64,000 bases of DNA from Alphaproteobacteria bacterium (GTDB taxonomy: Bacteria > Pseudomonadota > Alphaproteobacteria > ATCC43930 > CGMCC-115725), in contig JAFAYW010000107.1 in assembly GCA_019240125.1 (NCBI GenBank), positions 62,001-126,000 of the forward strand, given 5' to 3'. The notes under the pieces were generated by a model, which saw only the letters and a program-made list of their open reading frames with translations, made no database searches and was not told the origin of the DNA. Made by a program: the position numbers and the translations under genes. This document shows positions 1 to 64,000 of the stretch, piece after piece. The first letter of the stretch is position 1, and each line of letters opens with the position of its first letter.

Positions 1-522
1 GGCGGCGCTTTCCGGGTCCTCGCCAAGTGCGAGGTTGGTTTTCATGTGATTGAGGGCGCCGACCATCGCGGCGCGCTGCTCCGGAGTCAACCCGGCGCAG
101 GCCTCCTCGCGAACCTCGGCGTTGATCGCCAGTATGCGCTCTATCACATCCCATGCGACCGGCGTCAGCCATAGCGTCCGCACGCGGCGGTCGGTCGGAT
201 GCGGGTGGCGTTCGACCAAGCCTTCCTCGTGCAGCCGATCGAGCATGCGCACCAGCGCGATCGGCTCGATATCGAGCATCGTCGCAACCGCCGCCTGGCT
301 CAGGCCCTCGTTGCGCGCGATATAGAGGAGCGTGCGCGCCTGTTGCCGGGTGATCGGCAGACCCGTCTGCCGCGCCCGCCGCTCGAAACGGCGGCGGATC
401 ATGCGCGCCACATCGTGCACCAGCGCACCGATACTTGGTTGCAATGTGGCCTCGTCGAGCCGCTTTGCCCTGCCCGCGCCAGGGATCAGCGACACCGGCT
501 CTCCCATGTCATTCGGAGACAT
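1..522 (-). CDS. MarR-family transcriptional regulator (3' end beyond window)
   Basis: The reading frame opens at an ATG whose first base is 522 and runs off the left edge, so the C-terminus is missing; about 174 residues are visible. The middle shows a winged helix-turn-helix typical of MarR proteins, with 'ITRQQARTLLYIARNEGLSQ' followed by 'LVRMLDRLHEEGLVER' and the wing 'HPTDRRVRTLWLTP'. MarR proteins are dimeric repressors that release DNA when they bind small phenolic or hydrophobic ligands. It lies 39 bp downstream of the RND pump on the same strand, so it is probably the last gene of the efflux operon and its local regulator. A second in-frame ATG at 507 could also be the start. Confidence 0.85.
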   Translation of the reverse strand, partial: MSPNDMGEPVSLIPGAGRAKRLDEATLQPSIGALVHDVARMIRRRFERRARQTGLPITRQQARTLLYIARNEGLSQAAVATMLDIEPIALVRMLDRLHEEGLVERHPHPTDRRVRTLWLTPVAWDVIERILAINAEVREEACAGLTPEQRAAMVGALNHMKTNLALGEDPESAA

Positions 523-561
523 GGCGCCACCCCGTGCCAGATGCTTCGAGCATCGCGCGGC

Positions 562-3500
562 TCACTCCCCGTCACCGGCGGCGGCTTCCGCCGCCAGGCC
601 GGGATGCGGCGACGCATCGGTGAGGGCTGCTGCCAGACGGGACTGCCGCCGGTGGGTGCCGCCGACCCAACGCGCAAACCGCTCGAGATAGAGGTAGATG
701 ACCGGTGTCGTGTACAGCGTCAGCCACTGCGATACGAGCAGGCCACCGATGATCGCGATGCCTAGCGGCCGCCGCAACTCGGAACCCGCGCCCGATCCCA
801 TCGCGATCGGCAGGGCGCCGAACAGCGCCGCGAAGGTGGTCATCATGATCGGCCGGAAGCGCAGCAGGCAGGCTTCGTGGATCGCCTCCTGCGGGCTCTT
901 GCCTTCGTTGCGCTCGGCGTTAAGCGCGAAGTCGATCATCATGATCGCGTTCTTCTTGACGATACCGACGAGCAGCACGACGCCGATGATCGCGATGACG
1001 CTGAGATCGTAGTGCAGGATCATCAGCGCGAGCAGCGCGCCGACGCCCGCCGACGGCAACGCCGAGAGGATCGTGATCGGGTGGATGTAGCTCTCATAAA
1101 GAATGCCAAGCACGATGTAGACAACGAGGATCGCCGCCGCGACAAGAAGCGGTGTCGATGACAACGACGCCTGGAACGCCTGCGCGGTGCCCTGGAAGGC
1201 GCCGTCGATGGTCGGCGGCAGGTGCAGGTCGCGCTGCAATTGCTCGATGCGGGAAACGGCCTGGCCGATCGCATAACCCGGCGCCAGGTTGAACGACAGC
1301 GTCACCGCGGGGAATTGCCCCTGGTGGTTGATCGACAGCGCTTCGACCTTTGGGACAAAATGCGCGAAGGTGCTGAGCGGTATCTGCGCCCCGTTGGGCC
1401 CGGCCACATAGACGCGCGACAGCGCCGTCGGGTCATCCTGGAACTCGGGTTTGACCTCGAGGATGACTTTGTACTGGTTCGTCGACGTATACATGTTGGC
1501 GATCTGGCGCTGGCCGAACGCGTCATACAGCGTCTGGTCGATCAGTGACGGCGAGATACCGACACGCGACGCCGCGTCGCGATCGATCTCGATACCGAGA
1601 TGCGGCGAGGCTACCTGCTGGTCCGACGCGACATCCTGCAATTCGGGCAGCTTGCGCAGGCCCTCTTCCATCAACGGCGACCAGTGGTTGAGCTCGTCGC
1701 TGTCGGTGTCGGTCAGGGTGAATTGATACAGGGTGCGGCTGAGTCGGCCACCGACACTGATGTCCTGGCCGGATTGCATGAAAAACTTGACGCCTTGGAC
1801 CTTCGCCACCTGCGGCCGCAGGCGCTGAATGATCTGATTTGAGCTCAAATTACGCTGTTCATGCGGCTTCAGCTGGATGAAGAGGCGCGCGGTGTTCTCG
1901 GTCGGATTGTACGCGCTGGCGCCAGTGAACGAGAAGACGCCGGAGACATCGGGATCCTTCCGGACAACATCGACGATCTTCTGGTCGAGTTCGGCCATCG
2001 CCGCAAAGGAGATGTCTTCGCGTGCATCCGCCTGGCCGAAGATGAAGCCGGTATCCTGTTCGGGGAAGAAGCCCTTCGGGATAATGACGTACAGGTATCC
2101 CGTTACCCCAATCAGGATCAGGGTTGACAGCAAGGTCACAAACTGGTGGCGGAACACAAAACGCAGACCGCGATCATAGAGGCGCAGGAAAGCGTCGAAT
2201 GCGCCTTCGGCCATACGGCTGAATCGGCCGGGCGGCTTTGCGTGATCGTGCCCCTTCAGGAAGAGCGAGCACATCACCGGCGTCAGCGTCAGCGAGATGC
2301 ATGCCGAAGCGACGACCGCGACCGAGACGGTGACCGCAAACTCGCGGAACAGGCGGCCGATGATGCCGCTCATGAACAGGAGCGGGATGAACACCGCGAT
2401 CAGCGAGAAGGTAATCGAGATGATCGTAAAGCCGATCTGACCGGCCCCCTTCAGCGCGGCTTCGAAGGGCCGGTCGCCCTCTTCGAGATAGCGCACGATG
2501 TTCTCGATCATGACGATCGCGTCATCGACGACGAAACCGATGGAGATCGTCAACGCCATCAGCGAGATGTTGTCGAGGTTGAAATGCAGCCCGTACATGA
2601 CCGCGAGGGTGGCAAGCAGCGACAGCGGCACCGCGATGCTGGGGATCACGGTCGCCCACAATGTGCGCAGGAAGACGAAGATCACGATGACCACGAGGCC
2701 GACCGTCAGGATCATCGTGAACTGCACGTCCTTGACCGCGGCGCGCACCACCAGCGAACGGTCTGACACGAGTTCGAGATGAATCGAGGGCGGGAAGGAC
2801 TGCATGATGTGCGGGATCATCGACTGGATGCGGTCGACCAGTTCGTTGGTGTTGGCCCCGGCCTGCCGCTGGATCGAAAGTCCTTCCGCGGCGTGGTTGT
2901 AATACCAGGCGCCAATGCGGGCGTTCTGCTTGGCATCGATTGCGTTCCCGACATCCTTGATGCGGACCGGGGCGCCATTGCGATAGGCCACGATGACGTT
3001 GTTGTAATCCGCCGCCTTGAACAGCTGGTCGTTGGTGTCGAGCGTGTAGGTCTGGTTCTTGCCTTCCAGCACGCCTTTCGGCCGATCGACTGTCTGCGAT
3101 GTCAGGGCCGTCCGCACGTCCTCGAAGCCGAGCCCGTGCGACGCCAGAGCCTGCGGGTCGATCTGGACATGCGTCGAGTACGGTTGCTGACCAAAGATGC
3201 GCGCTTCCGAAACACCCGGCACGGTCGAGAGTTTCTGCGCCAGGATGGTGTAGGCGTAATCATCGACGCGATAGATCGGCATGGCGTCGGAAAAGGCCGC
3301 ATAGATCAGTACCGGCCGATCGGCCGGGTTGGTTTTTCGATAGGTCGGCGGCGACGGCAGATCGTTCGGCAACAGGCCGCTGGCCGCGGTGATCGCCTGC
3401 TGCACATCCTGCGCGGCCGCGTCGATATTGCGCTCAAGGTCGAATTGCAGCGTGATCGAAAGCGAGCCGATGCCGCTTGTCGAAGTCATCTGCGACAGCG

Positions 3501-3726
3501 ACGGGATTGCCGCGAATTGCTGTTCGAGCGGGGTTGCGACGGCCGACGCCATCGTGTCGGGGCTGGCGCCAGGATAGTTCACCGATACGACGATCGTCGG
3601 GAAATCGACGTTCGGCAGTGCGGCGACCGGCAACAGGCCATAGGCGGCGACGCCGAAGACCAGAATGCCCAGCATCAACAGCGACGTGGCGATAGGACGA
3701 CGGATAAACGGTTCCGAAATGCTCAT
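562..3726 (-). CDS. RND multidrug efflux pump, inner-membrane permease (MdtB/MdtC-like)
   Basis: A 1054-residue protein of normal length for the hydrophobe/amphiphile efflux RND family. It has the usual duplicated plan: an N-terminal membrane helix after 'MSISEPFIRRPIATSLLMLG', a large periplasmic loop, a helix bundle, then a second loop and bundle. The proton-relay aspartate pair is visible in 'GFVVDDAIVMIENI', and the matching lysine region in the second half is 'LVGIVKKNAIMMIDFAL'. These pumps form trimers and export drugs or other amphiphiles by proton antiport, using a periplasmic adaptor and an outer-membrane TolC channel. The adaptor is the gene just upstream; no TolC-type gene is in the window. 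Substrates cannot be inferred. Confidence 0.95.
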   Translation of the reverse strand: MSISEPFIRRPIATSLLMLGILVFGVAAYGLLPVAALPNVDFPTIVVSVNYPGASPDTMASAVATPLEQQFAAIPSLSQMTSTSGIGSLSITLQFDLERNIDAAAQDVQQAITAASGLLPNDLPSPPTYRKTNPADRPVLIYAAFSDAMPIYRVDDYAYTILAQKLSTVPGVSEARIFGQQPYSTHVQIDPQALASHGLGFEDVRTALTSQTVDRPKGVLEGKNQTYTLDTNDQLFKAADYNNVIVAYRNGAPVRIKDVGNAIDAKQNARIGAWYYNHAAEGLSIQRQAGANTNELVDRIQSMIPHIMQSFPPSIHLELVSDRSLVVRAAVKDVQFTMILTVGLVVIVIFVFLRTLWATVIPSIAVPLSLLATLAVMYGLHFNLDNISLMALTISIGFVVDDAIVMIENIVRYLEEGDRPFEAALKGAGQIGFTIISITFSLIAVFIPLLFMSGIIGRLFREFAVTVSVAVVASACISLTLTPVMCSLFLKGHDHAKPPGRFSRMAEGAFDAFLRLYDRGLRFVFRHQFVTLLSTLILIGVTGYLYVIIPKGFFPEQDTGFIFGQADAREDISFAAMAELDQKIVDVVRKDPDVSGVFSFTGASAYNPTENTARLFIQLKPHEQRNLSSNQIIQRLRPQVAKVQGVKFFMQSGQDISVGGRLSRTLYQFTLTDTDSDELNHWSPLMEEGLRKLPELQDVASDQQVASPHLGIEIDRDAASRVGISPSLIDQTLYDAFGQRQIANMYTSTNQYKVILEVKPEFQDDPTALSRVYVAGPNGAQIPLSTFAHFVPKVEALSINHQGQFPAVTLSFNLAPGYAIGQAVSRIEQLQRDLHLPPTIDGAFQGTAQAFQASLSSTPLLVAAAILVVYIVLGILYESYIHPITILSALPSAGVGALLALMILHYDLSVIAIIGVVLLVGIVKKNAIMMIDFALNAERNEGKSPQEAIHEACLLRFRPIMMTTFAALFGALPIAMGSGAGSELRRPLGIAIIGGLLVSQWLTLYTTPVIYLYLERFARWVGGTHRRQSRLAAALTDASPHPGLAAEAAAGDGE

Positions 3727-3783
3727 CGGGAACGGCCTTGACTGATATCTTGAGACAGCGGGTGGGAGAGGCGCTGGAAGGAG

Positions 3784-4935
3784 CTAACCCGCCGTTCCCG
3801 CCTGTCCTGGTTGCTCGACTTTGACTCGGGCGCCATCGGTGAGACGGTATTGCCCATCAACCACGACCCGCTCGCCGGGCTTGAGCCCCTTGCCGATGAC
3901 CGCGATCCCGTCCTGCACCGAGGTTACGTCAACCGGTCGCCGCTGCGCTTTTTCCTGATCGTCGATCACGTACACATAACTGCCCTTGGGCCCGACCTGC
4001 ACGGTCTGCGACGGCACCGTCGGCACGCCCGAGCGGGTATCGAGGATCAGCCGTAGATTGACGAACGCGCCCGGCCACAGGCGCTCATCCTGGTTATCGA
4101 AGCTCGCTTTCAGGTGGATCGTGCCGGTCGCCTGATCGATCGCGTTGTCGATCAAGGTCAGCTTGCCTTCCGACAGCATCTTCTTGTCGTCGTCGCCATA
4201 GGCGCGCACGACCAGCGGCGCCTTGGTCTGCTGCTCGCGGATCTGGTCGAGAAAATTCTGCGATAGCGTGAAGCTGACAAAGATCGGCTTGATTTGAGCG
4301 ATCGTCACCAGTCCGTTGGTATCGTTGGCATGGATGATGTTGCCGATATCGACGAGCCGGGCGCTTAGACGTCCATCAACCGGCGCCCGGATATCCGTGT
4401 AGCCAAGATTGACCTTGGCGCTCTCGATTGCCGCGTCATCGCCTTTCAGCGCGGCTTGCAGGGTAGCGACCTGCGCCCGCTGCTGGTCATAACTTTGCCG
4501 CGTCTGATAGCCGGAGCCGACCAGCTGGCTGTAGCGATCCAGGTCGAGCTGGGCATTGGCGAGCTGCACTTCGTCCTTCGCCTTCGCCGCCTGTGCCTGG
4601 TCGAGTGCCGCCTGATAGGTGCGCGGATCGATCTGGAACAGCGGGTCGCCGGCCCTGACTTCCTGGCCTTCGGTGAAGTTGACCTTCATGATCTGGCCAT
4701 CAACGCGGCTCTTGATGGTGACCATGTTGTAGGCCTGCACCGAGCCGATGCCGTGCAGGAACAGCGGCACATCCGCGGCGGTGACCGTCCCCGCCGTGAC
4801 CGGGACACCCGGCTGTACGGGGGGCGGCGGCGCGGCCTCGTCGGCGGCATGCGCTGGCGGTTCAGCGATCTGCGGAAAGGCGGCGACGCCGATCAAACCC
4901 AGGCCGGCTAAAACAGCGATCGCGACCTTCCTCAT
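3784..4935 (-). CDS. RND efflux periplasmic adaptor (membrane fusion protein, HlyD/MdtA-like)
   Basis: The start is set at 4935 rather than the longer open frame from 5058. Here an ATG has a good ribosome site (GGGAGG, 7 bases upstream) and opens a clean signal peptide, 'MRKVAIAVLAGLGLIGVAAF'. The 383-residue product has the adaptor order: biotinyl-lipoyl-like half ('VTIKSRVDGQIMKVNFTEGQ'), alpha-helical hairpin, second lipoyl half ('YTDIRAPVDGRLSARLVDIG') and beta-barrel. It links the inner-membrane RND permease, 57 bp downstream, to an outer-membrane channel. Promoter, adaptor, pump and MarR regulator look like one transcription unit. Confidence 0.93.
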   Translation of the reverse strand: MRKVAIAVLAGLGLIGVAAFPQIAEPPAHAADEAAPPPPVQPGVPVTAGTVTAADVPLFLHGIGSVQAYNMVTIKSRVDGQIMKVNFTEGQEVRAGDPLFQIDPRTYQAALDQAQAAKAKDEVQLANAQLDLDRYSQLVGSGYQTRQSYDQQRAQVATLQAALKGDDAAIESAKVNLGYTDIRAPVDGRLSARLVDIGNIIHANDTNGLVTIAQIKPIFVSFTLSQNFLDQIREQQTKAPLVVRAYGDDDKKMLSEGKLTLIDNAIDQATGTIHLKASFDNQDERLWPGAFVNLRLILDTRSGVPTVPSQTVQVGPKGSYVYVIDDQEKAQRRPVDVTSVQDGIAVIGKGLKPGERVVVDGQYRLTDGARVKVEQPGQAGTAG

Positions 4936-4970
4936 GCCAACGCCTCCCGCCAAGCGAGCATATGTAACAT

Positions 4971-4983
4971 GTCTATTATAGAC
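4971..4983. promoter_or_regulatory. 13-bp perfect palindrome over the efflux operon promoter; possible MarR operator
   Basis: GTCTAT-T-ATAGAC is a perfect inverted repeat 36 bp upstream of the adaptor start. Read on the minus strand it contains TATAAT, a consensus -10 box, so a protein bound there would block the adaptor promoter. The operon encodes a MarR protein, which makes this the obvious operator candidate; that link is inference. Confidence 0.45.
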
Positions 4984-5128
4984 GATGCCTATATGTACCA
5001 CCCCTCCTATTCGGGATGAATGCAGATTTCGTTCCGTCGGCGCGACAAGCTGCCGCAAATCGGCATTTGGACCCGCCGCGGTTAAGCGGCATCATCGGCG
5101 CATTACGGGTTTAGGGAGGTACCATCCA

Positions 5129-6541
5129 ATGGCTGCACATGACGCGTTGCGCACGATCCTGCCGGTTGTCGGCTGGTCTCCCGATCTCGGGCGCTCGGTC
5201 GAGTTTACCGGTGGCACAGACCCGATCCTGCCCACGCCGTTCAAGATCAGCGAGACGGCGGCCGCGACGGTCGCCGCGATCGGTCTCGCCGTCTCCGACC
5301 TCTGGCAGTTGCGGGGCGGCAAGCCGCAGCAGGTCAGTGTCGACGCGCGGCGTGCGACCGCCTCGCTGCGCAGCGGTCATTACCTCAAGATGGAGCAGGC
5401 TCAGGTCAAGCATGACCGCAATCCGGTCATGGGCATGTACCCGGCCAGGGACGGGCACTGGAGCTACATCCACGCCAATTTCCCCAACCACCGCGCCGCC
5501 GCACTGAAGGTGCTGGGCGTGCCGGAGGATCGCGAGGCGGTGCGGGCGGCGGTCGCGAAGTGGGACGCGCTGGAGCTTGAAGAGGCGATCATCGCCGCCA
5601 AGGGCGCTGGTGGCATGGTGCGCAGCATGGCGGAATGGGCCAGGCACCCGCAGGCCGCCGCCATCGCCTCATTGCCGCTGCTCGAAGTCATCAAGATTGG
5701 CGAGGCGCCCCCGGAGAAACTGCCGGATGGCGACCGGCCGCTATCCGGCATTCGCGTACTCGATCTGACCCGAGTGCTGGCGGGTCCGAGTTCAGCCCGT
5801 ACATTGGCCGAGCACGGCGCCGATGTGCTGAAGATCACCGCACCGCATCTGCCCAATCTCGGCTATCAGGAATTCGATACCGGCCACGGCAAATTGTCGG
5901 CGCACCTCGACCTGCGGCAGCCGAAGGATCTCGAGACGCTGAAGGGGCTGGTGCGCGAAACCGATCTGTTTGTCCAGGGATATCGTCCCGGCACGCTCGG
6001 CGGCCGCGGTCTTTCGCCGGAAGAGCTGAGCAAACTGCGTCCAGGCCTCATCTATGTGTCGCTGTGCGCGTTCAGCCATGTCGGGCCATGGGCATCGCGG
6101 CGTGGCTTTGACACGGTGGTGCAGAATGTCAGCGGCATTACCACCCGGCAAGGCGAGGTGTTCCCCGGTAAGGAGCCCGGCCCGCAATTCTACCCAGTGT
6201 CGGCCATCGACTATCTCACCGGCTATCTGATGGCGTTCGGCGCGCTGGTCGCGCTCGGCCGGCGGGCGCGCGAGGGCGGCAGCTGGCTGGTGCGCATCTC
6301 GCTGGCGCAAGCCGGCAAATGGCTGGTTGATCGCGGCGAGGTGCCGGAAAGCCAGCTCCAGGACATTCCCGCCGAGTTCACCCCCCAGGAACTCGAAGCC
6401 TGGTCGATGGAGAGCAACACGCCAGCCGGCAAGTTGCGCCATCTCGCGCCGACGCTGCAGCTGTCGGAGACGCAACCGCGCTGGGCACGCCCCTCGGTGC
6501 CGCTCGGCTATCACGATCCGGTATGGCCGGCCCGCCCGTAA
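5129..6541 (+). CDS. CoA-transferase family III (CaiB/BaiF) protein
   Basis: The start is placed at the ATG at 5129, which follows a strong GGGAGGT ribosome site. The 470-residue product has a weakly conserved N-terminal third, then the recognisable family III core beginning 'LSGIRVLDLTRVLAGPSSAR' and continuing through 'LAEHGADVLKI', 'LDLR' and 'LFVQGYRPGTL'. These enzymes move CoA between carboxylic acids through an aspartyl-CoA intermediate. The protein resembles longer members with a degenerate extra N-terminal half. It reads divergently from the efflux operon and shows no clear functional partner here, so the substrate is unknown. Confidence 0.85.
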   Translation: MAAHDALRTILPVVGWSPDLGRSVEFTGGTDPILPTPFKISETAAATVAAIGLAVSDLWQLRGGKPQQVSVDARRATASLRSGHYLKMEQAQVKHDRNPVMGMYPARDGHWSYIHANFPNHRAAALKVLGVPEDREAVRAAVAKWDALELEEAIIAAKGAGGMVRSMAEWARHPQAAAIASLPLLEVIKIGEAPPEKLPDGDRPLSGIRVLDLTRVLAGPSSARTLAEHGADVLKITAPHLPNLGYQEFDTGHGKLSAHLDLRQPKDLETLKGLVRETDLFVQGYRPGTLGGRGLSPEELSKLRPGLIYVSLCAFSHVGPWASRRGFDTVVQNVSGITTRQGEVFPGKEPGPQFYPVSAIDYLTGYLMAFGALVALGRRAREGGSWLVRISLAQAGKWLVDRGEVPESQLQDIPAEFTPQELEAWSMESNTPAGKLRHLAPTLQLSETQPRWARPSVPLGYHDPVWPARP

Positions 6542-6681
6542 CCGACGCGGCAAAGCGAGCGCCGCGCCGGCCAAGGCCAAAGCCGGCGCTGTCGCCCGAC
6601 GCGCTGATCGCCGGCACCAGCAAGCGCGGCCGCATTCGCCTGACCGAGAAACGCGCCCCGCGCAAACCGCCCTGGCGTTAG
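6523..6681 (+). CDS. Possible 52-residue basic peptide overlapping the CoA-transferase end
   Basis: An ATG at 6523 inside the last codons of the CoA-transferase opens a frame of 52 residues ending at a TAG at 6681. The product is rich in Arg, Lys and Pro and ends 'GRIRLTEKRAPRKPPWR'. The 19-bp overlap would allow translational coupling. No family is recognised and there is no strong ribosome site, so it may be chance coding in GC-rich DNA. Confidence 0.3.
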   Translation: MAGPPVTDAAKRAPRRPRPKPALSPDALIAGTSKRGRIRLTEKRAPRKPPWR

Positions 6682-6715
6682 ATGACACCGTCGGCCGTGA
6701 AGGCCGGCGAGCATT

Positions 6716-6741
6716 CCTCCCGCGACGCCCGTCGCGGGAGG
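6716..6741. terminator. Strong hairpin between convergent genes
   Basis: An 11-bp perfect stem (CCTCCCGCGAC / GTCGCGGGAGG) closes a 4-base loop between the CoA-transferase and the convergent NIPSNAP gene. There is no clear U-tract on either side, but position and stability fit a two-way terminator. Confidence 0.6.
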
Positions 6742-6759
6742 AGTTCGGGCTGCCGGCAG

Positions 6760-7380
6760 CTACTTCAGGGGCGAGAACGCGGCTGGAACAACGAGCATGT
6801 TCTCCTGCTTGAGCATGCGCCCGGGCGCACCGCCCTTCGGCGGCCAGATGCCTTCGCGCCGCGCCTTGTCGCGCACCGCAAAGCGCTCAGCAGCGTCTTT
6901 GTAGGCCCAGATGTGGCACCACAGATTGAGGTCGCCGATCTCGGAATGGCCGGCGAAGACCAAGGGCGACAGCTTGACGCGCTCGCCGATCTGCGCCGAC
7001 CAGCGCTCGATCTGCTCGGGGATCATGCCGGGCGCCATCGTGTAGATGCGGATTTCATAGAGGCCGCCATGCTGCGCCGGCGCCAGCTTTGGCGAGAACG
7101 GCGCCGGGATGAAGATCTGGCTCTTCTGCTCGACGACAAATTCGCGCGTGTTAGGCGGCCAGCCTTCCATCTTGACGGCCTCGCCGCGGATGCGGGTGCG
7201 CTCGTCCATCGTCTCATATGGCCAGACATGGATGACCTGATTGAGCGGCCCGACTTCGCTGTGCCAGAAGGCGGCCAGCGGTGACAGCTTGGCCCGGTTT
7301 GGCAAGGCCGCGGCAAAGCGCTCCTCGAATTGCGGCGTAGTGCCCGGTTTCAGCGTGTAGGTACGCATCTCGACGATCAT
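6760..7380 (-). CDS. NIPSNAP family protein with two ferredoxin-like repeats
   Basis: The start at 7380 follows a purine-rich ribosome site and gives 206 residues beginning 'MIVEMRTYTLKPGTTPQFEE'. A second copy of the fold starts near residue 110 with 'YEIRIYTMAPGMIPEQIERW', so the protein is a tandem of two NIPSNAP (dimeric alpha-beta barrel) modules. Each copy has the family pattern of an 'R.YT..PG' opening and a 'W.H.EIG.LN...H.W.Y' core. The biochemical role of bacterial NIPSNAP proteins is poorly defined; many sit near catabolic genes. It is divergent from an MFS carrier 185 bp away and may share its promoter region. Confidence 0.88.
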   Translation of the reverse strand: MIVEMRTYTLKPGTTPQFEERFAAALPNRAKLSPLAAFWHSEVGPLNQVIHVWPYETMDERTRIRGEAVKMEGWPPNTREFVVEQKSQIFIPAPFSPKLAPAQHGGLYEIRIYTMAPGMIPEQIERWSAQIGERVKLSPLVFAGHSEIGDLNLWCHIWAYKDAAERFAVRDKARREGIWPPKGGAPGRMLKQENMLVVPAAFSPLK

Positions 7381-7565
7381 GACGGCTCCTCCTCTGGATC
7401 CCTTGGGGGTGACCGGACGAGACGCTAGACCCGTCGACGGGCGCGAACAAGCGGTCGCTGACACCACGCCGCGGCGGCAGCGCCGGCGGGCGATCCGCAA
7501 TGGGCATTTCGCAATCCGCCGCGTAGCGCTACGCTTCCTCCATAAGAAGTTGGGAGGAGGACGCC

Positions 7566-8882
7566 ATGGCCCATGTGCCAAGCGCCATCGAGCGGTCGGC
7601 GATGCGCAAAATCTATCTGCGGCTGCTGCCGTTTGGCTGCCTGTGCATGGTGGTCTGCTATCTGGATCGCATCAATGTCGGGTTCGCGGCGTTGACGATG
7701 CGCGGCGAATTGGGACTCAGCGCAACCGCATTCGGGTTTGGTGCAGGCTGCTTCTATGCCGGTTACTGCACGTTCGAAGTGCCGAGCAACATTATCCTTA
7801 CGAAAGTCGGGGCGCGCTTCTGGATTGCCCGCATCATGATCAGCTGGGGCATCCTCTCGATGGGCATGGCGCTGGTCTGGAGCACTACCAGCTTTGTGAC
7901 ATTGCGATTTCTGCTGGGGCTCGCGGAGGCCGGGTTCTTCCCCGGCATGCTGCTTTATTTCACCTACTGGTTTCCGGCGGTGCACCGGGCCCGCATGGTC
8001 GCCTGGTTTGGCGTGGCGACACCGCTTGCCGTGGCGATCGGCGGGCCGATTTCGTCCTACCTGATGCTGCTTGACGGGACATGGGGGCTCTCCGGCTGGA
8101 AATGGCTGTTTGTCGGCGAGGGTTTTCCGGCCGTGATCCTCGGGCTGGTCTGTCTCGCCTATCTGGTCGACGGGCCGGCGAAGGCCGCCTGGCTGACCGC
8201 GGAGGAAAAGGCCTGGCTCGCCACCGAGATGGAACGCGAGCGGCGCGAGGTCAGCGCGCGGGGCGAGTACACGCTGTGGCAGACCCTGGCCAATATTCGG
8301 GTGCTGGCGTTGTCGGCGATCTATTTCGGCGTCGTCACCGCCAGCGTCGGCCTGGTGCTGTTTGCGCCGCAGATCATCAAGCAATCCGGCTTGTCGAATT
8401 TCGCGACGGGGTTCGTCACCTCGATCCCCTATATCGCGGGGGTCATCGGCATGCTCGCATGGGGGCACCTTTCCGACCGCATGAATGAGCGCCGCTGGAA
8501 CCTGTTTTTCGGCTGTGCCTTGGCGGTGGTGGCCCTGATCCTGGCTGGCGCGACGGTGGGGACCTATGTGGCGGTCGCCGCGATGTGTCTGGCGACGGTT
8601 GGGTTTTACGGTTCGAAGGGGCCGTTCTGGTCATTGCCCAATACCTTCCTGACGGGAACCTCGGCAGCGGCCGGCCTCGCCTTTATCAACTCGGTCGGCA
8701 ATATCGGCGGATGGTTCGGGCCGACCATTGTGGGCTGGGTCGCCGACCAGACTGGCGGGTTCCAGGGCGGGCTGTACGCGCTGGGTCTGTTCGTGGCACT
8801 TGCCGCGGTGGTAACGGTGGTCGGCATTCCGGCCCAGCGCCGTCTCGCGGCAGCTCCGGCGTTCGAGCCAGCCGCCGAATAA
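7566..8882 (+). CDS. MFS transporter, anion:cation symporter (ACS) family
   Basis: A 438-residue, 12-helix protein that starts after a good GGGAGGAGG ribosome site. The N-terminus carries the ACS-family signature 'LPFGCLCMVVCYLDRINVGFAAL', and the helix 4-5 region has 'RFLLGLAEAGFFPGMLLYFTYWF', both typical of carriers for organic anions such as tartrate, phthalate, hexuronates or hydroxyphenylacetate. It lies in the inner membrane and imports with protons or sodium. No catabolic enzyme sits beside it apart from the divergent NIPSNAP gene, so the substrate is open. Confidence 0.92.
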   Translation: MAHVPSAIERSAMRKIYLRLLPFGCLCMVVCYLDRINVGFAALTMRGELGLSATAFGFGAGCFYAGYCTFEVPSNIILTKVGARFWIARIMISWGILSMGMALVWSTTSFVTLRFLLGLAEAGFFPGMLLYFTYWFPAVHRARMVAWFGVATPLAVAIGGPISSYLMLLDGTWGLSGWKWLFVGEGFPAVILGLVCLAYLVDGPAKAAWLTAEEKAWLATEMERERREVSARGEYTLWQTLANIRVLALSAIYFGVVTASVGLVLFAPQIIKQSGLSNFATGFVTSIPYIAGVIGMLAWGHLSDRMNERRWNLFFGCALAVVALILAGATVGTYVAVAAMCLATVGFYGSKGPFWSLPNTFLTGTSAAAGLAFINSVGNIGGWFGPTIVGWVADQTGGFQGGLYALGLFVALAAVVTVVGIPAQRRLAAAPAFEPAAE

Positions 8883-8940
8883 CGCCGGTGCCGGGCGCAA
8901 CACCCCCGGCCATGGCCGACAAAACGGTGAAAGCTCGGCG

Positions 8941-9135
8941 ATGGAAGACGAGGGTTACGTTGACGACGATTTCATCGCCGAGAGCGCGTGGGAATATGTC
9001 GCGGTCCACGGCGCCGCGAGCCTGCCGCTCTTGCGCAAGCTGGCGGACAGCGCCGCGGCTGCGGGCGATGTGGTAACAGCGGAAACCTGGCGCGCCATCG
9101 CCGAAACCGCCAGCCACATCCTGCCGAAAGGCTGA
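8941..9135 (+). CDS. Small acidic helical protein of unknown function
   Basis: A 64-residue frame starting 'MEDEGYVDDDFIAESAWEYV' and ending 'AETASHILPKG'. It looks like real coding: acidic N-terminus, then alternating Ala/Leu helices without low-complexity runs, and no competing gene on the other strand. It lies between the MFS gene and tRNA-Ser. I do not recognise a named family. Confidence 0.6.
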   Translation: MEDEGYVDDDFIAESAWEYVAVHGAASLPLLRKLADSAAAAGDVVTAETWRAIAETASHILPKG

Positions 9136-9192
9136 CCCGGCAACGCATCGCGACAAGGTATTCGCTGCGGCCTATGCTAAACTGCGCCACTT

Positions 9193-9282
9193 GGATGGGT
9201 GGCCGAGTGGTTTAAGGCACCGGTCTTGAAAACCGGCGTGGGGGCAACCTCACCGTGGGTTCGAATCCCACCCCATCCGCCA
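9193..9282 (+). tRNA. tRNA-Ser (anticodon UGA)
   Basis: A 90-base class II tRNA. The acceptor strands GGATGGG (9193-9199) and CCCATCC (9272-9278) pair, followed by G and an encoded CCA. The D-arm 'GGCCGAGTGGTTTAAGGC', an anticodon loop reading CTTGAAA (anticodon TGA), a long variable arm and the TPsi loop TTCGAAT are all present. The 3' end borders a block of foreign-looking DNA, which suggests use as an integration site. Confidence 0.97.
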
Positions 9283-9395
9283 TCCTCTCATTTCCAGCGG
9301 TCTCGGGTTGTCTCAGAATACGCAGCAATGCTGGGCCGTCTGGGTGCGTACTGTCTACCGTGATCTCTCCTCGCATCCTATAATCTCACTCCGAG

Positions 9396-9461
9396 TGGGG
9401 GATAGGATGGGGGAAAGGCTGGTCTCCGGTGGCACGCACAAGCAAGCTGACCGTAGGTTCA
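9396..9461 (+). mobile_element. Degraded tyrosine-integrase leader and start next to tRNA-Ser
   Basis: About 115 bp past the tRNA lies the motif TGGGGGAT-N3-ATGGGGGA (9396-9414), resembling the repeats found just upstream of island integrase genes. A GTG at 9429 then opens a frame reading VARTSKLTVGS, like the first residues of many tyrosine integrases (M-x-R-T-S-K-L-T-V). The frame loses any resemblance after about 11 codons, where it meets the end of the DUF4214 gene. I read this as an integrase deleted down to its first codons; the match is short. Confidence 0.35.
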
Positions 9462-9474
9462 AGAGACCCTTTGC

Positions 9475-12072
9475 TCAGGGAGAGGCGGTTAGATGACCAG
9501 CCGCTTCAGGGGAGGTGCCAATTCCGACCAACACGTCGGCACGGGTAAGCGCGCCAGACGATAGACCGCTTTCCCAGAATTGTAGCCCCGGCGCGTCCGG
9601 CATTCGCCCCAAGCCAGCTTCATACAGACTGGATACGTACTGAGTATCTGTCTGTGCTTCATGCAGGGAGCTGAACTCTGGCGATGTCGCGATCCCTTGA
9701 GCGAGCTGATCGAACGTCATGGTCCCGTTCACCAGGGCGGTCCGGTCGGCGGTCAAACTGGGTAGATCAACTTCCCGTCCGAGACCGGTCTCGTATAGTT
9801 CGTGCACATACGTGCCGTACGGGTCGCGCGCAAAGACCTGCTGGGTGGCGATCTGGTTGTAACCCTTTGCTTCCAGACTATTTGCGATTGCGACAAGGAC
9901 GTCGGCTCGGCTCGTCCCCGACGCGAGCACATTGCCAAAGCTGGACAGTTCACTGGCCGAGGGCGCGCGGCCGAGCTCTCCCTCAAATGTGCTCGTGAGG
10001 AACTGCGTATCTGTTTGCGAGCCGTGCAAGGCCGTGTATTCGGGACTGGAGAGGAAGTCCGACGCGATTGTACCGGGAGAGACCCCTCTCTCCAGCGCCT
10101 GTTCGTAGTAGCTTATTCCCGGCCCATCGTATGACCGTCCGAGCAAGCCCAGATAGAAGCGCTGCAACAATGCTTCGCTGGTATCAGGGCCGACGCTCAG
10201 CGTGCCGTCTACCAAGCTAACCGCCTCAGTCCCCCCGGTCGTTTCGGGAATGCTGCGAGTTCGGCTTATCTGCAATGCGTAGCCGTTCGCGAGCAGGCCC
10301 GCGATGTCGCTCGAAGACATGTCCGTGGTGCTGATCAAGTTGACGGGGCTCGGAATGACCAGCACGTCCACTACGCTCGAAGCCGTCCGGGCGGGACCCG
10401 GAGTGCTGGCGGTATACTCGTGTAAGCCAGTGCCCACGCCTGCGAGTTGCGAAGACCAGGCCGTTGCCGAGGCTGTCACTTGGCTAACAAGCTGCCCACC
10501 ATCAAACACCTGAACCGAATGAGATGCCGGCGCGGCACCGCCCAGAATAAACGTGTTATTGTTGGTGATGACGCGATTATAGATCGTCTGCGTCATTGTA
10601 TTGAAATACGCTATTGTTGGCGGGTCTATACTGATGCCCAGACTGGATGATTGCGGTCCGCTACCCAGCGAGAAATCGGCGGTCGTATAGCTGCCTGTGA
10701 ACTGAAGCGACTGGCTCGCAGTACCCTCTTGTAAAATGAGCGTTCCGCCGTTCGTGTCCCCACTGTAGTTGTAACCCGTCACCGAGCCGTATGCGATGCC
10801 CGACAATACGAGCTCGTCTCCAGGTAAGGGCGAAACAATCGTGCCGGTGAAACTGCTAGGCATGTCAAGCGTCAGCACACCAAAGCCATCCGCGAATGCG
10901 ATTTGGCCCGCTCCGCCACTTCCCAATTCAAGAGTTGCGTGACTTGCTATGTTGAATGAGCCGCCACCGCTGACCGCACCTGATAGCGTCAACGTGTCTC
11001 CCGAACCCTTGGCAAAGATCGTGCCGCTATTTTGCACCGGTCCATTTACCGTTCCGTAGCCGTCGAGCGAGCCTGTACTGCCAATGGTCAACCCTGCTGT
11101 GGACAGCGTGCCTGCAAGCGAAATCCGGCCATCATCCGCAAGGGTGTTTGATGTAGCGTAAGTTGTATTTATCGCAAGCACGCCAGTCGTGGATGCGATA
11201 TTGCGCAAGGTGCTCTGAAGGGGCACGTAACCAGCCGACGAAGCATCAAAGGTGGATACCTCGGTGCCTTGTCCCGCCAACAGGATCGTCGCGGCCAGGG
11301 TGGTGATGTTGCCCCCGATATCCAAGTCGAGTGTGCTGCCGTAAGTAGCCTCGTAGCTACCTCCGGTCAGGACACCGTTTAAAAGGTTGGAGAATCCTCC
11401 TAATACATGCACTGTGTAGGTTACCGGAGTGTTAACGGGACCTGACGTAAGTAACAGGCCAGTGTTTTGCATTGACACGGTTGTCAGCGTGGCGCCGGCC
11501 CCTCCGCTGATTGTGCCGCTATTTACGACTGAACCGGCGTTGATGGATGAACCGTTGTCGCCGCTTATCGTGCCGCCGGCGTTTTGCAACGACTGCACTG
11601 TTATCGACGATCCGACGGCGCCTTCAATTACGCTCTCATTGAGCAGCGTCGCTGCCGCGATAGTGAAGGAGCCGCTGATATTTCCTTCGTTATTGATTGT
11701 GCCTGTGCTTTGTATTGTACCGTTCGCTGTGATCGAGTTTCCGATGTTTTCGAACGACCCGACCGTGAGCGATCCGCCCTCTAGGTCTAGTCTCGGGTGG
11801 GGATAATTGGTGTTCTGGATTTGGAAGTCACCGGATACGGACAACGCGCCTTCAATGTAGAGAACGTGCCCGCTCATGCTTAGTGATCGAATAGCGTAAG
11901 TCTCTCCGGAATCGATCAACAGGTAATATGTCGTCGTATTGGCGGGCCGATTAAGCACCACATCCGCGGCGATGCCGTCAGGAACCGAATTGGAACTCCA
12001 TTGCGAAGGATCGTGCCAGTAAACGGTGACAGTAGTCGTTGCCACAGGAGTAAACGTGTAAGTGGTCACCAC
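9475..12072 (-). CDS. Large repeat protein with beta-solenoid-like N-terminus and C-terminal DUF4214 repeats
   Basis: An 865-residue protein with no classical signal peptide. Residues 1 to about 430 are Gly/Ser/Thr/Asn-rich repeats ('SITANGTIQSTGTINNEGNI' and similar), suggesting a beta-helix adhesin or surface passenger. A domain with 'PPTIAYFNTMTQTIYNRVIT' and 'SVQVFDGGQLVSQVTASATA' resembles bacterial Ig-like modules. From about residue 640, three helical DUF4214 units follow, with signatures such as 'FYLGLLGRSYDGPGISYY', 'YETGLGREVDLPSLTADRTA' and 'YEAGLGRMPDAPGLQFWESG'. Such proteins are often secreted or cell-surface (type I export is possible). Codon use is visibly more AT-rich than in neighbouring genes, and it sits next to a tRNA: likely horizontally acquired. 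Confidence 0.85.
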   Translation of the reverse strand: MVTTYTFTPVATTTVTVYWHDPSQWSSNSVPDGIAADVVLNRPANTTTYYLLIDSGETYAIRSLSMSGHVLYIEGALSVSGDFQIQNTNYPHPRLDLEGGSLTVGSFENIGNSITANGTIQSTGTINNEGNISGSFTIAAATLLNESVIEGAVGSSITVQSLQNAGGTISGDNGSSINAGSVVNSGTISGGAGATLTTVSMQNTGLLLTSGPVNTPVTYTVHVLGGFSNLLNGVLTGGSYEATYGSTLDLDIGGNITTLAATILLAGQGTEVSTFDASSAGYVPLQSTLRNIASTTGVLAINTTYATSNTLADDGRISLAGTLSTAGLTIGSTGSLDGYGTVNGPVQNSGTIFAKGSGDTLTLSGAVSGGGSFNIASHATLELGSGGAGQIAFADGFGVLTLDMPSSFTGTIVSPLPGDELVLSGIAYGSVTGYNYSGDTNGGTLILQEGTASQSLQFTGSYTTADFSLGSGPQSSSLGISIDPPTIAYFNTMTQTIYNRVITNNNTFILGGAAPASHSVQVFDGGQLVSQVTASATAWSSQLAGVGTGLHEYTASTPGPARTASSVVDVLVIPSPVNLISTTDMSSSDIAGLLANGYALQISRTRSIPETTGGTEAVSLVDGTLSVGPDTSEALLQRFYLGLLGRSYDGPGISYYEQALERGVSPGTIASDFLSSPEYTALHGSQTDTQFLTSTFEGELGRAPSASELSSFGNVLASGTSRADVLVAIANSLEAKGYNQIATQQVFARDPYGTYVHELYETGLGREVDLPSLTADRTALVNGTMTFDQLAQGIATSPEFSSLHEAQTDTQYVSSLYEAGLGRMPDAPGLQFWESGLSSGALTRADVLVGIGTSPEAAGHLTASP

Positions 12073-12132
12073 TCTCCTTCTTTGCGCACCAGCCGCAAGC
12101 CATGAGACTACTCGAACAGCTTTTCAGCGCCC

Positions 12133-12590
12133 TTGGCTGCAAGTCTACCTTCCCGTCATCAATCCTGTCAAAGCGATCTGGTGCAAGACACCTTATTGCG
12201 CGCTCTGAGTAAGCAGCATCTTTGGCAGCCCGGCACCAATCTGCTCGGTTGGCTCTTTACGATTATGCACAACCTCAACGTAAACGAAGTGCGCCGTTCA
12301 GTGAGATTGGGAGAAGTTGTCGGCGATGAGGCCCTGGCTGAGATCAGCGCCAGTACGCGCAATCCTCGCGCAAGCTCATGGAGCTGGACCGCGCTACAGG
12401 GCAGCTCGCGGAAGAAACGCGGAAGGTTGTTCTGCTCGTGGGACTGGAAGGCTTGCCCTATGAGGAAGCGGCGACTGTGCTCGGCATTCCCGTTGGCACC
12501 GTGCGCTCTCGTTTGTCCCGCGGCCGCAATATGTTGCGTGTTCTGCTCGATGAGGCAGTGCCGCCCGAGCCTATGATGGCGGCCGCGTGA
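12133..12590 (+). pseudogene. Frameshifted ECF-type sigma factor remnant
   Basis: Two adjacent frames together make most of a short sigma-70 factor. The first (12133 to about 12375) has region 2, including 'SDLVQDTLLRALSKQHLW' and 'GTNLLGWLFTIMHNLNVNEV'. The second (about 12378 to 12590) has region 4, 'MELDRATGQLAEETRKVVLL' and the helix-turn-helix 'YEEAATVLGIPVGTVRSRLS'. They are in different frames, and the first lacks the usual start of region 2. Both the missing N-terminus and the frameshift argue for a decayed gene, consistent with its place in the foreign block. Confidence 0.8.
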
Positions 12591-12974
12591 TACCGGGCCG
12601 ATGCAGATGAATGGGCGATGAAAGAGCTTGGCTGCGCCTGACCGCCTCAGACCCTGGATCGCCACAATGTCGCCGTCGCACGAGATCGATGATTTTGATG
12701 GCGGCGATCGCAATCGCGGAGGGCTGCACTTGCCGCCTCAAATCGGGCCGGAGCCGATCTGCGACCCGAACTGCCTCTGCGGGGCGCGGTGGTGGGGGAT
12801 TAAATGGGGGAGTAAGACGTATGCTAAAATTCAATACCCTGAAATACCATCTGTTTTTCCTTATGTAGGGCAGACACCCCTCCGCCACGCGGCCTTTGTC
12901 TAACAGGATTGACCGGCCGTTTCGCTGGTACGGCCCCGTAGCCGTCGGGCCCAGGCTAGACCCGCCTTGCTCTT
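12591..12974. other. 384-bp non-coding stretch at the right edge of the foreign block
   Basis: No convincing gene is seen on either strand. It holds a second copy of the TGGGGGAT-N3-ATGGGGGA motif (12793-12811), followed by a short AT-rich stretch opening with ATG at 12821 that gives only 15 codons. This may be another integrase-leader remnant. The GC-rich normal sequence resumes before 12975. Confidence 0.5.
12793..12811. repeat. Second copy of the TGGGGGAT-N3-ATGGGGGA motif
   Basis: It matches 9396-9414 at all 16 fixed bases and differs only in the three-base spacer (AGG versus TAA). The two copies lie about 3.4 kb apart in the same orientation and bracket the DUF4214 gene and the broken sigma factor. 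Confidence 0.6.
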
Positions 12975-14132
12975 CTACCGCCAGAGGCGTTCGCTGGCGA
13001 TGCGTGCACCTTCCGCGAGCGCCTTGAACTTGGCCCAGACGATGCTGGGCGCGACGATCGGCGGCGCGGTCGCCGAGGTGCCAAAGCCGCAATCGCTGCC
13101 GGCGATCACCCGCTCGCGGCCGACAATGTCGGCGAAATGGCCGATCCGCTGGGCGATAAGACGCGGATGTTCGACAAAATTGGTCGTCGAGTCGAGCACC
13201 CCGGGGATCAGCACCTTGTCGTCGGGGATGTCGATCGCCGCCAGATCTTCCCACTCATGCGCGTGACGCGGGTTCGCGGCCTCGATGCTGAGCCCCTGCG
13301 GGCGCGCCTTCAAGGCGATGTCGATAATGTCTTTCAGCGCGATGTCGTGGGTGTGCGGACCCTCGTAATTGCCCCAGCAGATGTGGAGCCGCATACGGTC
13401 GGCCGGCAGACCCTCGGTCGCGGCGTTGAGCGCGGCGATGTTGCGCTCGGCGATGCGACGGAACTCGATGTCGCTCAGGTGCCGGTACTGGTTGTGCCGG
13501 CAGGAGCCAAGATCCGGGCAATCGATCTGCAACAGGAAACCGGCGTCGATCACGGCCTGGTATTCCGTGCGCATCGCCGCGGCGAGCGCGTCGACATAGG
13601 CATCCTCGTCCTTGTAGTAGGTGTCGACCACAAAACGCGTCAGGATCCCGGGCGACGGAGCGTTCAGAAAGGCCTCGGTGGGTGCCGCCTCCGCCACCGC
13701 CGCCGCAAAATGCGCGATGTCGCGCTCCAGGGGGTCACGATCTTCGTAATATACCGGGCCGAGGCAGGCAGGGAGCTCGGCATTGCTGAAATTGGTCACG
13801 GTCTGGAAATCGGGGTGTTCGAGGCGATCGAGGCTTTGCATCACGTCGCGGCCCCGCTCGATGACCGACGGGTCCATGCCGATGCCGGCAACGCGGTACT
13901 TCACATAGGTCGCGTAGCTCGGCTTCGACTGCTCGCCATCACTGACAACATCGACGCCGCAGGCGACCTGCTGCGCGACGATCGCCTTTACGGCCTCACC
14001 TGATCGCGCCTCGAACTCGGCTTCGTTCACCGCCTCGCCGGCCTCGCGGGCGGCAACAAGGTCGAGCATTGTGCGTGACCGCGGCAGGCTGCCGACATGG
14101 GTGGTCAGGATGCGGTCGGAGCTAAGCTTCAC
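12975..14132 (-). CDS. MetE C-terminal-domain-like protein (cobalamin-independent methionine synthase family)
   Basis: A 385-residue single-domain protein beginning 'MKLSSDRILTTHVGSLPRSR', the standard opening of the UROD/MetE-like barrel family. Zinc-ligand positions of the MetE catalytic domain appear intact: His and Cys in 'RMRLHICWGNYEGPH', a Glu in 'GLSIEAANPRHAHEWE', and Cys in 'GSDCGFGT'. The N-terminal half of full MetE is absent, as in many stand-alone members that act on alternative thiols or methyl donors. It is the first chromosomal-type gene after the foreign block. The true thiol substrate cannot be told from sequence. Confidence 0.85.
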   Translation of the reverse strand: MKLSSDRILTTHVGSLPRSRTMLDLVAAREAGEAVNEAEFEARSGEAVKAIVAQQVACGVDVVSDGEQSKPSYATYVKYRVAGIGMDPSVIERGRDVMQSLDRLEHPDFQTVTNFSNAELPACLGPVYYEDRDPLERDIAHFAAAVAEAAPTEAFLNAPSPGILTRFVVDTYYKDEDAYVDALAAAMRTEYQAVIDAGFLLQIDCPDLGSCRHNQYRHLSDIEFRRIAERNIAALNAATEGLPADRMRLHICWGNYEGPHTHDIALKDIIDIALKARPQGLSIEAANPRHAHEWEDLAAIDIPDDKVLIPGVLDSTTNFVEHPRLIAQRIGHFADIVGRERVIAGSDCGFGTSATAPPIVAPSIVWAKFKALAEGARIASERLWR

Positions 14133-14242
14133 CGGCGGTGCCTTTATCTTCTACTGCGCGAGCTATTGCTATGCGGGCTGTTCTGGGCGAGGCATTGTAA
14201 ACTTGAGCCGAGCCCGGCATGACCTGCACGGGGCCCGCCTGC

Positions 14243-14533
14243 TCACGATGCGGCCGCTTTCATTTCTCGCCCTGCGACTTTAGCGATGCAGCTGAACGTC
14301 GGTATAGAGGTAATGCTGGGTATGTACTGCGCAGTTTTGCCGTATCTGGCACAGTGCCGGTCCGCCAGCAGCTGGGCCTCCGTCTCGTTCCAGACGTAGG
14401 ATACGGTCACATAAGCCTCATTGCCAACGAGTTGCGGGCCCTGGAAGCCGCCATAGAGGTGGGCGTCCTGATCGGGGCTGCATGCGGCAACCATCAGGAG
14501 GGAAAGAAGCCATAGCGGTCGCAAAATGTTCAC
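14243..14533 (-). CDS. Small putative lipoprotein
   Basis: A frame of up to 96 residues. The N-terminus is a lipoprotein signal ending at a lipobox-like 'LMVAAC', so the mature protein would be lipid-anchored at cysteine. The rest is about 78 residues with two further cysteines ('DRHCARYG', 'FSCIAKV') that could pair. The GTG at 14533 has its purine stretch only a couple of bases away; the TTG at 14524 sits at better spacing from the same AAGAGGGG and may be the true start. No named family is recognised. Confidence 0.65.
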   Translation of the reverse strand: MNILRPLWLLSLLMVAACSPDQDAHLYGGFQGPQLVGNEAYVTVSYVWNETEAQLLADRHCARYGKTAQYIPSITSIPTFSCIAKVAGREMKAAAS

Positions 14534-14833
14534 CCCTCTTTATGAGCCCAGGACCGTGTGGTCTGCCAGGTGCCTCTCACGGCTGTCACCAGGCTTCGGG
14601 GTTCGCCGCCAGAGGCCGCAGACGCTCGATTGTCGCGCCAGCCACCAATGCTTCAACCGCAATACCAGACGATCACATTAAACCGCTATACGGTCGATGC
14701 GATCCGGCAGCGACATCGCGGACGCATAATCGCGATTCTGTCGGTGGCGGGGCAGCTTTTGCGATTGGATCAGCCATTGGCCGCTCGCGCTCTTCCGGGC
14801 GCGAGTTACCGCTCTGTGGCGATCCCCCGACGA
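14534..14833. other. 300-bp gap without a recognisable gene
   Basis: This lies between hemC, the last gene of the superoperon, and the small lipoprotein. Open frames exist on the plus strand but look like GC-rich chance coding with no family signature. It probably holds the end of the superoperon transcript and the lipoprotein promoter, but I see no clear terminator hairpin. Confidence 0.45.
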
Positions 14834-15766
14834 CTAAGATGCAAATTCGATAGCGCAGCTCTGCCGCAAGACACCGCCCATGCGCCGGCCCAGATCGATC
14901 GCGTCGGCTATCGAGCCGGAGAGCACATGCGAGACCTGGGACTTACCAGCGGGGTCGAACAGCCGGCCTTCCAGCGTCAGTTTACCGTCGGCGAGCTGCG
15001 CCAGGCCGGCGACCGGCGTGTAGCAGTCGCCACCAAGGGCATCGAGCATCGCCCGTTCGGCGCTGACGCAGGCGGCGGTCTGCGGGTCGTGCAATACCGT
15101 CAGGCAGCGACGGATTGCATCATCGTCAGATCGGCATTCGATGGCGAGAGCCCCTTGCCCCACCGCCGGCAGCATCACATCGGGCGGCAAAATCTCGGTG
15201 ATCAGTTGTTCCTGCTTCAGCCGGCGCAAGCCGCAGAGCGCCAGCAACGTCGCGTCGACCTCGCCCGCGGCCAATTTGCCGAGCCGCGTTCCGGCATTGC
15301 CGCGAAATGGCACGATCCTGAGATCGGGGCGGTGCCGCAGCAGTTGCGCGCGCCGCCGTGGCGATGCTGTGCCGATAACAGCACCCGAGGGCAGTTCATC
15401 GAGCCGCCTGCCGTCGCGCGACAGGAGCGCATCGCGCGGATCGTCGCGCCCAAGGATCGCGCCGAGCATCAACCCAGGAGCCAGTCGCGTCTCGACATCC
15501 TTCAGGGAATGCACCGCGATGTCGATCCGCCGGTCCGTCAGCGCCCGCTCCAGCTCCTTGGTGAACAATCCTTTGCCACCGATCTCGGCCAGCGGACGAT
15601 CGAGCACGATGTCGCCGGTTGTGCGCATCGGCACCAGCTCGACGCTTTCCGCCGCCAGATAGGGCACCTCGGCCAGCAGCCGGTCGCGCACCAGGTTTGC
15701 CTGGTACAGCGCCATCGGGCTGGCGCGCGTACCGATGCGCAGCCGCAGGGGCGTCCCATCGAACAT
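14834..15766 (-). CDS. hemC: Porphobilinogen deaminase (hydroxymethylbilane synthase)
   Basis: A 310-residue protein of normal length. It opens with 'LRIGTRASPMALYQANLVRD' and has 'GGKGLFTKELERALTDRRID' and 'AVHSLKDV'. The cysteine that carries the dipyrromethane cofactor is in 'LGGDCYTPVAGLA'. It joins four porphobilinogens into hydroxymethylbilane in the cytoplasm, the step feeding haem and bacteriochlorophyll. It is the last gene of the superoperon, 10 bp after hemA. Placing hemC in a photosynthesis operon is less common than placing hemA there. Confidence 0.93.
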   Translation of the reverse strand: MFDGTPLRLRIGTRASPMALYQANLVRDRLLAEVPYLAAESVELVPMRTTGDIVLDRPLAEIGGKGLFTKELERALTDRRIDIAVHSLKDVETRLAPGLMLGAILGRDDPRDALLSRDGRRLDELPSGAVIGTASPRRRAQLLRHRPDLRIVPFRGNAGTRLGKLAAGEVDATLLALCGLRRLKQEQLITEILPPDVMLPAVGQGALAIECRSDDDAIRRCLTVLHDPQTAACVSAERAMLDALGGDCYTPVAGLAQLADGKLTLEGRLFDPAGKSQVSHVLSGSIADAIDLGRRMGGVLRQSCAIEFAS

Positions 15767-15776
15767 CTCGATTGCC

Positions 15777-16991
15777 TCAGGCTGCCCGAACTTGCTGCGT
15801 TTCCGTCAATATCTCGCGCAACGCGCCGACCAGGTGATCGATGTCGGCATCGCTGTGCAGGGGGGACGGCGTGATCCGCAGGCGCTCCGTGCCGCGCGGC
15901 ACGGTCGGATAATTGATCGGCTGCACGTAGATGCCGTAGCGCTCCATCAGCACATCGCTGATCATCTTGCAGCGCACCGGATCGCCGATGATGACCGGCA
16001 CGATATGGCTGGGATTGTCGTAATGGGCGATCCCCGCCTCATCGAGACGCCGCCGCAACAGCCGGACGCGCTGCTGGTGCAGTGTCCGCTCGGCGGAACT
16101 CGATTTGAGATGACGGATAGCCGCCAGTGCGCCGGCCGCCACCGCCGGCGGCAGGGCCGTGGTGAAGATGAAGCCCGAGGCGAAGCTGCGCAGAAAATCA
16201 CACATCGCCGACGACCCGGCGACATAACCGCCCATGACACCGAACGCCTTGGCCAATGTCCCCTCGATCACGGTCAGCCGGTCGGACAGGCCCTCGCGTT
16301 CGGCGATGCCGCCGCCACGGGGCCCGTAGAGGCCGACCGCATGCACCTCGTCGAGATAGGTCATCGCATTGTGGCGCTCTGCGACGTCGCACAATTCGGC
16401 GATTGGCGCGATGTCGCCGTCCATCGAATAGACCGACTCGAATGCGATCAGCTTTGGCCGGCTCGGGTGCACGGCGGCGAGTTTGCGGTCGAGGTCTGCA
16501 GGGTCGTTGTGCGCGAACACGACCTTGTCGGCACCGCTTTGGCGGATACCCTCGATCATCGAAGCATGGTTGCCGGCATCGGAAAACACCACGCAGCTCG
16601 GCAGGCGCGATGCCAGCGTGCCGAGCGCCGCCCAGTTAGATACATAGCCGGAGGTGAACAGCAGCGAGCTCTCGGTGCCGTGCAGGTCGGCCAGCTCGCG
16701 CTCCAGCAGCACATGGTAATAGTTGGTGCCGGAGATGTTGCGGGTGCCGCCGGCACCGGCGCCGCAGCGGTCGATCGCCTCGTGCATCGCCTGCAGGACG
16801 AGCGGGTGCTGGCCCATGCCGAGATAGTCGTTGGAACACCATACGGTAACCGGGGCTTCGCCGCGGCGATGGTGGTGCAGGGCATTGGGGAACTTGCCGG
16901 CGTTGCGCTCCAGGTTGGCGAACACCCGGTACCGGCCCTCGCGCCGCAATCCGTCGACCTGCTTTTCGAAGAAAGCCTCGTAGTTCATCAT
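15777..16991 (-). CDS. hemA: 5-aminolevulinate synthase
   Basis: A 404-residue PLP enzyme of the alpha-oxoamine synthase family. Visible signatures are '[20 protein letters not shown]', '[13 protein letters not shown]', '[18 protein letters not shown]', and the PLP lysine in '[17 protein letters not shown]'. It condenses glycine and succinyl-CoA to 5-aminolevulinate, the first committed tetrapyrrole precursor in alphaproteobacteria. The start overlaps the puhE stop by 4 bases, indicating translational coupling. Its place in the operon ties precursor supply to pigment synthesis; another copy elsewhere for housekeeping haem is possible. Confidence 0.96.
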
Positions 16992-17938
16992 CCCCTCCGT
17001 ACGTTTTTGGCGTTCGCGGCGCTTCTGGTTTTGGACAAGTCGAACGATGCCAGGCTGTTGCGGGCACCCTGGCGAGCCCGGCGAGCCGGGTGCAGGACGA
17101 CGTTGCCGCCCTCGACCGGATCATCAGTTGCGGTTGCGGTTGCGCTTGCGGTCTCGGTTGCGGTCTCGGGCTCCGATGCCGCGCCTTGGCCGCGCAATCC
17201 CCATTGCCAAGGCCCGGTTGACGGCAGCGGCAACACGAGAACCCAGTGTTCCAGAACCGCCAGCACCGTCATCGTCGCGAGAAAGGTCATCGCCGCGGCG
17301 ATCCCATTGCTGGGTGCCGATGCCGCCCGTTCGATCAGGCGCCCGGCCAGCACGGTCCCGCCGGTAACCGACACCGGGAACAGCAGGTTGATCGGCCGGC
17401 ATGCGATAAAGCTGCGCATGAAGCGCAGATGGTCGGGCAGCAGGCTGTCGTCGAAATTACCGACGCCCAGTAGCACGTTGAGCCGGGCGCTTTCGTGCAT
17501 CACGGCGAGCAGCACAAACGTCCACAACCCGACACGGTTCGTCGCGCCCCAGGTTGCGGCGACCACCGCCGCGCCGAGCACGACGATAGCCAATTCATGA
17601 TAGAAATTGGCCGCCAGCGCCCGGCGAAACCGCTCCCAGCCGCCTCGCCCGGGCGGGCATGGCCGGTTGTGAATGCCGGTCACCCAGCCGCTGTAAAAGC
17701 TGAGCTCGACCCAGGCCCAGACGAACAGCGCGCAGGCAAATCCGCAATAGGCACCGACCAGCGAGTTATCGCCGGCGCTGACCACCAGCCCCCAGATCGC
17801 CGCGATCGCCAGCCCCGACGCCCCGAGCAGGCTCCAGCCGAACGTCCAGCGCGGCAAATGGTCGAGATAGACGATAACGCCTGTGCTGAGCCACCACAGG
17901 AAGGCCGCGAAGATCGCCGGTAACACATACGTGGACAT
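16988..17938 (-). CDS. puhE: Photosynthetic complex assembly protein PuhE
   Basis: A 316-residue integral membrane protein with about seven hydrophobic segments and the PuhE/DUF3623 features '[16 protein letters not shown]'-like ('[20 protein letters not shown]'), 'FYHELAIV', '[14 protein letters not shown]' and 'DHLRFMRSF'. The C-terminal 70 residues are a hydrophilic tail rich in Thr, Ala and Glu. PuhE is needed for normal reaction-centre and light-harvesting assembly in purple bacteria, though its exact action is unclear. It sits between acsF and hemA, as in many alphaproteobacterial clusters. Confidence 0.92.
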
Positions 17939-17951
17939 CGGATGGCCTCCG

Positions 17952-19043
17952 CTACCAGACAGGTGCGAGGCGTGCGATCGGCGGCAGCGTGTTGCGTTTG
18001 CCAGGCAGGAAAAAGAGCCGGATAAAGGTCGCGACGATCAAGCCGGCACAGGCCGCCTGCCGCACCCGGCCCCACCATCCCCCACGCCTGCCCGCCGCAT
18101 CGGAGGCGTCCCCCAGCCGGCGCAATCGTTCGAGCCCGGCGCGAAACCGCGGATTGTCGAGATCGAGCGTCAGCGGAAATACCTGGCGCGAGATTTCGGT
18201 GGTGATGGCGAACACGGTGTAGTCGAACGCGGTCGGGTCGATGCCGAATGCCTCATAGAGCGCCGGCCGCGTGTGGTCGCGCACATACATCGTCGCGAAC
18301 ACCGCGAGCAGGAAAAACCGGATCCATAATTTGTTGGCACCGCGCAGCAGTCGCGGGTCGGAGCGCATCAGTAAGGCAAAGGCCTCGCCGTGGCGGAACT
18401 CGTCGTTGCACCATCGGTCGAACCACTGAAAGATCGGGTGGAAGCAGCGTTCCGGGTGTCGCTGCAACTCACGATAGATCGTGATGTAACGGGCATATCC
18501 GATCTTCTCGGACAGGTAGGTCGCGTAGAAGATGAATTTCGGGCGGAAGTAGGTGTATTTCTTGGCGCGCCTCAGAAAGCGGAGATCGACCGCGATACCG
18601 AAATCCTTTAGCGACTGATTGATGAAACCGGCGTGCCGGGCTTCATCGCGGGCCATATAGCCGAACAGCGCTCGCATCTCCGGATTGGTCGCCCGCTTCT
18701 TGATCTCGGCGTACAGCACGCAGCCGGAAAACTCGGCGGTAATCGAGCTGATCAGGAAGTCGAGAAATTCCTCGCGCAATGCCGGCGGTATCAGCTCGAT
18801 CGCGTCGCGGAAATCGCCGGCGCGGGCGAAATGCTCGGCATTGGCGTCGCGGCGGAATTCCTCCATCAGCACGTCCCACTCGCCGCGCACCGGCGCGACA
18901 TCGAGCCGGTCCATCGCGGCAAAGTCGGTGGTGTAGAAGCGTGGGTTGAGCGCGGTATCCTGGCGGGCCCGATCGGTCGCTTCATTGGGTGTGCCGCTGA
19001 AGGCGGCATCGAACAGGGGCGGGTCGGCCGCTACTGTCATCAC
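17952..19043 (-). CDS. acsF: Mg-protoporphyrin IX monomethyl ester oxidative cyclase (aerobic)
   Basis: A 363-residue di-iron protein. Iron-ligand motifs include '[14 protein letters not shown]', '[12 protein letters not shown]' and '[14 protein letters not shown]', in the order expected of AcsF. The enzyme uses oxygen to close the fifth ring of Mg-protoporphyrin monomethyl ester, giving protochlorophyllide. It overlaps puhC by 4 bases; ATGs at 19043 and 19040 are both possible. The anaerobic radical-SAM cyclase BchE is not in this window, so ring closure here depends on oxygen unless bchE lies elsewhere. Confidence 0.96.
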
Positions 19044-19504
19044 GAGGCTCCCTTCGCGGTGAGAAACTCGGCAAACACGCTCGCGTTGGTGTGCCCGAAC
19101 GCCTCAAGGTCGATCTGCTCGCCGGTGGCAAGATCGCGCAGTGTCAGACGGCCATCGGCCAGCCGGCTCAGGCGGAAAGCGATGTCTGATCCCAGCCCGT
19201 CCCGTTTGCGATCGCGTGCCAGACCGCGCAGAGCCCCGCGCACAAAGCCGCCATTGCCGGGTTGCACCGTGGCGATCTGCTGCTGGGTGGCTGCGTCGCG
19301 GATCGCGATTGCGCCGTTCACGGCATCGTCGAACCGCAAGTCGCGCGATGCGACCGCGGGGGCGTCCGGCAACGGGGAGGTGGTCACGCCGGCCAGGCGC
19401 GAGGCACCAATCGAGCCCAGCGTCAACGCGATCAGTGCCGCCGCACCAAGCAACGCGCCGCGCGGCACACCGTTATTGAAGTGGCTGTCGCTCATTCCGG
19501 CCAC
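19040..19504 (-). CDS. puhC: Photosynthetic complex assembly protein PuhC
   Basis: A 154-residue protein with one membrane helix ('[19 protein letters not shown]') near the N-terminus and a periplasmic domain of PuhC type ('[19 protein letters not shown]', '[14 protein letters not shown]', '[13 protein letters not shown]'). PuhC helps organise the reaction-centre/LH1 core. An internal ATG at 19495 (MSDSHFNN) may be the true start. It lies 4 bp after puhB and overlaps acsF. Confidence 0.9.
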
Positions 19505-19508
19505 CAGC

Positions 19509-20177
19509 CTAGGCCGCCGCGGCCGTGAGCGGCGCCGGCGTCGGCATCGGTGTCAGGCGGCGGTCGGCCGCCGCTGTCACCGCGGCGCTGTCGGGCGGCA
19601 GTGTCGCGGCAGCGAGCGCGGCCGCCAGGATGCCTGCGACATCCTCGTCTTGCGGGATGGCCCGCAGCATCGGCTCGGGCCGGCTCAACCGCCACGGGCG
19701 GAGATGCGGCCACAGCAGCAGAAGCGACACCCGCTGGCCGGGGGCCAGCAGAAGGGGAATGTCCGTGGTGGCGTCGCCGCGCTGCCTTACCGCAGCCCGC
19801 AGGATGATGGTGAAGGGAATGTTCACCGTCATGGGCACCGCGATGCCAGAGCGGATCACAACCCGACGATTGGTGACTGTATACAGCGTCACCCGGCTCA
19901 CAAGCAGCCCATAAATCCCCAGCAACATCGCGGCGACCAGGCCCATCGCGACGAGCCATGCCGCGGTGCCGAGCGCGTCCGTCAGCGCCGATCCGGCGAT
20001 CACGGCCGACACCAGCGGCCATGCCGCCAGTACCGCGAAATAGCCGGCGATCTTGATGACATGACAGGCATGGCGCATGAGCGGCCATGGTCGCGGCGCG
20101 CCCTGCCACAATATCCTCTCGCCGGCCGGCAGCGGTGCCGGTAATCCGTGTGGCACGAATGTGGTTTCGCTGGTCAT
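19509..20177 (-). CDS. puhB: Photosynthetic complex assembly protein PuhB
   Basis: The start is the ATG at 20177, just after puhA; the longer open frame upstream is puhA read in another frame. The 222-residue product has two or three membrane segments and the PH-like (DUF3393-type) pattern 'GERILWQGAPRPWPLMRHAC' and 'TLYTVTNRRVVIRSGIAVP'. PuhB assists reaction-centre assembly, probably as a membrane dimer acting on RC-H. The last 50 residues are Ala/Pro-rich and poorly conserved. Confidence 0.92.
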   Translation of the reverse strand: MTSETTFVPHGLPAPLPAGERILWQGAPRPWPLMRHACHVIKIAGYFAVLAAWPLVSAVIAGSALTDALGTAAWLVAMGLVAAMLLGIYGLLVSRVTLYTVTNRRVVIRSGIAVPMTVNIPFTIILRAAVRQRGDATTDIPLLLAPGQRVSLLLLWPHLRPWRLSRPEPMLRAIPQDEDVAGILAAALAAATLPPDSAAVTAAADRRLTPMPTPAPLTAAAA

Positions 20178-20187
20178 CGCGACGCCC

Positions 20188-20967
20188 TCACAGCACCGGG
20201 TACAGGCGGCCGGGTTCGGCGTAAAGCTTGCCGCCGGCGTAGTACGCGGTGATCTTGTCTTCTTCACGCAGCGTGATCTGGTCAGGCGACTGCAACGCGG
20301 GGACGGCGGCGAATTGCCTGGCCAGGATCGATGGGACATGGATTTGGCCCCGGCTGCCGTTGATCTCGGCAAAGGCGGTTGGCAGCAGGACCCGTTTCGA
20401 TCCTGCCGAATCGGCGAGATCGAGGTCGATCTCCAGGTAGCGCAGCTGCGGCTCGGTGCGGTCCACCCAGACATCGACCACGTATCCCGCGCGCTGCCGG
20501 TCGGCGCCATATACGGGCATGCCGCGCGGATCGGGATCACGCGGATCAAGCACAAATTCGCGACCGATACGCAGCGGGACCATCCGCAACTCGCGCTCGT
20601 ATGTCAGGTCGGGGACATCGGCGCGCATCGCGTATGCGGCGGGACCGACACCATCGACCATCGGATTGCCCGTCGGCTCGAACGGTGCCCCCGGCCATCC
20701 CTCGAGCGGGGCGGACGCCACGGCGATCGGGGTCTCGATACGCGGCGCGGACTGAACCCGCCCATCGGGCAGCCGAAAGAATTTCGGCCGCGGTGTCCGC
20801 GGCAGGCCCTCGACCCGGACAAAGGTCGAGCGCTCCGACTCCAGCGGATAGCCCTCGCGCTTGTCCTCACGGCGCAGATAAAAGATCAGGCCGGCGAAAA
20901 ACAGCCAGAACGCGTACAGCACGACCTGGGCAACGTCGATATACCCGGTGATTGCGCCCTTGGGCAT
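20188..20967 (-). CDS. puhA: Photosynthetic reaction centre H subunit
   Basis: A 259-residue protein with one N-terminal membrane helix ('YIDVAQVVLYAFWLFFAGLI'), the positive 'FYLRREDKREGYPLE' just after it, and a cytoplasmic beta-rich domain. RC-H hallmarks are 'GNPMVDGVGPAAYAMRADVP' and 'VDVWVDRTEPQLRYLE'. It caps the L/M subunits and helps proton delivery to QB. The L and M genes (pufL, pufM) are not in this window. Confidence 0.96.
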   Translation of the reverse strand: MPKGAITGYIDVAQVVLYAFWLFFAGLIFYLRREDKREGYPLESERSTFVRVEGLPRTPRPKFFRLPDGRVQSAPRIETPIAVASAPLEGWPGAPFEPTGNPMVDGVGPAAYAMRADVPDLTYERELRMVPLRIGREFVLDPRDPDPRGMPVYGADRQRAGYVVDVWVDRTEPQLRYLEIDLDLADSAGSKRVLLPTAFAEINGSRGQIHVPSILARQFAAVPALQSPDQITLREEDKITAYYAGGKLYAEPGRLYPVL

Positions 20968-20976
20968 GGCACCCTC

Positions 20977-22392
20977 CTACGTGACGACGCCGAGCGGCGG
21001 GTTGGAACGCGCCGCGCCGCGGACCAGCGGACCAACCGCGACGAGCGTCGCAAACAGCAGCACGATCTCGATCTGATACACCGCGATATAGCCTGCGGCC
21101 GGACCGGTCATGGCCGCGCCGAACAGGCCGCTCTCGGTAAGGCTCGCCACGGCGTCCCGGATCAGGCCGCCGCACGCAATCGCCGCACCGGCGGCCGATG
21201 CCTGCGCCGCGCCCCAGGCGCCGAGCGCCAGGCCGCTATGGCCGCCGCGGTTCAGCGCCATCGCGGCGGTCAGCGTCCCGGCCTCGAACAGCCCGGCACC
21301 CAGCCCGATCAGCGCGACCCCGGTGGCAAAGAGCCAGCGCGAATCCAACGGCGAGGCAAAGATCACCGCGGAAAACGCCGCCAGCCCGATCACCGCGCCG
21401 AGCCCCGCCAAGCGGTAGGGGTCGCTGTCGCGCCGCAACCGGATGCCGGCCAGGATAAAGCCCGCGATGCCGCCGCAGGCCAGCAGCGCGGTCAGGAGCG
21501 TCGTCGCCGCTACCGGGAGGTGCAGCACCTGCCCGCCATATGGTTCGAGCAATACATCCTGCATGCTGAACCCGATCGTGCCGAGCGCCACCGCCACCAG
21601 CCGCCGCGTTGCGCGGCCCGCATCGTCGAGCGAGCGCCACGATGCGGTAAAGCTCGGGCGCGGCGCGGTGCCGGCGGTGCGCGACGGGTCGCGCGCCTCC
21701 TGCTTCCACAACGCGATGCCATTGAGCACCATCGTCGCGAGGGCCGAGCCCTGGACCACCTGGATCAGGCGGATTTCGCTGAAATTGGCCAGTAAGGCGC
21801 CGAAGATCCCCGCGCTCGCGACCATGCCGGCGAGCAGCATGAAGCCCATCAGCGCCACGACGCGCGGCCGCATGTCAGGCGCAGCGAGGTCGGTCGCCAA
21901 CGCCAGGCCAACCGTCTGCGTCGTGTGCAATCCGGCGCCCACCAGCAGGAAGGCGATGGCCGCGCCGAACTGGCCGATAAAGGCCGGCCCCTGCGAGTCG
22001 CCCGACAGCAGGATCAGGGCGAATGGCATGATCGCGAGGCCGCCGAACTGCAGCAGCGTCCCCATCCAGATGAACGGCACCCGCCGCCAGCCGAGCACCG
22101 ACCGGTGCGTGTCGGAGCGGAACCCGACCATCGCGCGCAGCGGCGCGAAAATTAGCGGCATGGAGATCATCACCGCGACGAGCCAGGCCGGCACGCCGAG
22201 TTCGACGATCATCACCCGGTTCAGCGTGCCGATCAGCAACACCACCGCCATGCCGACCGTCACCTGAAACAGCGACAGGCGCAGCAGGCGACCCAGCGGC
22301 AAGTCTTCCGTCGCGACGTCGGCGAACGGCATAAAGCGCGGGCCGATCGCCTGCCAGCCGCGCGTTACGGCCTGGTTCAGCCGCCGCTTCAT
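20977..22392 (-). CDS. lhaA: Light-harvesting 1 assembly protein LhaA (PucC/BCD family carrier)
   Basis: A 471-residue, 12-helix protein of the PucC branch of the major facilitator superfamily. Signatures include 'LGRLLRLSLFQVTVGMAVVL', 'GTLNRVMIVELGVPAWLVA', 'GWRRVPFIWMGTLLQFGGLA' and 'GHSGLALGAWGAAQASAAG'. LhaA is thought to deliver bacteriochlorophyll to, or help insert, LH1 polypeptides. It is a paralogue of the carrier at 34519. It overlaps bchM by 4 bases and lies 9 bp before puhA. Confidence 0.93.
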   Translation of the reverse strand: MKRRLNQAVTRGWQAIGPRFMPFADVATEDLPLGRLLRLSLFQVTVGMAVVLLIGTLNRVMIVELGVPAWLVAVMISMPLIFAPLRAMVGFRSDTHRSVLGWRRVPFIWMGTLLQFGGLAIMPFALILLSGDSQGPAFIGQFGAAIAFLLVGAGLHTTQTVGLALATDLAAPDMRPRVVALMGFMLLAGMVASAGIFGALLANFSEIRLIQVVQGSALATMVLNGIALWKQEARDPSRTAGTAPRPSFTASWRSLDDAGRATRRLVAVALGTIGFSMQDVLLEPYGGQVLHLPVAATTLLTALLACGGIAGFILAGIRLRRDSDPYRLAGLGAVIGLAAFSAVIFASPLDSRWLFATGVALIGLGAGLFEAGTLTAAMALNRGGHSGLALGAWGAAQASAAGAAIACGGLIRDAVASLTESGLFGAAMTGPAAGYIAVYQIEIVLLFATLVAVGPLVRGAARSNPPLGVVT

Positions 22393-23089
22393 GAGCGCAC
22401 CAGCTCCCGCGCCTGGGAAATATAAAAGCCGCTGGCGACACGTTCGCTGCGACCCGGTCGCCAGTCTCGTAAACCCGGCTCCGCAGCGGTCAGCCGGGTC
22501 ATCGTCGCTTCCTGGATCGGCTCGATCGCGGGGGCGCGGTTGCGCGCCGGGAACAACCGGCCGACCGCGTGCGCCGCCGCCAGCGCGTGGGTGCGTGGCG
22601 CAAAGCTGAAGACGATCGACGCCTCGGTGCGGACCGCCAGTTGCGCCAAGGCCGCGACCATGTCGGCCGACTGGTAGTGGATCAGTGAATCCATGGCGAC
22701 GACATGGTCGAAACGGCCGAGTTCGGGGTTCAGCATGTCGGCGGCACGGAACTCCACCTGTCCCTCACCGAGATCGCGCGGGGCGCGTTCGGCGGCCAGT
22801 TCGATCAGGGTCGGCGACAAGTCGATGGCGGTGACCGAGGCGCCGCGCCGCGCCAATTCGACCGCCAACACGCCGGTGCCGCATCCGGCATCGAGCACCC
22901 GTCGACCCCGCAGATCGGCCGGCAGCCATTCGAGGAAATTCGCGCGCATGCGATCACGCCCGGCACGCACCGTGGCGCGAATGCGCCCGACCGGCGCATC
23001 AGAGGTCAGCCGCGCCCACGCCTCGACTGCGGTGCGGTCGAAATAGGTGGCGATCTGGCTGCGCCGTTCGCGATAGCTCGGCGATTCCA

Positions 23090-23090
<1 letters not shown>
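22389..23090 (-). CDS. bchM: Mg-protoporphyrin IX O-methyltransferase
   Basis: A 233-residue SAM-dependent methyltransferase. It starts 'MESPSYRERRSQIATYFDRT' and has the SAM motif 'VLDAGCGTGVLAVELARRGA' and the BchM-specific 'FDHVVAMDSLIHY' and 'SGFYISQARELVR' ending. It methylates the ring C propionate of Mg-protoporphyrin IX, giving the substrate of AcsF. Its start shares one base with the bchL stop, a tight coupling. Confidence 0.95.
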
Positions 23091-27583
<4,493 letters not shown>

Positions 27584-27609
<26 letters not shown>

Positions 27610-29122
27610 CGTACAGCGTCTCTACGGTGATCAGGGCCAGGCCGCGGTCTTCGGCAAACCGTTCGGTGTTGCGCCGGGCCTTGCCGCGGACAAAAAACGG
27701 CACCCGCCGCAATTCGCGCTCGGCGTCGGGGGCCCAGCCAATCGCGGTTCCCGAGGCCGCGACCAGGGCCTCCGGCCGGGTTGTGGCGCCAATCGCTTCG
27801 GCCGCGAGGTGCGAGGGTGCGGCGCCGTCGTGGAATTCGAAATCGTCGCGGAACATCGCCAGTAGATGTTCCTCGAGCCCCATCATCAGGGGATGCACCC
27901 AGGTATCGAACAGGACGTTGGCGCCCTCGAACCCCATTTGCGGCGAGTAGCGCGCCGGAAAATCCTGCACATGCATCGGCGCCGAGATCACCGCGCAGGG
28001 GATACCCAGGCGCTTCGCGATATGCCGCTCCATCTGGGTGCCGAGCACGAGTTCCGGCTGCAACTCGGTGACCTGCGCCTCGACTTCGAGGTAGTCATCG
28101 GTGATCAGCGCGGCGACGCCGTACGTCTCGGCGGCGGCGCGGATCTCGCGGGCAAACTCACGACTGTAGGTGCCGAGCCCGACGACCGTGTAACCAAGCT
28201 CGGCCGCCGCGACCCGCGCCGCCGCGATGGCGTGCGTCGCATCGCCAAAAATGAAGACCCGCTTGCCGGTCAGGTAGTTCGAGTCGACGGAGCGGGCGTA
28301 CCACGGAGCGCGCGAATTCTCGTCGAACCGCGCGGCCGCCACATCGATGCCGGCGATCTCGCCGACCTCGTGGATAAAATCGCGGGTGGCGCCAACCCCG
28401 ATTGGCACGGTTTTCGTCGCCGGCTGGCGGAAGTTGCGTTCGAGCCAACGCGCCGCCAGCGAGGCGATTTCCGGGTAAAGCACGACGTTGAAATCGGCGG
28501 CGCCGAGCCGGGCCAGATCAGCCGGCGTGGCGCCAAGCGGGGCGACGACGTTGATGTCGACCCCCAGCCGGTCAAGCAGCCGGGAAATCTCCTCGACATC
28601 GTCGCGGTGCCGGAAGCCGAGCGCGGTGGCGCCGAGCAGGTTGCAGCAGGGTCGCCTCGCTTCCTGGGGCAGCCGCTCCACCGGCACCGCGAGCCGGCGG
28701 ACCAGCTGGTAGAAGGTCTCGGCCGCGCCCCAGTTTTCCTTGCGCTGATAGGCCGGCAATTCGAGCGGCACGACCGGGATCGGCAGGTCGAGTGCTGCGG
28801 TGAGGCCGCCGGGATCGTCTTGGATCAGTTCAGCGGTGCAGGAGGCGCCGACCAGCAATGCCTGCGGCTGGAAGCGCTGGTAGGCATCGCGCGCCGCTGT
28901 CTTGAACAGTTCGGCGGTATCGCCGCCGAGATCACGCGCCTGAAAGGTTGTGTAGGTGACCGGCGGCCGCTCGCCGCGCCGCTCGATCATCGTGAAGAGC
29001 AGGTCGGCGTACGTGTCGCCCTGAGGCGCGTGCAGAACATAGTGCACGCCCTGCATGGCGGTGGCGATGCGCATCGCTCCGACATGCGGCGGTCCCTCGT
29101 ATGTCCAGAGGGTCAATTGCAT
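27584..29122 (-). CDS. bchB: Dark-operative protochlorophyllide reductase, subunit B
   Basis: A 512-residue protein beginning '[20 protein letters not shown]', the canonical BchB start, including the aspartate of '[16 protein letters not shown]' that serves as an unusual iron-sulfur ligand. The NifK-like core has '[16 protein letters not shown]' and '[20 protein letters not shown]'; the C-terminal small domain ends with '[20 protein letters not shown]'. With BchN it forms the heterotetramer that reduces ring D of protochlorophyllide without light. It starts 4 bp after bchN. Confidence 0.97.
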
Positions 29123-29126
29123 CGCC

Positions 29127-30916
<1,790 letters not shown>

Positions 30917-30988
30917 GCCTGCGGCTGGTCGCCCCGCAACGGTCGACCAGGGGCAATCATCGACCTTACTGATCAGCTTATCGAGGAT

Positions 30989-31006
30989 TGTAAGGTTATC
31001 TTGACA
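30989..31006. promoter_or_regulatory. PpsR/CrtJ operator (TGT-N12-ACA) upstream of bchF
   Basis: An exact match to the PpsR/CrtJ consensus: TGT at 30989-30991, 12 bases, ACA at 31004-31006. It lies 73 bp upstream of the GTG start of bchF. On the minus strand TTGTCA over its edge could be a -35 box with GATAAG as a weak -10, so binding would occlude the superoperon promoter. Confidence 0.7.
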
Positions 31007-31190
31007 AAGCGGCGCGTGCGGTTTCCCAATAACGCCGTCTGAACGCCCCGGTTGCCGCACAAGTGTGTCGGTTGTGGCTGCACGCAGATCGGAGCGCCGA
31101 TGGTCTGGCTTTGAAGGAATTGCAGGAGATGCCACGGCGGAACCCCACTAGCGCATCGACCAGGGGAGCCTAACAACCGGCCAAAAGCCG

Positions 31191-31224
31191 TGTCAACAAT
31201 TATAGACGTAAATTCTAATTGACA
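31191..31224. promoter_or_regulatory. Two degenerate PpsR-like sites sharing an ACGT centre, upstream of aerR/ppaA
   Basis: TGT (31191-31193), 12 bases, ACG (31206-31208) is directly followed by an overlapping CGT (31207-31209), 12 bases, ACA (31222-31224). The outer ends TGTCAA and TTGACA are inverted repeats of each other. Each half-site departs from the consensus by one base. TTGACA could also serve as a -35 element for the plus-strand gene 39 bp downstream. Confidence 0.5.
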
Positions 31225-31262
31225 CCGCAGGTCGGAAAAGCAAACTGGAAAGGGGACAAGCA

Positions 31263-32141
31263 ATGGGACAGAGCGCGATGGAACCAAGCGCCGAGACCGC
31301 GATGTCAGCGCTGACGCTACCGGGCCTTAACGCATCTTCGCACCTGCGCGCGCCCACGGAGGGCCTATCCGCCGCGGCGCTGGCGCGTCTCGCGCACATC
31401 ATCGACCAGCGGGTCATCCCGCGGCTGTTGATCAATCATGCCTCGCAGGCTGTCGCAGCAGCGGCAACGCGCCAGATATCGGCGCAGGACATCATCGACT
31501 TCACGACGATGTTGTTGGCTCACGACCTGGCATCCGTGCTCGCACGCGTCGCCGAACTGCGGGATCACGGCCGCTCGGTCGACGCGATCTATCTGGATCT
31601 CCTGGGCCCCAGTGCCGACTATCTCGGCGAATTGTGGAGCGACGATAACGTTAATTTCGTTGATGTGACGGTTGCCATAGGCGTCCTGCAGCAGGTCGTG
31701 AGGGAGTTGCGGCCGGCGTTTCGCGGCACCCACGAACAGCCTCCGAATGGCGGCCGCGCGCTTCTCGGTTCCGCCGCGCACGAGCAGCATACGTTCGGTC
31801 TGTTCGTCATCGCGGAGTTCTTTCATCGTGCCGGTTGGGCGGTGTGGTACGAGCCTGCCGCCGATGCCGGATCAATCGCGCGGATCGCGAGCCGGGAGTC
31901 GTTTACGCTTGTCGGTCTGTCCGCCAGCTCCGATCGGATGATCGACGCCCTGACCGAAGAAATCCGGACGGTGCGGCGTGTGTCGCGGAACCCCAACGTC
32001 AAAGTCATGGTCGGCGGCCGGGTGTTCAGCGAGCATCCGGAACTGGTCGCGGCGGTTGGCGCCGATACCACGGCGCCGGACGCGCGGGCCGCCGAACTGC
32101 AGGCTCGCACGCTGATCACCTTGGCCGCCGCGGGCATGTAA
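31263..32141 (+). CDS. AerR/PpaA-type regulator with SCHIC (B12-binding-like) domain
   Basis: A 292-residue protein preceded by an AAGGGGAC ribosome site. After a variable N-terminus it has the SCHIC order: a helical part 'LLAHDLASVLARVAELRDHG' to 'YLGELWSDDNVNFVDVTVAI', then the Rossmann-like half with 'AAHEQHTFGLFVIAEFFHRA', 'SASSDRMIDALTEEI' and 'VMVGGRVFSEHPELVAAVGA'. In Rhodobacter, AerR/PpaA binds a cobalamin or haem and modulates the PpsR/CrtJ repressor. It lies directly before the first ppsR, the classical arrangement. The His in the 'HEQH' region is a cofactor-ligand candidate. Confidence 0.88.
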   Translation: MGQSAMEPSAETAMSALTLPGLNASSHLRAPTEGLSAAALARLAHIIDQRVIPRLLINHASQAVAAAATRQISAQDIIDFTTMLLAHDLASVLARVAELRDHGRSVDAIYLDLLGPSADYLGELWSDDNVNFVDVTVAIGVLQQVVRELRPAFRGTHEQPPNGGRALLGSAAHEQHTFGLFVIAEFFHRAGWAVWYEPAADAGSIARIASRESFTLVGLSASSDRMIDALTEEIRTVRRVSRNPNVKVMVGGRVFSEHPELVAAVGADTTAPDARAAELQARTLITLAAAGM

Positions 32142-32199
32142 TGGACGGCCACGGCACAGCCGCGCCGCACGTCGGCGGGTATCGAGGGGCCTCTCCCTC

Positions 32200-33630
32200 G
32201 TGACGGATGCTGCCGCCGCTGCCCTGGCTCTTGGCGACCTCGGCGCGGAGGCCGCTGCCTCGATCATCGCCGTGACGACCGACATCAGCATGATTGTCGA
32301 CGGTGCTGGCGTAATCAAACGGCTTGCCGTGTCAAATCACAACCTGCGCGACGATCTCTTACCGAGTCCGGAAGCCTGGGTCGGCAAGCCCTGGGTTGAC
32401 ACGGTGACCGTGGAGAGCCGGCCCAAGATCGAGGCGCTGCTGGCGGAGGCCGATGCCACTGCGGCGCAGCGCTGGCGCCAGGTTAATCACCCGGGCCGCA
32501 GCGGGGCGGATGTCCCGGTGCTTTACGCGGCCGTTCGGGTCGCCGCCGAGGGGCCGGTCCTGGCCTTTGGGCGCGATCTGCGGATCATCGCCTCGCTGCA
32601 GCAGCGGCTTGTCGACGCCCAACAATCGAGCGAGCGCGATTACTCGCGCCTGCGCCATCTGGAGACACGCTATCGGGTGCTGTTCCGCATGGCATCCGAC
32701 CCGGTGCTGATCGTCGACGCGGCATCACGCAAGATTTCCGAGGCCAATGCCGCGGCCGAGCGGCTTTTCGATCAGGGTGGCAAGGGGCTTGTCGGCCGCC
32801 TTTTCCCGCTCAGCTTCGACAGCCAGAGCACCGGCGCGATCCTCGCGCTGTTCGCCGAATTGCGGGCGACCGGGCAGGCGCGCGACGTGACAGTCCGCAT
32901 GATCGGCGCGGAACATCCGGCGACCATCAGTGCCTCGTTGTTGCGGCTTGAGAATGCCTCGCTGTTTCTCGTGCGTCTCGCCTTGCCTGCCGCTGACGGC
33001 GCCGCGCCGGCCGGTGACGCGCCCGCCGCCAGCCTGCAGAGCTTTGCCGAAAGCGCGCCCGACGGATTTGTCGTAGCCCGCCACGACGGCACGATCCTCA
33101 CCGCCAACGCGACGTTTCTCGGGCTCATCCAGGCCGTTAGCGAGGAGCAGGTTCGCGGGCAGCCGCTCGAACGCTGGCTGGGCGCTCCGGGGATCGACTT
33201 TCATGTGCTGATCACCAACCTGCGCCAGCGCGGATCGGTCAACCTGTTTCCGACGACACTGCAAAGCGAGCATGGCACCAGTCTCGCCGTCGAGGTGTCG
33301 GCGGTGTCGGTGATGAACGCCGGCCAGCAATGCTTTGGCTTCTCGATACGCAATGTCGAACAGCGCTTGCGTCCCAAACCGCCACCGGATCGCGACTTGC
33401 CGCGATCGGTGAACGAAATGGTCGAACTGGTTGGTCGCGTACCGCTGAAGGATCTGGTGCGCGAGGCGGTGGATGTGATCGAGCGACTGTGCATCGAGGC
33501 GGCCTTGCGGCTGACCGGCGACAACCGTGCCTCCGCCGCCGAAATCCTCGGGCTCAGTCGCCAGAGCCTGTATGTCAAACTGCGCCGTTTCGGCCTTGCT
33601 GACTCCGAAACCGACCGGTTGGAGCATTAG
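32200..33630 (+). CDS. ppsR: Photosynthesis repressor PpsR/CrtJ, cysteine-containing copy
   Basis: A 476-residue regulator starting at a GTG after GAGGGG. Domains run N-terminal PAS-like, a coiled 'ERDYSRLRHLETRYRVLFRM' linker, a PAS domain (about 165-270), a second PAS (about 290-400), and a Fis-type helix-turn-helix at the end ('AAEILGLSRQSLYVKLRRFG'). A cysteine at residue 431 ('IERLCIEAALRL') is at the position known to be redox-active in CrtJ. PpsR represses bch, crt and puc genes aerobically by binding TGT-N12-ACA. It is followed 1 bp later by bchG. Confidence 0.95.
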   Translation: MTDAAAAALALGDLGAEAAASIIAVTTDISMIVDGAGVIKRLAVSNHNLRDDLLPSPEAWVGKPWVDTVTVESRPKIEALLAEADATAAQRWRQVNHPGRSGADVPVLYAAVRVAAEGPVLAFGRDLRIIASLQQRLVDAQQSSERDYSRLRHLETRYRVLFRMASDPVLIVDAASRKISEANAAAERLFDQGGKGLVGRLFPLSFDSQSTGAILALFAELRATGQARDVTVRMIGAEHPATISASLLRLENASLFLVRLALPAADGAAPAGDAPAASLQSFAESAPDGFVVARHDGTILTANATFLGLIQAVSEEQVRGQPLERWLGAPGIDFHVLITNLRQRGSVNLFPTTLQSEHGTSLAVEVSAVSVMNAGQQCFGFSIRNVEQRLRPKPPPDRDLPRSVNEMVELVGRVPLKDLVREAVDVIERLCIEAALRLTGDNRASAAEILGLSRQSLYVKLRRFGLADSETDRLEH

Positions 33631-33631
33631 T

Positions 33632-34522
33632 ATGCGTACCACCCGGCTGGATGCCAGTGCCGCCCTCGAATTGCTCAAGCCGCTGACCTGGTTTGCCCCG
33701 ATGTGGGCATTCGGGTGCGGCGTGGTGTCTTCCGGGCATCTGCGGGATGGCGGCTGGCTCCTGGCTGCTGCGGGGCTTGTTCTCAGCGGGCCGCTCGTCT
33801 GCGGGTCAAGTCAGGCGGTCAACGACTGGTTCGACCGGCATGTCGATGCGATCAACGAACCGCAGCGGCCGATCCCGTCCGGGCGCCTGCCCGGGCGCTG
33901 GGGCCTTTATATCGCAATCGGCTGGACCGCGCTGTCGGTACTGGTCGCCAGCACGCTCGGCCGCTGGGGCTTTGCCGCCGGTATCGCCGGCCTCGCATTT
34001 GCCTGGGCCTACAGCGCGCCGCCTTTCCGCCTCAAACGCAACGGCTGGTACGGCAACACCGCTGTCGCGGCCTGTTATGAGGGGCTGCCATGGGTTACCG
34101 GCGCGGCGGTGATGGCGGCGGCCGCGCCCGCGTGGCAGGTGCTCCTGCTGGCGGCGCTCTACAGTGCCGGCGCACACGGCATCATGACCCTGAACGACTT
34201 CAAATCCGTTGATGGCGATCGCCAGAGCGCGATTCGCACATTGCCGGTACAACTCGGCGTCGCACGAGCCAGCCGCGTCGCATGTGGGGTCATGATCGTC
34301 CCGCAGCTCGTGGTAGTGGCGTTGCTCGCGGCCTGGGGATGCCTGCTGAGCGCCGGCGTGATTGCCCTGCTGCTGATCGCGCAGCTGGCTTTGATGCAGC
34401 GCTTTCTGCGCGATCCTCGCGAGCGGGCTCCCTGGTACAACGCGACCGGCACCAGCCTCTACGTCATCGGCATGCTGGTGGCCGCCGTCGCACTGCAATC
34501 CTTTGGTGGAGCGGTGGCATGA
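33632..34522 (+). CDS. bchG: Bacteriochlorophyll synthase (geranylgeranyltransferase)
   Basis: The ATG at 33632 is chosen because it follows GGAG at good spacing and gives the expected 296 residues. UbiA-family prenyltransferase with multiple membrane helices; the Mg-diphosphate motifs are 'QAVNDWFDRHVDAINEPQRP' and 'LNDFKSVDGDRQSAIRTLP'. It esterifies bacteriochlorophyllide a with geranylgeranyl diphosphate; BchP then reduces the tail to phytyl. It overlaps the next gene by 4 bases. Confidence 0.95.
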   Translation: MRTTRLDASAALELLKPLTWFAPMWAFGCGVVSSGHLRDGGWLLAAAGLVLSGPLVCGSSQAVNDWFDRHVDAINEPQRPIPSGRLPGRWGLYIAIGWTALSVLVASTLGRWGFAAGIAGLAFAWAYSAPPFRLKRNGWYGNTAVAACYEGLPWVTGAAVMAAAAPAWQVLLLAALYSAGAHGIMTLNDFKSVDGDRQSAIRTLPVQLGVARASRVACGVMIVPQLVVVALLAAWGCLLSAGVIALLLIAQLALMQRFLRDPRERAPWYNATGTSLYVIGMLVAAVALQSFGGAVA

Positions 34523-35898
34523 ACGGCAATGCGATTGGCTGGACCGGGATCGTCCGGCTCGGCCTCATTCAAGCCGGTATCGGGGCGATCGTCGTACTGG
34601 CGACGTCGACAATGAACCGCATCATGGTCGTGGAACTGGCTCTTCCGGCGGTATTGCCGGGACTGTTGGTCGCCCTGCACTACGTATTTCAGCTGTTGCG
34701 GCCGCGTATGGGCTACGGCTCGGACGTTGGCGGCCGGCGGGTGCCATGGATCATCGGCGGCATCGCGGTGCTTGCAATTGGCGGCGTCGGTGCCGCCGCG
34801 GCGACCGCGTTGATGGCATCCCGGCCGATGCTCGGCATTGCCGCGGCGATCGTCGCCTATGCGGTAATCGGCGCCGGCGTTTCGGCTGCCGGCACCACGC
34901 TGCTGGTCCTACTGGCGCAGCGGGTGGCGCCAGCGCGGCGGGCCGCGGCGGCGACGATCGTCTGGCTGATGATGATCGCCGGGATTGGAGTGACGGCGAC
35001 TGTGGTGGGGCGTCTTCTCGACCCGTATTCGCCGTTCCGACTGATCCAGGTGACGGCGGAAGTCGCCGGCATGGTGGTGGTGCTGTCACTGCTGGCGGTG
35101 TGGGGCATCGAAGGCCGGTCCTCTGACCGGCAGCGTGCGGTGACATCGGTCAAAAAAGATGCCGAGGCCGGGTTTATGGAGGCCCTGCGACAGGTCTGGA
35201 CCGAGCCGCAAGCGCGCAACTTTGCCATTTTTGTGTTTGTCGCCATGCTCGCCTACAGCGCGCAGGAGTTGATCCTCGAACCGTTTGCCGGTGCCGTGTT
35301 TGGTCTGACGCCGGGCCAGTCGACCGGGTTGACCGGTATGCAGCATGGCGGCGTGCTGCTTGGAATGGCGGTTGTCGCGGTTGCTGGCGCCAATTTGCCG
35401 GGGCGCCTGGGTTCGTTACGGCTATGGACGATTGGCGGCTGCGCTGCATCGAGCATCGTATTGCTGGCGCTTGCCATCGGTGGATTTGCGGGACCGAGCT
35501 GGCCGTTGCGTCCGATCGTCTTCGCGCTCGGGGTTGCCAATGGCGCCTTCGCGGTGTCGGCGATCGGCTCGATGATGCAATTGGCCCATTCCGGCCGCGC
35601 CTCGCGCGAAGGTGTGCGGATGGGTTTGTGGGGCGCGGCGCAGGCGCTGGCTTTTGCCTGCGGTGGTCTCATCAGCACGACGGCGAGCGATATTGCGCAT
35701 CGCCTGCTGGGTTCGCCGGTGACGGCCTACGCCGCCGTTTTCGTCGGCGAAGCCGTGCTGTTCCTGTTGGCGGCGGGTCAAGCGGCGCGTGTTTTCGGCG
35801 CGGCGTCGCGCGATACCGGCGAGCAATCTTCATCGCCATTGCGCGACGCGATGCCCGAGCCGATGTCCGAGGCGATGCCCGAGCCGCGGGGCGCTTAA
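34519..35898 (+). CDS. PucC-family (BCD) bacteriochlorophyll-linked carrier
   Basis: A 459-residue, 12-helix membrane protein of the same family as LhaA, in the usual place between bchG and bchP (the position of 'bch2' or orf428 in other clusters). Signatures include 'TMNRIMVVELALPAVLPGLL', 'GYGSDVGGRRVPWIIGG' and 'REGVRMGLWGAAQALAFACG'. It is thought to help light-harvesting complex assembly or pigment handling. The C-terminal 25 residues are a Met/Pro/Glu repeat-like tail. It is ATGA-coupled to bchG. Confidence 0.9.
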   Translation: MNGNAIGWTGIVRLGLIQAGIGAIVVLATSTMNRIMVVELALPAVLPGLLVALHYVFQLLRPRMGYGSDVGGRRVPWIIGGIAVLAIGGVGAAAATALMASRPMLGIAAAIVAYAVIGAGVSAAGTTLLVLLAQRVAPARRAAAATIVWLMMIAGIGVTATVVGRLLDPYSPFRLIQVTAEVAGMVVVLSLLAVWGIEGRSSDRQRAVTSVKKDAEAGFMEALRQVWTEPQARNFAIFVFVAMLAYSAQELILEPFAGAVFGLTPGQSTGLTGMQHGGVLLGMAVVAVAGANLPGRLGSLRLWTIGGCAASSIVLLALAIGGFAGPSWPLRPIVFALGVANGAFAVSAIGSMMQLAHSGRASREGVRMGLWGAAQALAFACGGLISTTASDIAHRLLGSPVTAYAAVFVGEAVLFLLAAGQAARVFGAASRDTGEQSSSPLRDAMPEPMSEAMPEPRGA

Positions 35899-35903
35899 CC
35901 CTG

Positions 35904-37097
35904 ATGTCGCGCCCCGAAACCTACGACGCAGTCGTTGTTGGTGGCGGCCCCGCCGGCGCCACCGCCGCGGCCGATCTGGCCAGGGCCGGCCGTTCGGTAT
36001 TGCTCCTCGACCGGGGCGGCCGCATCAAGCCCTGCGGTGGTGCCATACCGCCGCGCCTGGTCGAGGAATTCGCCATCCCGTTATCGCTCCTGGTAGCGCG
36101 TGTCACGGCGGCGCGGATCGTCTCGCCGGCCGAGCGCGAGGTTGCGATGCCGATCCACGGCGGCTTTGTCGGCATGGTCGACCGCGAAAGCTTCGACGAG
36201 TGGCTACGCGCGCGCGCGGCTCGCGACGGCGCGCATCGCTTGACCGGCACGTTCCAGGGTATGACGCACGACGCTGACGGTGTCTCCATACGGATCGGCG
36301 GCTCCGGACGTCAGGGTGCGCTGTCCCGCATCGTCAGGGCACGGGCTGTCATCGGAGCCGATGGCGCTCGGTCGGTGGTGGCGCGCCACACCCTTCCCGA
36401 TGCCGAAAACATACCGTTTGTCTTTGCCTACCACGAGATCGTTCACTCTCCGACCGCCTCCGATTGCGATTTCGACGGCACACGCTGCGACGTCTATTAT
36501 CAGGGTCGAATGTCGCCCGATTTTTACGGGTGGGTCTTCCCACACGGGGCGACGACCAGCGTCGGTGTCGGAACGGCGCTGAAAGGCTTTTCGCTGCGCC
36601 AGGCGACCGATGCATTACGCCGGCGCGCCGGGCTCGATCGGGCCGAGACCGTCCGCGGCGAAGGGGCTCCCATCCCGCTGCGCCCGCTCAAGCGCTGGGA
36701 TAATGGCCGCGACACGATCCTCGCCGGTGATGCCGCCGGCGTGGTCGCCCCGGCCTCCGGCGAAGGCATCTATTACGCGATGACCGGTGGGCGCCTCGCC
36801 GCCGAGGCCGTCGACGCGTTCTGCGCCAGCGGTGATCCGCGATCCCTGGCCATGGCGCGCACGCGCTTTATGCGCCGGCATGGGGCAGTCTTCTGGGTTC
36901 TCGGTTTGATGCAGCAATTCTGGTACCGCGATGACAAGCGCCGTGAACGCTTTGTCAGCATCTGTCGCGACCGCGACGTCCAGCGACTGACATGGGATGC
37001 ATATATGAACAAGGCATTGGTTCGCGCCCACCCTGCCGCGCATGGTCGAATCTTCCTAAAGAACATGGCCCACTTGATGGGCCTCGCGCCGATTTAA
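35904..37097 (+). CDS. bchP: Geranylgeranyl bacteriochlorophyll reductase
   Basis: The ATG at 35904, 5 bp after the carrier's stop, gives 397 residues. The FAD-binding motif 'DAVVVGGGPAGATAAADLAR' is at the N-terminus, followed by family-specific 'RIKPCGGAIPPRLVEEF', 'VIGADGARSVVAR' and 'ILAGDAAGVVAPASGEGIYY'. It reduces the geranylgeranyl tail to phytyl in three NADPH steps. Confidence 0.95.
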   Translation: MSRPETYDAVVVGGGPAGATAAADLARAGRSVLLLDRGGRIKPCGGAIPPRLVEEFAIPLSLLVARVTAARIVSPAEREVAMPIHGGFVGMVDRESFDEWLRARAARDGAHRLTGTFQGMTHDADGVSIRIGGSGRQGALSRIVRARAVIGADGARSVVARHTLPDAENIPFVFAYHEIVHSPTASDCDFDGTRCDVYYQGRMSPDFYGWVFPHGATTSVGVGTALKGFSLRQATDALRRRAGLDRAETVRGEGAPIPLRPLKRWDNGRDTILAGDAAGVVAPASGEGIYYAMTGGRLAAEAVDAFCASGDPRSLAMARTRFMRRHGAVFWVLGLMQQFWYRDDKRRERFVSICRDRDVQRLTWDAYMNKALVRAHPAAHGRIFLKNMAHLMGLAPI

Positions 37098-37180
37098 GCC
37101 GCCTCTCCGTCACCCCTGGTCGAGAGGATCGGCAAAAACCTCCCTTGCGTTTGTATCGCTTAACCATGTCGAGGATCATT

Positions 37181-37567
37181 ATGCGTGGTTGTTCTACCGC
37201 CGTTGTCTTTGTCGGGAGCCTGTCCATCTGGCTGGCGGGACTGTCGCCTGGCGTTCTCGCCGCCGGCGATGCCGCGCACGGTGCGCAAGTATTCAAGCAG
37301 TGTCTGATCTGCCATACCAATGAAGCCGGAAAGAACAAGATCGGGCCAAGCCTGTTTGGCATCATCGGCCGGCCTTCGGCAAGCGTGCCAAACTTCAATT
37401 ACTCGCCGGCCATGAAAGCATTCAACAAGGTTTGGACAGACGAATTACTGAAAGAATATGAACCTGACCCGCAGAAGATGGTCCCAGGAACCAAGATGAG
37501 CTTCCCGGGACTGAAAAATCCGCAGGACGTCGATGACGTGATCGCTTATCTGAACACGCTGAAATGA
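37181..37567 (+). CDS. Class I cytochrome c (cytochrome c2 type)
   Basis: The start at 37181 is chosen over an ATG at 37166 because GAGG lies at proper distance before it. The 128-residue precursor has a signal peptide, then a single haem site 'QCLICHTNEAGKNKIGPSLF' and the methionine ligand in 'GTKMSFPGLKNPQDVDDVIA'. This is a soluble periplasmic cytochrome c2-like electron carrier that could re-reduce the photosynthetic reaction centre from the bc1 complex. It lies between bchP and the second ppsR. Confidence 0.92.
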   Translation: MRGCSTAVVFVGSLSIWLAGLSPGVLAAGDAAHGAQVFKQCLICHTNEAGKNKIGPSLFGIIGRPSASVPNFNYSPAMKAFNKVWTDELLKEYEPDPQKMVPGTKMSFPGLKNPQDVDDVIAYLNTLK

Positions 37568-37771
37568 CGAATGCTTGCTATAGCCGGCGTTTGTAAGGGG
37601 AACCGTTGCGTCAAGGTAGACTTTCGATGATGTGTCAGACCCCATGGAGAGGTACGGCAGCTTTGCCAAGCTGAGCGTGCGACAAAATATTCATCTGTGG
37701 GTGAAAGGATTGCTGGACGCAGCCCATATGCCGTGACAGAGCTCTGATGCGGGCTTATCTGGGAGCGCTTT

Positions 37772-39118
37772 GTGTCAATCATACCTGTCAACATCGCTCA
37801 GCCCGACGTCACCCTGAAACTCGATCTCGCCGGTGTGATCCGCAGCGCTACCCTCGGAGATAAAATCTCCGACGCGAACCTGCAGTCGTGGGTTGGCCGG
37901 AATTGGGCTGAGACGGTCGTGGATATTGGCGCGGATAAGGTGCGTCGAATGGTATGGGACGCCCGCAACAGTGGCGTCTCGGGTTTTCGACAGGTCACGC
38001 AACGCTTTCCGAGCGGTCTGGAATTGCCGATCGAGTACACGACAATCCGGCTCGGGGATAATTCGGGCTTGATCGCGGTGGGCAAAAGCCTGCAGGCGGT
38101 GGCCGAGCTGCAATCGCGCCTGATCGCGGCGCAGCAGGCGATGGAGCGGGATTACTGGAAGTTTCGTGAGGTCGAGACGCGTTATCGGCTGCTCTTCGAC
38201 GCCTCGAACGAGGCGGTGCTGCTGATGCGCGCCGCCGATCACGTCATCATCGAAGCCAACCCCGCCGCCCTGCGATCGCTTGGCGCCGGAGTGGCAAACG
38301 GCCAGTTCCTGCAGGAGATTGACCCGGCGGAGCGAGAGGCCTTTCGCGCCGTCCTGTTGCGTGCGCGGGAGCAAGGCAGGGCCCCCGGCATGGTGGTTCA
38401 TCTTGGGCCGAATCTCGATCCCTGGTTGTTGCGTGTTTCCACGATGATCGCGGAACCTGGGCCGCTGTTCCTGTTGCAGTTGACCCCGGCCGGAATCGCG
38501 GCCCCGATCGAGCCGTCAACGGACCCGTTTGCCGACCCCGCGTTGATCGCGGAATTGCCGGAAGGCCTCGTGGTGATCGATCTCGACGGCAACATACGGC
38601 GCGCCAATAATGCTTTTGTCGAACTGATCCAGGCGAACGGCGAAGGCGGCATCGTCGGTGAGAAGCTGGAACGCTGGCTGCGCGCCCCCGGTGCCGACCT
38701 GACGGTCATTCTGGCAAATGTGCGCCGCTATAATGTGCTGCGGCAGTTTGCGACGACGATCTACGATGAACTGGACGCACCGCTCAATGTGGTGATTGCG
38801 GCTGCAATGCAGGGCGAAGGCGACAACCGTTCAGTCGCGCTGCTGTTTCATCGCGGCGAGCAGCCATCCGGCCATTCGCAGGGCGCCGCCCTTGACGGCA
38901 TCACCTTGGAGGTTGGATCGGCGCCGCTGCGGATTCTCCTGCAGGAAACGGTGGGACGGCTGGAGCGCTACTACATCGAGGCTGCGCTTGAAAAAGCCAG
39001 CGGTAACAGAACGGCGTCGGCCGAATTGCTCGGCCTCAGCCGACAAAGCCTCTATGCCAAATTGAACCGGTATGGTTTAGATGGAGGGGCGCGAACAACG
39101 CAACAGCGCGACGAATAA
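37772..39118 (+). CDS. ppsR: Second PpsR-family regulator, cysteine-free
   Basis: A 448-residue protein starting at GTG (37772) after GGGAG. It has the same plan as the other PpsR: N-terminal PAS-like region, 'MERDYWKFREVETRYRLLFD' linker, two PAS domains and a C-terminal Fis-type helix-turn-helix with nearly identical recognition helix ('LLGLSRQSLYAKLNRYG'). The CrtJ-type cysteine is Tyr at residue 401, and no cysteine occurs anywhere in the protein. It lies 15 bp before the bacteriophytochrome. In Rhodopseudomonas and Bradyrhizobium a PpsR in this place is antagonised by light-activated BphP. Confidence 0.93.
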   Translation: MSIIPVNIAQPDVTLKLDLAGVIRSATLGDKISDANLQSWVGRNWAETVVDIGADKVRRMVWDARNSGVSGFRQVTQRFPSGLELPIEYTTIRLGDNSGLIAVGKSLQAVAELQSRLIAAQQAMERDYWKFREVETRYRLLFDASNEAVLLMRAADHVIIEANPAALRSLGAGVANGQFLQEIDPAEREAFRAVLLRAREQGRAPGMVVHLGPNLDPWLLRVSTMIAEPGPLFLLQLTPAGIAAPIEPSTDPFADPALIAELPEGLVVIDLDGNIRRANNAFVELIQANGEGGIVGEKLERWLRAPGADLTVILANVRRYNVLRQFATTIYDELDAPLNVVIAAAMQGEGDNRSVALLFHRGEQPSGHSQGAALDGITLEVGSAPLRILLQETVGRLERYYIEAALEKASGNRTASAELLGLSRQSLYAKLNRYGLDGGARTTQQRDE

Positions 39119-39133
39119 ATTTGGGGAGGATAG

Positions 39134-41305
39134 GTGCCTGTCCTCAAGCCCGCCTTCGGGCAAGCCGACCTATCGAATTGCGAGCGCGAGCAGATCCATA
39201 TCGCCGGGTCGATACAGCCGCATGGCGTATTACTTGTTGTTCGAGAACCCGATTTTATTATCGTCCAGGCGAGCGCCAATACTTCAGAATTCCTCGGTGT
39301 CCGCTTTGATGTTTTAGGCCAACCCCTGGCGCGCATCGAAGGCGATCTGATGGCGCGGATCACTCCCTTGCTCCACGCGCCCCTGGCCGAAATACCGGCG
39401 GTTGTCCGGTGTCGTCTCGGCAGCAGCCAGCTGCAATATGACGGGACCGTCCATCGCCCGCCGGCCGGTGGGCTGATTATCGAGCTTGAGCGCGCCGGCA
39501 CGCGCAAGACCGCGCCCAACGACGTCGAAGAGGCGCTGCAGACGATCCTCGCGGCCCCGTCGCTGCGTGCCTTGTGCGATGAGGCGGCCGCGATCTTCAA
39601 GAGCGTGACCGGTTACGATCGGGTCATGATCTACCGGTTCGACGATGACGGGCACGGGGAGGTGTTCTCCGAACGGCGCGAACCAGAACTCGAGCCCTAT
39701 CTGGGCAATCGCTACCCGGCGTCCGACATCCCGCAGATCGCCCGTCGGCTCTACGAGCGCAACCGGGTGCGGATGATCGCCGATGTTGGCTACGGTCCCG
39801 TCCCTCTGCGACCCGTATTATCGCCAATCAGTGGCGAGGATCTCGATCTTTCGCTCTGCGTGCTGCGGAGCATGTCGCCAATCCACGTCCAGTACCTGAA
39901 AAATATGGGGGTTGCCGCGACCCTGGTGATGTCGCTGGTTGTCGGCAAACGTCTGTGGGGTCTGGTCGCCTGTCACCACTATGTCCCGCGGATCGTTCAC
40001 TTCGAGATCCGCGCTGTCTGCGAGCTATTGGCGGAAAGCGTGTCGACGCGGATTGCCGCCCTGGAAAGCTTTCTGCGCGCCCAGTCCGAACTGGCGGCTC
40101 GCCGATTGGAACATCGCCTCGTACAGGCGGTTGCCCGTGACGGCGATTGGAAGATCGCGCTGTTCGACCGCTCCAATTCGCTTTTGCAACCGCTCGGCGC
40201 CGCCGGCGCGGCCCTCTTGTTCGAGGGCGAATTGCTCACTCTGGGGGAGGTGCCGGGGACTCAGCAACTTCGGGACATTGCCGCGTGGCTCGATCGGTCG
40301 CCAAAGCGGCCATTGATCGCCACGAACTCGCTTGGTATCGACATGCCGGAATTCGCCGCGATCGCCGATGTCGCCAGCGGCCTATTGGCCGCGCCCCTGT
40401 CGCGTACGCCGGGCGATTATCTCATCTGGTTCCGCCCCGAACAGGTGCGCACTGTCACCTGGGGTGGCGATCCGAACAAGCCGTTCATCGGCGGTGACAA
40501 TCCAGCCGAGCTATCGCCCCGCCGATCGTTTGCGCAATGGCATCAATTGGTCGAGGGAACGTCAGAACCGTGGACCGAAGCCGATCTCAGCGCGGGGAAC
40601 CTGATCAGCGAGACGATCATTGATGTTGTCATGCAATTCCGCTCCGTGCGGATGCTGATCGCGCAGGATCAGCTCGATCAGATCAGCAAGCAGGTCGAGC
40701 TTTCGGATCAGCCGGTGCTCATCGCGGATGTTCAGGGGCGTGTCCTGCTGATGAACAACCTGCTTAAGGTTTTACTGGCCAACACAAATCCGCTGCCGCA
40801 GTCGCTCGATGAGCTGGCGGGCTGCTTTGAGGAGCCCGGCGCGCTTGAGGGCCACTTTGGCGAACTTCTCGCGGAGCGCCGTTCGTGGCGCGGCGAGGTC
40901 CGCGTTGCCGCTGTATCCGGCGCGTCGATCCCGTTACTGATACGCGCGGACCCGGTTATCGCCTGGCCTAATCGCGTACTCGGCATGACCGTTCTTTTTA
41001 CCGATCTCACCGAACGCAAGGCGGCGGAGGCAGCGCGGCGGCGCTTTCAAGAAGAGCTTGTCGACGAGCATCGCCTGGCCACCTCGCGTCTGGATACCCG
41101 CGCCGATCTGATTTATCGGACGCTGCTGACGTCAGTGATCGAGAATGCGCAGCTCGCCGCACTGGAAATTTCCGACGAACTCGATGTGACCAAGATGCCC
41201 GAGATGCTTGATAGCGTTCGTGCATCGGCCCAGCGGGCAGCCGAGATCCTCGAACACCTCGTCAAGCATGCCTCTCCCGGTCTCTCAAACGGCGAGCGCT
41301 CGTAG
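39134..41305 (+). CDS. Bacteriophytochrome without a kinase domain
   Basis: A 723-residue protein starting at GTG (39134) after GGGGAGGATA. Order: PAS (about 1-110) with the biliverdin-binding Cys16 ('LSNCEREQIHIAGSIQPHG'), GAF (about 125-310) with 'NRYPASDIPQIARRLYERN', PHY (about 320-500) with the 'SPRRSFAQWHQLV' tongue, a further PAS (about 515-640), and a short helical C-terminus. There are no N, G1 or G2 boxes of a histidine-kinase ATPase domain. It resembles the BphP1 type that acts by direct light-dependent binding to PpsR. It absorbs far-red and near-infrared light and likely relieves repression by the adjacent PpsR. Confidence 0.93.
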   Translation: MPVLKPAFGQADLSNCEREQIHIAGSIQPHGVLLVVREPDFIIVQASANTSEFLGVRFDVLGQPLARIEGDLMARITPLLHAPLAEIPAVVRCRLGSSQLQYDGTVHRPPAGGLIIELERAGTRKTAPNDVEEALQTILAAPSLRALCDEAAAIFKSVTGYDRVMIYRFDDDGHGEVFSERREPELEPYLGNRYPASDIPQIARRLYERNRVRMIADVGYGPVPLRPVLSPISGEDLDLSLCVLRSMSPIHVQYLKNMGVAATLVMSLVVGKRLWGLVACHHYVPRIVHFEIRAVCELLAESVSTRIAALESFLRAQSELAARRLEHRLVQAVARDGDWKIALFDRSNSLLQPLGAAGAALLFEGELLTLGEVPGTQQLRDIAAWLDRSPKRPLIATNSLGIDMPEFAAIADVASGLLAAPLSRTPGDYLIWFRPEQVRTVTWGGDPNKPFIGGDNPAELSPRRSFAQWHQLVEGTSEPWTEADLSAGNLISETIIDVVMQFRSVRMLIAQDQLDQISKQVELSDQPVLIADVQGRVLLMNNLLKVLLANTNPLPQSLDELAGCFEEPGALEGHFGELLAERRSWRGEVRVAAVSGASIPLLIRADPVIAWPNRVLGMTVLFTDLTERKAAEAARRRFQEELVDEHRLATSRLDTRADLIYRTLLTSVIENAQLAALEISDELDVTKMPEMLDSVRASAQRAAEILEHLVKHASPGLSNGERS

Positions 41306-41318
41306 CGTCGCTTCTGGG

Positions 41319-43806
<2,488 letters not shown>

Positions 43807-43817
43807 GGGAGGCTCAC

Positions 43818-44234
43818 ATGCGGCTGACGCAAGGTGCCTTTTCGTTTCTTCCGGACCTGAGCGACCGGCAGATCACCGCCCAGATCGAGTATTGCCTTGC
43901 CCAGGGCTGGGCGGTGTCGATCGAGCATACCGATGATCCGCATCCCCGAAACATCTACTGGGAGATGTTCGGCCCGCCGATGTTCGATCTGTGCGATGCC
44001 GCCGGGATCATGGCGGAGGTCAGGAACTGTCGCGCCACCTTCCCGAAGCAGTACATCAAGGTTAATGCGTTCGACGCGACGCATGGCTGGGAGGCGATGC
44101 GGCTGTCGTTCATCGTCAACCGGCCATCCAATGAACCGGGCTTCGGACTGGCGCGTGAGGAGGGGGCTGGCCGTAACCTGCGCTATACGAATTTCCCCTA
44201 CGCTGCCGGGCTGCCGCACGGCAAGCGCTATTGA
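43818..44234 (+). CDS. cbbS: RuBisCO small subunit, red type
   Basis: A 138-residue protein opening '[20 protein letters not shown]' with the small-subunit core '[20 protein letters not shown]' and '[11 protein letters not shown]'. The C-terminal extension of red-type small subunits is present ('[20 protein letters not shown]'), which forms a beta-barrel at the centre of the holoenzyme. It lies 11 bp after cbbL. Confidence 0.97.
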
Positions 44235-44241
44235 GGGTGCC

Positions 44242-45153
44242 GTGAGCGAAAACCTCGCCCGTGCCGAGGATTGCGAGCGGCTCGATCTGGACGGGCTGTA
44301 CCGCGAGTCAGCGGTCGCGCAAACGATCGGCGCGCTGGACAGCGATCTGGTCGGGTTGGCCCCGGTGAAACGCCGCGTGCGCGAGATCGCGGCGCTGCTG
44401 CTGGTCGAGAAACTGCGGCGGTCGATCGGGTTGCAGGCCGTTGCGCCGCCTTTGCACATGAGCTTCACCGGCAATCCCGGCACTGGCAAGACCACGGTCG
44501 CGATGCGGATGGCGAGCATCCTGCACGGTCTGGGCTATGTCAGGAAGGGTCACCTGGTTGTCGTGACGCGCGATGATCTGGTCGGGCAGTTCATCGGCCA
44601 TACCGCGCCCAAGACCAAGGAAGTGCTGAAGCGCGCGATGGGCGGCGTGTTGCTGATCGACGAGGCTTACTACCTGCATCGTCCGGAAAACGAACGCGAT
44701 TACGGTCAGGAGGCGATCGAGATCCTGCTGCAGGTGATGGAGAACCAGCGTGACGACCTCGTCGTCATCTTTGCCGGCTACAAGGATCGTATCGACAAGT
44801 TTTTCGCATCCAATCCGGGGATGGCGTCGCGGGTCACTCACCACATCGAGTTCCCGGACTACACCGCGCCCGAGCTGCTCGTCATCGCCGAGCTGATGCT
44901 GCAGCAAATGCAATATTGCCTTAGCGACACCGCCAGGGCAGCGTTGGAAGAGTATATCGAACGGCGGATGACGCAGCCAAATTTCGCCAATGCGCGGTCG
45001 GTTCGCAACGCGCTCGATCGGGCGCGGTTGCGACAGGCCAACCGCCTGTTCGAGGCCCGCGCCCGGCCTCTTTCCCGCCTCGCACTGTCCACCATCGAGG
45101 ATGCCGATATCCGCGCCAGTCGCGTCTTCGCGGCGGCTGGAGGCTCATCATGA
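44242..45153 (+). CDS. cbbX: Red-type RuBisCO activase
   Basis: A 303-residue AAA+ protein. The start is a GTG at 44242 shortly after cbbS, with GAGGG just upstream. Walker A '[20 protein letters not shown]' and Walker B '[19 protein letters not shown]' are intact, and arginine-containing sensor regions follow. CbbX rings pull on the C-terminal tail of the red-type large subunit to release inhibitory sugar phosphates. It overlaps cbbY by 4 bases. Confidence 0.96.
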
Positions 45154-45956
45154 CACACCCGGGACCTGCCGGCGAACTGAAGGCCCTGCTGTTCGACCTC
45201 GACGGCACCCTGGTCGACACCGAGGAACTGCACCGTCAGTCGTTCAATCGCGCCTTTCAGCAATTTGACCTGGGCTGGTCGTGGACGCCGGAGATGTACA
45301 CCGAGCTGCTGAACGTTTCGGGCGGTATCGAGCGGCTCGGCGCTTATATCGGCACGTTGCCTGTGCCTGCAGGAGAGCGGGCGCGACTGCGCCATCTCGT
45401 TCCTGGCATCCATAGTCAGAAGACGCGCCTTTATGCCGACCTTCTGCGTGACGGCATTCGTCATCTGCGCCCCGGCGTCGCACGACTGCTGCGTGAAGCG
45501 CGCGACAACAACCTCAAGATCGGCATCGCGGCGACCTCGACGATGACCAATGTCCCGAGCATCATCGAGGCGACCCTCGGGCTCGAAACCTTTGCCGCGG
45601 TCGGTGCGATCGTCAGCGGTGACATGGTCAACCGCAAGAAGCCGGCGCCGGATATTTACAATCTGCTGGTGACCATGTTGCGGGTATCGCCGGTGAATTG
45701 TGTCGCTTTCGAGGATTCGGCCAACGGTCTCATCGCCGCGAAGGCCGCCGGCATCTGCACGATCGTGACACCAAGCCCCTGGACGAAGACGCAAGGCTTT
45801 GCCGGGGCCGACTTGAGGCTGGAAAAACTCGGCAGTCCCGACGACCCGCTTGATCAGGCCGATGCAAGCCGCGTCGGCGCTGCACAATTGGGGTTGGATC
45901 AAGTTCGCGACCTGCATGCGGCCTCGATCGCGTCGCGGCACGAGGCTCCGGTTTAA
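45150..45956 (+). CDS. cbbY: HAD phosphatase CbbY (xylulose-1,5-bisphosphate phosphatase type)
   Basis: A 268-residue haloacid-dehalogenase phosphatase with nucleophile motif '[20 protein letters not shown]', motif II/III '[15 protein letters not shown]', '[15 protein letters not shown]' and motif IV '[18 protein letters not shown]'. The 'DTEELHR' signature and position after cbbX fit CbbY, which removes xylulose-1,5-bisphosphate, a RuBisCO misfire product and inhibitor. A phosphoglycolate phosphatase (CbbZ) role is less likely. The start overlaps cbbX by 4 bases. Confidence 0.88.
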
Positions 45957-45963
45957 GCACGCA

Positions 45964-47016
45964 ATGATGCGCTCGGAACGGACCACGCTCACCGAATTTC
46001 TGATCGCCGAGCGGCGACGCTTTCCGCACGCGACCGGCGAACTCAACGCGCTTATACTCGAAGTGTCACTTGCCTGTAAGGCAATTGCGTCACGAGTCGA
46101 GTATGGTGAACTGGTTGACCGGATGGCGCCCGGTTCAGCAGACAAGCCGCGACGCAGCCTGCCCGCGATAACGCACGATCTCTTTGTCGAGGCGACCGAA
46201 TGGGGCGGTCACGTCGCCGGGATGGTTTCACGCGAACAGAGTATCCCGATCGCTACCGCGGGAGGTGGACCGCCCGGCAATTATCTGCTGATTTTCGACG
46301 CGCTGGATGGGTCGTCGAATTGCGACGTCAACGCGACACTCGGGAGCCTGTTCTCGATCCTGCGGATGCCGACACCCGGCGACTTCGCCAGCACCGAGGA
46401 TTATCTGCAACCAGGCGACAGGCAGGTCTGCGCGGGTTACGCGATTTACGGCCCGGCGACGATGCTGGTGCTGTCGGTCGGCACCGGTGTGCACGGCTTC
46501 ACTCTCGAACCGCGGCTCGGTGAATTCATCCTTACCCATTCCGGCATGCGCATCGCCGGCGCAACAGACGAATTCGCCATCGACACGTCGAACAGCCGGT
46601 TCTGGGAGCCCGCGGTGAAGCGGTATGTCGACGAGTGCGTGGCGGGCGCTAACGGGCCGCGCGGCAGGGATTTCGCGATGCGCTGGGTTGCCTCACTGGT
46701 GGCCGAAACGCATCGCATCCTGATCCGCGGCGGCGTCTTCCTCGACCCTCGTGCCGACCCCGCGCTTTCGGGCTTGCGGCTGTTGCACGAGGCCAATCCG
46801 GTGGCGTTCCTGGTGCATCAGGCCGGCGGGGCGGCCACCACCGGGCGTCAGCGGGTGCTCGACATCGTGCCGGACGAACTCGATCAGCGTGTCGGTCTGA
46901 TCTTTGGGGCGAGCGATGAGATCGAACGCATCGAGGCCTATCATCGGAGCTTTCATCCACGCGATTACGACGCGCCGCTATTCGGCATGCGCGGCCTTTT
47001 CCGCGATCCGCGGTGA
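45964..47016 (+). CDS. cbbF: Fructose-1,6-bisphosphatase class I
   Basis: The ATG at 45964 (a second follows at 45967) gives 350 residues. The metal-binding motif 'LLIFDALDGSSNCDVNATLG' replaces the common DPIDGSSN with DALDGSSN. The rest includes 'GYAIYGPATMLVLSVGTGVH' and 'RILIRGGVFLDPRADPALS'. In the Calvin cycle it hydrolyses fructose- and possibly sedoheptulose-bisphosphate. Codons upstream to 45850 are open but belong to the end of cbbY. Confidence 0.94.
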   Translation: MMRSERTTLTEFLIAERRRFPHATGELNALILEVSLACKAIASRVEYGELVDRMAPGSADKPRRSLPAITHDLFVEATEWGGHVAGMVSREQSIPIATAGGGPPGNYLLIFDALDGSSNCDVNATLGSLFSILRMPTPGDFASTEDYLQPGDRQVCAGYAIYGPATMLVLSVGTGVHGFTLEPRLGEFILTHSGMRIAGATDEFAIDTSNSRFWEPAVKRYVDECVAGANGPRGRDFAMRWVASLVAETHRILIRGGVFLDPRADPALSGLRLLHEANPVAFLVHQAGGAATTGRQRVLDIVPDELDQRVGLIFGASDEIERIEAYHRSFHPRDYDAPLFGMRGLFRDPR

Positions 47017-47025
47017 GGGGCATCG

Positions 47026-47901
47026 ATGTCGGTAAAGCACCCGATCATCGCGATCACCGGTTCGTCGGGGGCCGGCACGACATCCGTGATGCGCACCTTC
47101 GAGCAGATCTTCCGGCGCGAGAACATCAAGGCCGCCTTTGTCGAGGGTGACAGCTTTCATCGCTACGACCGGCTCGACATGCAGCGCAAGATGGCCGAGG
47201 CGCACGAACGCGGCAATCACATGTTCAGTCACTTCGGTCCGGAAGCAAACCTGTTCGCTGAACTTGAAGCGCTGTTCCGGCAATACGGGGTGGACGGCAG
47301 CGGCCTCTACCGCAGATACTTGCATGACGGTGACGACCCCGCGCCCTACAGCCAGGCGGCGGGGACCTTTACCCCTTGGGAGAAGCTCCCGGTGGACACC
47401 GATCTGCTGTTCTACGAGGGGCTGCATGGAGCGGTGGCGGATGGCGACGTCGATGTCGCCCGCCATGTCGACCTGCTGATCGGCGTGGTCCCGGTGATCA
47501 ATCTCGAATGGATCCAGAAGCTGCATCGCGACAAGGCGACACGCGGCTACTCCACAGAGGCGGTGACTGACACTATTCTGCGGCGAATGCCCGACTACGT
47601 TGAATATATCTGTCCGCAATTCTCGCGCACGCACATCAATTTTCAGCGGGTGCCGGTGGTCGACACCTCAAACCCGTTCATCGCGCGTCACATTCCGGCG
47701 CCGGACGAGAGCATGCTGGTAATCCGTTTTGCACACCCGGACGGCATCGACTTTCCCTACCTGTTGTCGATGCTGCACGATTCATTCATGTCGCGCTCGA
47801 ACACGATCGTTTGCCCGGGCGGCAAGATGGACTTGGCGATGCAATTGATCTTTACGCCAATGATCTGGCGGCTGATCGAACGGCGCCGACGGTCGCTGTA
47901 G
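47026..47901 (+). CDS. cbbP: Phosphoribulokinase
   Basis: A 291-residue proteobacterial-type kinase beginning 'MSVKHPIIAITGSSGAGTTS' with the P-loop GSSGAGTTS, then 'VEGDSFHRYDRLDMQRKMAE' and 'YEGLHGAVADGDVDVARHVD'. It makes ribulose-1,5-bisphosphate from ribulose-5-phosphate with ATP. It follows cbbF by 9 bp. Confidence 0.97.
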   Translation: MSVKHPIIAITGSSGAGTTSVMRTFEQIFRRENIKAAFVEGDSFHRYDRLDMQRKMAEAHERGNHMFSHFGPEANLFAELEALFRQYGVDGSGLYRRYLHDGDDPAPYSQAAGTFTPWEKLPVDTDLLFYEGLHGAVADGDVDVARHVDLLIGVVPVINLEWIQKLHRDKATRGYSTEAVTDTILRRMPDYVEYICPQFSRTHINFQRVPVVDTSNPFIARHIPAPDESMLVIRFAHPDGIDFPYLLSMLHDSFMSRSNTIVCPGGKMDLAMQLIFTPMIWRLIERRRRSL

Positions 47902-47934
47902 CGACACTACACATTTTTGGGAGGAGGACCGGCG

Positions 47935-49545
47935 ATGACGGAAGCCATTCGCGTGCCCAAAGGAGTCGAGATTTGCGGTGCCGCGGCGCCGGAGCAGGAA
48001 CGGGTGCTGACCACCGCCGCGCTTGTCTTTCTCGCCGCATTGGAGCGCGAGTTCCGTCCGGTATTGCACCGCCTGATGGTGCATCGCGAAACCATCCGCG
48101 AGCGTCTCGCAGCGGGCTGGAAGCCCGAATTCCTGACCGAAACCCAGGCGATCCGCGACGCCGACTGGCGGGTCGCGCCGATCCCCCGCGATATTCAGGA
48201 TCGCCGCACCGAGATCACCGGCCCTGTGGACCGCAAGATGGTGATCAACGCGCTGAATTCGGGGGCCAGCGTCTACATGGCCGATTTCGAAGACGCGAGC
48301 ACGCCGACATGGGCGAATCTGATCGATGGACAGGCCAATCTGATCGACGCGGTGCGCCGCACCATCACTTTCGATGACCCCGATACCGGGCGTCACTACC
48401 GGCTGAACGATCGTACGGCCGTTCTGTTCGTCCGGCCGCGCGGCTGGCACCTGCCGGAACACCATCTTCTGGTTGATGGCGAGCCGATGTCGGGGGCGCT
48501 GTTCGATTTCGGCCTGTTCTTTTTCCACAACGCCGCCGAGCTGGTCGCGACCGGCACCGCTCCCTATTTCTACCTGCCGAAGATCGAGAACCATCTCGAA
48601 GCGCGATTGTGGAACGAGGTTTTTGTGCACGCGCAAGCCGCCCTCGATCTGCCGAACGGCACGGTACGGGCGACGGTGCTGATCGAGACGATCCTCGCAG
48701 CCTTCGAGATGGACGAGATCCTCTGGGAGCTGCGCGACCATTCGGCCGGGCTCAATTGTGGCCGATGGGATTACATCTTCAGCTTCATCAAGAAATTCGC
48801 CGAGGATCCCGGAGCGGTCATGCCCGATCGCGCACAGGTGACGATGACCAGCCACTTCCTGCGCAGCTACAGCCAGCTGCTGATCAAGACGTGTCACCGG
48901 CGGGAAGTGCATGCGATGGGCGGTATGGCGGCGCAAATCCCCATTCGCGACGATAGTGCCGCCAATGCGGAAGCGATGGAGAAGGTGCAAGCCGACAAGC
49001 GGCGCGAGGCGACCGATGGACATGACGGAACCTGGGTGGCGCATCCAGGCCTTATCGCCATCGCCAAGGAAATCTTCGACAGCGAAATGCCGCGCCCCAA
49101 CCAGATCGAGCGCAAGCGCCAGGATGTGCAGGTCTCAGCCAGCGACCTTGTGAATGTACCGAGCGGTACAATCACCGAGAGCGGGTTGCGGCAGAACGTC
49201 AATGTCGGGCTCGGCTATATCGAGGCATGGCTGCGCGGCATCGGCTGCGTGCCGCTCTATAACCTGATGGAGGATGCCGCAACCGCGGAAATCTGCCGCG
49301 CCCAGTTGTGGCAGTGGATGCGCCACGGCGCATCGCTCTCCGATGGACGCCTGATTGACGCTGAATTGTGCCGCGGCGTGCTGCGCGAGGAACTCAACAA
49401 ATTGCAGCGCGCGGCGGCTGAGGCCGGTCGCGAGGCTCGTTATGAAGATGCCGCGCGGCTCTTTGTCGAGCTGGTCGAAGCACCTGTTTTCCCCGAGTTC
49501 TTGACGGTTCCGGCTTACAAGATATTGACCGCGGAAGGGCGCTAG
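47935..49545 (+). CDS. aceB: Malate synthase A
   Basis: A 536-residue enzyme starting at an ATG after GGGAGGAGG. Conserved parts are 'MVINALNSGASVYMADFEDA', 'RPRGWHLPEHHLLVDGEPM', 'PYFYLPKIENHLEARLWNEV', 'VLIETILAAFEMDEILWELR' and 'AMGGMAAQIPIRDD'. It condenses glyoxylate with acetyl-CoA to malate. It lies only 33 bp after cbbP in the same direction and no isocitrate lyase is nearby, which suggests glyoxylate from RuBisCO oxygenation as one source. Confidence 0.95.
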   Translation: MTEAIRVPKGVEICGAAAPEQERVLTTAALVFLAALEREFRPVLHRLMVHRETIRERLAAGWKPEFLTETQAIRDADWRVAPIPRDIQDRRTEITGPVDRKMVINALNSGASVYMADFEDASTPTWANLIDGQANLIDAVRRTITFDDPDTGRHYRLNDRTAVLFVRPRGWHLPEHHLLVDGEPMSGALFDFGLFFFHNAAELVATGTAPYFYLPKIENHLEARLWNEVFVHAQAALDLPNGTVRATVLIETILAAFEMDEILWELRDHSAGLNCGRWDYIFSFIKKFAEDPGAVMPDRAQVTMTSHFLRSYSQLLIKTCHRREVHAMGGMAAQIPIRDDSAANAEAMEKVQADKRREATDGHDGTWVAHPGLIAIAKEIFDSEMPRPNQIERKRQDVQVSASDLVNVPSGTITESGLRQNVNVGLGYIEAWLRGIGCVPLYNLMEDAATAEICRAQLWQWMRHGASLSDGRLIDAELCRGVLREELNKLQRAAAEAGREARYEDAARLFVELVEAPVFPEFLTVPAYKILTAEGR

Positions 49546-49670
49546 AACGGTCGTCACTCGCGCGGGGCCGCAGGGCAGTCCAGGCATCTCGCTAAAGTGA
49601 AATCGCCGGGTTCGGGGAACGGGGGTGTAAGGAAAGCGTTACGCAGGGGTTCTCATCCGGCGAGGATTGC

Positions 49671-51239
49671 ATGGGTCGCTGTTTCGCACGTCACGCGATG
49701 CCCCTGAAGCGTACCGGTGCGCTTCTCTCGCTTATGCTGCTGACTGCCGCGGCGCTTTACACTGGCGTCGCTCACGCGGCTCAGGATCCGGCTCTTGTCA
49801 AGAAGGGAGAATACCTCGCACGCGCCGGTGATTGCTACGCCTGCCACACCATGCCCGGCGGCAAGCCATTCGCCGGTGGCTCGACGATGAACACGCCGTT
49901 CGGGTCGATCTCGGTGCCGAATATCACCCCGGACGAGCAAACCGGCATCGGCAACTGGACTGACGACGAGTTCTATCGCGCGATGCATGAAGGCGTGCGC
50001 AAGGATGGCGCCTACCTTTACCCGGTCTTCCCATTCCCCTGGTACACCAAGGTTAGCCGCGATGACGTGATGGCGATCAAGGCCTACCTGTTTTCGTTGC
50101 CGCCGGAGAATGCGCCGCGCAAGCCTATCGGGTTGCGCTTTCCCTACAACATCCGCGACACGCTGGGCGCGTGGCGCACCTTGTTTTTCAAGGCCAACGA
50201 CTTCAAGCCCGACCCCAAGGCAGATTCGCGGGTGAATCGCGGCGCCTATCTGGTTGAGGGGTTGGGCCATTGCGGCGAGTGCCATAACCGCCACAACGTT
50301 CGCGGCGCCTCGCAATGGAGCGGCCAGCTGGAGGGCGGCGAGATCGAGGGCTGGTATGCGCCCAACCTCACCTCCGACGGCAAAACCGGTATCGGCAATT
50401 GGAGCGAGGATGATCTCGCGACATTCCTGAAGACGGGTACCGCGCCTGGCAAGGGGGTTGTGCTCGGACCCATGGCGGAAACGGTCAATGACAGCCTGCG
50501 CTATCTGACCGATGACGATCTGCACGCCATCGCGGCTTATCTGAAATCGGTGCCGGCGCATGAGACCGGCAAAAGCGGCAAGCTGTCAGAATTTACCGGC
50601 CAACGGCCGCCGGGCAGCCAAGCCTACCTGTCCAACTGCGCCTATTGTCACCAATCCGACGGCAAGGGCATCGGCGGCGAGGTGCCCGCGCTCGCCAGCA
50701 ATGGCGCGGTGGCGTCGCAGGGGCCGCAGAATGTATTGCGCATCGTGCTTGGCGGACTGCCGGCGACGCACGGGTTTGCGCCGATGCCGGCGATGGGCGC
50801 CTCGATGACCGATCAGGAGGTCGCCGACGTCGTTGATTATGTCCGCAATAGCTGGGGTAATGCCGCCGCGACGGCAACTGGTGGCGGCCTGGTTCACGAT
50901 GAGCGGGCCGCGACGCACACCCTGATGGCGGGCGATCCGGCGGGTGGATGTCCCGCATCCACCGACCCCCAACTGACAAAACTGCTGGATGCTGGCGGCG
51001 CAGCCGAGCTCAAATCGGTAAAGCAGTCTGATCTCCTGCAGGTGATCGACGATCTCGTCGGCAAACTGAAACAGGCCGAGCCGTCGCTGAGCAGCGACGC
51101 GGTTGTCAACGAGCTGACACAGGCCTATTGCCCCGTGGTCACGGCGGATGCCGAGCTGACCCCGGCGGAACGGGCCAGGCGTATCGGCAATTTCGCGGTT
51201 CTGGTTTATGGCCAGACCAAATCCGCCGAATTTCAATAG
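49671..51239 (+). CDS. Tri-haem cytochrome c, alcohol/sugar dehydrogenase subunit type
   Basis: A 522-residue precursor with a signal peptide ending near 'VAHAAQDP' and three haem c sites: 'GDCYACHTMPGG', 'GHCGECHNRHNV' and 'SNCAYCHQSDGK'. This spacing and flanking sequence ('YLARAGDCYACHT', 'PNITPDEQTGIGNW') fit the membrane-linked cytochrome subunit of acetic-acid-bacterium-type alcohol or gluconate dehydrogenases. The last about 110 residues are an extra tail with two cysteines. No catalytic dehydrogenase subunit is next to it, so its partner is unknown. A second possible start is 49698. Confidence 0.88.
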   Translation: MGRCFARHAMPLKRTGALLSLMLLTAAALYTGVAHAAQDPALVKKGEYLARAGDCYACHTMPGGKPFAGGSTMNTPFGSISVPNITPDEQTGIGNWTDDEFYRAMHEGVRKDGAYLYPVFPFPWYTKVSRDDVMAIKAYLFSLPPENAPRKPIGLRFPYNIRDTLGAWRTLFFKANDFKPDPKADSRVNRGAYLVEGLGHCGECHNRHNVRGASQWSGQLEGGEIEGWYAPNLTSDGKTGIGNWSEDDLATFLKTGTAPGKGVVLGPMAETVNDSLRYLTDDDLHAIAAYLKSVPAHETGKSGKLSEFTGQRPPGSQAYLSNCAYCHQSDGKGIGGEVPALASNGAVASQGPQNVLRIVLGGLPATHGFAPMPAMGASMTDQEVADVVDYVRNSWGNAAATATGGGLVHDERAATHTLMAGDPAGGCPASTDPQLTKLLDAGGAAELKSVKQSDLLQVIDDLVGKLKQAEPSLSSDAVVNELTQAYCPVVTADAELTPAERARRIGNFAVLVYGQTKSAEFQ

Positions 51240-51277
51240 CCGATCTCGATCGCCGCCAAGCGTCTGCCCCCAACTGT

Positions 51278-52177
51278 ATGGATAACGCACCGGCCGACGA
51301 CAAGGCGGCGAGCGATCAAGCCGGCGGCGAGTCGCCGCATTTAGGCGAGGCCGAGCGCGAGCAGGCCGCCGCTCACGCCGCCCCGAAAGCGCTCGTCATC
51401 CACGAAGTCGTGCGCGAGGAGGGCGAAGCCGAGCTGAAGCGAGCCCCGGGCGCCTTGTTCTGGTCCGGACTGGCGGCGGGTCTGTCGATGGGCTTTTCGC
51501 TGCTTACCTTGGCCTTTCTGCAATCAAAGCTGCCCGATGCCCCATGGCGCGCCCTTCTCGCAAGCCCCGGCTACAGCGTCGGGTTTGTCATCACGATTCT
51601 CGGCAAGCAGCAGCTATTTACCGAGTCGACCCTGACAGCCGTGCTGCCGCTACTGGTGCGCCGTAACCGCGAGACGCTGGTTGCCGTCATTCGGATGTGG
51701 GCGATCGTTCTGGCGGCCAACCTGTTCGGTACGATCCTGATCGCCGGCTTGTTCTCCTGGCCCGGCTTGTTCGATGGCCCGACCCAAGCCGCGATGAGCG
51801 AAATCGCCAAGGGGATCGTGTCGGAACCGCTCGTCCCAACGATCCTCAAGGCGATGCTCGCCGGATGGCTGATCGCACTGATGGTGTGGGTTCTTCCCGG
51901 GGCTCAGGCGATGCGGCTTCTCGTAATCATGCTGCTGACCTATGTCGTCGCGCTTGGCCGCTTCCCGCACATCGTCGCCGGTTCCGCCGATGCCGCTTAT
52001 GCGGTGTTTATCGGTCAGGCCGGGATCGGCGATTATGTTTTTCATTTTCTGCTGCCGACCCTGTTCGGCAACACGCTCGGCGGTGTCGCGCTCGCCGCTA
52101 TTCTCAATCACGCGCCGATCGCGGGTGAGTTGCGCCCGGACGTCGAGCACCGTGAAGAAGAGCCGGATGCAGGTTAA
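51278..52177 (+). CDS. Formate/nitrite transporter (FNT) family membrane protein
   Basis: A 299-residue protein. The first 50 residues are hydrophilic and acidic, then come about six hydrophobic segments with the FNT pattern ('LFWSGLAAGLSMGFSLL', 'GYSVGFVITILGKQQLFTES', 'WAIVLAANLFGTILIAGLF', 'LPTLFGNTLGGVALAAILNH'). It resembles the YfdC-like branch with a long N-terminus. FNT channels pass small anions such as formate, nitrite or hydrosulfide. Its ion is not predictable. Its TAA overlaps the stop of the convergent small gene. Confidence 0.85.
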   Translation: MDNAPADDKAASDQAGGESPHLGEAEREQAAAHAAPKALVIHEVVREEGEAELKRAPGALFWSGLAAGLSMGFSLLTLAFLQSKLPDAPWRALLASPGYSVGFVITILGKQQLFTESTLTAVLPLLVRRNRETLVAVIRMWAIVLAANLFGTILIAGLFSWPGLFDGPTQAAMSEIAKGIVSEPLVPTILKAMLAGWLIALMVWVLPGAQAMRLLVIMLLTYVVALGRFPHIVAGSADAAYAVFIGQAGIGDYVFHFLLPTLFGNTLGGVALAAILNHAPIAGELRPDVEHREEEPDAG

Positions 52178-52446
52178 GCGCCGTTTTTCCATCGCAGCAG
52201 CAGGTCGCCGAGATGGGCCGCCAGCGCCGCGGCGAGTGGAATGGCGATCCACTCCCAATTCTCCGCGGTAAGCGCCGCGCGTAAGGCCAACAACAGGCCG
52301 CCGCCGGCGGCGAAATTGACCAACATCGGTAACGGGGCGATACCGCCGCCGGTTCGGACGCGCCAAGCGAGGATGACGCACGCCTCGAGCGCCATCGCCA
52401 ATAAAGCGACATCGACAATGCGTCCGGTCGAAATCAGCGCTTCCAC
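52174..52446 (-). CDS. Small membrane protein of unknown function
   Basis: A 90-residue protein with three hydrophobic segments ('ISTGRIVDVALLAMALEACV', 'PLPMLVNFAAGGGLLLALRA', 'WIAIPLAAALAAHLGDLLLR') and a short Lys/Asn end. It is clearly protein-like. It is convergent with the FNT gene, and a single TTAA (52174-52177) supplies both stop codons. I do not recognise a named family. Confidence 0.7.
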   Translation of the reverse strand: MEALISTGRIVDVALLAMALEACVILAWRVRTGGGIAPLPMLVNFAAGGGLLLALRAALTAENWEWIAIPLAAALAAHLGDLLLRWKNGA

Positions 52447-52489
52447 GACAACTCGCGGCCATTATGACGTGCCGGAGCGGCCGGCTTCG

Positions 52490-52532
52490 TGTAAACTAAT
52501 ATAGACAGATGCACTGTAAGAGACACGTTGCA
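52490..52532. promoter_or_regulatory. Tandem PpsR/CrtJ operators upstream of bchI
   Basis: The first site is an exact TGT-N12-ACA (TGT 52490-52492, ACA 52505-52507). Seven bases later a second, TGT-N12-GCA (52515-52532), misses one base. Paired sites 7-8 bp apart are the usual PpsR/CrtJ arrangement. The bchI start is at 52556. Confidence 0.75.
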
Positions 52533-52555
52533 ATGTTTTGCCAGGCATTCTGACG

Positions 52556-53584
52556 ATGCCCGCCGCGTTTCCGTTTTCCGCGATTGTCGGCCAGGAGGAG
52601 ATGAAGCTGGCGCTGCTGATCGCCGCCGTCGATGCGTCGGTCGGTGGCATCCTGGCGATGGGCGACCGCGGTACCGGCAAATCGACGGCGGTCCGCGCGC
52701 TGGCGGCGTTATTGCCGAAGATCAAGATCGTCGAGGGTTGCCGCTACAGGTGCGATCCGGATACGACCGATGCCGCGTGCGCTGGCGATTGTGGCGCCCA
52801 TTCGGGGCCGGGCCGCAAAAAAGCCTGTCTTGCACCGATCGCGGTCGTCGATCTGCCGCTCGGCGCCACCGAGGATCGGCTGGTCGGGGCGCTCGACATC
52901 GAACGGGCTTTGACCGAAGGGGTGAAGTCTTTCGAGCCGGGGCTGTTGGCGCGCGCCCATCGCGGCTTTCTCTACATCGACGAGGTCAATCTGCTCGAAG
53001 ACCACCTCGTCGATCTGTTGCTCGATGTCGCCGCATCGGGCGAGAACGTCGTCGAGCGCGAGGGGCTCAGCGTCCGGCACCCGGCGCGCTTCGTGCTGAT
53101 CGGCACCGGCAACCCGGAGGAAGGCGACCTGCGGCCTCAATTGCTCGATCGCTTCGGGCTTTGCGTCGATGTGCGGACCCCGGAGGATCTCGCGACGCGG
53201 GTTGAAGTGGTGCGGCGGCGGGATGATTTCGAGCGCGATCCCGCCGCGTTTACCCAGCGCTGGAAACGTAAGGACGACGCCATCCGCCGCCAGGTGCAGA
53301 AGGCGCGTCAGAGACTGGCCGAGGTCAGTGTCGGCGACACAATCCTGGAGCGGATCGTTGCGCTCTGTGCCGCGGTCGGCACCGACGGGTTGCGTGGCGA
53401 GTTGACCCTGGTTCGCGCTTCCCGCGCCGTCGCCAGCCTCGACGGCGATGCCACCGTCGCCGACAAACATGTGCGTCGCGTCGCGGCGGCTGCATTGCGG
53501 CATCGCCTGCGACGCAACCCGCTCGACGATGCCGGCTCCGCCGCCCGGATCGAGCGCGGTGTCGCTGAGATTTTCACGGCGTGA
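52556..53584 (+). CDS. bchI: Magnesium chelatase ATPase subunit I
   Basis: The ATG at 52556 gives 342 residues starting 'MPAAFPFSAIVGQEEMKLAL', the standard BchI opening. Walker A 'MGDRGTGKSTAVRAL', Walker B 'RGFLYIDEVNLLEDHLVDLL' and 'GTGNPEEGDLRPQLLDRFGL' are present. It forms AAA+ hexamers that, with BchD, drive Mg2+ insertion by BchH. It overlaps bchD by 4 bases. Confidence 0.96.
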   Translation: MPAAFPFSAIVGQEEMKLALLIAAVDASVGGILAMGDRGTGKSTAVRALAALLPKIKIVEGCRYRCDPDTTDAACAGDCGAHSGPGRKKACLAPIAVVDLPLGATEDRLVGALDIERALTEGVKSFEPGLLARAHRGFLYIDEVNLLEDHLVDLLLDVAASGENVVEREGLSVRHPARFVLIGTGNPEEGDLRPQLLDRFGLCVDVRTPEDLATRVEVVRRRDDFERDPAAFTQRWKRKDDAIRRQVQKARQRLAEVSVGDTILERIVALCAAVGTDGLRGELTLVRASRAVASLDGDATVADKHVRRVAAAALRHRLRRNPLDDAGSAARIERGVAEIFTA

Positions 53585-55461
53585 CGGAGGCCCGGCCGGC
53601 GCCCCTCGCCACGGAGGCCGCGCTGATCGCGGCGCTGCTGGCGATTGACCTGGCGGGACTTGGCGGCGTTGTGTTGCGCGGGCCCCCCGGCGAGGTCCGC
53701 GATGCCTGGCAAGCCATGCTGCGCGGGATGTTGCCAGAGACGATGCCGGTGCGCCGCCTGCCGCTGCATGTCGATAAGGAGCGGCTGCTCGGAGGCCTCG
53801 ACCTTGCCGCCAGCCTGCATGCCGGGCGCCGGATTGTTCAGGACGGTGTGCTGGCGGAGGCGAATGGCGGCATTCTCGTCGTGGCCATGGCCGAGCGGCT
53901 CGAAGCGCAAACGGCGGCGCATCTCGCGACGGCGCTTGATACGCGCCGCGCGCCGAACCCTGAAGCGCCGATCGACGTTGAGCGTGCCGCGGATTTCGCC
54001 GTTGTGGCGCTCGATGAGGCGGTGGGCGGAGATGATCCCCCATCCGCCGCGCTGCTTGACCGGCTCGCATTCCATCTCGACCTTACCGGGCTTAAACCCG
54101 AGGACGCTCGCGGCGCGCGGAGCCGGGCGGAGATCATCGCAGCCCGAGCCTGCCTGGCGCCGGTAACCGCTGATCGCGCGGCGGCGGACGCGCTTTGCCA
54201 TGCCGCATTGTCGCTCGGGATCGTTTCGCTGCGGCCGCCGATCCTGGCGTTGCGCGCGGCGCGCGCGGCGGCGGCACTGGCCGGCCGGGATGCCGTTGCA
54301 CCCGAGGACCTGATTGTCGCGGCGCGGTTGGTCCTCGCGTGGCGCGCGACGCAGTTGCCGCTGCCGGCAATACCCGACAGCGCCGCCGCAGATGCCGGGC
54401 CCGAATTGGATCACGAACCGGCGCCTGACACAGCGATACAGGATGCGGCGGAAAAGCGTGAGCCGCCGCAGCCTGATCAGCGGGAGCCGTATCCGCAGGA
54501 GCCGGGTCAGCAGCAGCCGGGTCAACAGGAGATCGTGCTCGATGCGGCGCGAGCGGCCATTCCGGCCGGCCTGCTGGCGCGGCTGCGAGCCGAGCCGAGC
54601 CGAGCCGTGCGTGGTTCGGCTGCGCACGGTAAGGCCGGCGGGTTGCGCCGGGCGCAGCGCCACGGTCGCCCGATCGGCGCGCGGCCCGGCGACCCGCGTC
54701 GCGGTGCGCGCCTGCATCTGTTCGCGACTCTGACCGCCGCCATCCCCTGGCAGCCGTTGCGGCGTCACGACCGCACACCGCTCACCAACGGCAACCGCAT
54801 CAATTTCCGGCGCGCCGATTTCCGGGTGGCGCATTTCAAGGATCGGGCCGAAACGGTGACGATTTTCGCGGTCGACGCCTCCGGTTCGGCGGCGCTGCAT
54901 CGGCTCGCCGAGGCGAAAGGCGCGGTCGAGTTGCTGCTCGCCGATTGCTACATCCGGCGCGATCAGGTGGCATTGCTGGCGTTCCGCGGGCGCAGCGCCG
55001 AAATTGTCCTCCCACCGACCCGCTCGTTGGCGCGGGCGCGGCGGTGTCTGTCGGCCCTGCCCGGAGGCGGCGCAACGCCGCTCGCGGCGGCGCTGGATGC
55101 GGCGCAGCGGCTTGTCGAGGAGTCGCAGCGACGCAACCGCAGCGCCGTTCTCGTGTTGTTGACGGATGGACGAGCCAATATTGCACGCGACGGCACCCCA
55201 GACCGCCGCCAGGCGGAAACTGAAGCACTTGAGGCGGCGCGCGCGCTGCGCGCACAGCGGCTCAGGGCGATCCTCATCGACACCTCGCCGCGGCCGCAAG
55301 CCCAGGCGGAGCGGCTAGCCGACGCCATGGGTGCCCTCTATCTGCCGCTCCCGAATGCCGATGCCGCCGCGCTGTCGACAGCCGTGCGCCGTAATGCCGG
55401 CAGTGCCGACGCGCGCGGCTCCGCCGAACGCGGTTCACGATTGCGAAATTTGGGTGGCTGA
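53581..55461 (+). CDS. bchD: Magnesium chelatase subunit D
   Basis: A 626-residue protein from a GTG overlapping bchI. The N-terminal half is AAA-like but lacks a normal P-loop. It is followed by a Pro/Glu/Gln-rich linker (about residues 280-320) and a C-terminal von Willebrand A domain with the MIDAS motif 'AVDASGSAALHRLAEAKGAV' near residue 432 and 'RQRNRSAVLVLLTDGRANIA'-like text. It bridges the BchI ring and BchH. The stop codon falls inside a 12-bp tandem repeat shared with the next gene. Confidence 0.94.
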   Translation: MTEARPAPLATEAALIAALLAIDLAGLGGVVLRGPPGEVRDAWQAMLRGMLPETMPVRRLPLHVDKERLLGGLDLAASLHAGRRIVQDGVLAEANGGILVVAMAERLEAQTAAHLATALDTRRAPNPEAPIDVERAADFAVVALDEAVGGDDPPSAALLDRLAFHLDLTGLKPEDARGARSRAEIIAARACLAPVTADRAAADALCHAALSLGIVSLRPPILALRAARAAAALAGRDAVAPEDLIVAARLVLAWRATQLPLPAIPDSAAADAGPELDHEPAPDTAIQDAAEKREPPQPDQREPYPQEPGQQQPGQQEIVLDAARAAIPAGLLARLRAEPSRAVRGSAAHGKAGGLRRAQRHGRPIGARPGDPRRGARLHLFATLTAAIPWQPLRRHDRTPLTNGNRINFRRADFRVAHFKDRAETVTIFAVDASGSAALHRLAEAKGAVELLLADCYIRRDQVALLAFRGRSAEIVLPPTRSLARARRCLSALPGGGATPLAAALDAAQRLVEESQRRNRSAVLVLLTDGRANIARDGTPDRRQAETEALEAARALRAQRLRAILIDTSPRPQAQAERLADAMGALYLPLPNADAAALSTAVRRNAGSADARGSAERGSRLRNLGG

Positions 55462-55501
55462 CCCGGTGGCTGACCCGGTGGCTGACCCGGCGGCTGACCC
55501 G
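55454..55501 (+). repeat. Four 12-bp tandem repeats over the bchD stop and hydrolase start
   Basis: The unit GTGGCTGACCCG occurs three times, then once as GCGGCTGACCCG. In the downstream gene's frame it encodes (Val/Ala)-Ala-Asp-Pro four times and offers three in-frame GTG codons; in the bchD frame the first copy contains the TGA stop. Confidence 0.85.
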
Positions 55502-56536
55502 AACGATGCGCCGCCGGGCCGGCGGGTGCGGAATAAGCGTCTGGCATTAGCCGTCGCTTTGCCGATCGCGGTCGCCGTGGGCTGGATGGGCTATCGCGCG
55601 ATGACCCGCAACCGCACGGCGGCCCCCTTGCCGGCCGCACTTCCCGGCGGCCGCCTGGAAACCGATGGCGTGGCGGGGCGATTAAGTTGTTACGCCACCA
55701 TCCCGGCGCCGGATGATCGCGATCACGACCCGCGGCCATTGTTGTTGTTGCACAGCATCAACGCGGCCGGGTCGGCCTACGAGATGCGGCCACTTTACGA
55801 ATATTACCGCAAGTACCGCCCGGTTTACGCACCCGATCTGCCGGGGTTCGGCATGTCCGAGCGCAGCGACCGGCGCTACGGCCCGCGCTTGATGACCGAT
55901 GCCGTGCATGCCGTGGTCGAACAGATACAGGCACGTCACGGCGCCGCGCCGATCGACGCGATCGCGCTGTCGCTTTCGTGCGAGTTCCTGGCTCGTGCCG
56001 CCGTCGAGACACCGGGATCGTTTCGCGTGCTGGGTCTGATCAGCCCGACCGGTTTTGACCAGCGGACGCCCGAGGGAGGACCGCCAGGCGGAACTCGCGG
56101 GCGCCCGCTGCTTTACCAGACGTTGACGGTGCCCCCGTGGCGCCACGGCTTGTTCGAGCTTCTGAGCAGCCGCGCCAGCATCCGATATTTCCTGGAAAAG
56201 ACATGGGGCAGCAAGAATATCGACGAGGGGCTGCTGGAATACGATTATCTGACGACGCACCAGCCCGGGGCGAGCTTTGCGCCGTATCGTTTTGTTTCCG
56301 GGTTTCTGTTCAGCACCGATATCCTCAACCTTTACCGCCGTCTGGCAATGCCGGTGTGGATGGTGCACGGCGACCGCGGCGACTTTGTCGATTACCAGAA
56401 AAAGACCGAGATCGCCGATCGGCCGAACTGGCATATCGAGGAATTGCCGACCGGCGCGTTGCCGCATTTCGAGATACCGGCAAGGGTGATCGCGAGCTAT
56501 GACGCCTTCTCCCGCGCCGCCGTAACCGCGGATTGA
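55454..56536 (+). CDS. Membrane-anchored alpha/beta hydrolase
   Basis: The start is uncertain: no ATG is suitable, and three GTG codons (55454, 55466, 55478) lie in the tandem repeat; the first gives 360 residues. A hydrophobic segment 'KRLALAVALPIAVAVGWMGY' anchors it. The alpha/beta fold has the oxyanion 'LLLLHSINAAGSAYEMRPLY', a nucleophile region 'DAIALSLSCEFLARAAVETP', the acid in 'MVHGDRGDFVDY' and His in 'GALPHFEI'. It lies between bchD and bchO, so a role in pigment or membrane-lipid metabolism is plausible but unproven. It is distinct from BchO. Confidence 0.82.
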   Translation: MADPVADPVADPAADPNDAPPGRRVRNKRLALAVALPIAVAVGWMGYRAMTRNRTAAPLPAALPGGRLETDGVAGRLSCYATIPAPDDRDHDPRPLLLLHSINAAGSAYEMRPLYEYYRKYRPVYAPDLPGFGMSERSDRRYGPRLMTDAVHAVVEQIQARHGAAPIDAIALSLSCEFLARAAVETPGSFRVLGLISPTGFDQRTPEGGPPGGTRGRPLLYQTLTVPPWRHGLFELLSSRASIRYFLEKTWGSKNIDEGLLEYDYLTTHQPGASFAPYRFVSGFLFSTDILNLYRRLAMPVWMVHGDRGDFVDYQKKTEIADRPNWHIEELPTGALPHFEIPARVIASYDAFSRAAVTAD

Positions 56537-56543
56537 AGCCGCT

Positions 56544-57461
56544 ATGCACGGCGCCGACTACCCGGTGTGGACCCGCGACGGCCGCGATTGGCCCAATCGG
56601 GACGCCAGCGATTTCATCACGGCGGGCGGACTGCGCTGGCATGTACAGCGTCTCGGCACGGGACCGGCACTGCTGTTATTGCATGGCACCGGGCTGGCGA
56701 CCCATTCGTGGCGCGCGCTTCTGCCGTTGCTCGCGGAGCAATTCATGGTCGTGGCACCCGATCTGCCCGGCCACGGTTTTACCGAGGCGCCGCCGGCCAG
56801 TCGCATGTCACTCCCCGGGATGGCCCGCCTGGTGGGCAGCTTGTTGCAGGAACTCGACATAACGCCGGTTCTGGCCGCTGGCCACTCCGCCGGCGCCGCG
56901 ATCGCGGCGCAGATGATTCTGTCGGGCCAGATGGCACCGCGCGGGCTGATCAGCCTCAATGGGGCGATGTTGCCGTTGCGAGGGCCGCCGAGCCACCTTT
57001 TCGCCCCCCTCGCAAAGGTGATTGCGGGATGCTCGCTGTTTCCCCGCCTCTTCGCGTGGCATGCCTCCGATGGCTCGGTGGTGGAGCGCCTTATCCGCAA
57101 TACCGGTTCGACGATCGAACCGAGTGGCATCGAGTTTCATCGCCGGCTCACCGAGTCGCCGGGTCATGTCGCCGCCGCGCTGTCGATGATGGCGAATTGG
57201 GATTTGCGGCAGTTGGAGCGGGACTTGCCGCGGCTCGACGCGCCGCTGCTGCTGATCGCCGGGAAAGGCGATCGGGCGATCCCTCTGCAGGATGCCTATC
57301 GCGTGCGTCTGCTGGCATCGCAGGCCACGGTCGTCGAACTGCCGCGCCTCGGACATCTTGCGCATGAGGAACAGCCACTCCTCATCGCCGGGTACATCAT
57401 CGATTTCGCGCGCCGGTTGGGTGTGCTGTCAGAAGATCGCCAGCCGAGAGTGTCACTTTAG
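56544..57461 (+). CDS. bchO: Putative Mg-chelatase-associated hydrolase BchO
   Basis: A 305-residue alpha/beta hydrolase that begins with the BchO-type 'DGRDWPNRDASDFITAGGLR' and 'LLLLHGTGLATHSWRALLPL'. The triad is visible: Ser in 'AAGHSAGAAIAAQ', Asp in 'LIAGKGDRAIPL' and His in 'PRLGHLAHEEQPLL'. BchO is conserved in photosynthesis clusters next to bchID, but its substrate is not settled. A PpsR-type site covers its stop codon. Confidence 0.93.
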   Translation: MHGADYPVWTRDGRDWPNRDASDFITAGGLRWHVQRLGTGPALLLLHGTGLATHSWRALLPLLAEQFMVVAPDLPGHGFTEAPPASRMSLPGMARLVGSLLQELDITPVLAAGHSAGAAIAAQMILSGQMAPRGLISLNGAMLPLRGPPSHLFAPLAKVIAGCSLFPRLFAWHASDGSVVERLIRNTGSTIEPSGIEFHRRLTESPGHVAAALSMMANWDLRQLERDLPRLDAPLLLIAGKGDRAIPLQDAYRVRLLASQATVVELPRLGHLAHEEQPLLIAGYIIDFARRLGVLSEDRQPRVSL

Positions 57462-57468
57462 ATTTACA
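57451..57468. promoter_or_regulatory. PpsR/CrtJ operator upstream of crtI
   Basis: An exact TGT-N12-ACA (TGT 57451-57453, ACA 57466-57468), 43 bp before the crtI start and overlapping the end of bchO. No good second copy is seen next to it. Confidence 0.65.
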
Positions 57469-57510
57469 GTTTTACTGGCGCCGTCTCTTTTTGGCCGGTA
57501 GGTTGTTGCG

Positions 57511-59025
57511 ATGCTGCGCCGCCCTAACGGAAAATCCGACACCTCGCCGCACGCCGTCATCATCGGCAGCGGCTTTGGTGGCTTAGCCGCGGCGGTGCGG
57601 CTCGGCGCGCGCGGCTACCGGGTGACGGTGCTGGAGCGGCTTGAGAGCCCGGGCGGCCGAGCTCAGACGTACTGTCAGGATGGATTCACATTCGACGCCG
57701 GCCCGACGATCGTCACCGCGCCGTTTCTATTTGAAGAGCTGTGGCGCCTGTGCGGCCGCCGATTGGCCGACGACGTCGAACTGCGCCCGATCAATCCGTT
57801 CTACCGTATCCGCTTCGATGATGGCGCCTCGTTTAACTACTCGGGGGACGCCGCCGCGATGCGCGCCGAAATCGCCCGTTTCTGTCCTGACGATGTCGCC
57901 GGCTTCGAACGGTTCATGCGCGAAAGCGAGGCGATCTATCGGATCGGCTTCGAACAGCTCGGCCATGTGCCATTCAGCAATTTCGGCGACATGTTGCGCG
58001 TCTTGCCGGATCTCGTCCGGCTGTCCGGATATCGCTCGGTTTATGGGCTGGTCGCAAAGCACATAAAGGATAAGCGGCTGCGCGTGGTGCTGAGTTTTCA
58101 CCCGCTGCTGATCGGCGGCAATCCGCTGACCGCGACCGCTGTCTACAGCCTCATCGCCTTTCTCGAACGCGATGGCGGCGTGCATTTCGCGATGGGCGGG
58201 ACCGGAATGCTGGTGCGCGGTCTCGTCGGCCTAATCGAGGGCCAAGGCGGCACCGTGCGATGCAATGCCGAAGTCAGCCATATCAGCGTCGAGAAGGGTG
58301 CCGCGCGCGGCGTCGAACTCGCCGATGGCGAGCGGATCGCCGCGGATATCGTGGTATCGAACGCCGACCCGGCCTGGACTTATCGCTATCTGCTGCCGCC
58401 GCACGCGCGGCGCCGCTGGACCGACCGCCGCATCGACCGGGCGCGTTATTCGATGGGCCTGTTCGTCTGGTATTTCGGCACCGACCGCGCCTATCCCGAC
58501 ATCGCGCATCATACGATCCTGCTCGGGCCACGCTATCAGGGGCTGTTGCGCGACATCTTTACCAACAAGGTACTGGCCGAGGATTTCAGCCTCTACCTGC
58601 ACCGGCCTACCGCGACCGACCCGTCGCTGGCACCGCCCGGCTGCGATGCCTTTTACGTGTTGTCGCCGGTGCCGCACCTGGAAAGCGGCACCGACTGGCG
58701 CGAGATGGCCGAGCCCTATCGACGCGCGATCGCCACCTCGCTTGCCGCGACGGTCCTGCCGGATCTGGAAAGCCGCGTCGTGACGTCGCGCATCGCGACA
58801 CCCCAGGATTTCCACGATCGGCTGCTGTCGTTCCGCGGCGCGGCCTTTGCGATGGAGCCGGTCCTGACGCAGAGCGCCTGGTTTCGACCGCACAACCGCA
58901 GTGAGGATGTGCGGCACCTTTACCTGGTCGGCGCCGGCACCCATCCCGGTGCCGGGTTGCCGGGGGTCTTGTCGTCGGCCCGCATCCTCGATTCAATCGT
59001 GCCGGATGCCCGTGTCGCCGCCTGA
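57511..59025 (+). CDS. crtI: Phytoene desaturase
   Basis: A 504-residue flavoprotein with the FAD motif 'HAVIIGSGFGGLAAAVRLGA' and 'VLERLESPGGRAQTY', the bacterial CrtI core 'FDAGPTIVTAPFLFEELW', and the C-terminal 'YLVGAGTHPGAGLPGVLSSA'. It desaturates phytoene, here probably in four steps to lycopene as the route continues to CrtC, CrtD and CrtF products. It overlaps crtB by 20 bp. Confidence 0.96.
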   Translation: MLRRPNGKSDTSPHAVIIGSGFGGLAAAVRLGARGYRVTVLERLESPGGRAQTYCQDGFTFDAGPTIVTAPFLFEELWRLCGRRLADDVELRPINPFYRIRFDDGASFNYSGDAAAMRAEIARFCPDDVAGFERFMRESEAIYRIGFEQLGHVPFSNFGDMLRVLPDLVRLSGYRSVYGLVAKHIKDKRLRVVLSFHPLLIGGNPLTATAVYSLIAFLERDGGVHFAMGGTGMLVRGLVGLIEGQGGTVRCNAEVSHISVEKGAARGVELADGERIAADIVVSNADPAWTYRYLLPPHARRRWTDRRIDRARYSMGLFVWYFGTDRAYPDIAHHTILLGPRYQGLLRDIFTNKVLAEDFSLYLHRPTATDPSLAPPGCDAFYVLSPVPHLESGTDWREMAEPYRRAIATSLAATVLPDLESRVVTSRIATPQDFHDRLLSFRGAAFAMEPVLTQSAWFRPHNRSEDVRHLYLVGAGTHPGAGLPGVLSSARILDSIVPDARVAA

Positions 59026-60118
59026 CCAGGGGGCCGCCGACCTGGCCGCCTGCCGCGCTATGCTGCGGCACGGCTCGCGCAGCTTTTACGCGGCATCTCT
59101 GCTGTTGCCGCGCCGGGTCCGTGATCGCGCCACGGCACTTTATGCGTTTTGCCGGCTCGCCGATGACACCGCCGACGATCACGGCGCGGCGGCTGGCGGA
59201 CGGCGAGAGGCTCTGACCCGGTTGCGGCAACGCCTCGACAGCATCTATCTCGCTCGTCCGGCTAAGTTCGCCGCCGATCGGGCGCTTGCACGGGTCGTCC
59301 ATGATCTTGGCGTCCCCCAGCTGCTCTTCGAGGCGTTGATTGACGGCCTGGAATGGGATCTTGACGGCCGGCGCTACGATGATCTCGACGATCTCCTGCC
59401 GTACGCGGTCCGGGTCGCCGGGGCGGTCGGCGCAATGATGGCTTTGGTCATGCAGGCGCGCGATCCGCGCGCCCTCGCCTGTGCCTGCGATCTCGGCATC
59501 GCGATGCAATTGACCAACATCGCGCGCGATGTTGGAGAGGATGCGCGCGCCGGCCGCCTCTATCTGCCGCGGCAATGGTTGGCCGCGGAAGGCATCGACG
59601 CCGAGGAATTTCTCCGCCGGCCGGTTTTCGACGTGCGGGTGGCGCGCGTGGTGCGCCGCCTGCTCGATGTGGCGGACGAGTTTTACCGGCTCGCCGAACC
59701 CGGGATCGCGCTGCTGCCGCTCGCCTGCCAACCGGGCATTCGCAGCGCCCGCTCGATTTACGCGGCGATCGGGCACGAGATCGCCCGCAACGGGCACGAC
59801 TCGGTGTCGAGGCGTGCCGTCGTTTCAACGCGCCGCAAGCTGGTCCTCCTTGCGCGCGCGTTCGCCGGCACGGCAAGCGCGTGGCCGAACAAAGCCGTCG
59901 CGCAGACGCTGAACGATACTACGCCGGCGGCGCGCTTCCTGGTCGCTGCCGCGTCGTCTGATCCGGAGATGGCGCCGCCGGCGCCGCCTCGCCTCCGGCC
60001 GGGGCGCCTGATCTGGCTGCTCGACCTGTTCGAGCGGCTGGAGCGCGCCGAACGCGCACAACGCGAGGCCTCGGAGGATCTCGCCTCACTATGGGCGGGC
60101 GGAGACCTGGTCCGATGA
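59006..60118 (+). CDS. crtB: Phytoene synthase
   Basis: The ATG at 59006 inside the end of crtI gives 370 residues. The squalene/phytoene synthase aspartate motifs are 'YAFCRLADDTADDHG' and 'MQLTNIARDVGEDARAGRLY', with 'YLPRQWLAAEGID' next. It condenses two geranylgeranyl diphosphates to phytoene. The C-terminus has an extra 40-residue basic/acidic tail. A tiny membrane peptide gene overlaps its stop. Confidence 0.95.
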   Translation: MPVSPPDQGAADLAACRAMLRHGSRSFYAASLLLPRRVRDRATALYAFCRLADDTADDHGAAAGGRREALTRLRQRLDSIYLARPAKFAADRALARVVHDLGVPQLLFEALIDGLEWDLDGRRYDDLDDLLPYAVRVAGAVGAMMALVMQARDPRALACACDLGIAMQLTNIARDVGEDARAGRLYLPRQWLAAEGIDAEEFLRRPVFDVRVARVVRRLLDVADEFYRLAEPGIALLPLACQPGIRSARSIYAAIGHEIARNGHDSVSRRAVVSTRRKLVLLARAFAGTASAWPNKAVAQTLNDTTPAARFLVAAASSDPEMAPPAPPRLRPGRLIWLLDLFERLERAERAQREASEDLASLWAGGDLVR

Positions 60119-60261
60119 ACCTGAGTTTCCTGACGAATTGGGAATGGCTGATCATCGAGTTGATCGTGCTCGGGTTGGCGGTTCGCGAACTGGTGTCGCT
60201 CCACCTTCATAAGCGCCGCGAAGCGCGGCGCCAGAATGAGCCGCCTGAGCCGCCGCGCTGA
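60115..60261 (+). CDS. 48-residue single-helix membrane peptide coupled to crtB
   Basis: The ATG overlaps the crtB TGA as ATGA, so translation is probably coupled. The product begins 'MNLSFLTNWEWLIIELIVLG', has one hydrophobic helix to about residue 29, then a basic tail ('HKRREARRQNEPPEPPR') expected on the cytoplasmic side. It is too short for normal gene finders. No family is recognised; a membrane tether or assembly aid for carotenoid enzymes is conceivable. Confidence 0.6.
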   Translation: MNLSFLTNWEWLIIELIVLGLAVRELVSLHLHKRREARRQNEPPEPPR

Positions 60262-60268
60262 GCGCCGC

Positions 60269-61327
60269 TTAACCGGCCCGGCGCGGCATGCGGAAAGGCA
60301 GCAGCGCGCGCACCCATGGCGCCCGGAAGCGATCTAGGGAGAGGCTTTCATGCATCGCCACCGCCGGCTCCCCGAACAGCGGCGCCTCGATCAGCGAGCG
60401 TGCGTAAAACGGTGTGTCTTCGAGGGTTCGAACGCTGGTTGGCGGCGCTGTCGCGCGGGTCGCGCGGGCGACACCCCAACGCGTCGCCGGCAACCGCAGC
60501 ATCGGCGGCGGTTCGAGCGGCTCGATCACGCCGGATAAAGTCAGGCGATAGGCGTGCGTTGCCGGCTCGCCGGCGCGCGGCACGACATCATAAAATATTG
60601 TGGTGCCATCGCGCTGCGCGGTACGCGACCAGCTCCATCGGGCGAATCCTTGTTCGAGCGGCGCATCGCCGCGATTCGTATCGAGATAGCCCGACCCGCG
60701 CCACGCCAGTCGCGGCTGCGTCAACGTCACCTCGACCCGCGCGCAGGGCGCGATCGGCGACCAGCGATGCTTGCCTGACGCAGCGAGGCAGATTTCCAGG
60801 GAGGGCAACGCGGTCGGGTAGATTTGGACGCGGCCACGGATGTGCGACGGCCAGGGCACGCCGATCTCGTCGAATTCCGCGGTCAGCACATTGCCGTCCC
60901 AGTGCAGCGAACTCGGCCCGATGCTCAGCATCGTTGCGCTTTGACGCACGGCCATGCGGCCGCGCTCGGTCATCGCCCAGCGCCGCGGCGTGCCATAAAG
61001 CGCGATATTCACGGCGCAATGGTTGAGCGGGTCGATGGCTCGGTGGCGGCGCGCCCACGCGTAATAGGGCGAGAAGACGCTGCCGATAAAAGCGATCACG
61101 GTCAGCCCGTGCCGTCCATCATCGCTCAGCGCGTCGATGTACCACCAGATGTAACCGTCGGGCGGGATTACCGGGTCGAAGCGAAATCCGCCAGGATACT
61201 CGTCGCCGCCAGTCGCCCCGACAACGCTGCCATCGGCACCCCCGGCCCCGGATGCGTGCTGCCCCCGGCCAGATAGAGCCCCGGCAGCCGGCTGCGCGAG
61301 GAGGGGCGCCGAAAGCTCGCCGCCCAA
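60269..61327 (-). CDS. crtC: Hydroxyneurosporene/carotenoid 1,2-hydratase
   Basis: The CrtC body runs from 'FRFDPVIPPDGYIWWYIDAL' through 'DGRHGLTVIAFIGSVFSPYY', 'NIALYGTPRRWAMTERGR' and 'LHWDGNVLTAEFDEIGVPWP'. It adds water to the psi ends of acyclic carotenoids, the first step to methoxylated carotenoids. The start is unresolved: no ATG, GTG or TTG lies in frame between a TTG at 61327 (inside crtD, used here) and a GTG at 61099 that would cut the conserved core. The frame itself stays open to 61477. It overlaps crtD by at least 50 bp on any reading that keeps the conserved start. Confidence 0.85.
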   Translation of the reverse strand: MGGELSAPLLAQPAAGALSGRGQHASGAGGADGSVVGATGGDEYPGGFRFDPVIPPDGYIWWYIDALSDDGRHGLTVIAFIGSVFSPYYAWARRHRAIDPLNHCAVNIALYGTPRRWAMTERGRMAVRQSATMLSIGPSSLHWDGNVLTAEFDEIGVPWPSHIRGRVQIYPTALPSLEICLAASGKHRWSPIAPCARVEVTLTQPRLAWRGSGYLDTNRGDAPLEQGFARWSWSRTAQRDGTTIFYDVVPRAGEPATHAYRLTLSGVIEPLEPPPMLRLPATRWGVARATRATAPPTSVRTLEDTPFYARSLIEAPLFGEPAVAMHESLSLDRFRAPWVRALLPFRMPRRAG

Positions 61328-62700
61328 CCGTGCGAGGCCCGCCCGTAAAGCGCCCCGCCGGTTCCCGGAAACATCCGGTGAAAGTCGGCCGGAGTCGTGA
61401 CGATCGCGCTCCTCTCCGGCTGGCGTTTTAGCCGCAGCCCGCATTGCTCCAGCCGCTCGAACATCGCTCGCGCGCATGCCTCAACCCTCAGCTCATCGAA
61501 TTGCTCGGTATCCCCGGTCGCCGGGGCGTTGATCAGGCAGAACAGCCTTTCGGCGCCGCCTTCTGCGCTTCCGTTCCGGCCATCGCGATCCTGGGCGCAG
61601 ACATAGACGGTCGGCGCGTCGGGGATCCGTCCGCGCCGGAACAGCGCCGCGAACTCCGCCTCGTAATCGCGCGAGAAGAATACGTTGTGCCGCACCAGCG
61701 GAAATCCACCGGAACCGCCCTCTGCCTCGGCGACCACCGTCCATGTCATCGCCGACAGCGAACGCTCGTGGCGCTTAGGCGCGGTGACGCTGGCAGCGGC
61801 GCCGGCGCCTAGCAAACCGCCACCGATCGCCGCGACATCGGCGTTGGCGATGACGGCATCGACGTCGATCTGTTCGCCGCTGGTCAGCCGCACTCCCGTC
61901 GCCCGGCCGCCCGAGACGCAAATTTCCGCGACCGTTTCGCCATAACGAAACACCACGCCGCGCGCCGCCGCGAGGTTCGCGAGCGCCACAGCGAGAGCAT
62001 GCATGCCGCCCTCGATCTGCCAGACACCCTCGCGCTCGACATGCGCGACAAGCATCAGGGTGGCCGGTGCCAGGAAGGGTGACGAGCCGCAATAGGTCGC
62101 GTAGCGGCCGAAGAGCTGGTGCAATCGCGGATCGGCAAAGTATTCGCCGAGAGCCGACCACATCGTCTTGAAGGGTGCGATGCGCCACAGATCGCCGAGC
62201 CCGCGGGGGCCTACCGCGAGCGCCAGGCCCACCGGCCCGCGCCTCTCGGCGCGGATGAAGGAATGTTCCAGCGTGTCGTAAATCTGCCGAGCGCGCGCGC
62301 AAAAGGCGCGATAGCCGCGGGCCTCCTTGGCACCGGCGAGGTCGCCAATCGCCGCCGCCGAGCGCTCGACCTCGGAAAACAGGTCGAGCCGCTCGCCGGC
62401 ACTCCAGGCATGGCGCGCCAGGATGGTCGCGGGGTGCAACAGCACATGCTCCGCCAGAGAGCTGCCCGCGGCGCTGAAAATCTCTTCAAAGACCCAGCGC
62501 ATTGTAAAGACGGTCGGGCCTGCGTCCAGCAGACGCGCGCCGATCGCGACCTGCCGCATTTTGCCGCCGGGCGCCGCGGCACGCTCAATGAGGGTCACTG
62601 CGATGCCGCGATGAGCGAGTTCCAGCGCGGCCACCAGACCGCCGATCCCCGCTCCGATAACAATGACCCGATGTGTCCGCACCGCCCGCCGCGCCGCCAA
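61168..62700 (-). CDS. crtD: 1-hydroxycarotenoid 3,4-desaturase
   Basis: A 510-residue CrtI-family flavoprotein with 'HRVIVIGAGIGGLVAALELA', 'IERAAAPGGKMRQV', 'DAGPTVFTMRWVFEEIF' and C-terminal 'GLYLAGGSTHPGPGVPMAAL'. The 'GGKMRQV' and 'TVFTMRWVFEE' patterns separate CrtD from CrtI. It introduces the 3,4 double bond after CrtC. A TTG at 62700 or a GTG at 62682 could start it; neither has a strong ribosome site. It diverges from crtE over a PpsR-type operator pair. Confidence 0.92.
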   Translation of the reverse strand: MAARRAVRTHRVIVIGAGIGGLVAALELAHRGIAVTLIERAAAPGGKMRQVAIGARLLDAGPTVFTMRWVFEEIFSAAGSSLAEHVLLHPATILARHAWSAGERLDLFSEVERSAAAIGDLAGAKEARGYRAFCARARQIYDTLEHSFIRAERRGPVGLALAVGPRGLGDLWRIAPFKTMWSALGEYFADPRLHQLFGRYATYCGSSPFLAPATLMLVAHVEREGVWQIEGGMHALAVALANLAAARGVVFRYGETVAEICVSGGRATGVRLTSGEQIDVDAVIANADVAAIGGGLLGAGAAASVTAPKRHERSLSAMTWTVVAEAEGGSGGFPLVRHNVFFSRDYEAEFAALFRRGRIPDAPTVYVCAQDRDGRNGSAEGGAERLFCLINAPATGDTEQFDELRVEACARAMFERLEQCGLRLKRQPERSAIVTTPADFHRMFPGTGGALYGRASHGWAASFRRPSSRSRLPGLYLAGGSTHPGPGVPMAALSGRLAATSILADFASTR

Positions 62701-62717
62701 ATGGTGGTTGACTTAAC

Positions 62718-62761
62718 TGTCTACTTAACATGACATTCGCTTATGACAGGATAGATTTACA
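62718..62761. promoter_or_regulatory. Tandem PpsR/CrtJ operators between crtD and crtE
   Basis: An exact TGT-N12-ACA (62718-62735) is followed 8 bp later by TGA-N12-ACA (62744-62761), one base off consensus. The pair fills the 84-bp divergent gap, so it could control both crtD and crtE. Confidence 0.75.
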
Positions 62762-62784
62762 GTGGCGTCGGGCGGGAGGCTATC

Positions 62785-63651
62785 GTGGACGTATCGACAC
62801 GAATTGAACGAGCGCTCGGAATGGCGCTGGCTGAAACGGCGGGACGGGGCTGCCCGCCGGGATTAAGCGCGGCGATGAATTACGCGGTCTTTCCACCCGG
62901 TGCGCGAATCCGCCCGCGCCTGTGCCTGGCGGTGGCGCGGGCTTGTGGCGACAGCGATCCGGGGTTGGCGGACGCCGCGGCGGCCTCGATCGAGTTATTG
63001 CATTGTGCCTCGCTGGTGCATGACGATCTGCCGTGTTTCGACGACGCCGCGACGCGGCGCGGCAAGCCTGCCCTGCACCTCGCCTTTGACGAAAGGCTGG
63101 CCCTGCTGGCCGGCGACGCGCTGATCGTGCTGGCGTTTCAGATCCTCGGCCAGTCAGCCGGGGTGGCGACGCGTCTCGCACCGGTCGTCGTGACTGTCGC
63201 CCGAGCCGTCGCGCCGCCCACCGGCATCGCCGCCGGGCAGGCCTGGGAATGCGAGCCGGCCGTCGACCTGTCGCTGTATCAGCGGGAAAAAACCGGCGCG
63301 TTGTTCGCCGCTGCGACAAGTGCCGGTGCCGCCGCCGCCGGGGCCGCGGCGGATGAATGGCGCGAACTCGGCGAGCGCCTCGGCGAGGCCTACCAAGTGG
63401 CCGACGATCTCCTCGACATGCTGGCCGACCCGGAAGAGATCGGCAAACCCGTGGGGCGCGACGCCGCGCTCGGTCGGCCGAACGCGGCGCTGGCGCTCGG
63501 CCTCGATGGAGCATGCCAGCGGCTTGAACGACTCGCCTCGGCGGCCGTCGCGGCGATCCCCGATTGTCCGGGGGCGCACGAATTGCGCACCCTGGTGTTG
63601 TCGGAAGCACGCCGGCTGATGCCCAAGCAGCGCGGGTTGCGCGCCGCCTGA
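62785..63651 (+). CDS. crtE: Geranylgeranyl diphosphate synthase
   Basis: A 288-residue prenyltransferase from a GTG after GGGAGG. The first aspartate-rich motif is 'LVHDDLPCFDDAATRRGKPA' and the second 'YQVADDLLDMLADPEEIGKP'. It extends farnesyl diphosphate to geranylgeranyl diphosphate, used by CrtB for carotenoids and BchG for the bacteriochlorophyll tail. Confidence 0.95.
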   Translation: MDVSTRIERALGMALAETAGRGCPPGLSAAMNYAVFPPGARIRPRLCLAVARACGDSDPGLADAAAASIELLHCASLVHDDLPCFDDAATRRGKPALHLAFDERLALLAGDALIVLAFQILGQSAGVATRLAPVVVTVARAVAPPTGIAAGQAWECEPAVDLSLYQREKTGALFAAATSAGAAAAGAAADEWRELGERLGEAYQVADDLLDMLADPEEIGKPVGRDAALGRPNAALALGLDGACQRLERLASAAVAAIPDCPGAHELRTLVLSEARRLMPKQRGLRAA

Positions 63652-63671
63652 TCCACCGCAAGGCGGCAGCG

Positions 63672-64000
63672 ATGGCCGTTGAGGCGGCGATGCCGGGCGC
63701 TGGGGCCGGCTGGCGCGACTGGCCCTTGCGGCTGCGCGACCGCCTGCTTGGCGACCCGCAATTCCGCCGCCTCGCGGCCAAATTTCCGCTGACGCGGCCG
63801 ATCGCGCGGCGTCGCACCCGCGCCTTGTTCGATCTGTGCGCCGGCTTTGTCTATTCGCAAGTCTTGCTGGCCTGCGTGAGGTCGCGCCTGTTCGACGCGC
63901 TCCGCGACGGTCCGCAGACATTGGAAGCGCTGTCGCGGCACTGCGCGCTGCCGGGCGAGGGGATGCTTCGGCTGTTGCGCGCGGCGATCGCCCTGAAGCT
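63672..64000 (+). CDS. crtF: Hydroxyneurosporene O-methyltransferase (start only)
   Basis: The ATG at 63672, 20 bp after crtE, opens a frame that runs off the right edge; about 109 residues are visible. The N-terminal dimerisation part matches CrtF: 'WRDWPLRLRDRLLGDPQFRR', 'TRALFDLCAGFVYSQVLLAC' and 'LLRAAIALK'. The SAM-binding domain lies beyond the window. It methylates the 1-hydroxyl made by CrtC, completing spirilloxanthin-type end groups. Confidence 0.9.
   Translation, partial: MAVEAAMPGAGAGWRDWPLRLRDRLLGDPQFRRLAAKFPLTRPIARRRTRALFDLCAGFVYSQVLLACVRSRLFDALRDGPQTLEALSRHCALPGEGMLRLLRAAIALK

Follow-up and report, generated by a model that had tools for sequence, protein, structure and literature searches.

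The window, here the whole stretch of 64,000 nucleotides of DNA that was analysed, encodes a cysteine-free PpsR/CrtJ-family repressor (PpsR2) and, directly downstream, a kinase-less bacteriophytochrome (BphP1). We consider it about 90% probable, with the mechanism assigned by homology, that the two constitute a standard BphP1-PpsR2 far-red switch of the kind known from Rhodopseudomonas palustris and photosynthetic Bradyrhizobium. In many purple bacteria, it is normal for this pair to lack both the cysteine and the kinase. The analysis adds one more genome for a known far-red photosynthesis switch, and the counts reported below place the loss of the redox cysteine in most of the PpsR2 clade, not in this genome alone. 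Table 1 lists the features.

Table 1. Features of the BphP1-PpsR2 locus and its surroundings (positions in the window)
Feature	Position	Strand	Description
B12-binding protein, AerR/PpaA antirepressor-like	31263..32141	+	upstream of ppsR1; PF02310 50.3 bits, PF02607 24.4 bits
ppsR1	32200..33630	+	redox-type PpsR, Cys378 and Cys431
bchG, MFS transporter, bchP, cycA	33527..37567	+	between ppsR1 and ppsR2; MFS by sequence and position
ppsR2	37772..39118	+	PpsR/CrtJ-family repressor of the PpsR2 clade, GTG start, 448 aa, 0 Cys
Trp129 codon, PpsR2 Q-helix	38156..38158	+	PpsR2-specific invariant residue; candidate BphP1 contact, by inference
Tyr401 codon of PpsR2	38972..38974	+	CrtJ/PpsR1 redox-Cys column (CrtJ-Cys420), from alignments
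bphP1	39134..41305	+	bacteriophytochrome PAS-GAF-PHY-PAS-HOS, GTG start, 723 aa, biliverdin Cys16, kinase-less
HOS-type helical output, residues 626-713	41009..41272	+	model secondary structure and column conservation in 81 proteins

On the + strand, the genes follow in the order AerR-like B12-binding gene, ppsR1, bchG, MFS, bchP, cycA, ppsR2, and bphP. Divergent bchF and bchH form the left flank, and the right flank comprises cbbR, the RuBisCO large subunit gene, and then bchI, bchD, bchO, a crtI-family gene, and crtB. The MFS gene between bchG and bchP had no NCBIfam match, and the AerR name was given on the basis of position and domain. The location of the AerR-like protein directly upstream of ppsR1 suggests that light may also act on PpsR1 through B12, as a second input. 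Only 15 bases separate ppsR2 from bphP1, and Shine-Dalgarno-like sequences of the GGGAG/GGGGAGG type precede both start codons.

The assignment of PpsR2 to the repressor family was supported by a TIGR02040 match of 414.7 bits (curated cutoff, 275.4) over residues 9-436, which is full length, and by a Pfam match to HTH_8. The protein is composed of N-PAS (13-106), the Q-helix (107-144), PAS1, PAS2, and a Fis-type HTH (386-436). The AlphaFold model (pLDDT 88) displays N-PAS, the helix at 107-144, two more PAS folds, and the HTH; the closest folds to it were PpsR structures, with 4hh2 in first place followed by 4hh3 and 4l9g. The earlier note had described this second PpsR as cysteine-free, with Tyr401 at the CrtJ-type cysteine position, and both descriptions hold. 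The gene contains no cysteine codon, and the HTH-column cysteine of a redox-type PpsR (CrtJ Cys420) is absent from PpsR2 in the alignment, where Tyr401 stands opposite Cys431 of the window's PpsR1. By analogy with characterized members of the family, we infer that PpsR2 would have no thiol-based redox response.

For the survey of relatives, we used 80 BphP proteins, 53-63% identical, from a scan of public genome contigs. Of the 80 loci, 79 have a PpsR2-type gene immediately upstream of the one for BphP1, and the remaining contig stops 0.6 kb upstream. Cysteines were counted in 77 near-full-length PpsR2 proteins, including that of the window: 24 had none, 29 had one, 18 had two, and six had three. 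The observed frequency of cysteine-free proteins (31%) is close to the 34% expected from a Poisson distribution with the family mean cysteine content, so the total absence of cysteine in PpsR2 needs no special explanation. The redox column was most commonly occupied by Tyr (44 of 77), with Cys in 17 and other residues in 16, whereas 68 of 72 PpsR1 proteins have Cys there. By these alignments, the loss of the cysteine at the conserved redox column is real, but it is shared by most of the clade.

A quick tree (LG+G4) of the 77 PpsR2 and 72 PpsR1 proteins separated the PpsR2 clade, which includes the window's protein, from PpsR1 with a support of 100. Cys in the PpsR2 redox column requires at least five changes on this tree, and the Cys-bearing proteins belong mainly to one Acetobacteraceae/Roseomonadaceae group, with additional scattered cases. 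The possibility that PpsR2 keeps its cysteine only where PpsR1 is missing was rejected, since a strong PpsR1-type match (E<=1.2e-98) is present in 67 of the 77 genomes carrying the pair. In four PpsR1-type proteins (L150, L051, L156, and L171), the redox column holds Ser or Tyr, and in their genomes PpsR2 has Phe or Tyr at this position; hence, neither repressor carries the HTH cysteine there.

The family of Bradyrhizobium sp. BTAi1 was searched separately, across 391 genomes. Forty-five had a PpsR2-type match (E<=1e-140), and 44 of these were examined. All 44 have Tyr in the redox column, and 31 are cysteine-free. The PpsR2 of the studied strain BTAi1 has Tyr in the column and is itself without cysteine, and PpsR2 of Bradyrhizobium and R. 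palustris was already reported to lack the HTH redox cysteine (PMC4452267; for R. palustris also PMC6899989). The redox-cysteine loss in PpsR2 is thus established background and not a novelty, and the view that a completely removed redox sensor sets the window's pair apart from known ones is not sustained.

A different reading is that PpsR2 senses oxygen or redox without cysteine, through haem, in mixed complexes with PpsR1, or through a partner, for example the AerR-like B12 protein. Aerobic repression persists in an HTH Cys mutant of Rubrivivax PpsR (PMC4452267), which indicates no tight link between the presence of the cysteine and the response to redox, and the AerR-like B12 protein and PpsR1 are both encoded nearby. 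However, PMC4452267, citing Jaubert 2004, describes light control as the dedicated role of Bradyrhizobium PpsR2, and we regard a non-cysteine redox route as unlikely.

The Pfam matches in BphP1 were PAS_2, GAF, PHY, and, weakly, PAS; neither HisKA nor HATPase matched at E<=10. The profile search for a hidden kinase domain, set beforehand as a test of the earlier note, likewise returned none in 45 relatives at E<=0.1. The AlphaFold model (pLDDT 80) places three helices past the PAS domain, at residues 626-650, 656-680, and 688-713, so the proposal that the protein ends in a PAS domain and short helices with no ATPase domain was correct. The proposed biliverdin attachment site also stood, as Cys16, one of seven cysteines in the protein, is invariant in all 81 aligned proteins. 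The other invariant positions are Asp198, His251, Pro462-Arg463, and Ser465-Phe466; together with Cys16, they correspond to the biliverdin Cys, the GAF Asp/His, and the PRxSF tongue.

Within the HOS segment, the NAQLAALEI motif (671-679) is near-invariant over the 81 aligned proteins. No conserved phosphate-accepting His was found among them in helix 656-680, and the only partly conserved His residues of the segment are at 646, 708, and 712. BphP1 therefore falls outside the type 1 histidine-kinase phytochromes (HisKA/HWE plus HATPase, with a phospho-His) and has the composition of the RpBphP1 type, with a PAS-GAF-PHY core, PAS9 plus a helical HOS, and no kinase. The conserved HOS motif and the missing His and kinase agree with an output that would act by contact, not phosphotransfer.

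We consider it highly improbable that BphP1 is a histidine-kinase phytochrome that has been truncated or is decaying. PMC6899989 describes HOS as homologous to the dimerisation domain of kinases, which would suit such decay; the isolated HOS segment gave weak unrelated matches only against PDB sequences, so this kinship is taken from that paper. Nevertheless, the kinase-less HOS-type C terminus is common to the relatives of BphP1, and most of the 80 have a post-PAS C terminus of about 86-109 residues with near-invariant motifs. Moreover, the bphP1 frame is open, and it is followed by an intact cbbR on the opposite strand. A recent kinase loss in BphP1 is refuted by this conserved architecture.

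The probability that the missing PpsR2 cysteines are a sequencing or assembly error is negligible: the draft genome is fragmented into 372 contigs with 6.5% estimated contamination, but Tyr401 and the absence of Cys recur in many genomes, complete ones included, and the window's composition fits that of other sampled contigs of the same genome (r about 0.99). In the genome family of 39, a BphP1-type gene (E<=1e-100) occurs in the window's genome only, the one exception being a 43% match within a frame of 841 aa. The photosynthesis cluster may have been acquired or rarely retained. Due to the absence of the BphP1-PpsR2 pair elsewhere in the family, the switch could be a recent acquisition, and for this host its regulation is a prediction. 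A second phytochrome, with an open frame of 874 aa (G000:C4:14607-15125, L002), is also present in the genome.

In the BphP1-PpsR2 switch proposed here, and by analogy with the R. palustris system, BphP1 would bind biliverdin at Cys16 and would have a Pfr ground state. Far-red light would convert Pfr to Pr and open the HOS four-helix bundle, and the freed helices would bind PpsR2, probably at the Q-helix/PAS1 region, in a far-red-dependent complex. The captured PpsR2 would then leave TGT-N12-ACA operators, and photosynthesis genes would be derepressed. Signalling would involve no phosphotransfer, and redox control would be left to the second repressor, PpsR1, which keeps its HTH cysteine. The window contains 10 TGT-N12-ACA sites where 4.1 would be expected, and one of 100 shuffles reached 10. 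Sites in or near photosynthesis genes are located at 30989, 52490, 57451, 57673, and 62718. A light-only contact switch like BphP1-PpsR2 had been suggested by the earlier note; the 59% identity to RpBphP1, the conserved helical output, and the pairing in the surveyed loci support it well by homology, whereas the contrast it drew with known pairs does not stand.

A lead on partner specificity came from the comparison of PpsR2 and PpsR1 columns in 60 non-redundant proteins of each. Trp129 of the Q-helix is present in 60 of 60 PpsR2 proteins and in four of 60 PpsR1 proteins, in which the column is mostly Ala or Ser; all 44 Bradyrhizobium-family PpsR2 proteins also have it. The mean top-residue frequency of the Q-helix is higher in PpsR2 (0.82 versus 0.75 in PpsR1), and that of the HTH is higher in PpsR1 (0.90 versus 0.71 in PpsR2). 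We tentatively propose, as a possibility, that the Q-helix sets the repressor choice of BphP1, with Trp129 of PpsR2 touching the NAQLAALEI surface of the HOS helix. Trp129 and the HOS motif offer concrete mutation targets for how BphP1 distinguishes PpsR2 from PpsR1. QPAS1 is a PpsR2 fragment made up of the Q-linker and PAS1. The same question of discrimination bears on BphP1-QPAS1 optogenetic tools, which pair BphP1 with QPAS1 (PMC13058837).

Among known systems, XccBphP is likewise a kinase-less PAS-GAF-PHY-PAS phytochrome, but the PAS is its last domain, no HOS helices follow, and its function is different (PMC6899989). Rhodobacter CrtJ/PpsR belongs to the same repressor family and fold as the window's PpsR2 (TIGR02040; 4hh2), although Rhodobacter PpsR has the redox Cys420/424 that PpsR2 lacks. 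The nearest solved homologue of BphP1 is RpBphP1 (4gw9, 5oy5), with 59-62% identity over residues 5-631, a moderate level. RpBphP1 is a PAS9-HOS phytochrome whose HOS helices are named hJ', hJ, and hK, and its complex with RpPpsR2 is a light switch of the proposed kind (PMC6899989). R. palustris has the same gene pair and the same kinase-less PAS-GAF-PHY-PAS-HOS order (4gw9; PMC6899989), and the three C-terminal helices of the window's BphP1 match the hJ', hJ, and hK layout. Wild strains of R. palustris have a PpsR2 without the redox Cys, as in the window (PMC6899989). In CGA009, a laboratory strain, PpsR2 has the change R428C. A count of residues suggests that this position corresponds to an invariant HTH Arg, R424 in the window's protein, rather than to the CrtJ-Cys column; the 'restored' redox Cys of CGA009 would thus not be equivalent to the CrtJ cysteine. 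Bradyrhizobium PpsR1 is reported as an activator (PMC10569730, PMC3899966). Photosynthetic strains ORS278 and BTAi1 share the order ppsR1-bchG-MFS-bchP-cycA-ppsR2-bphP with the window (PMC10569730), and the make-up of the BTAi1 PpsR2, Tyr in the column and zero Cys, is that of the window's protein.
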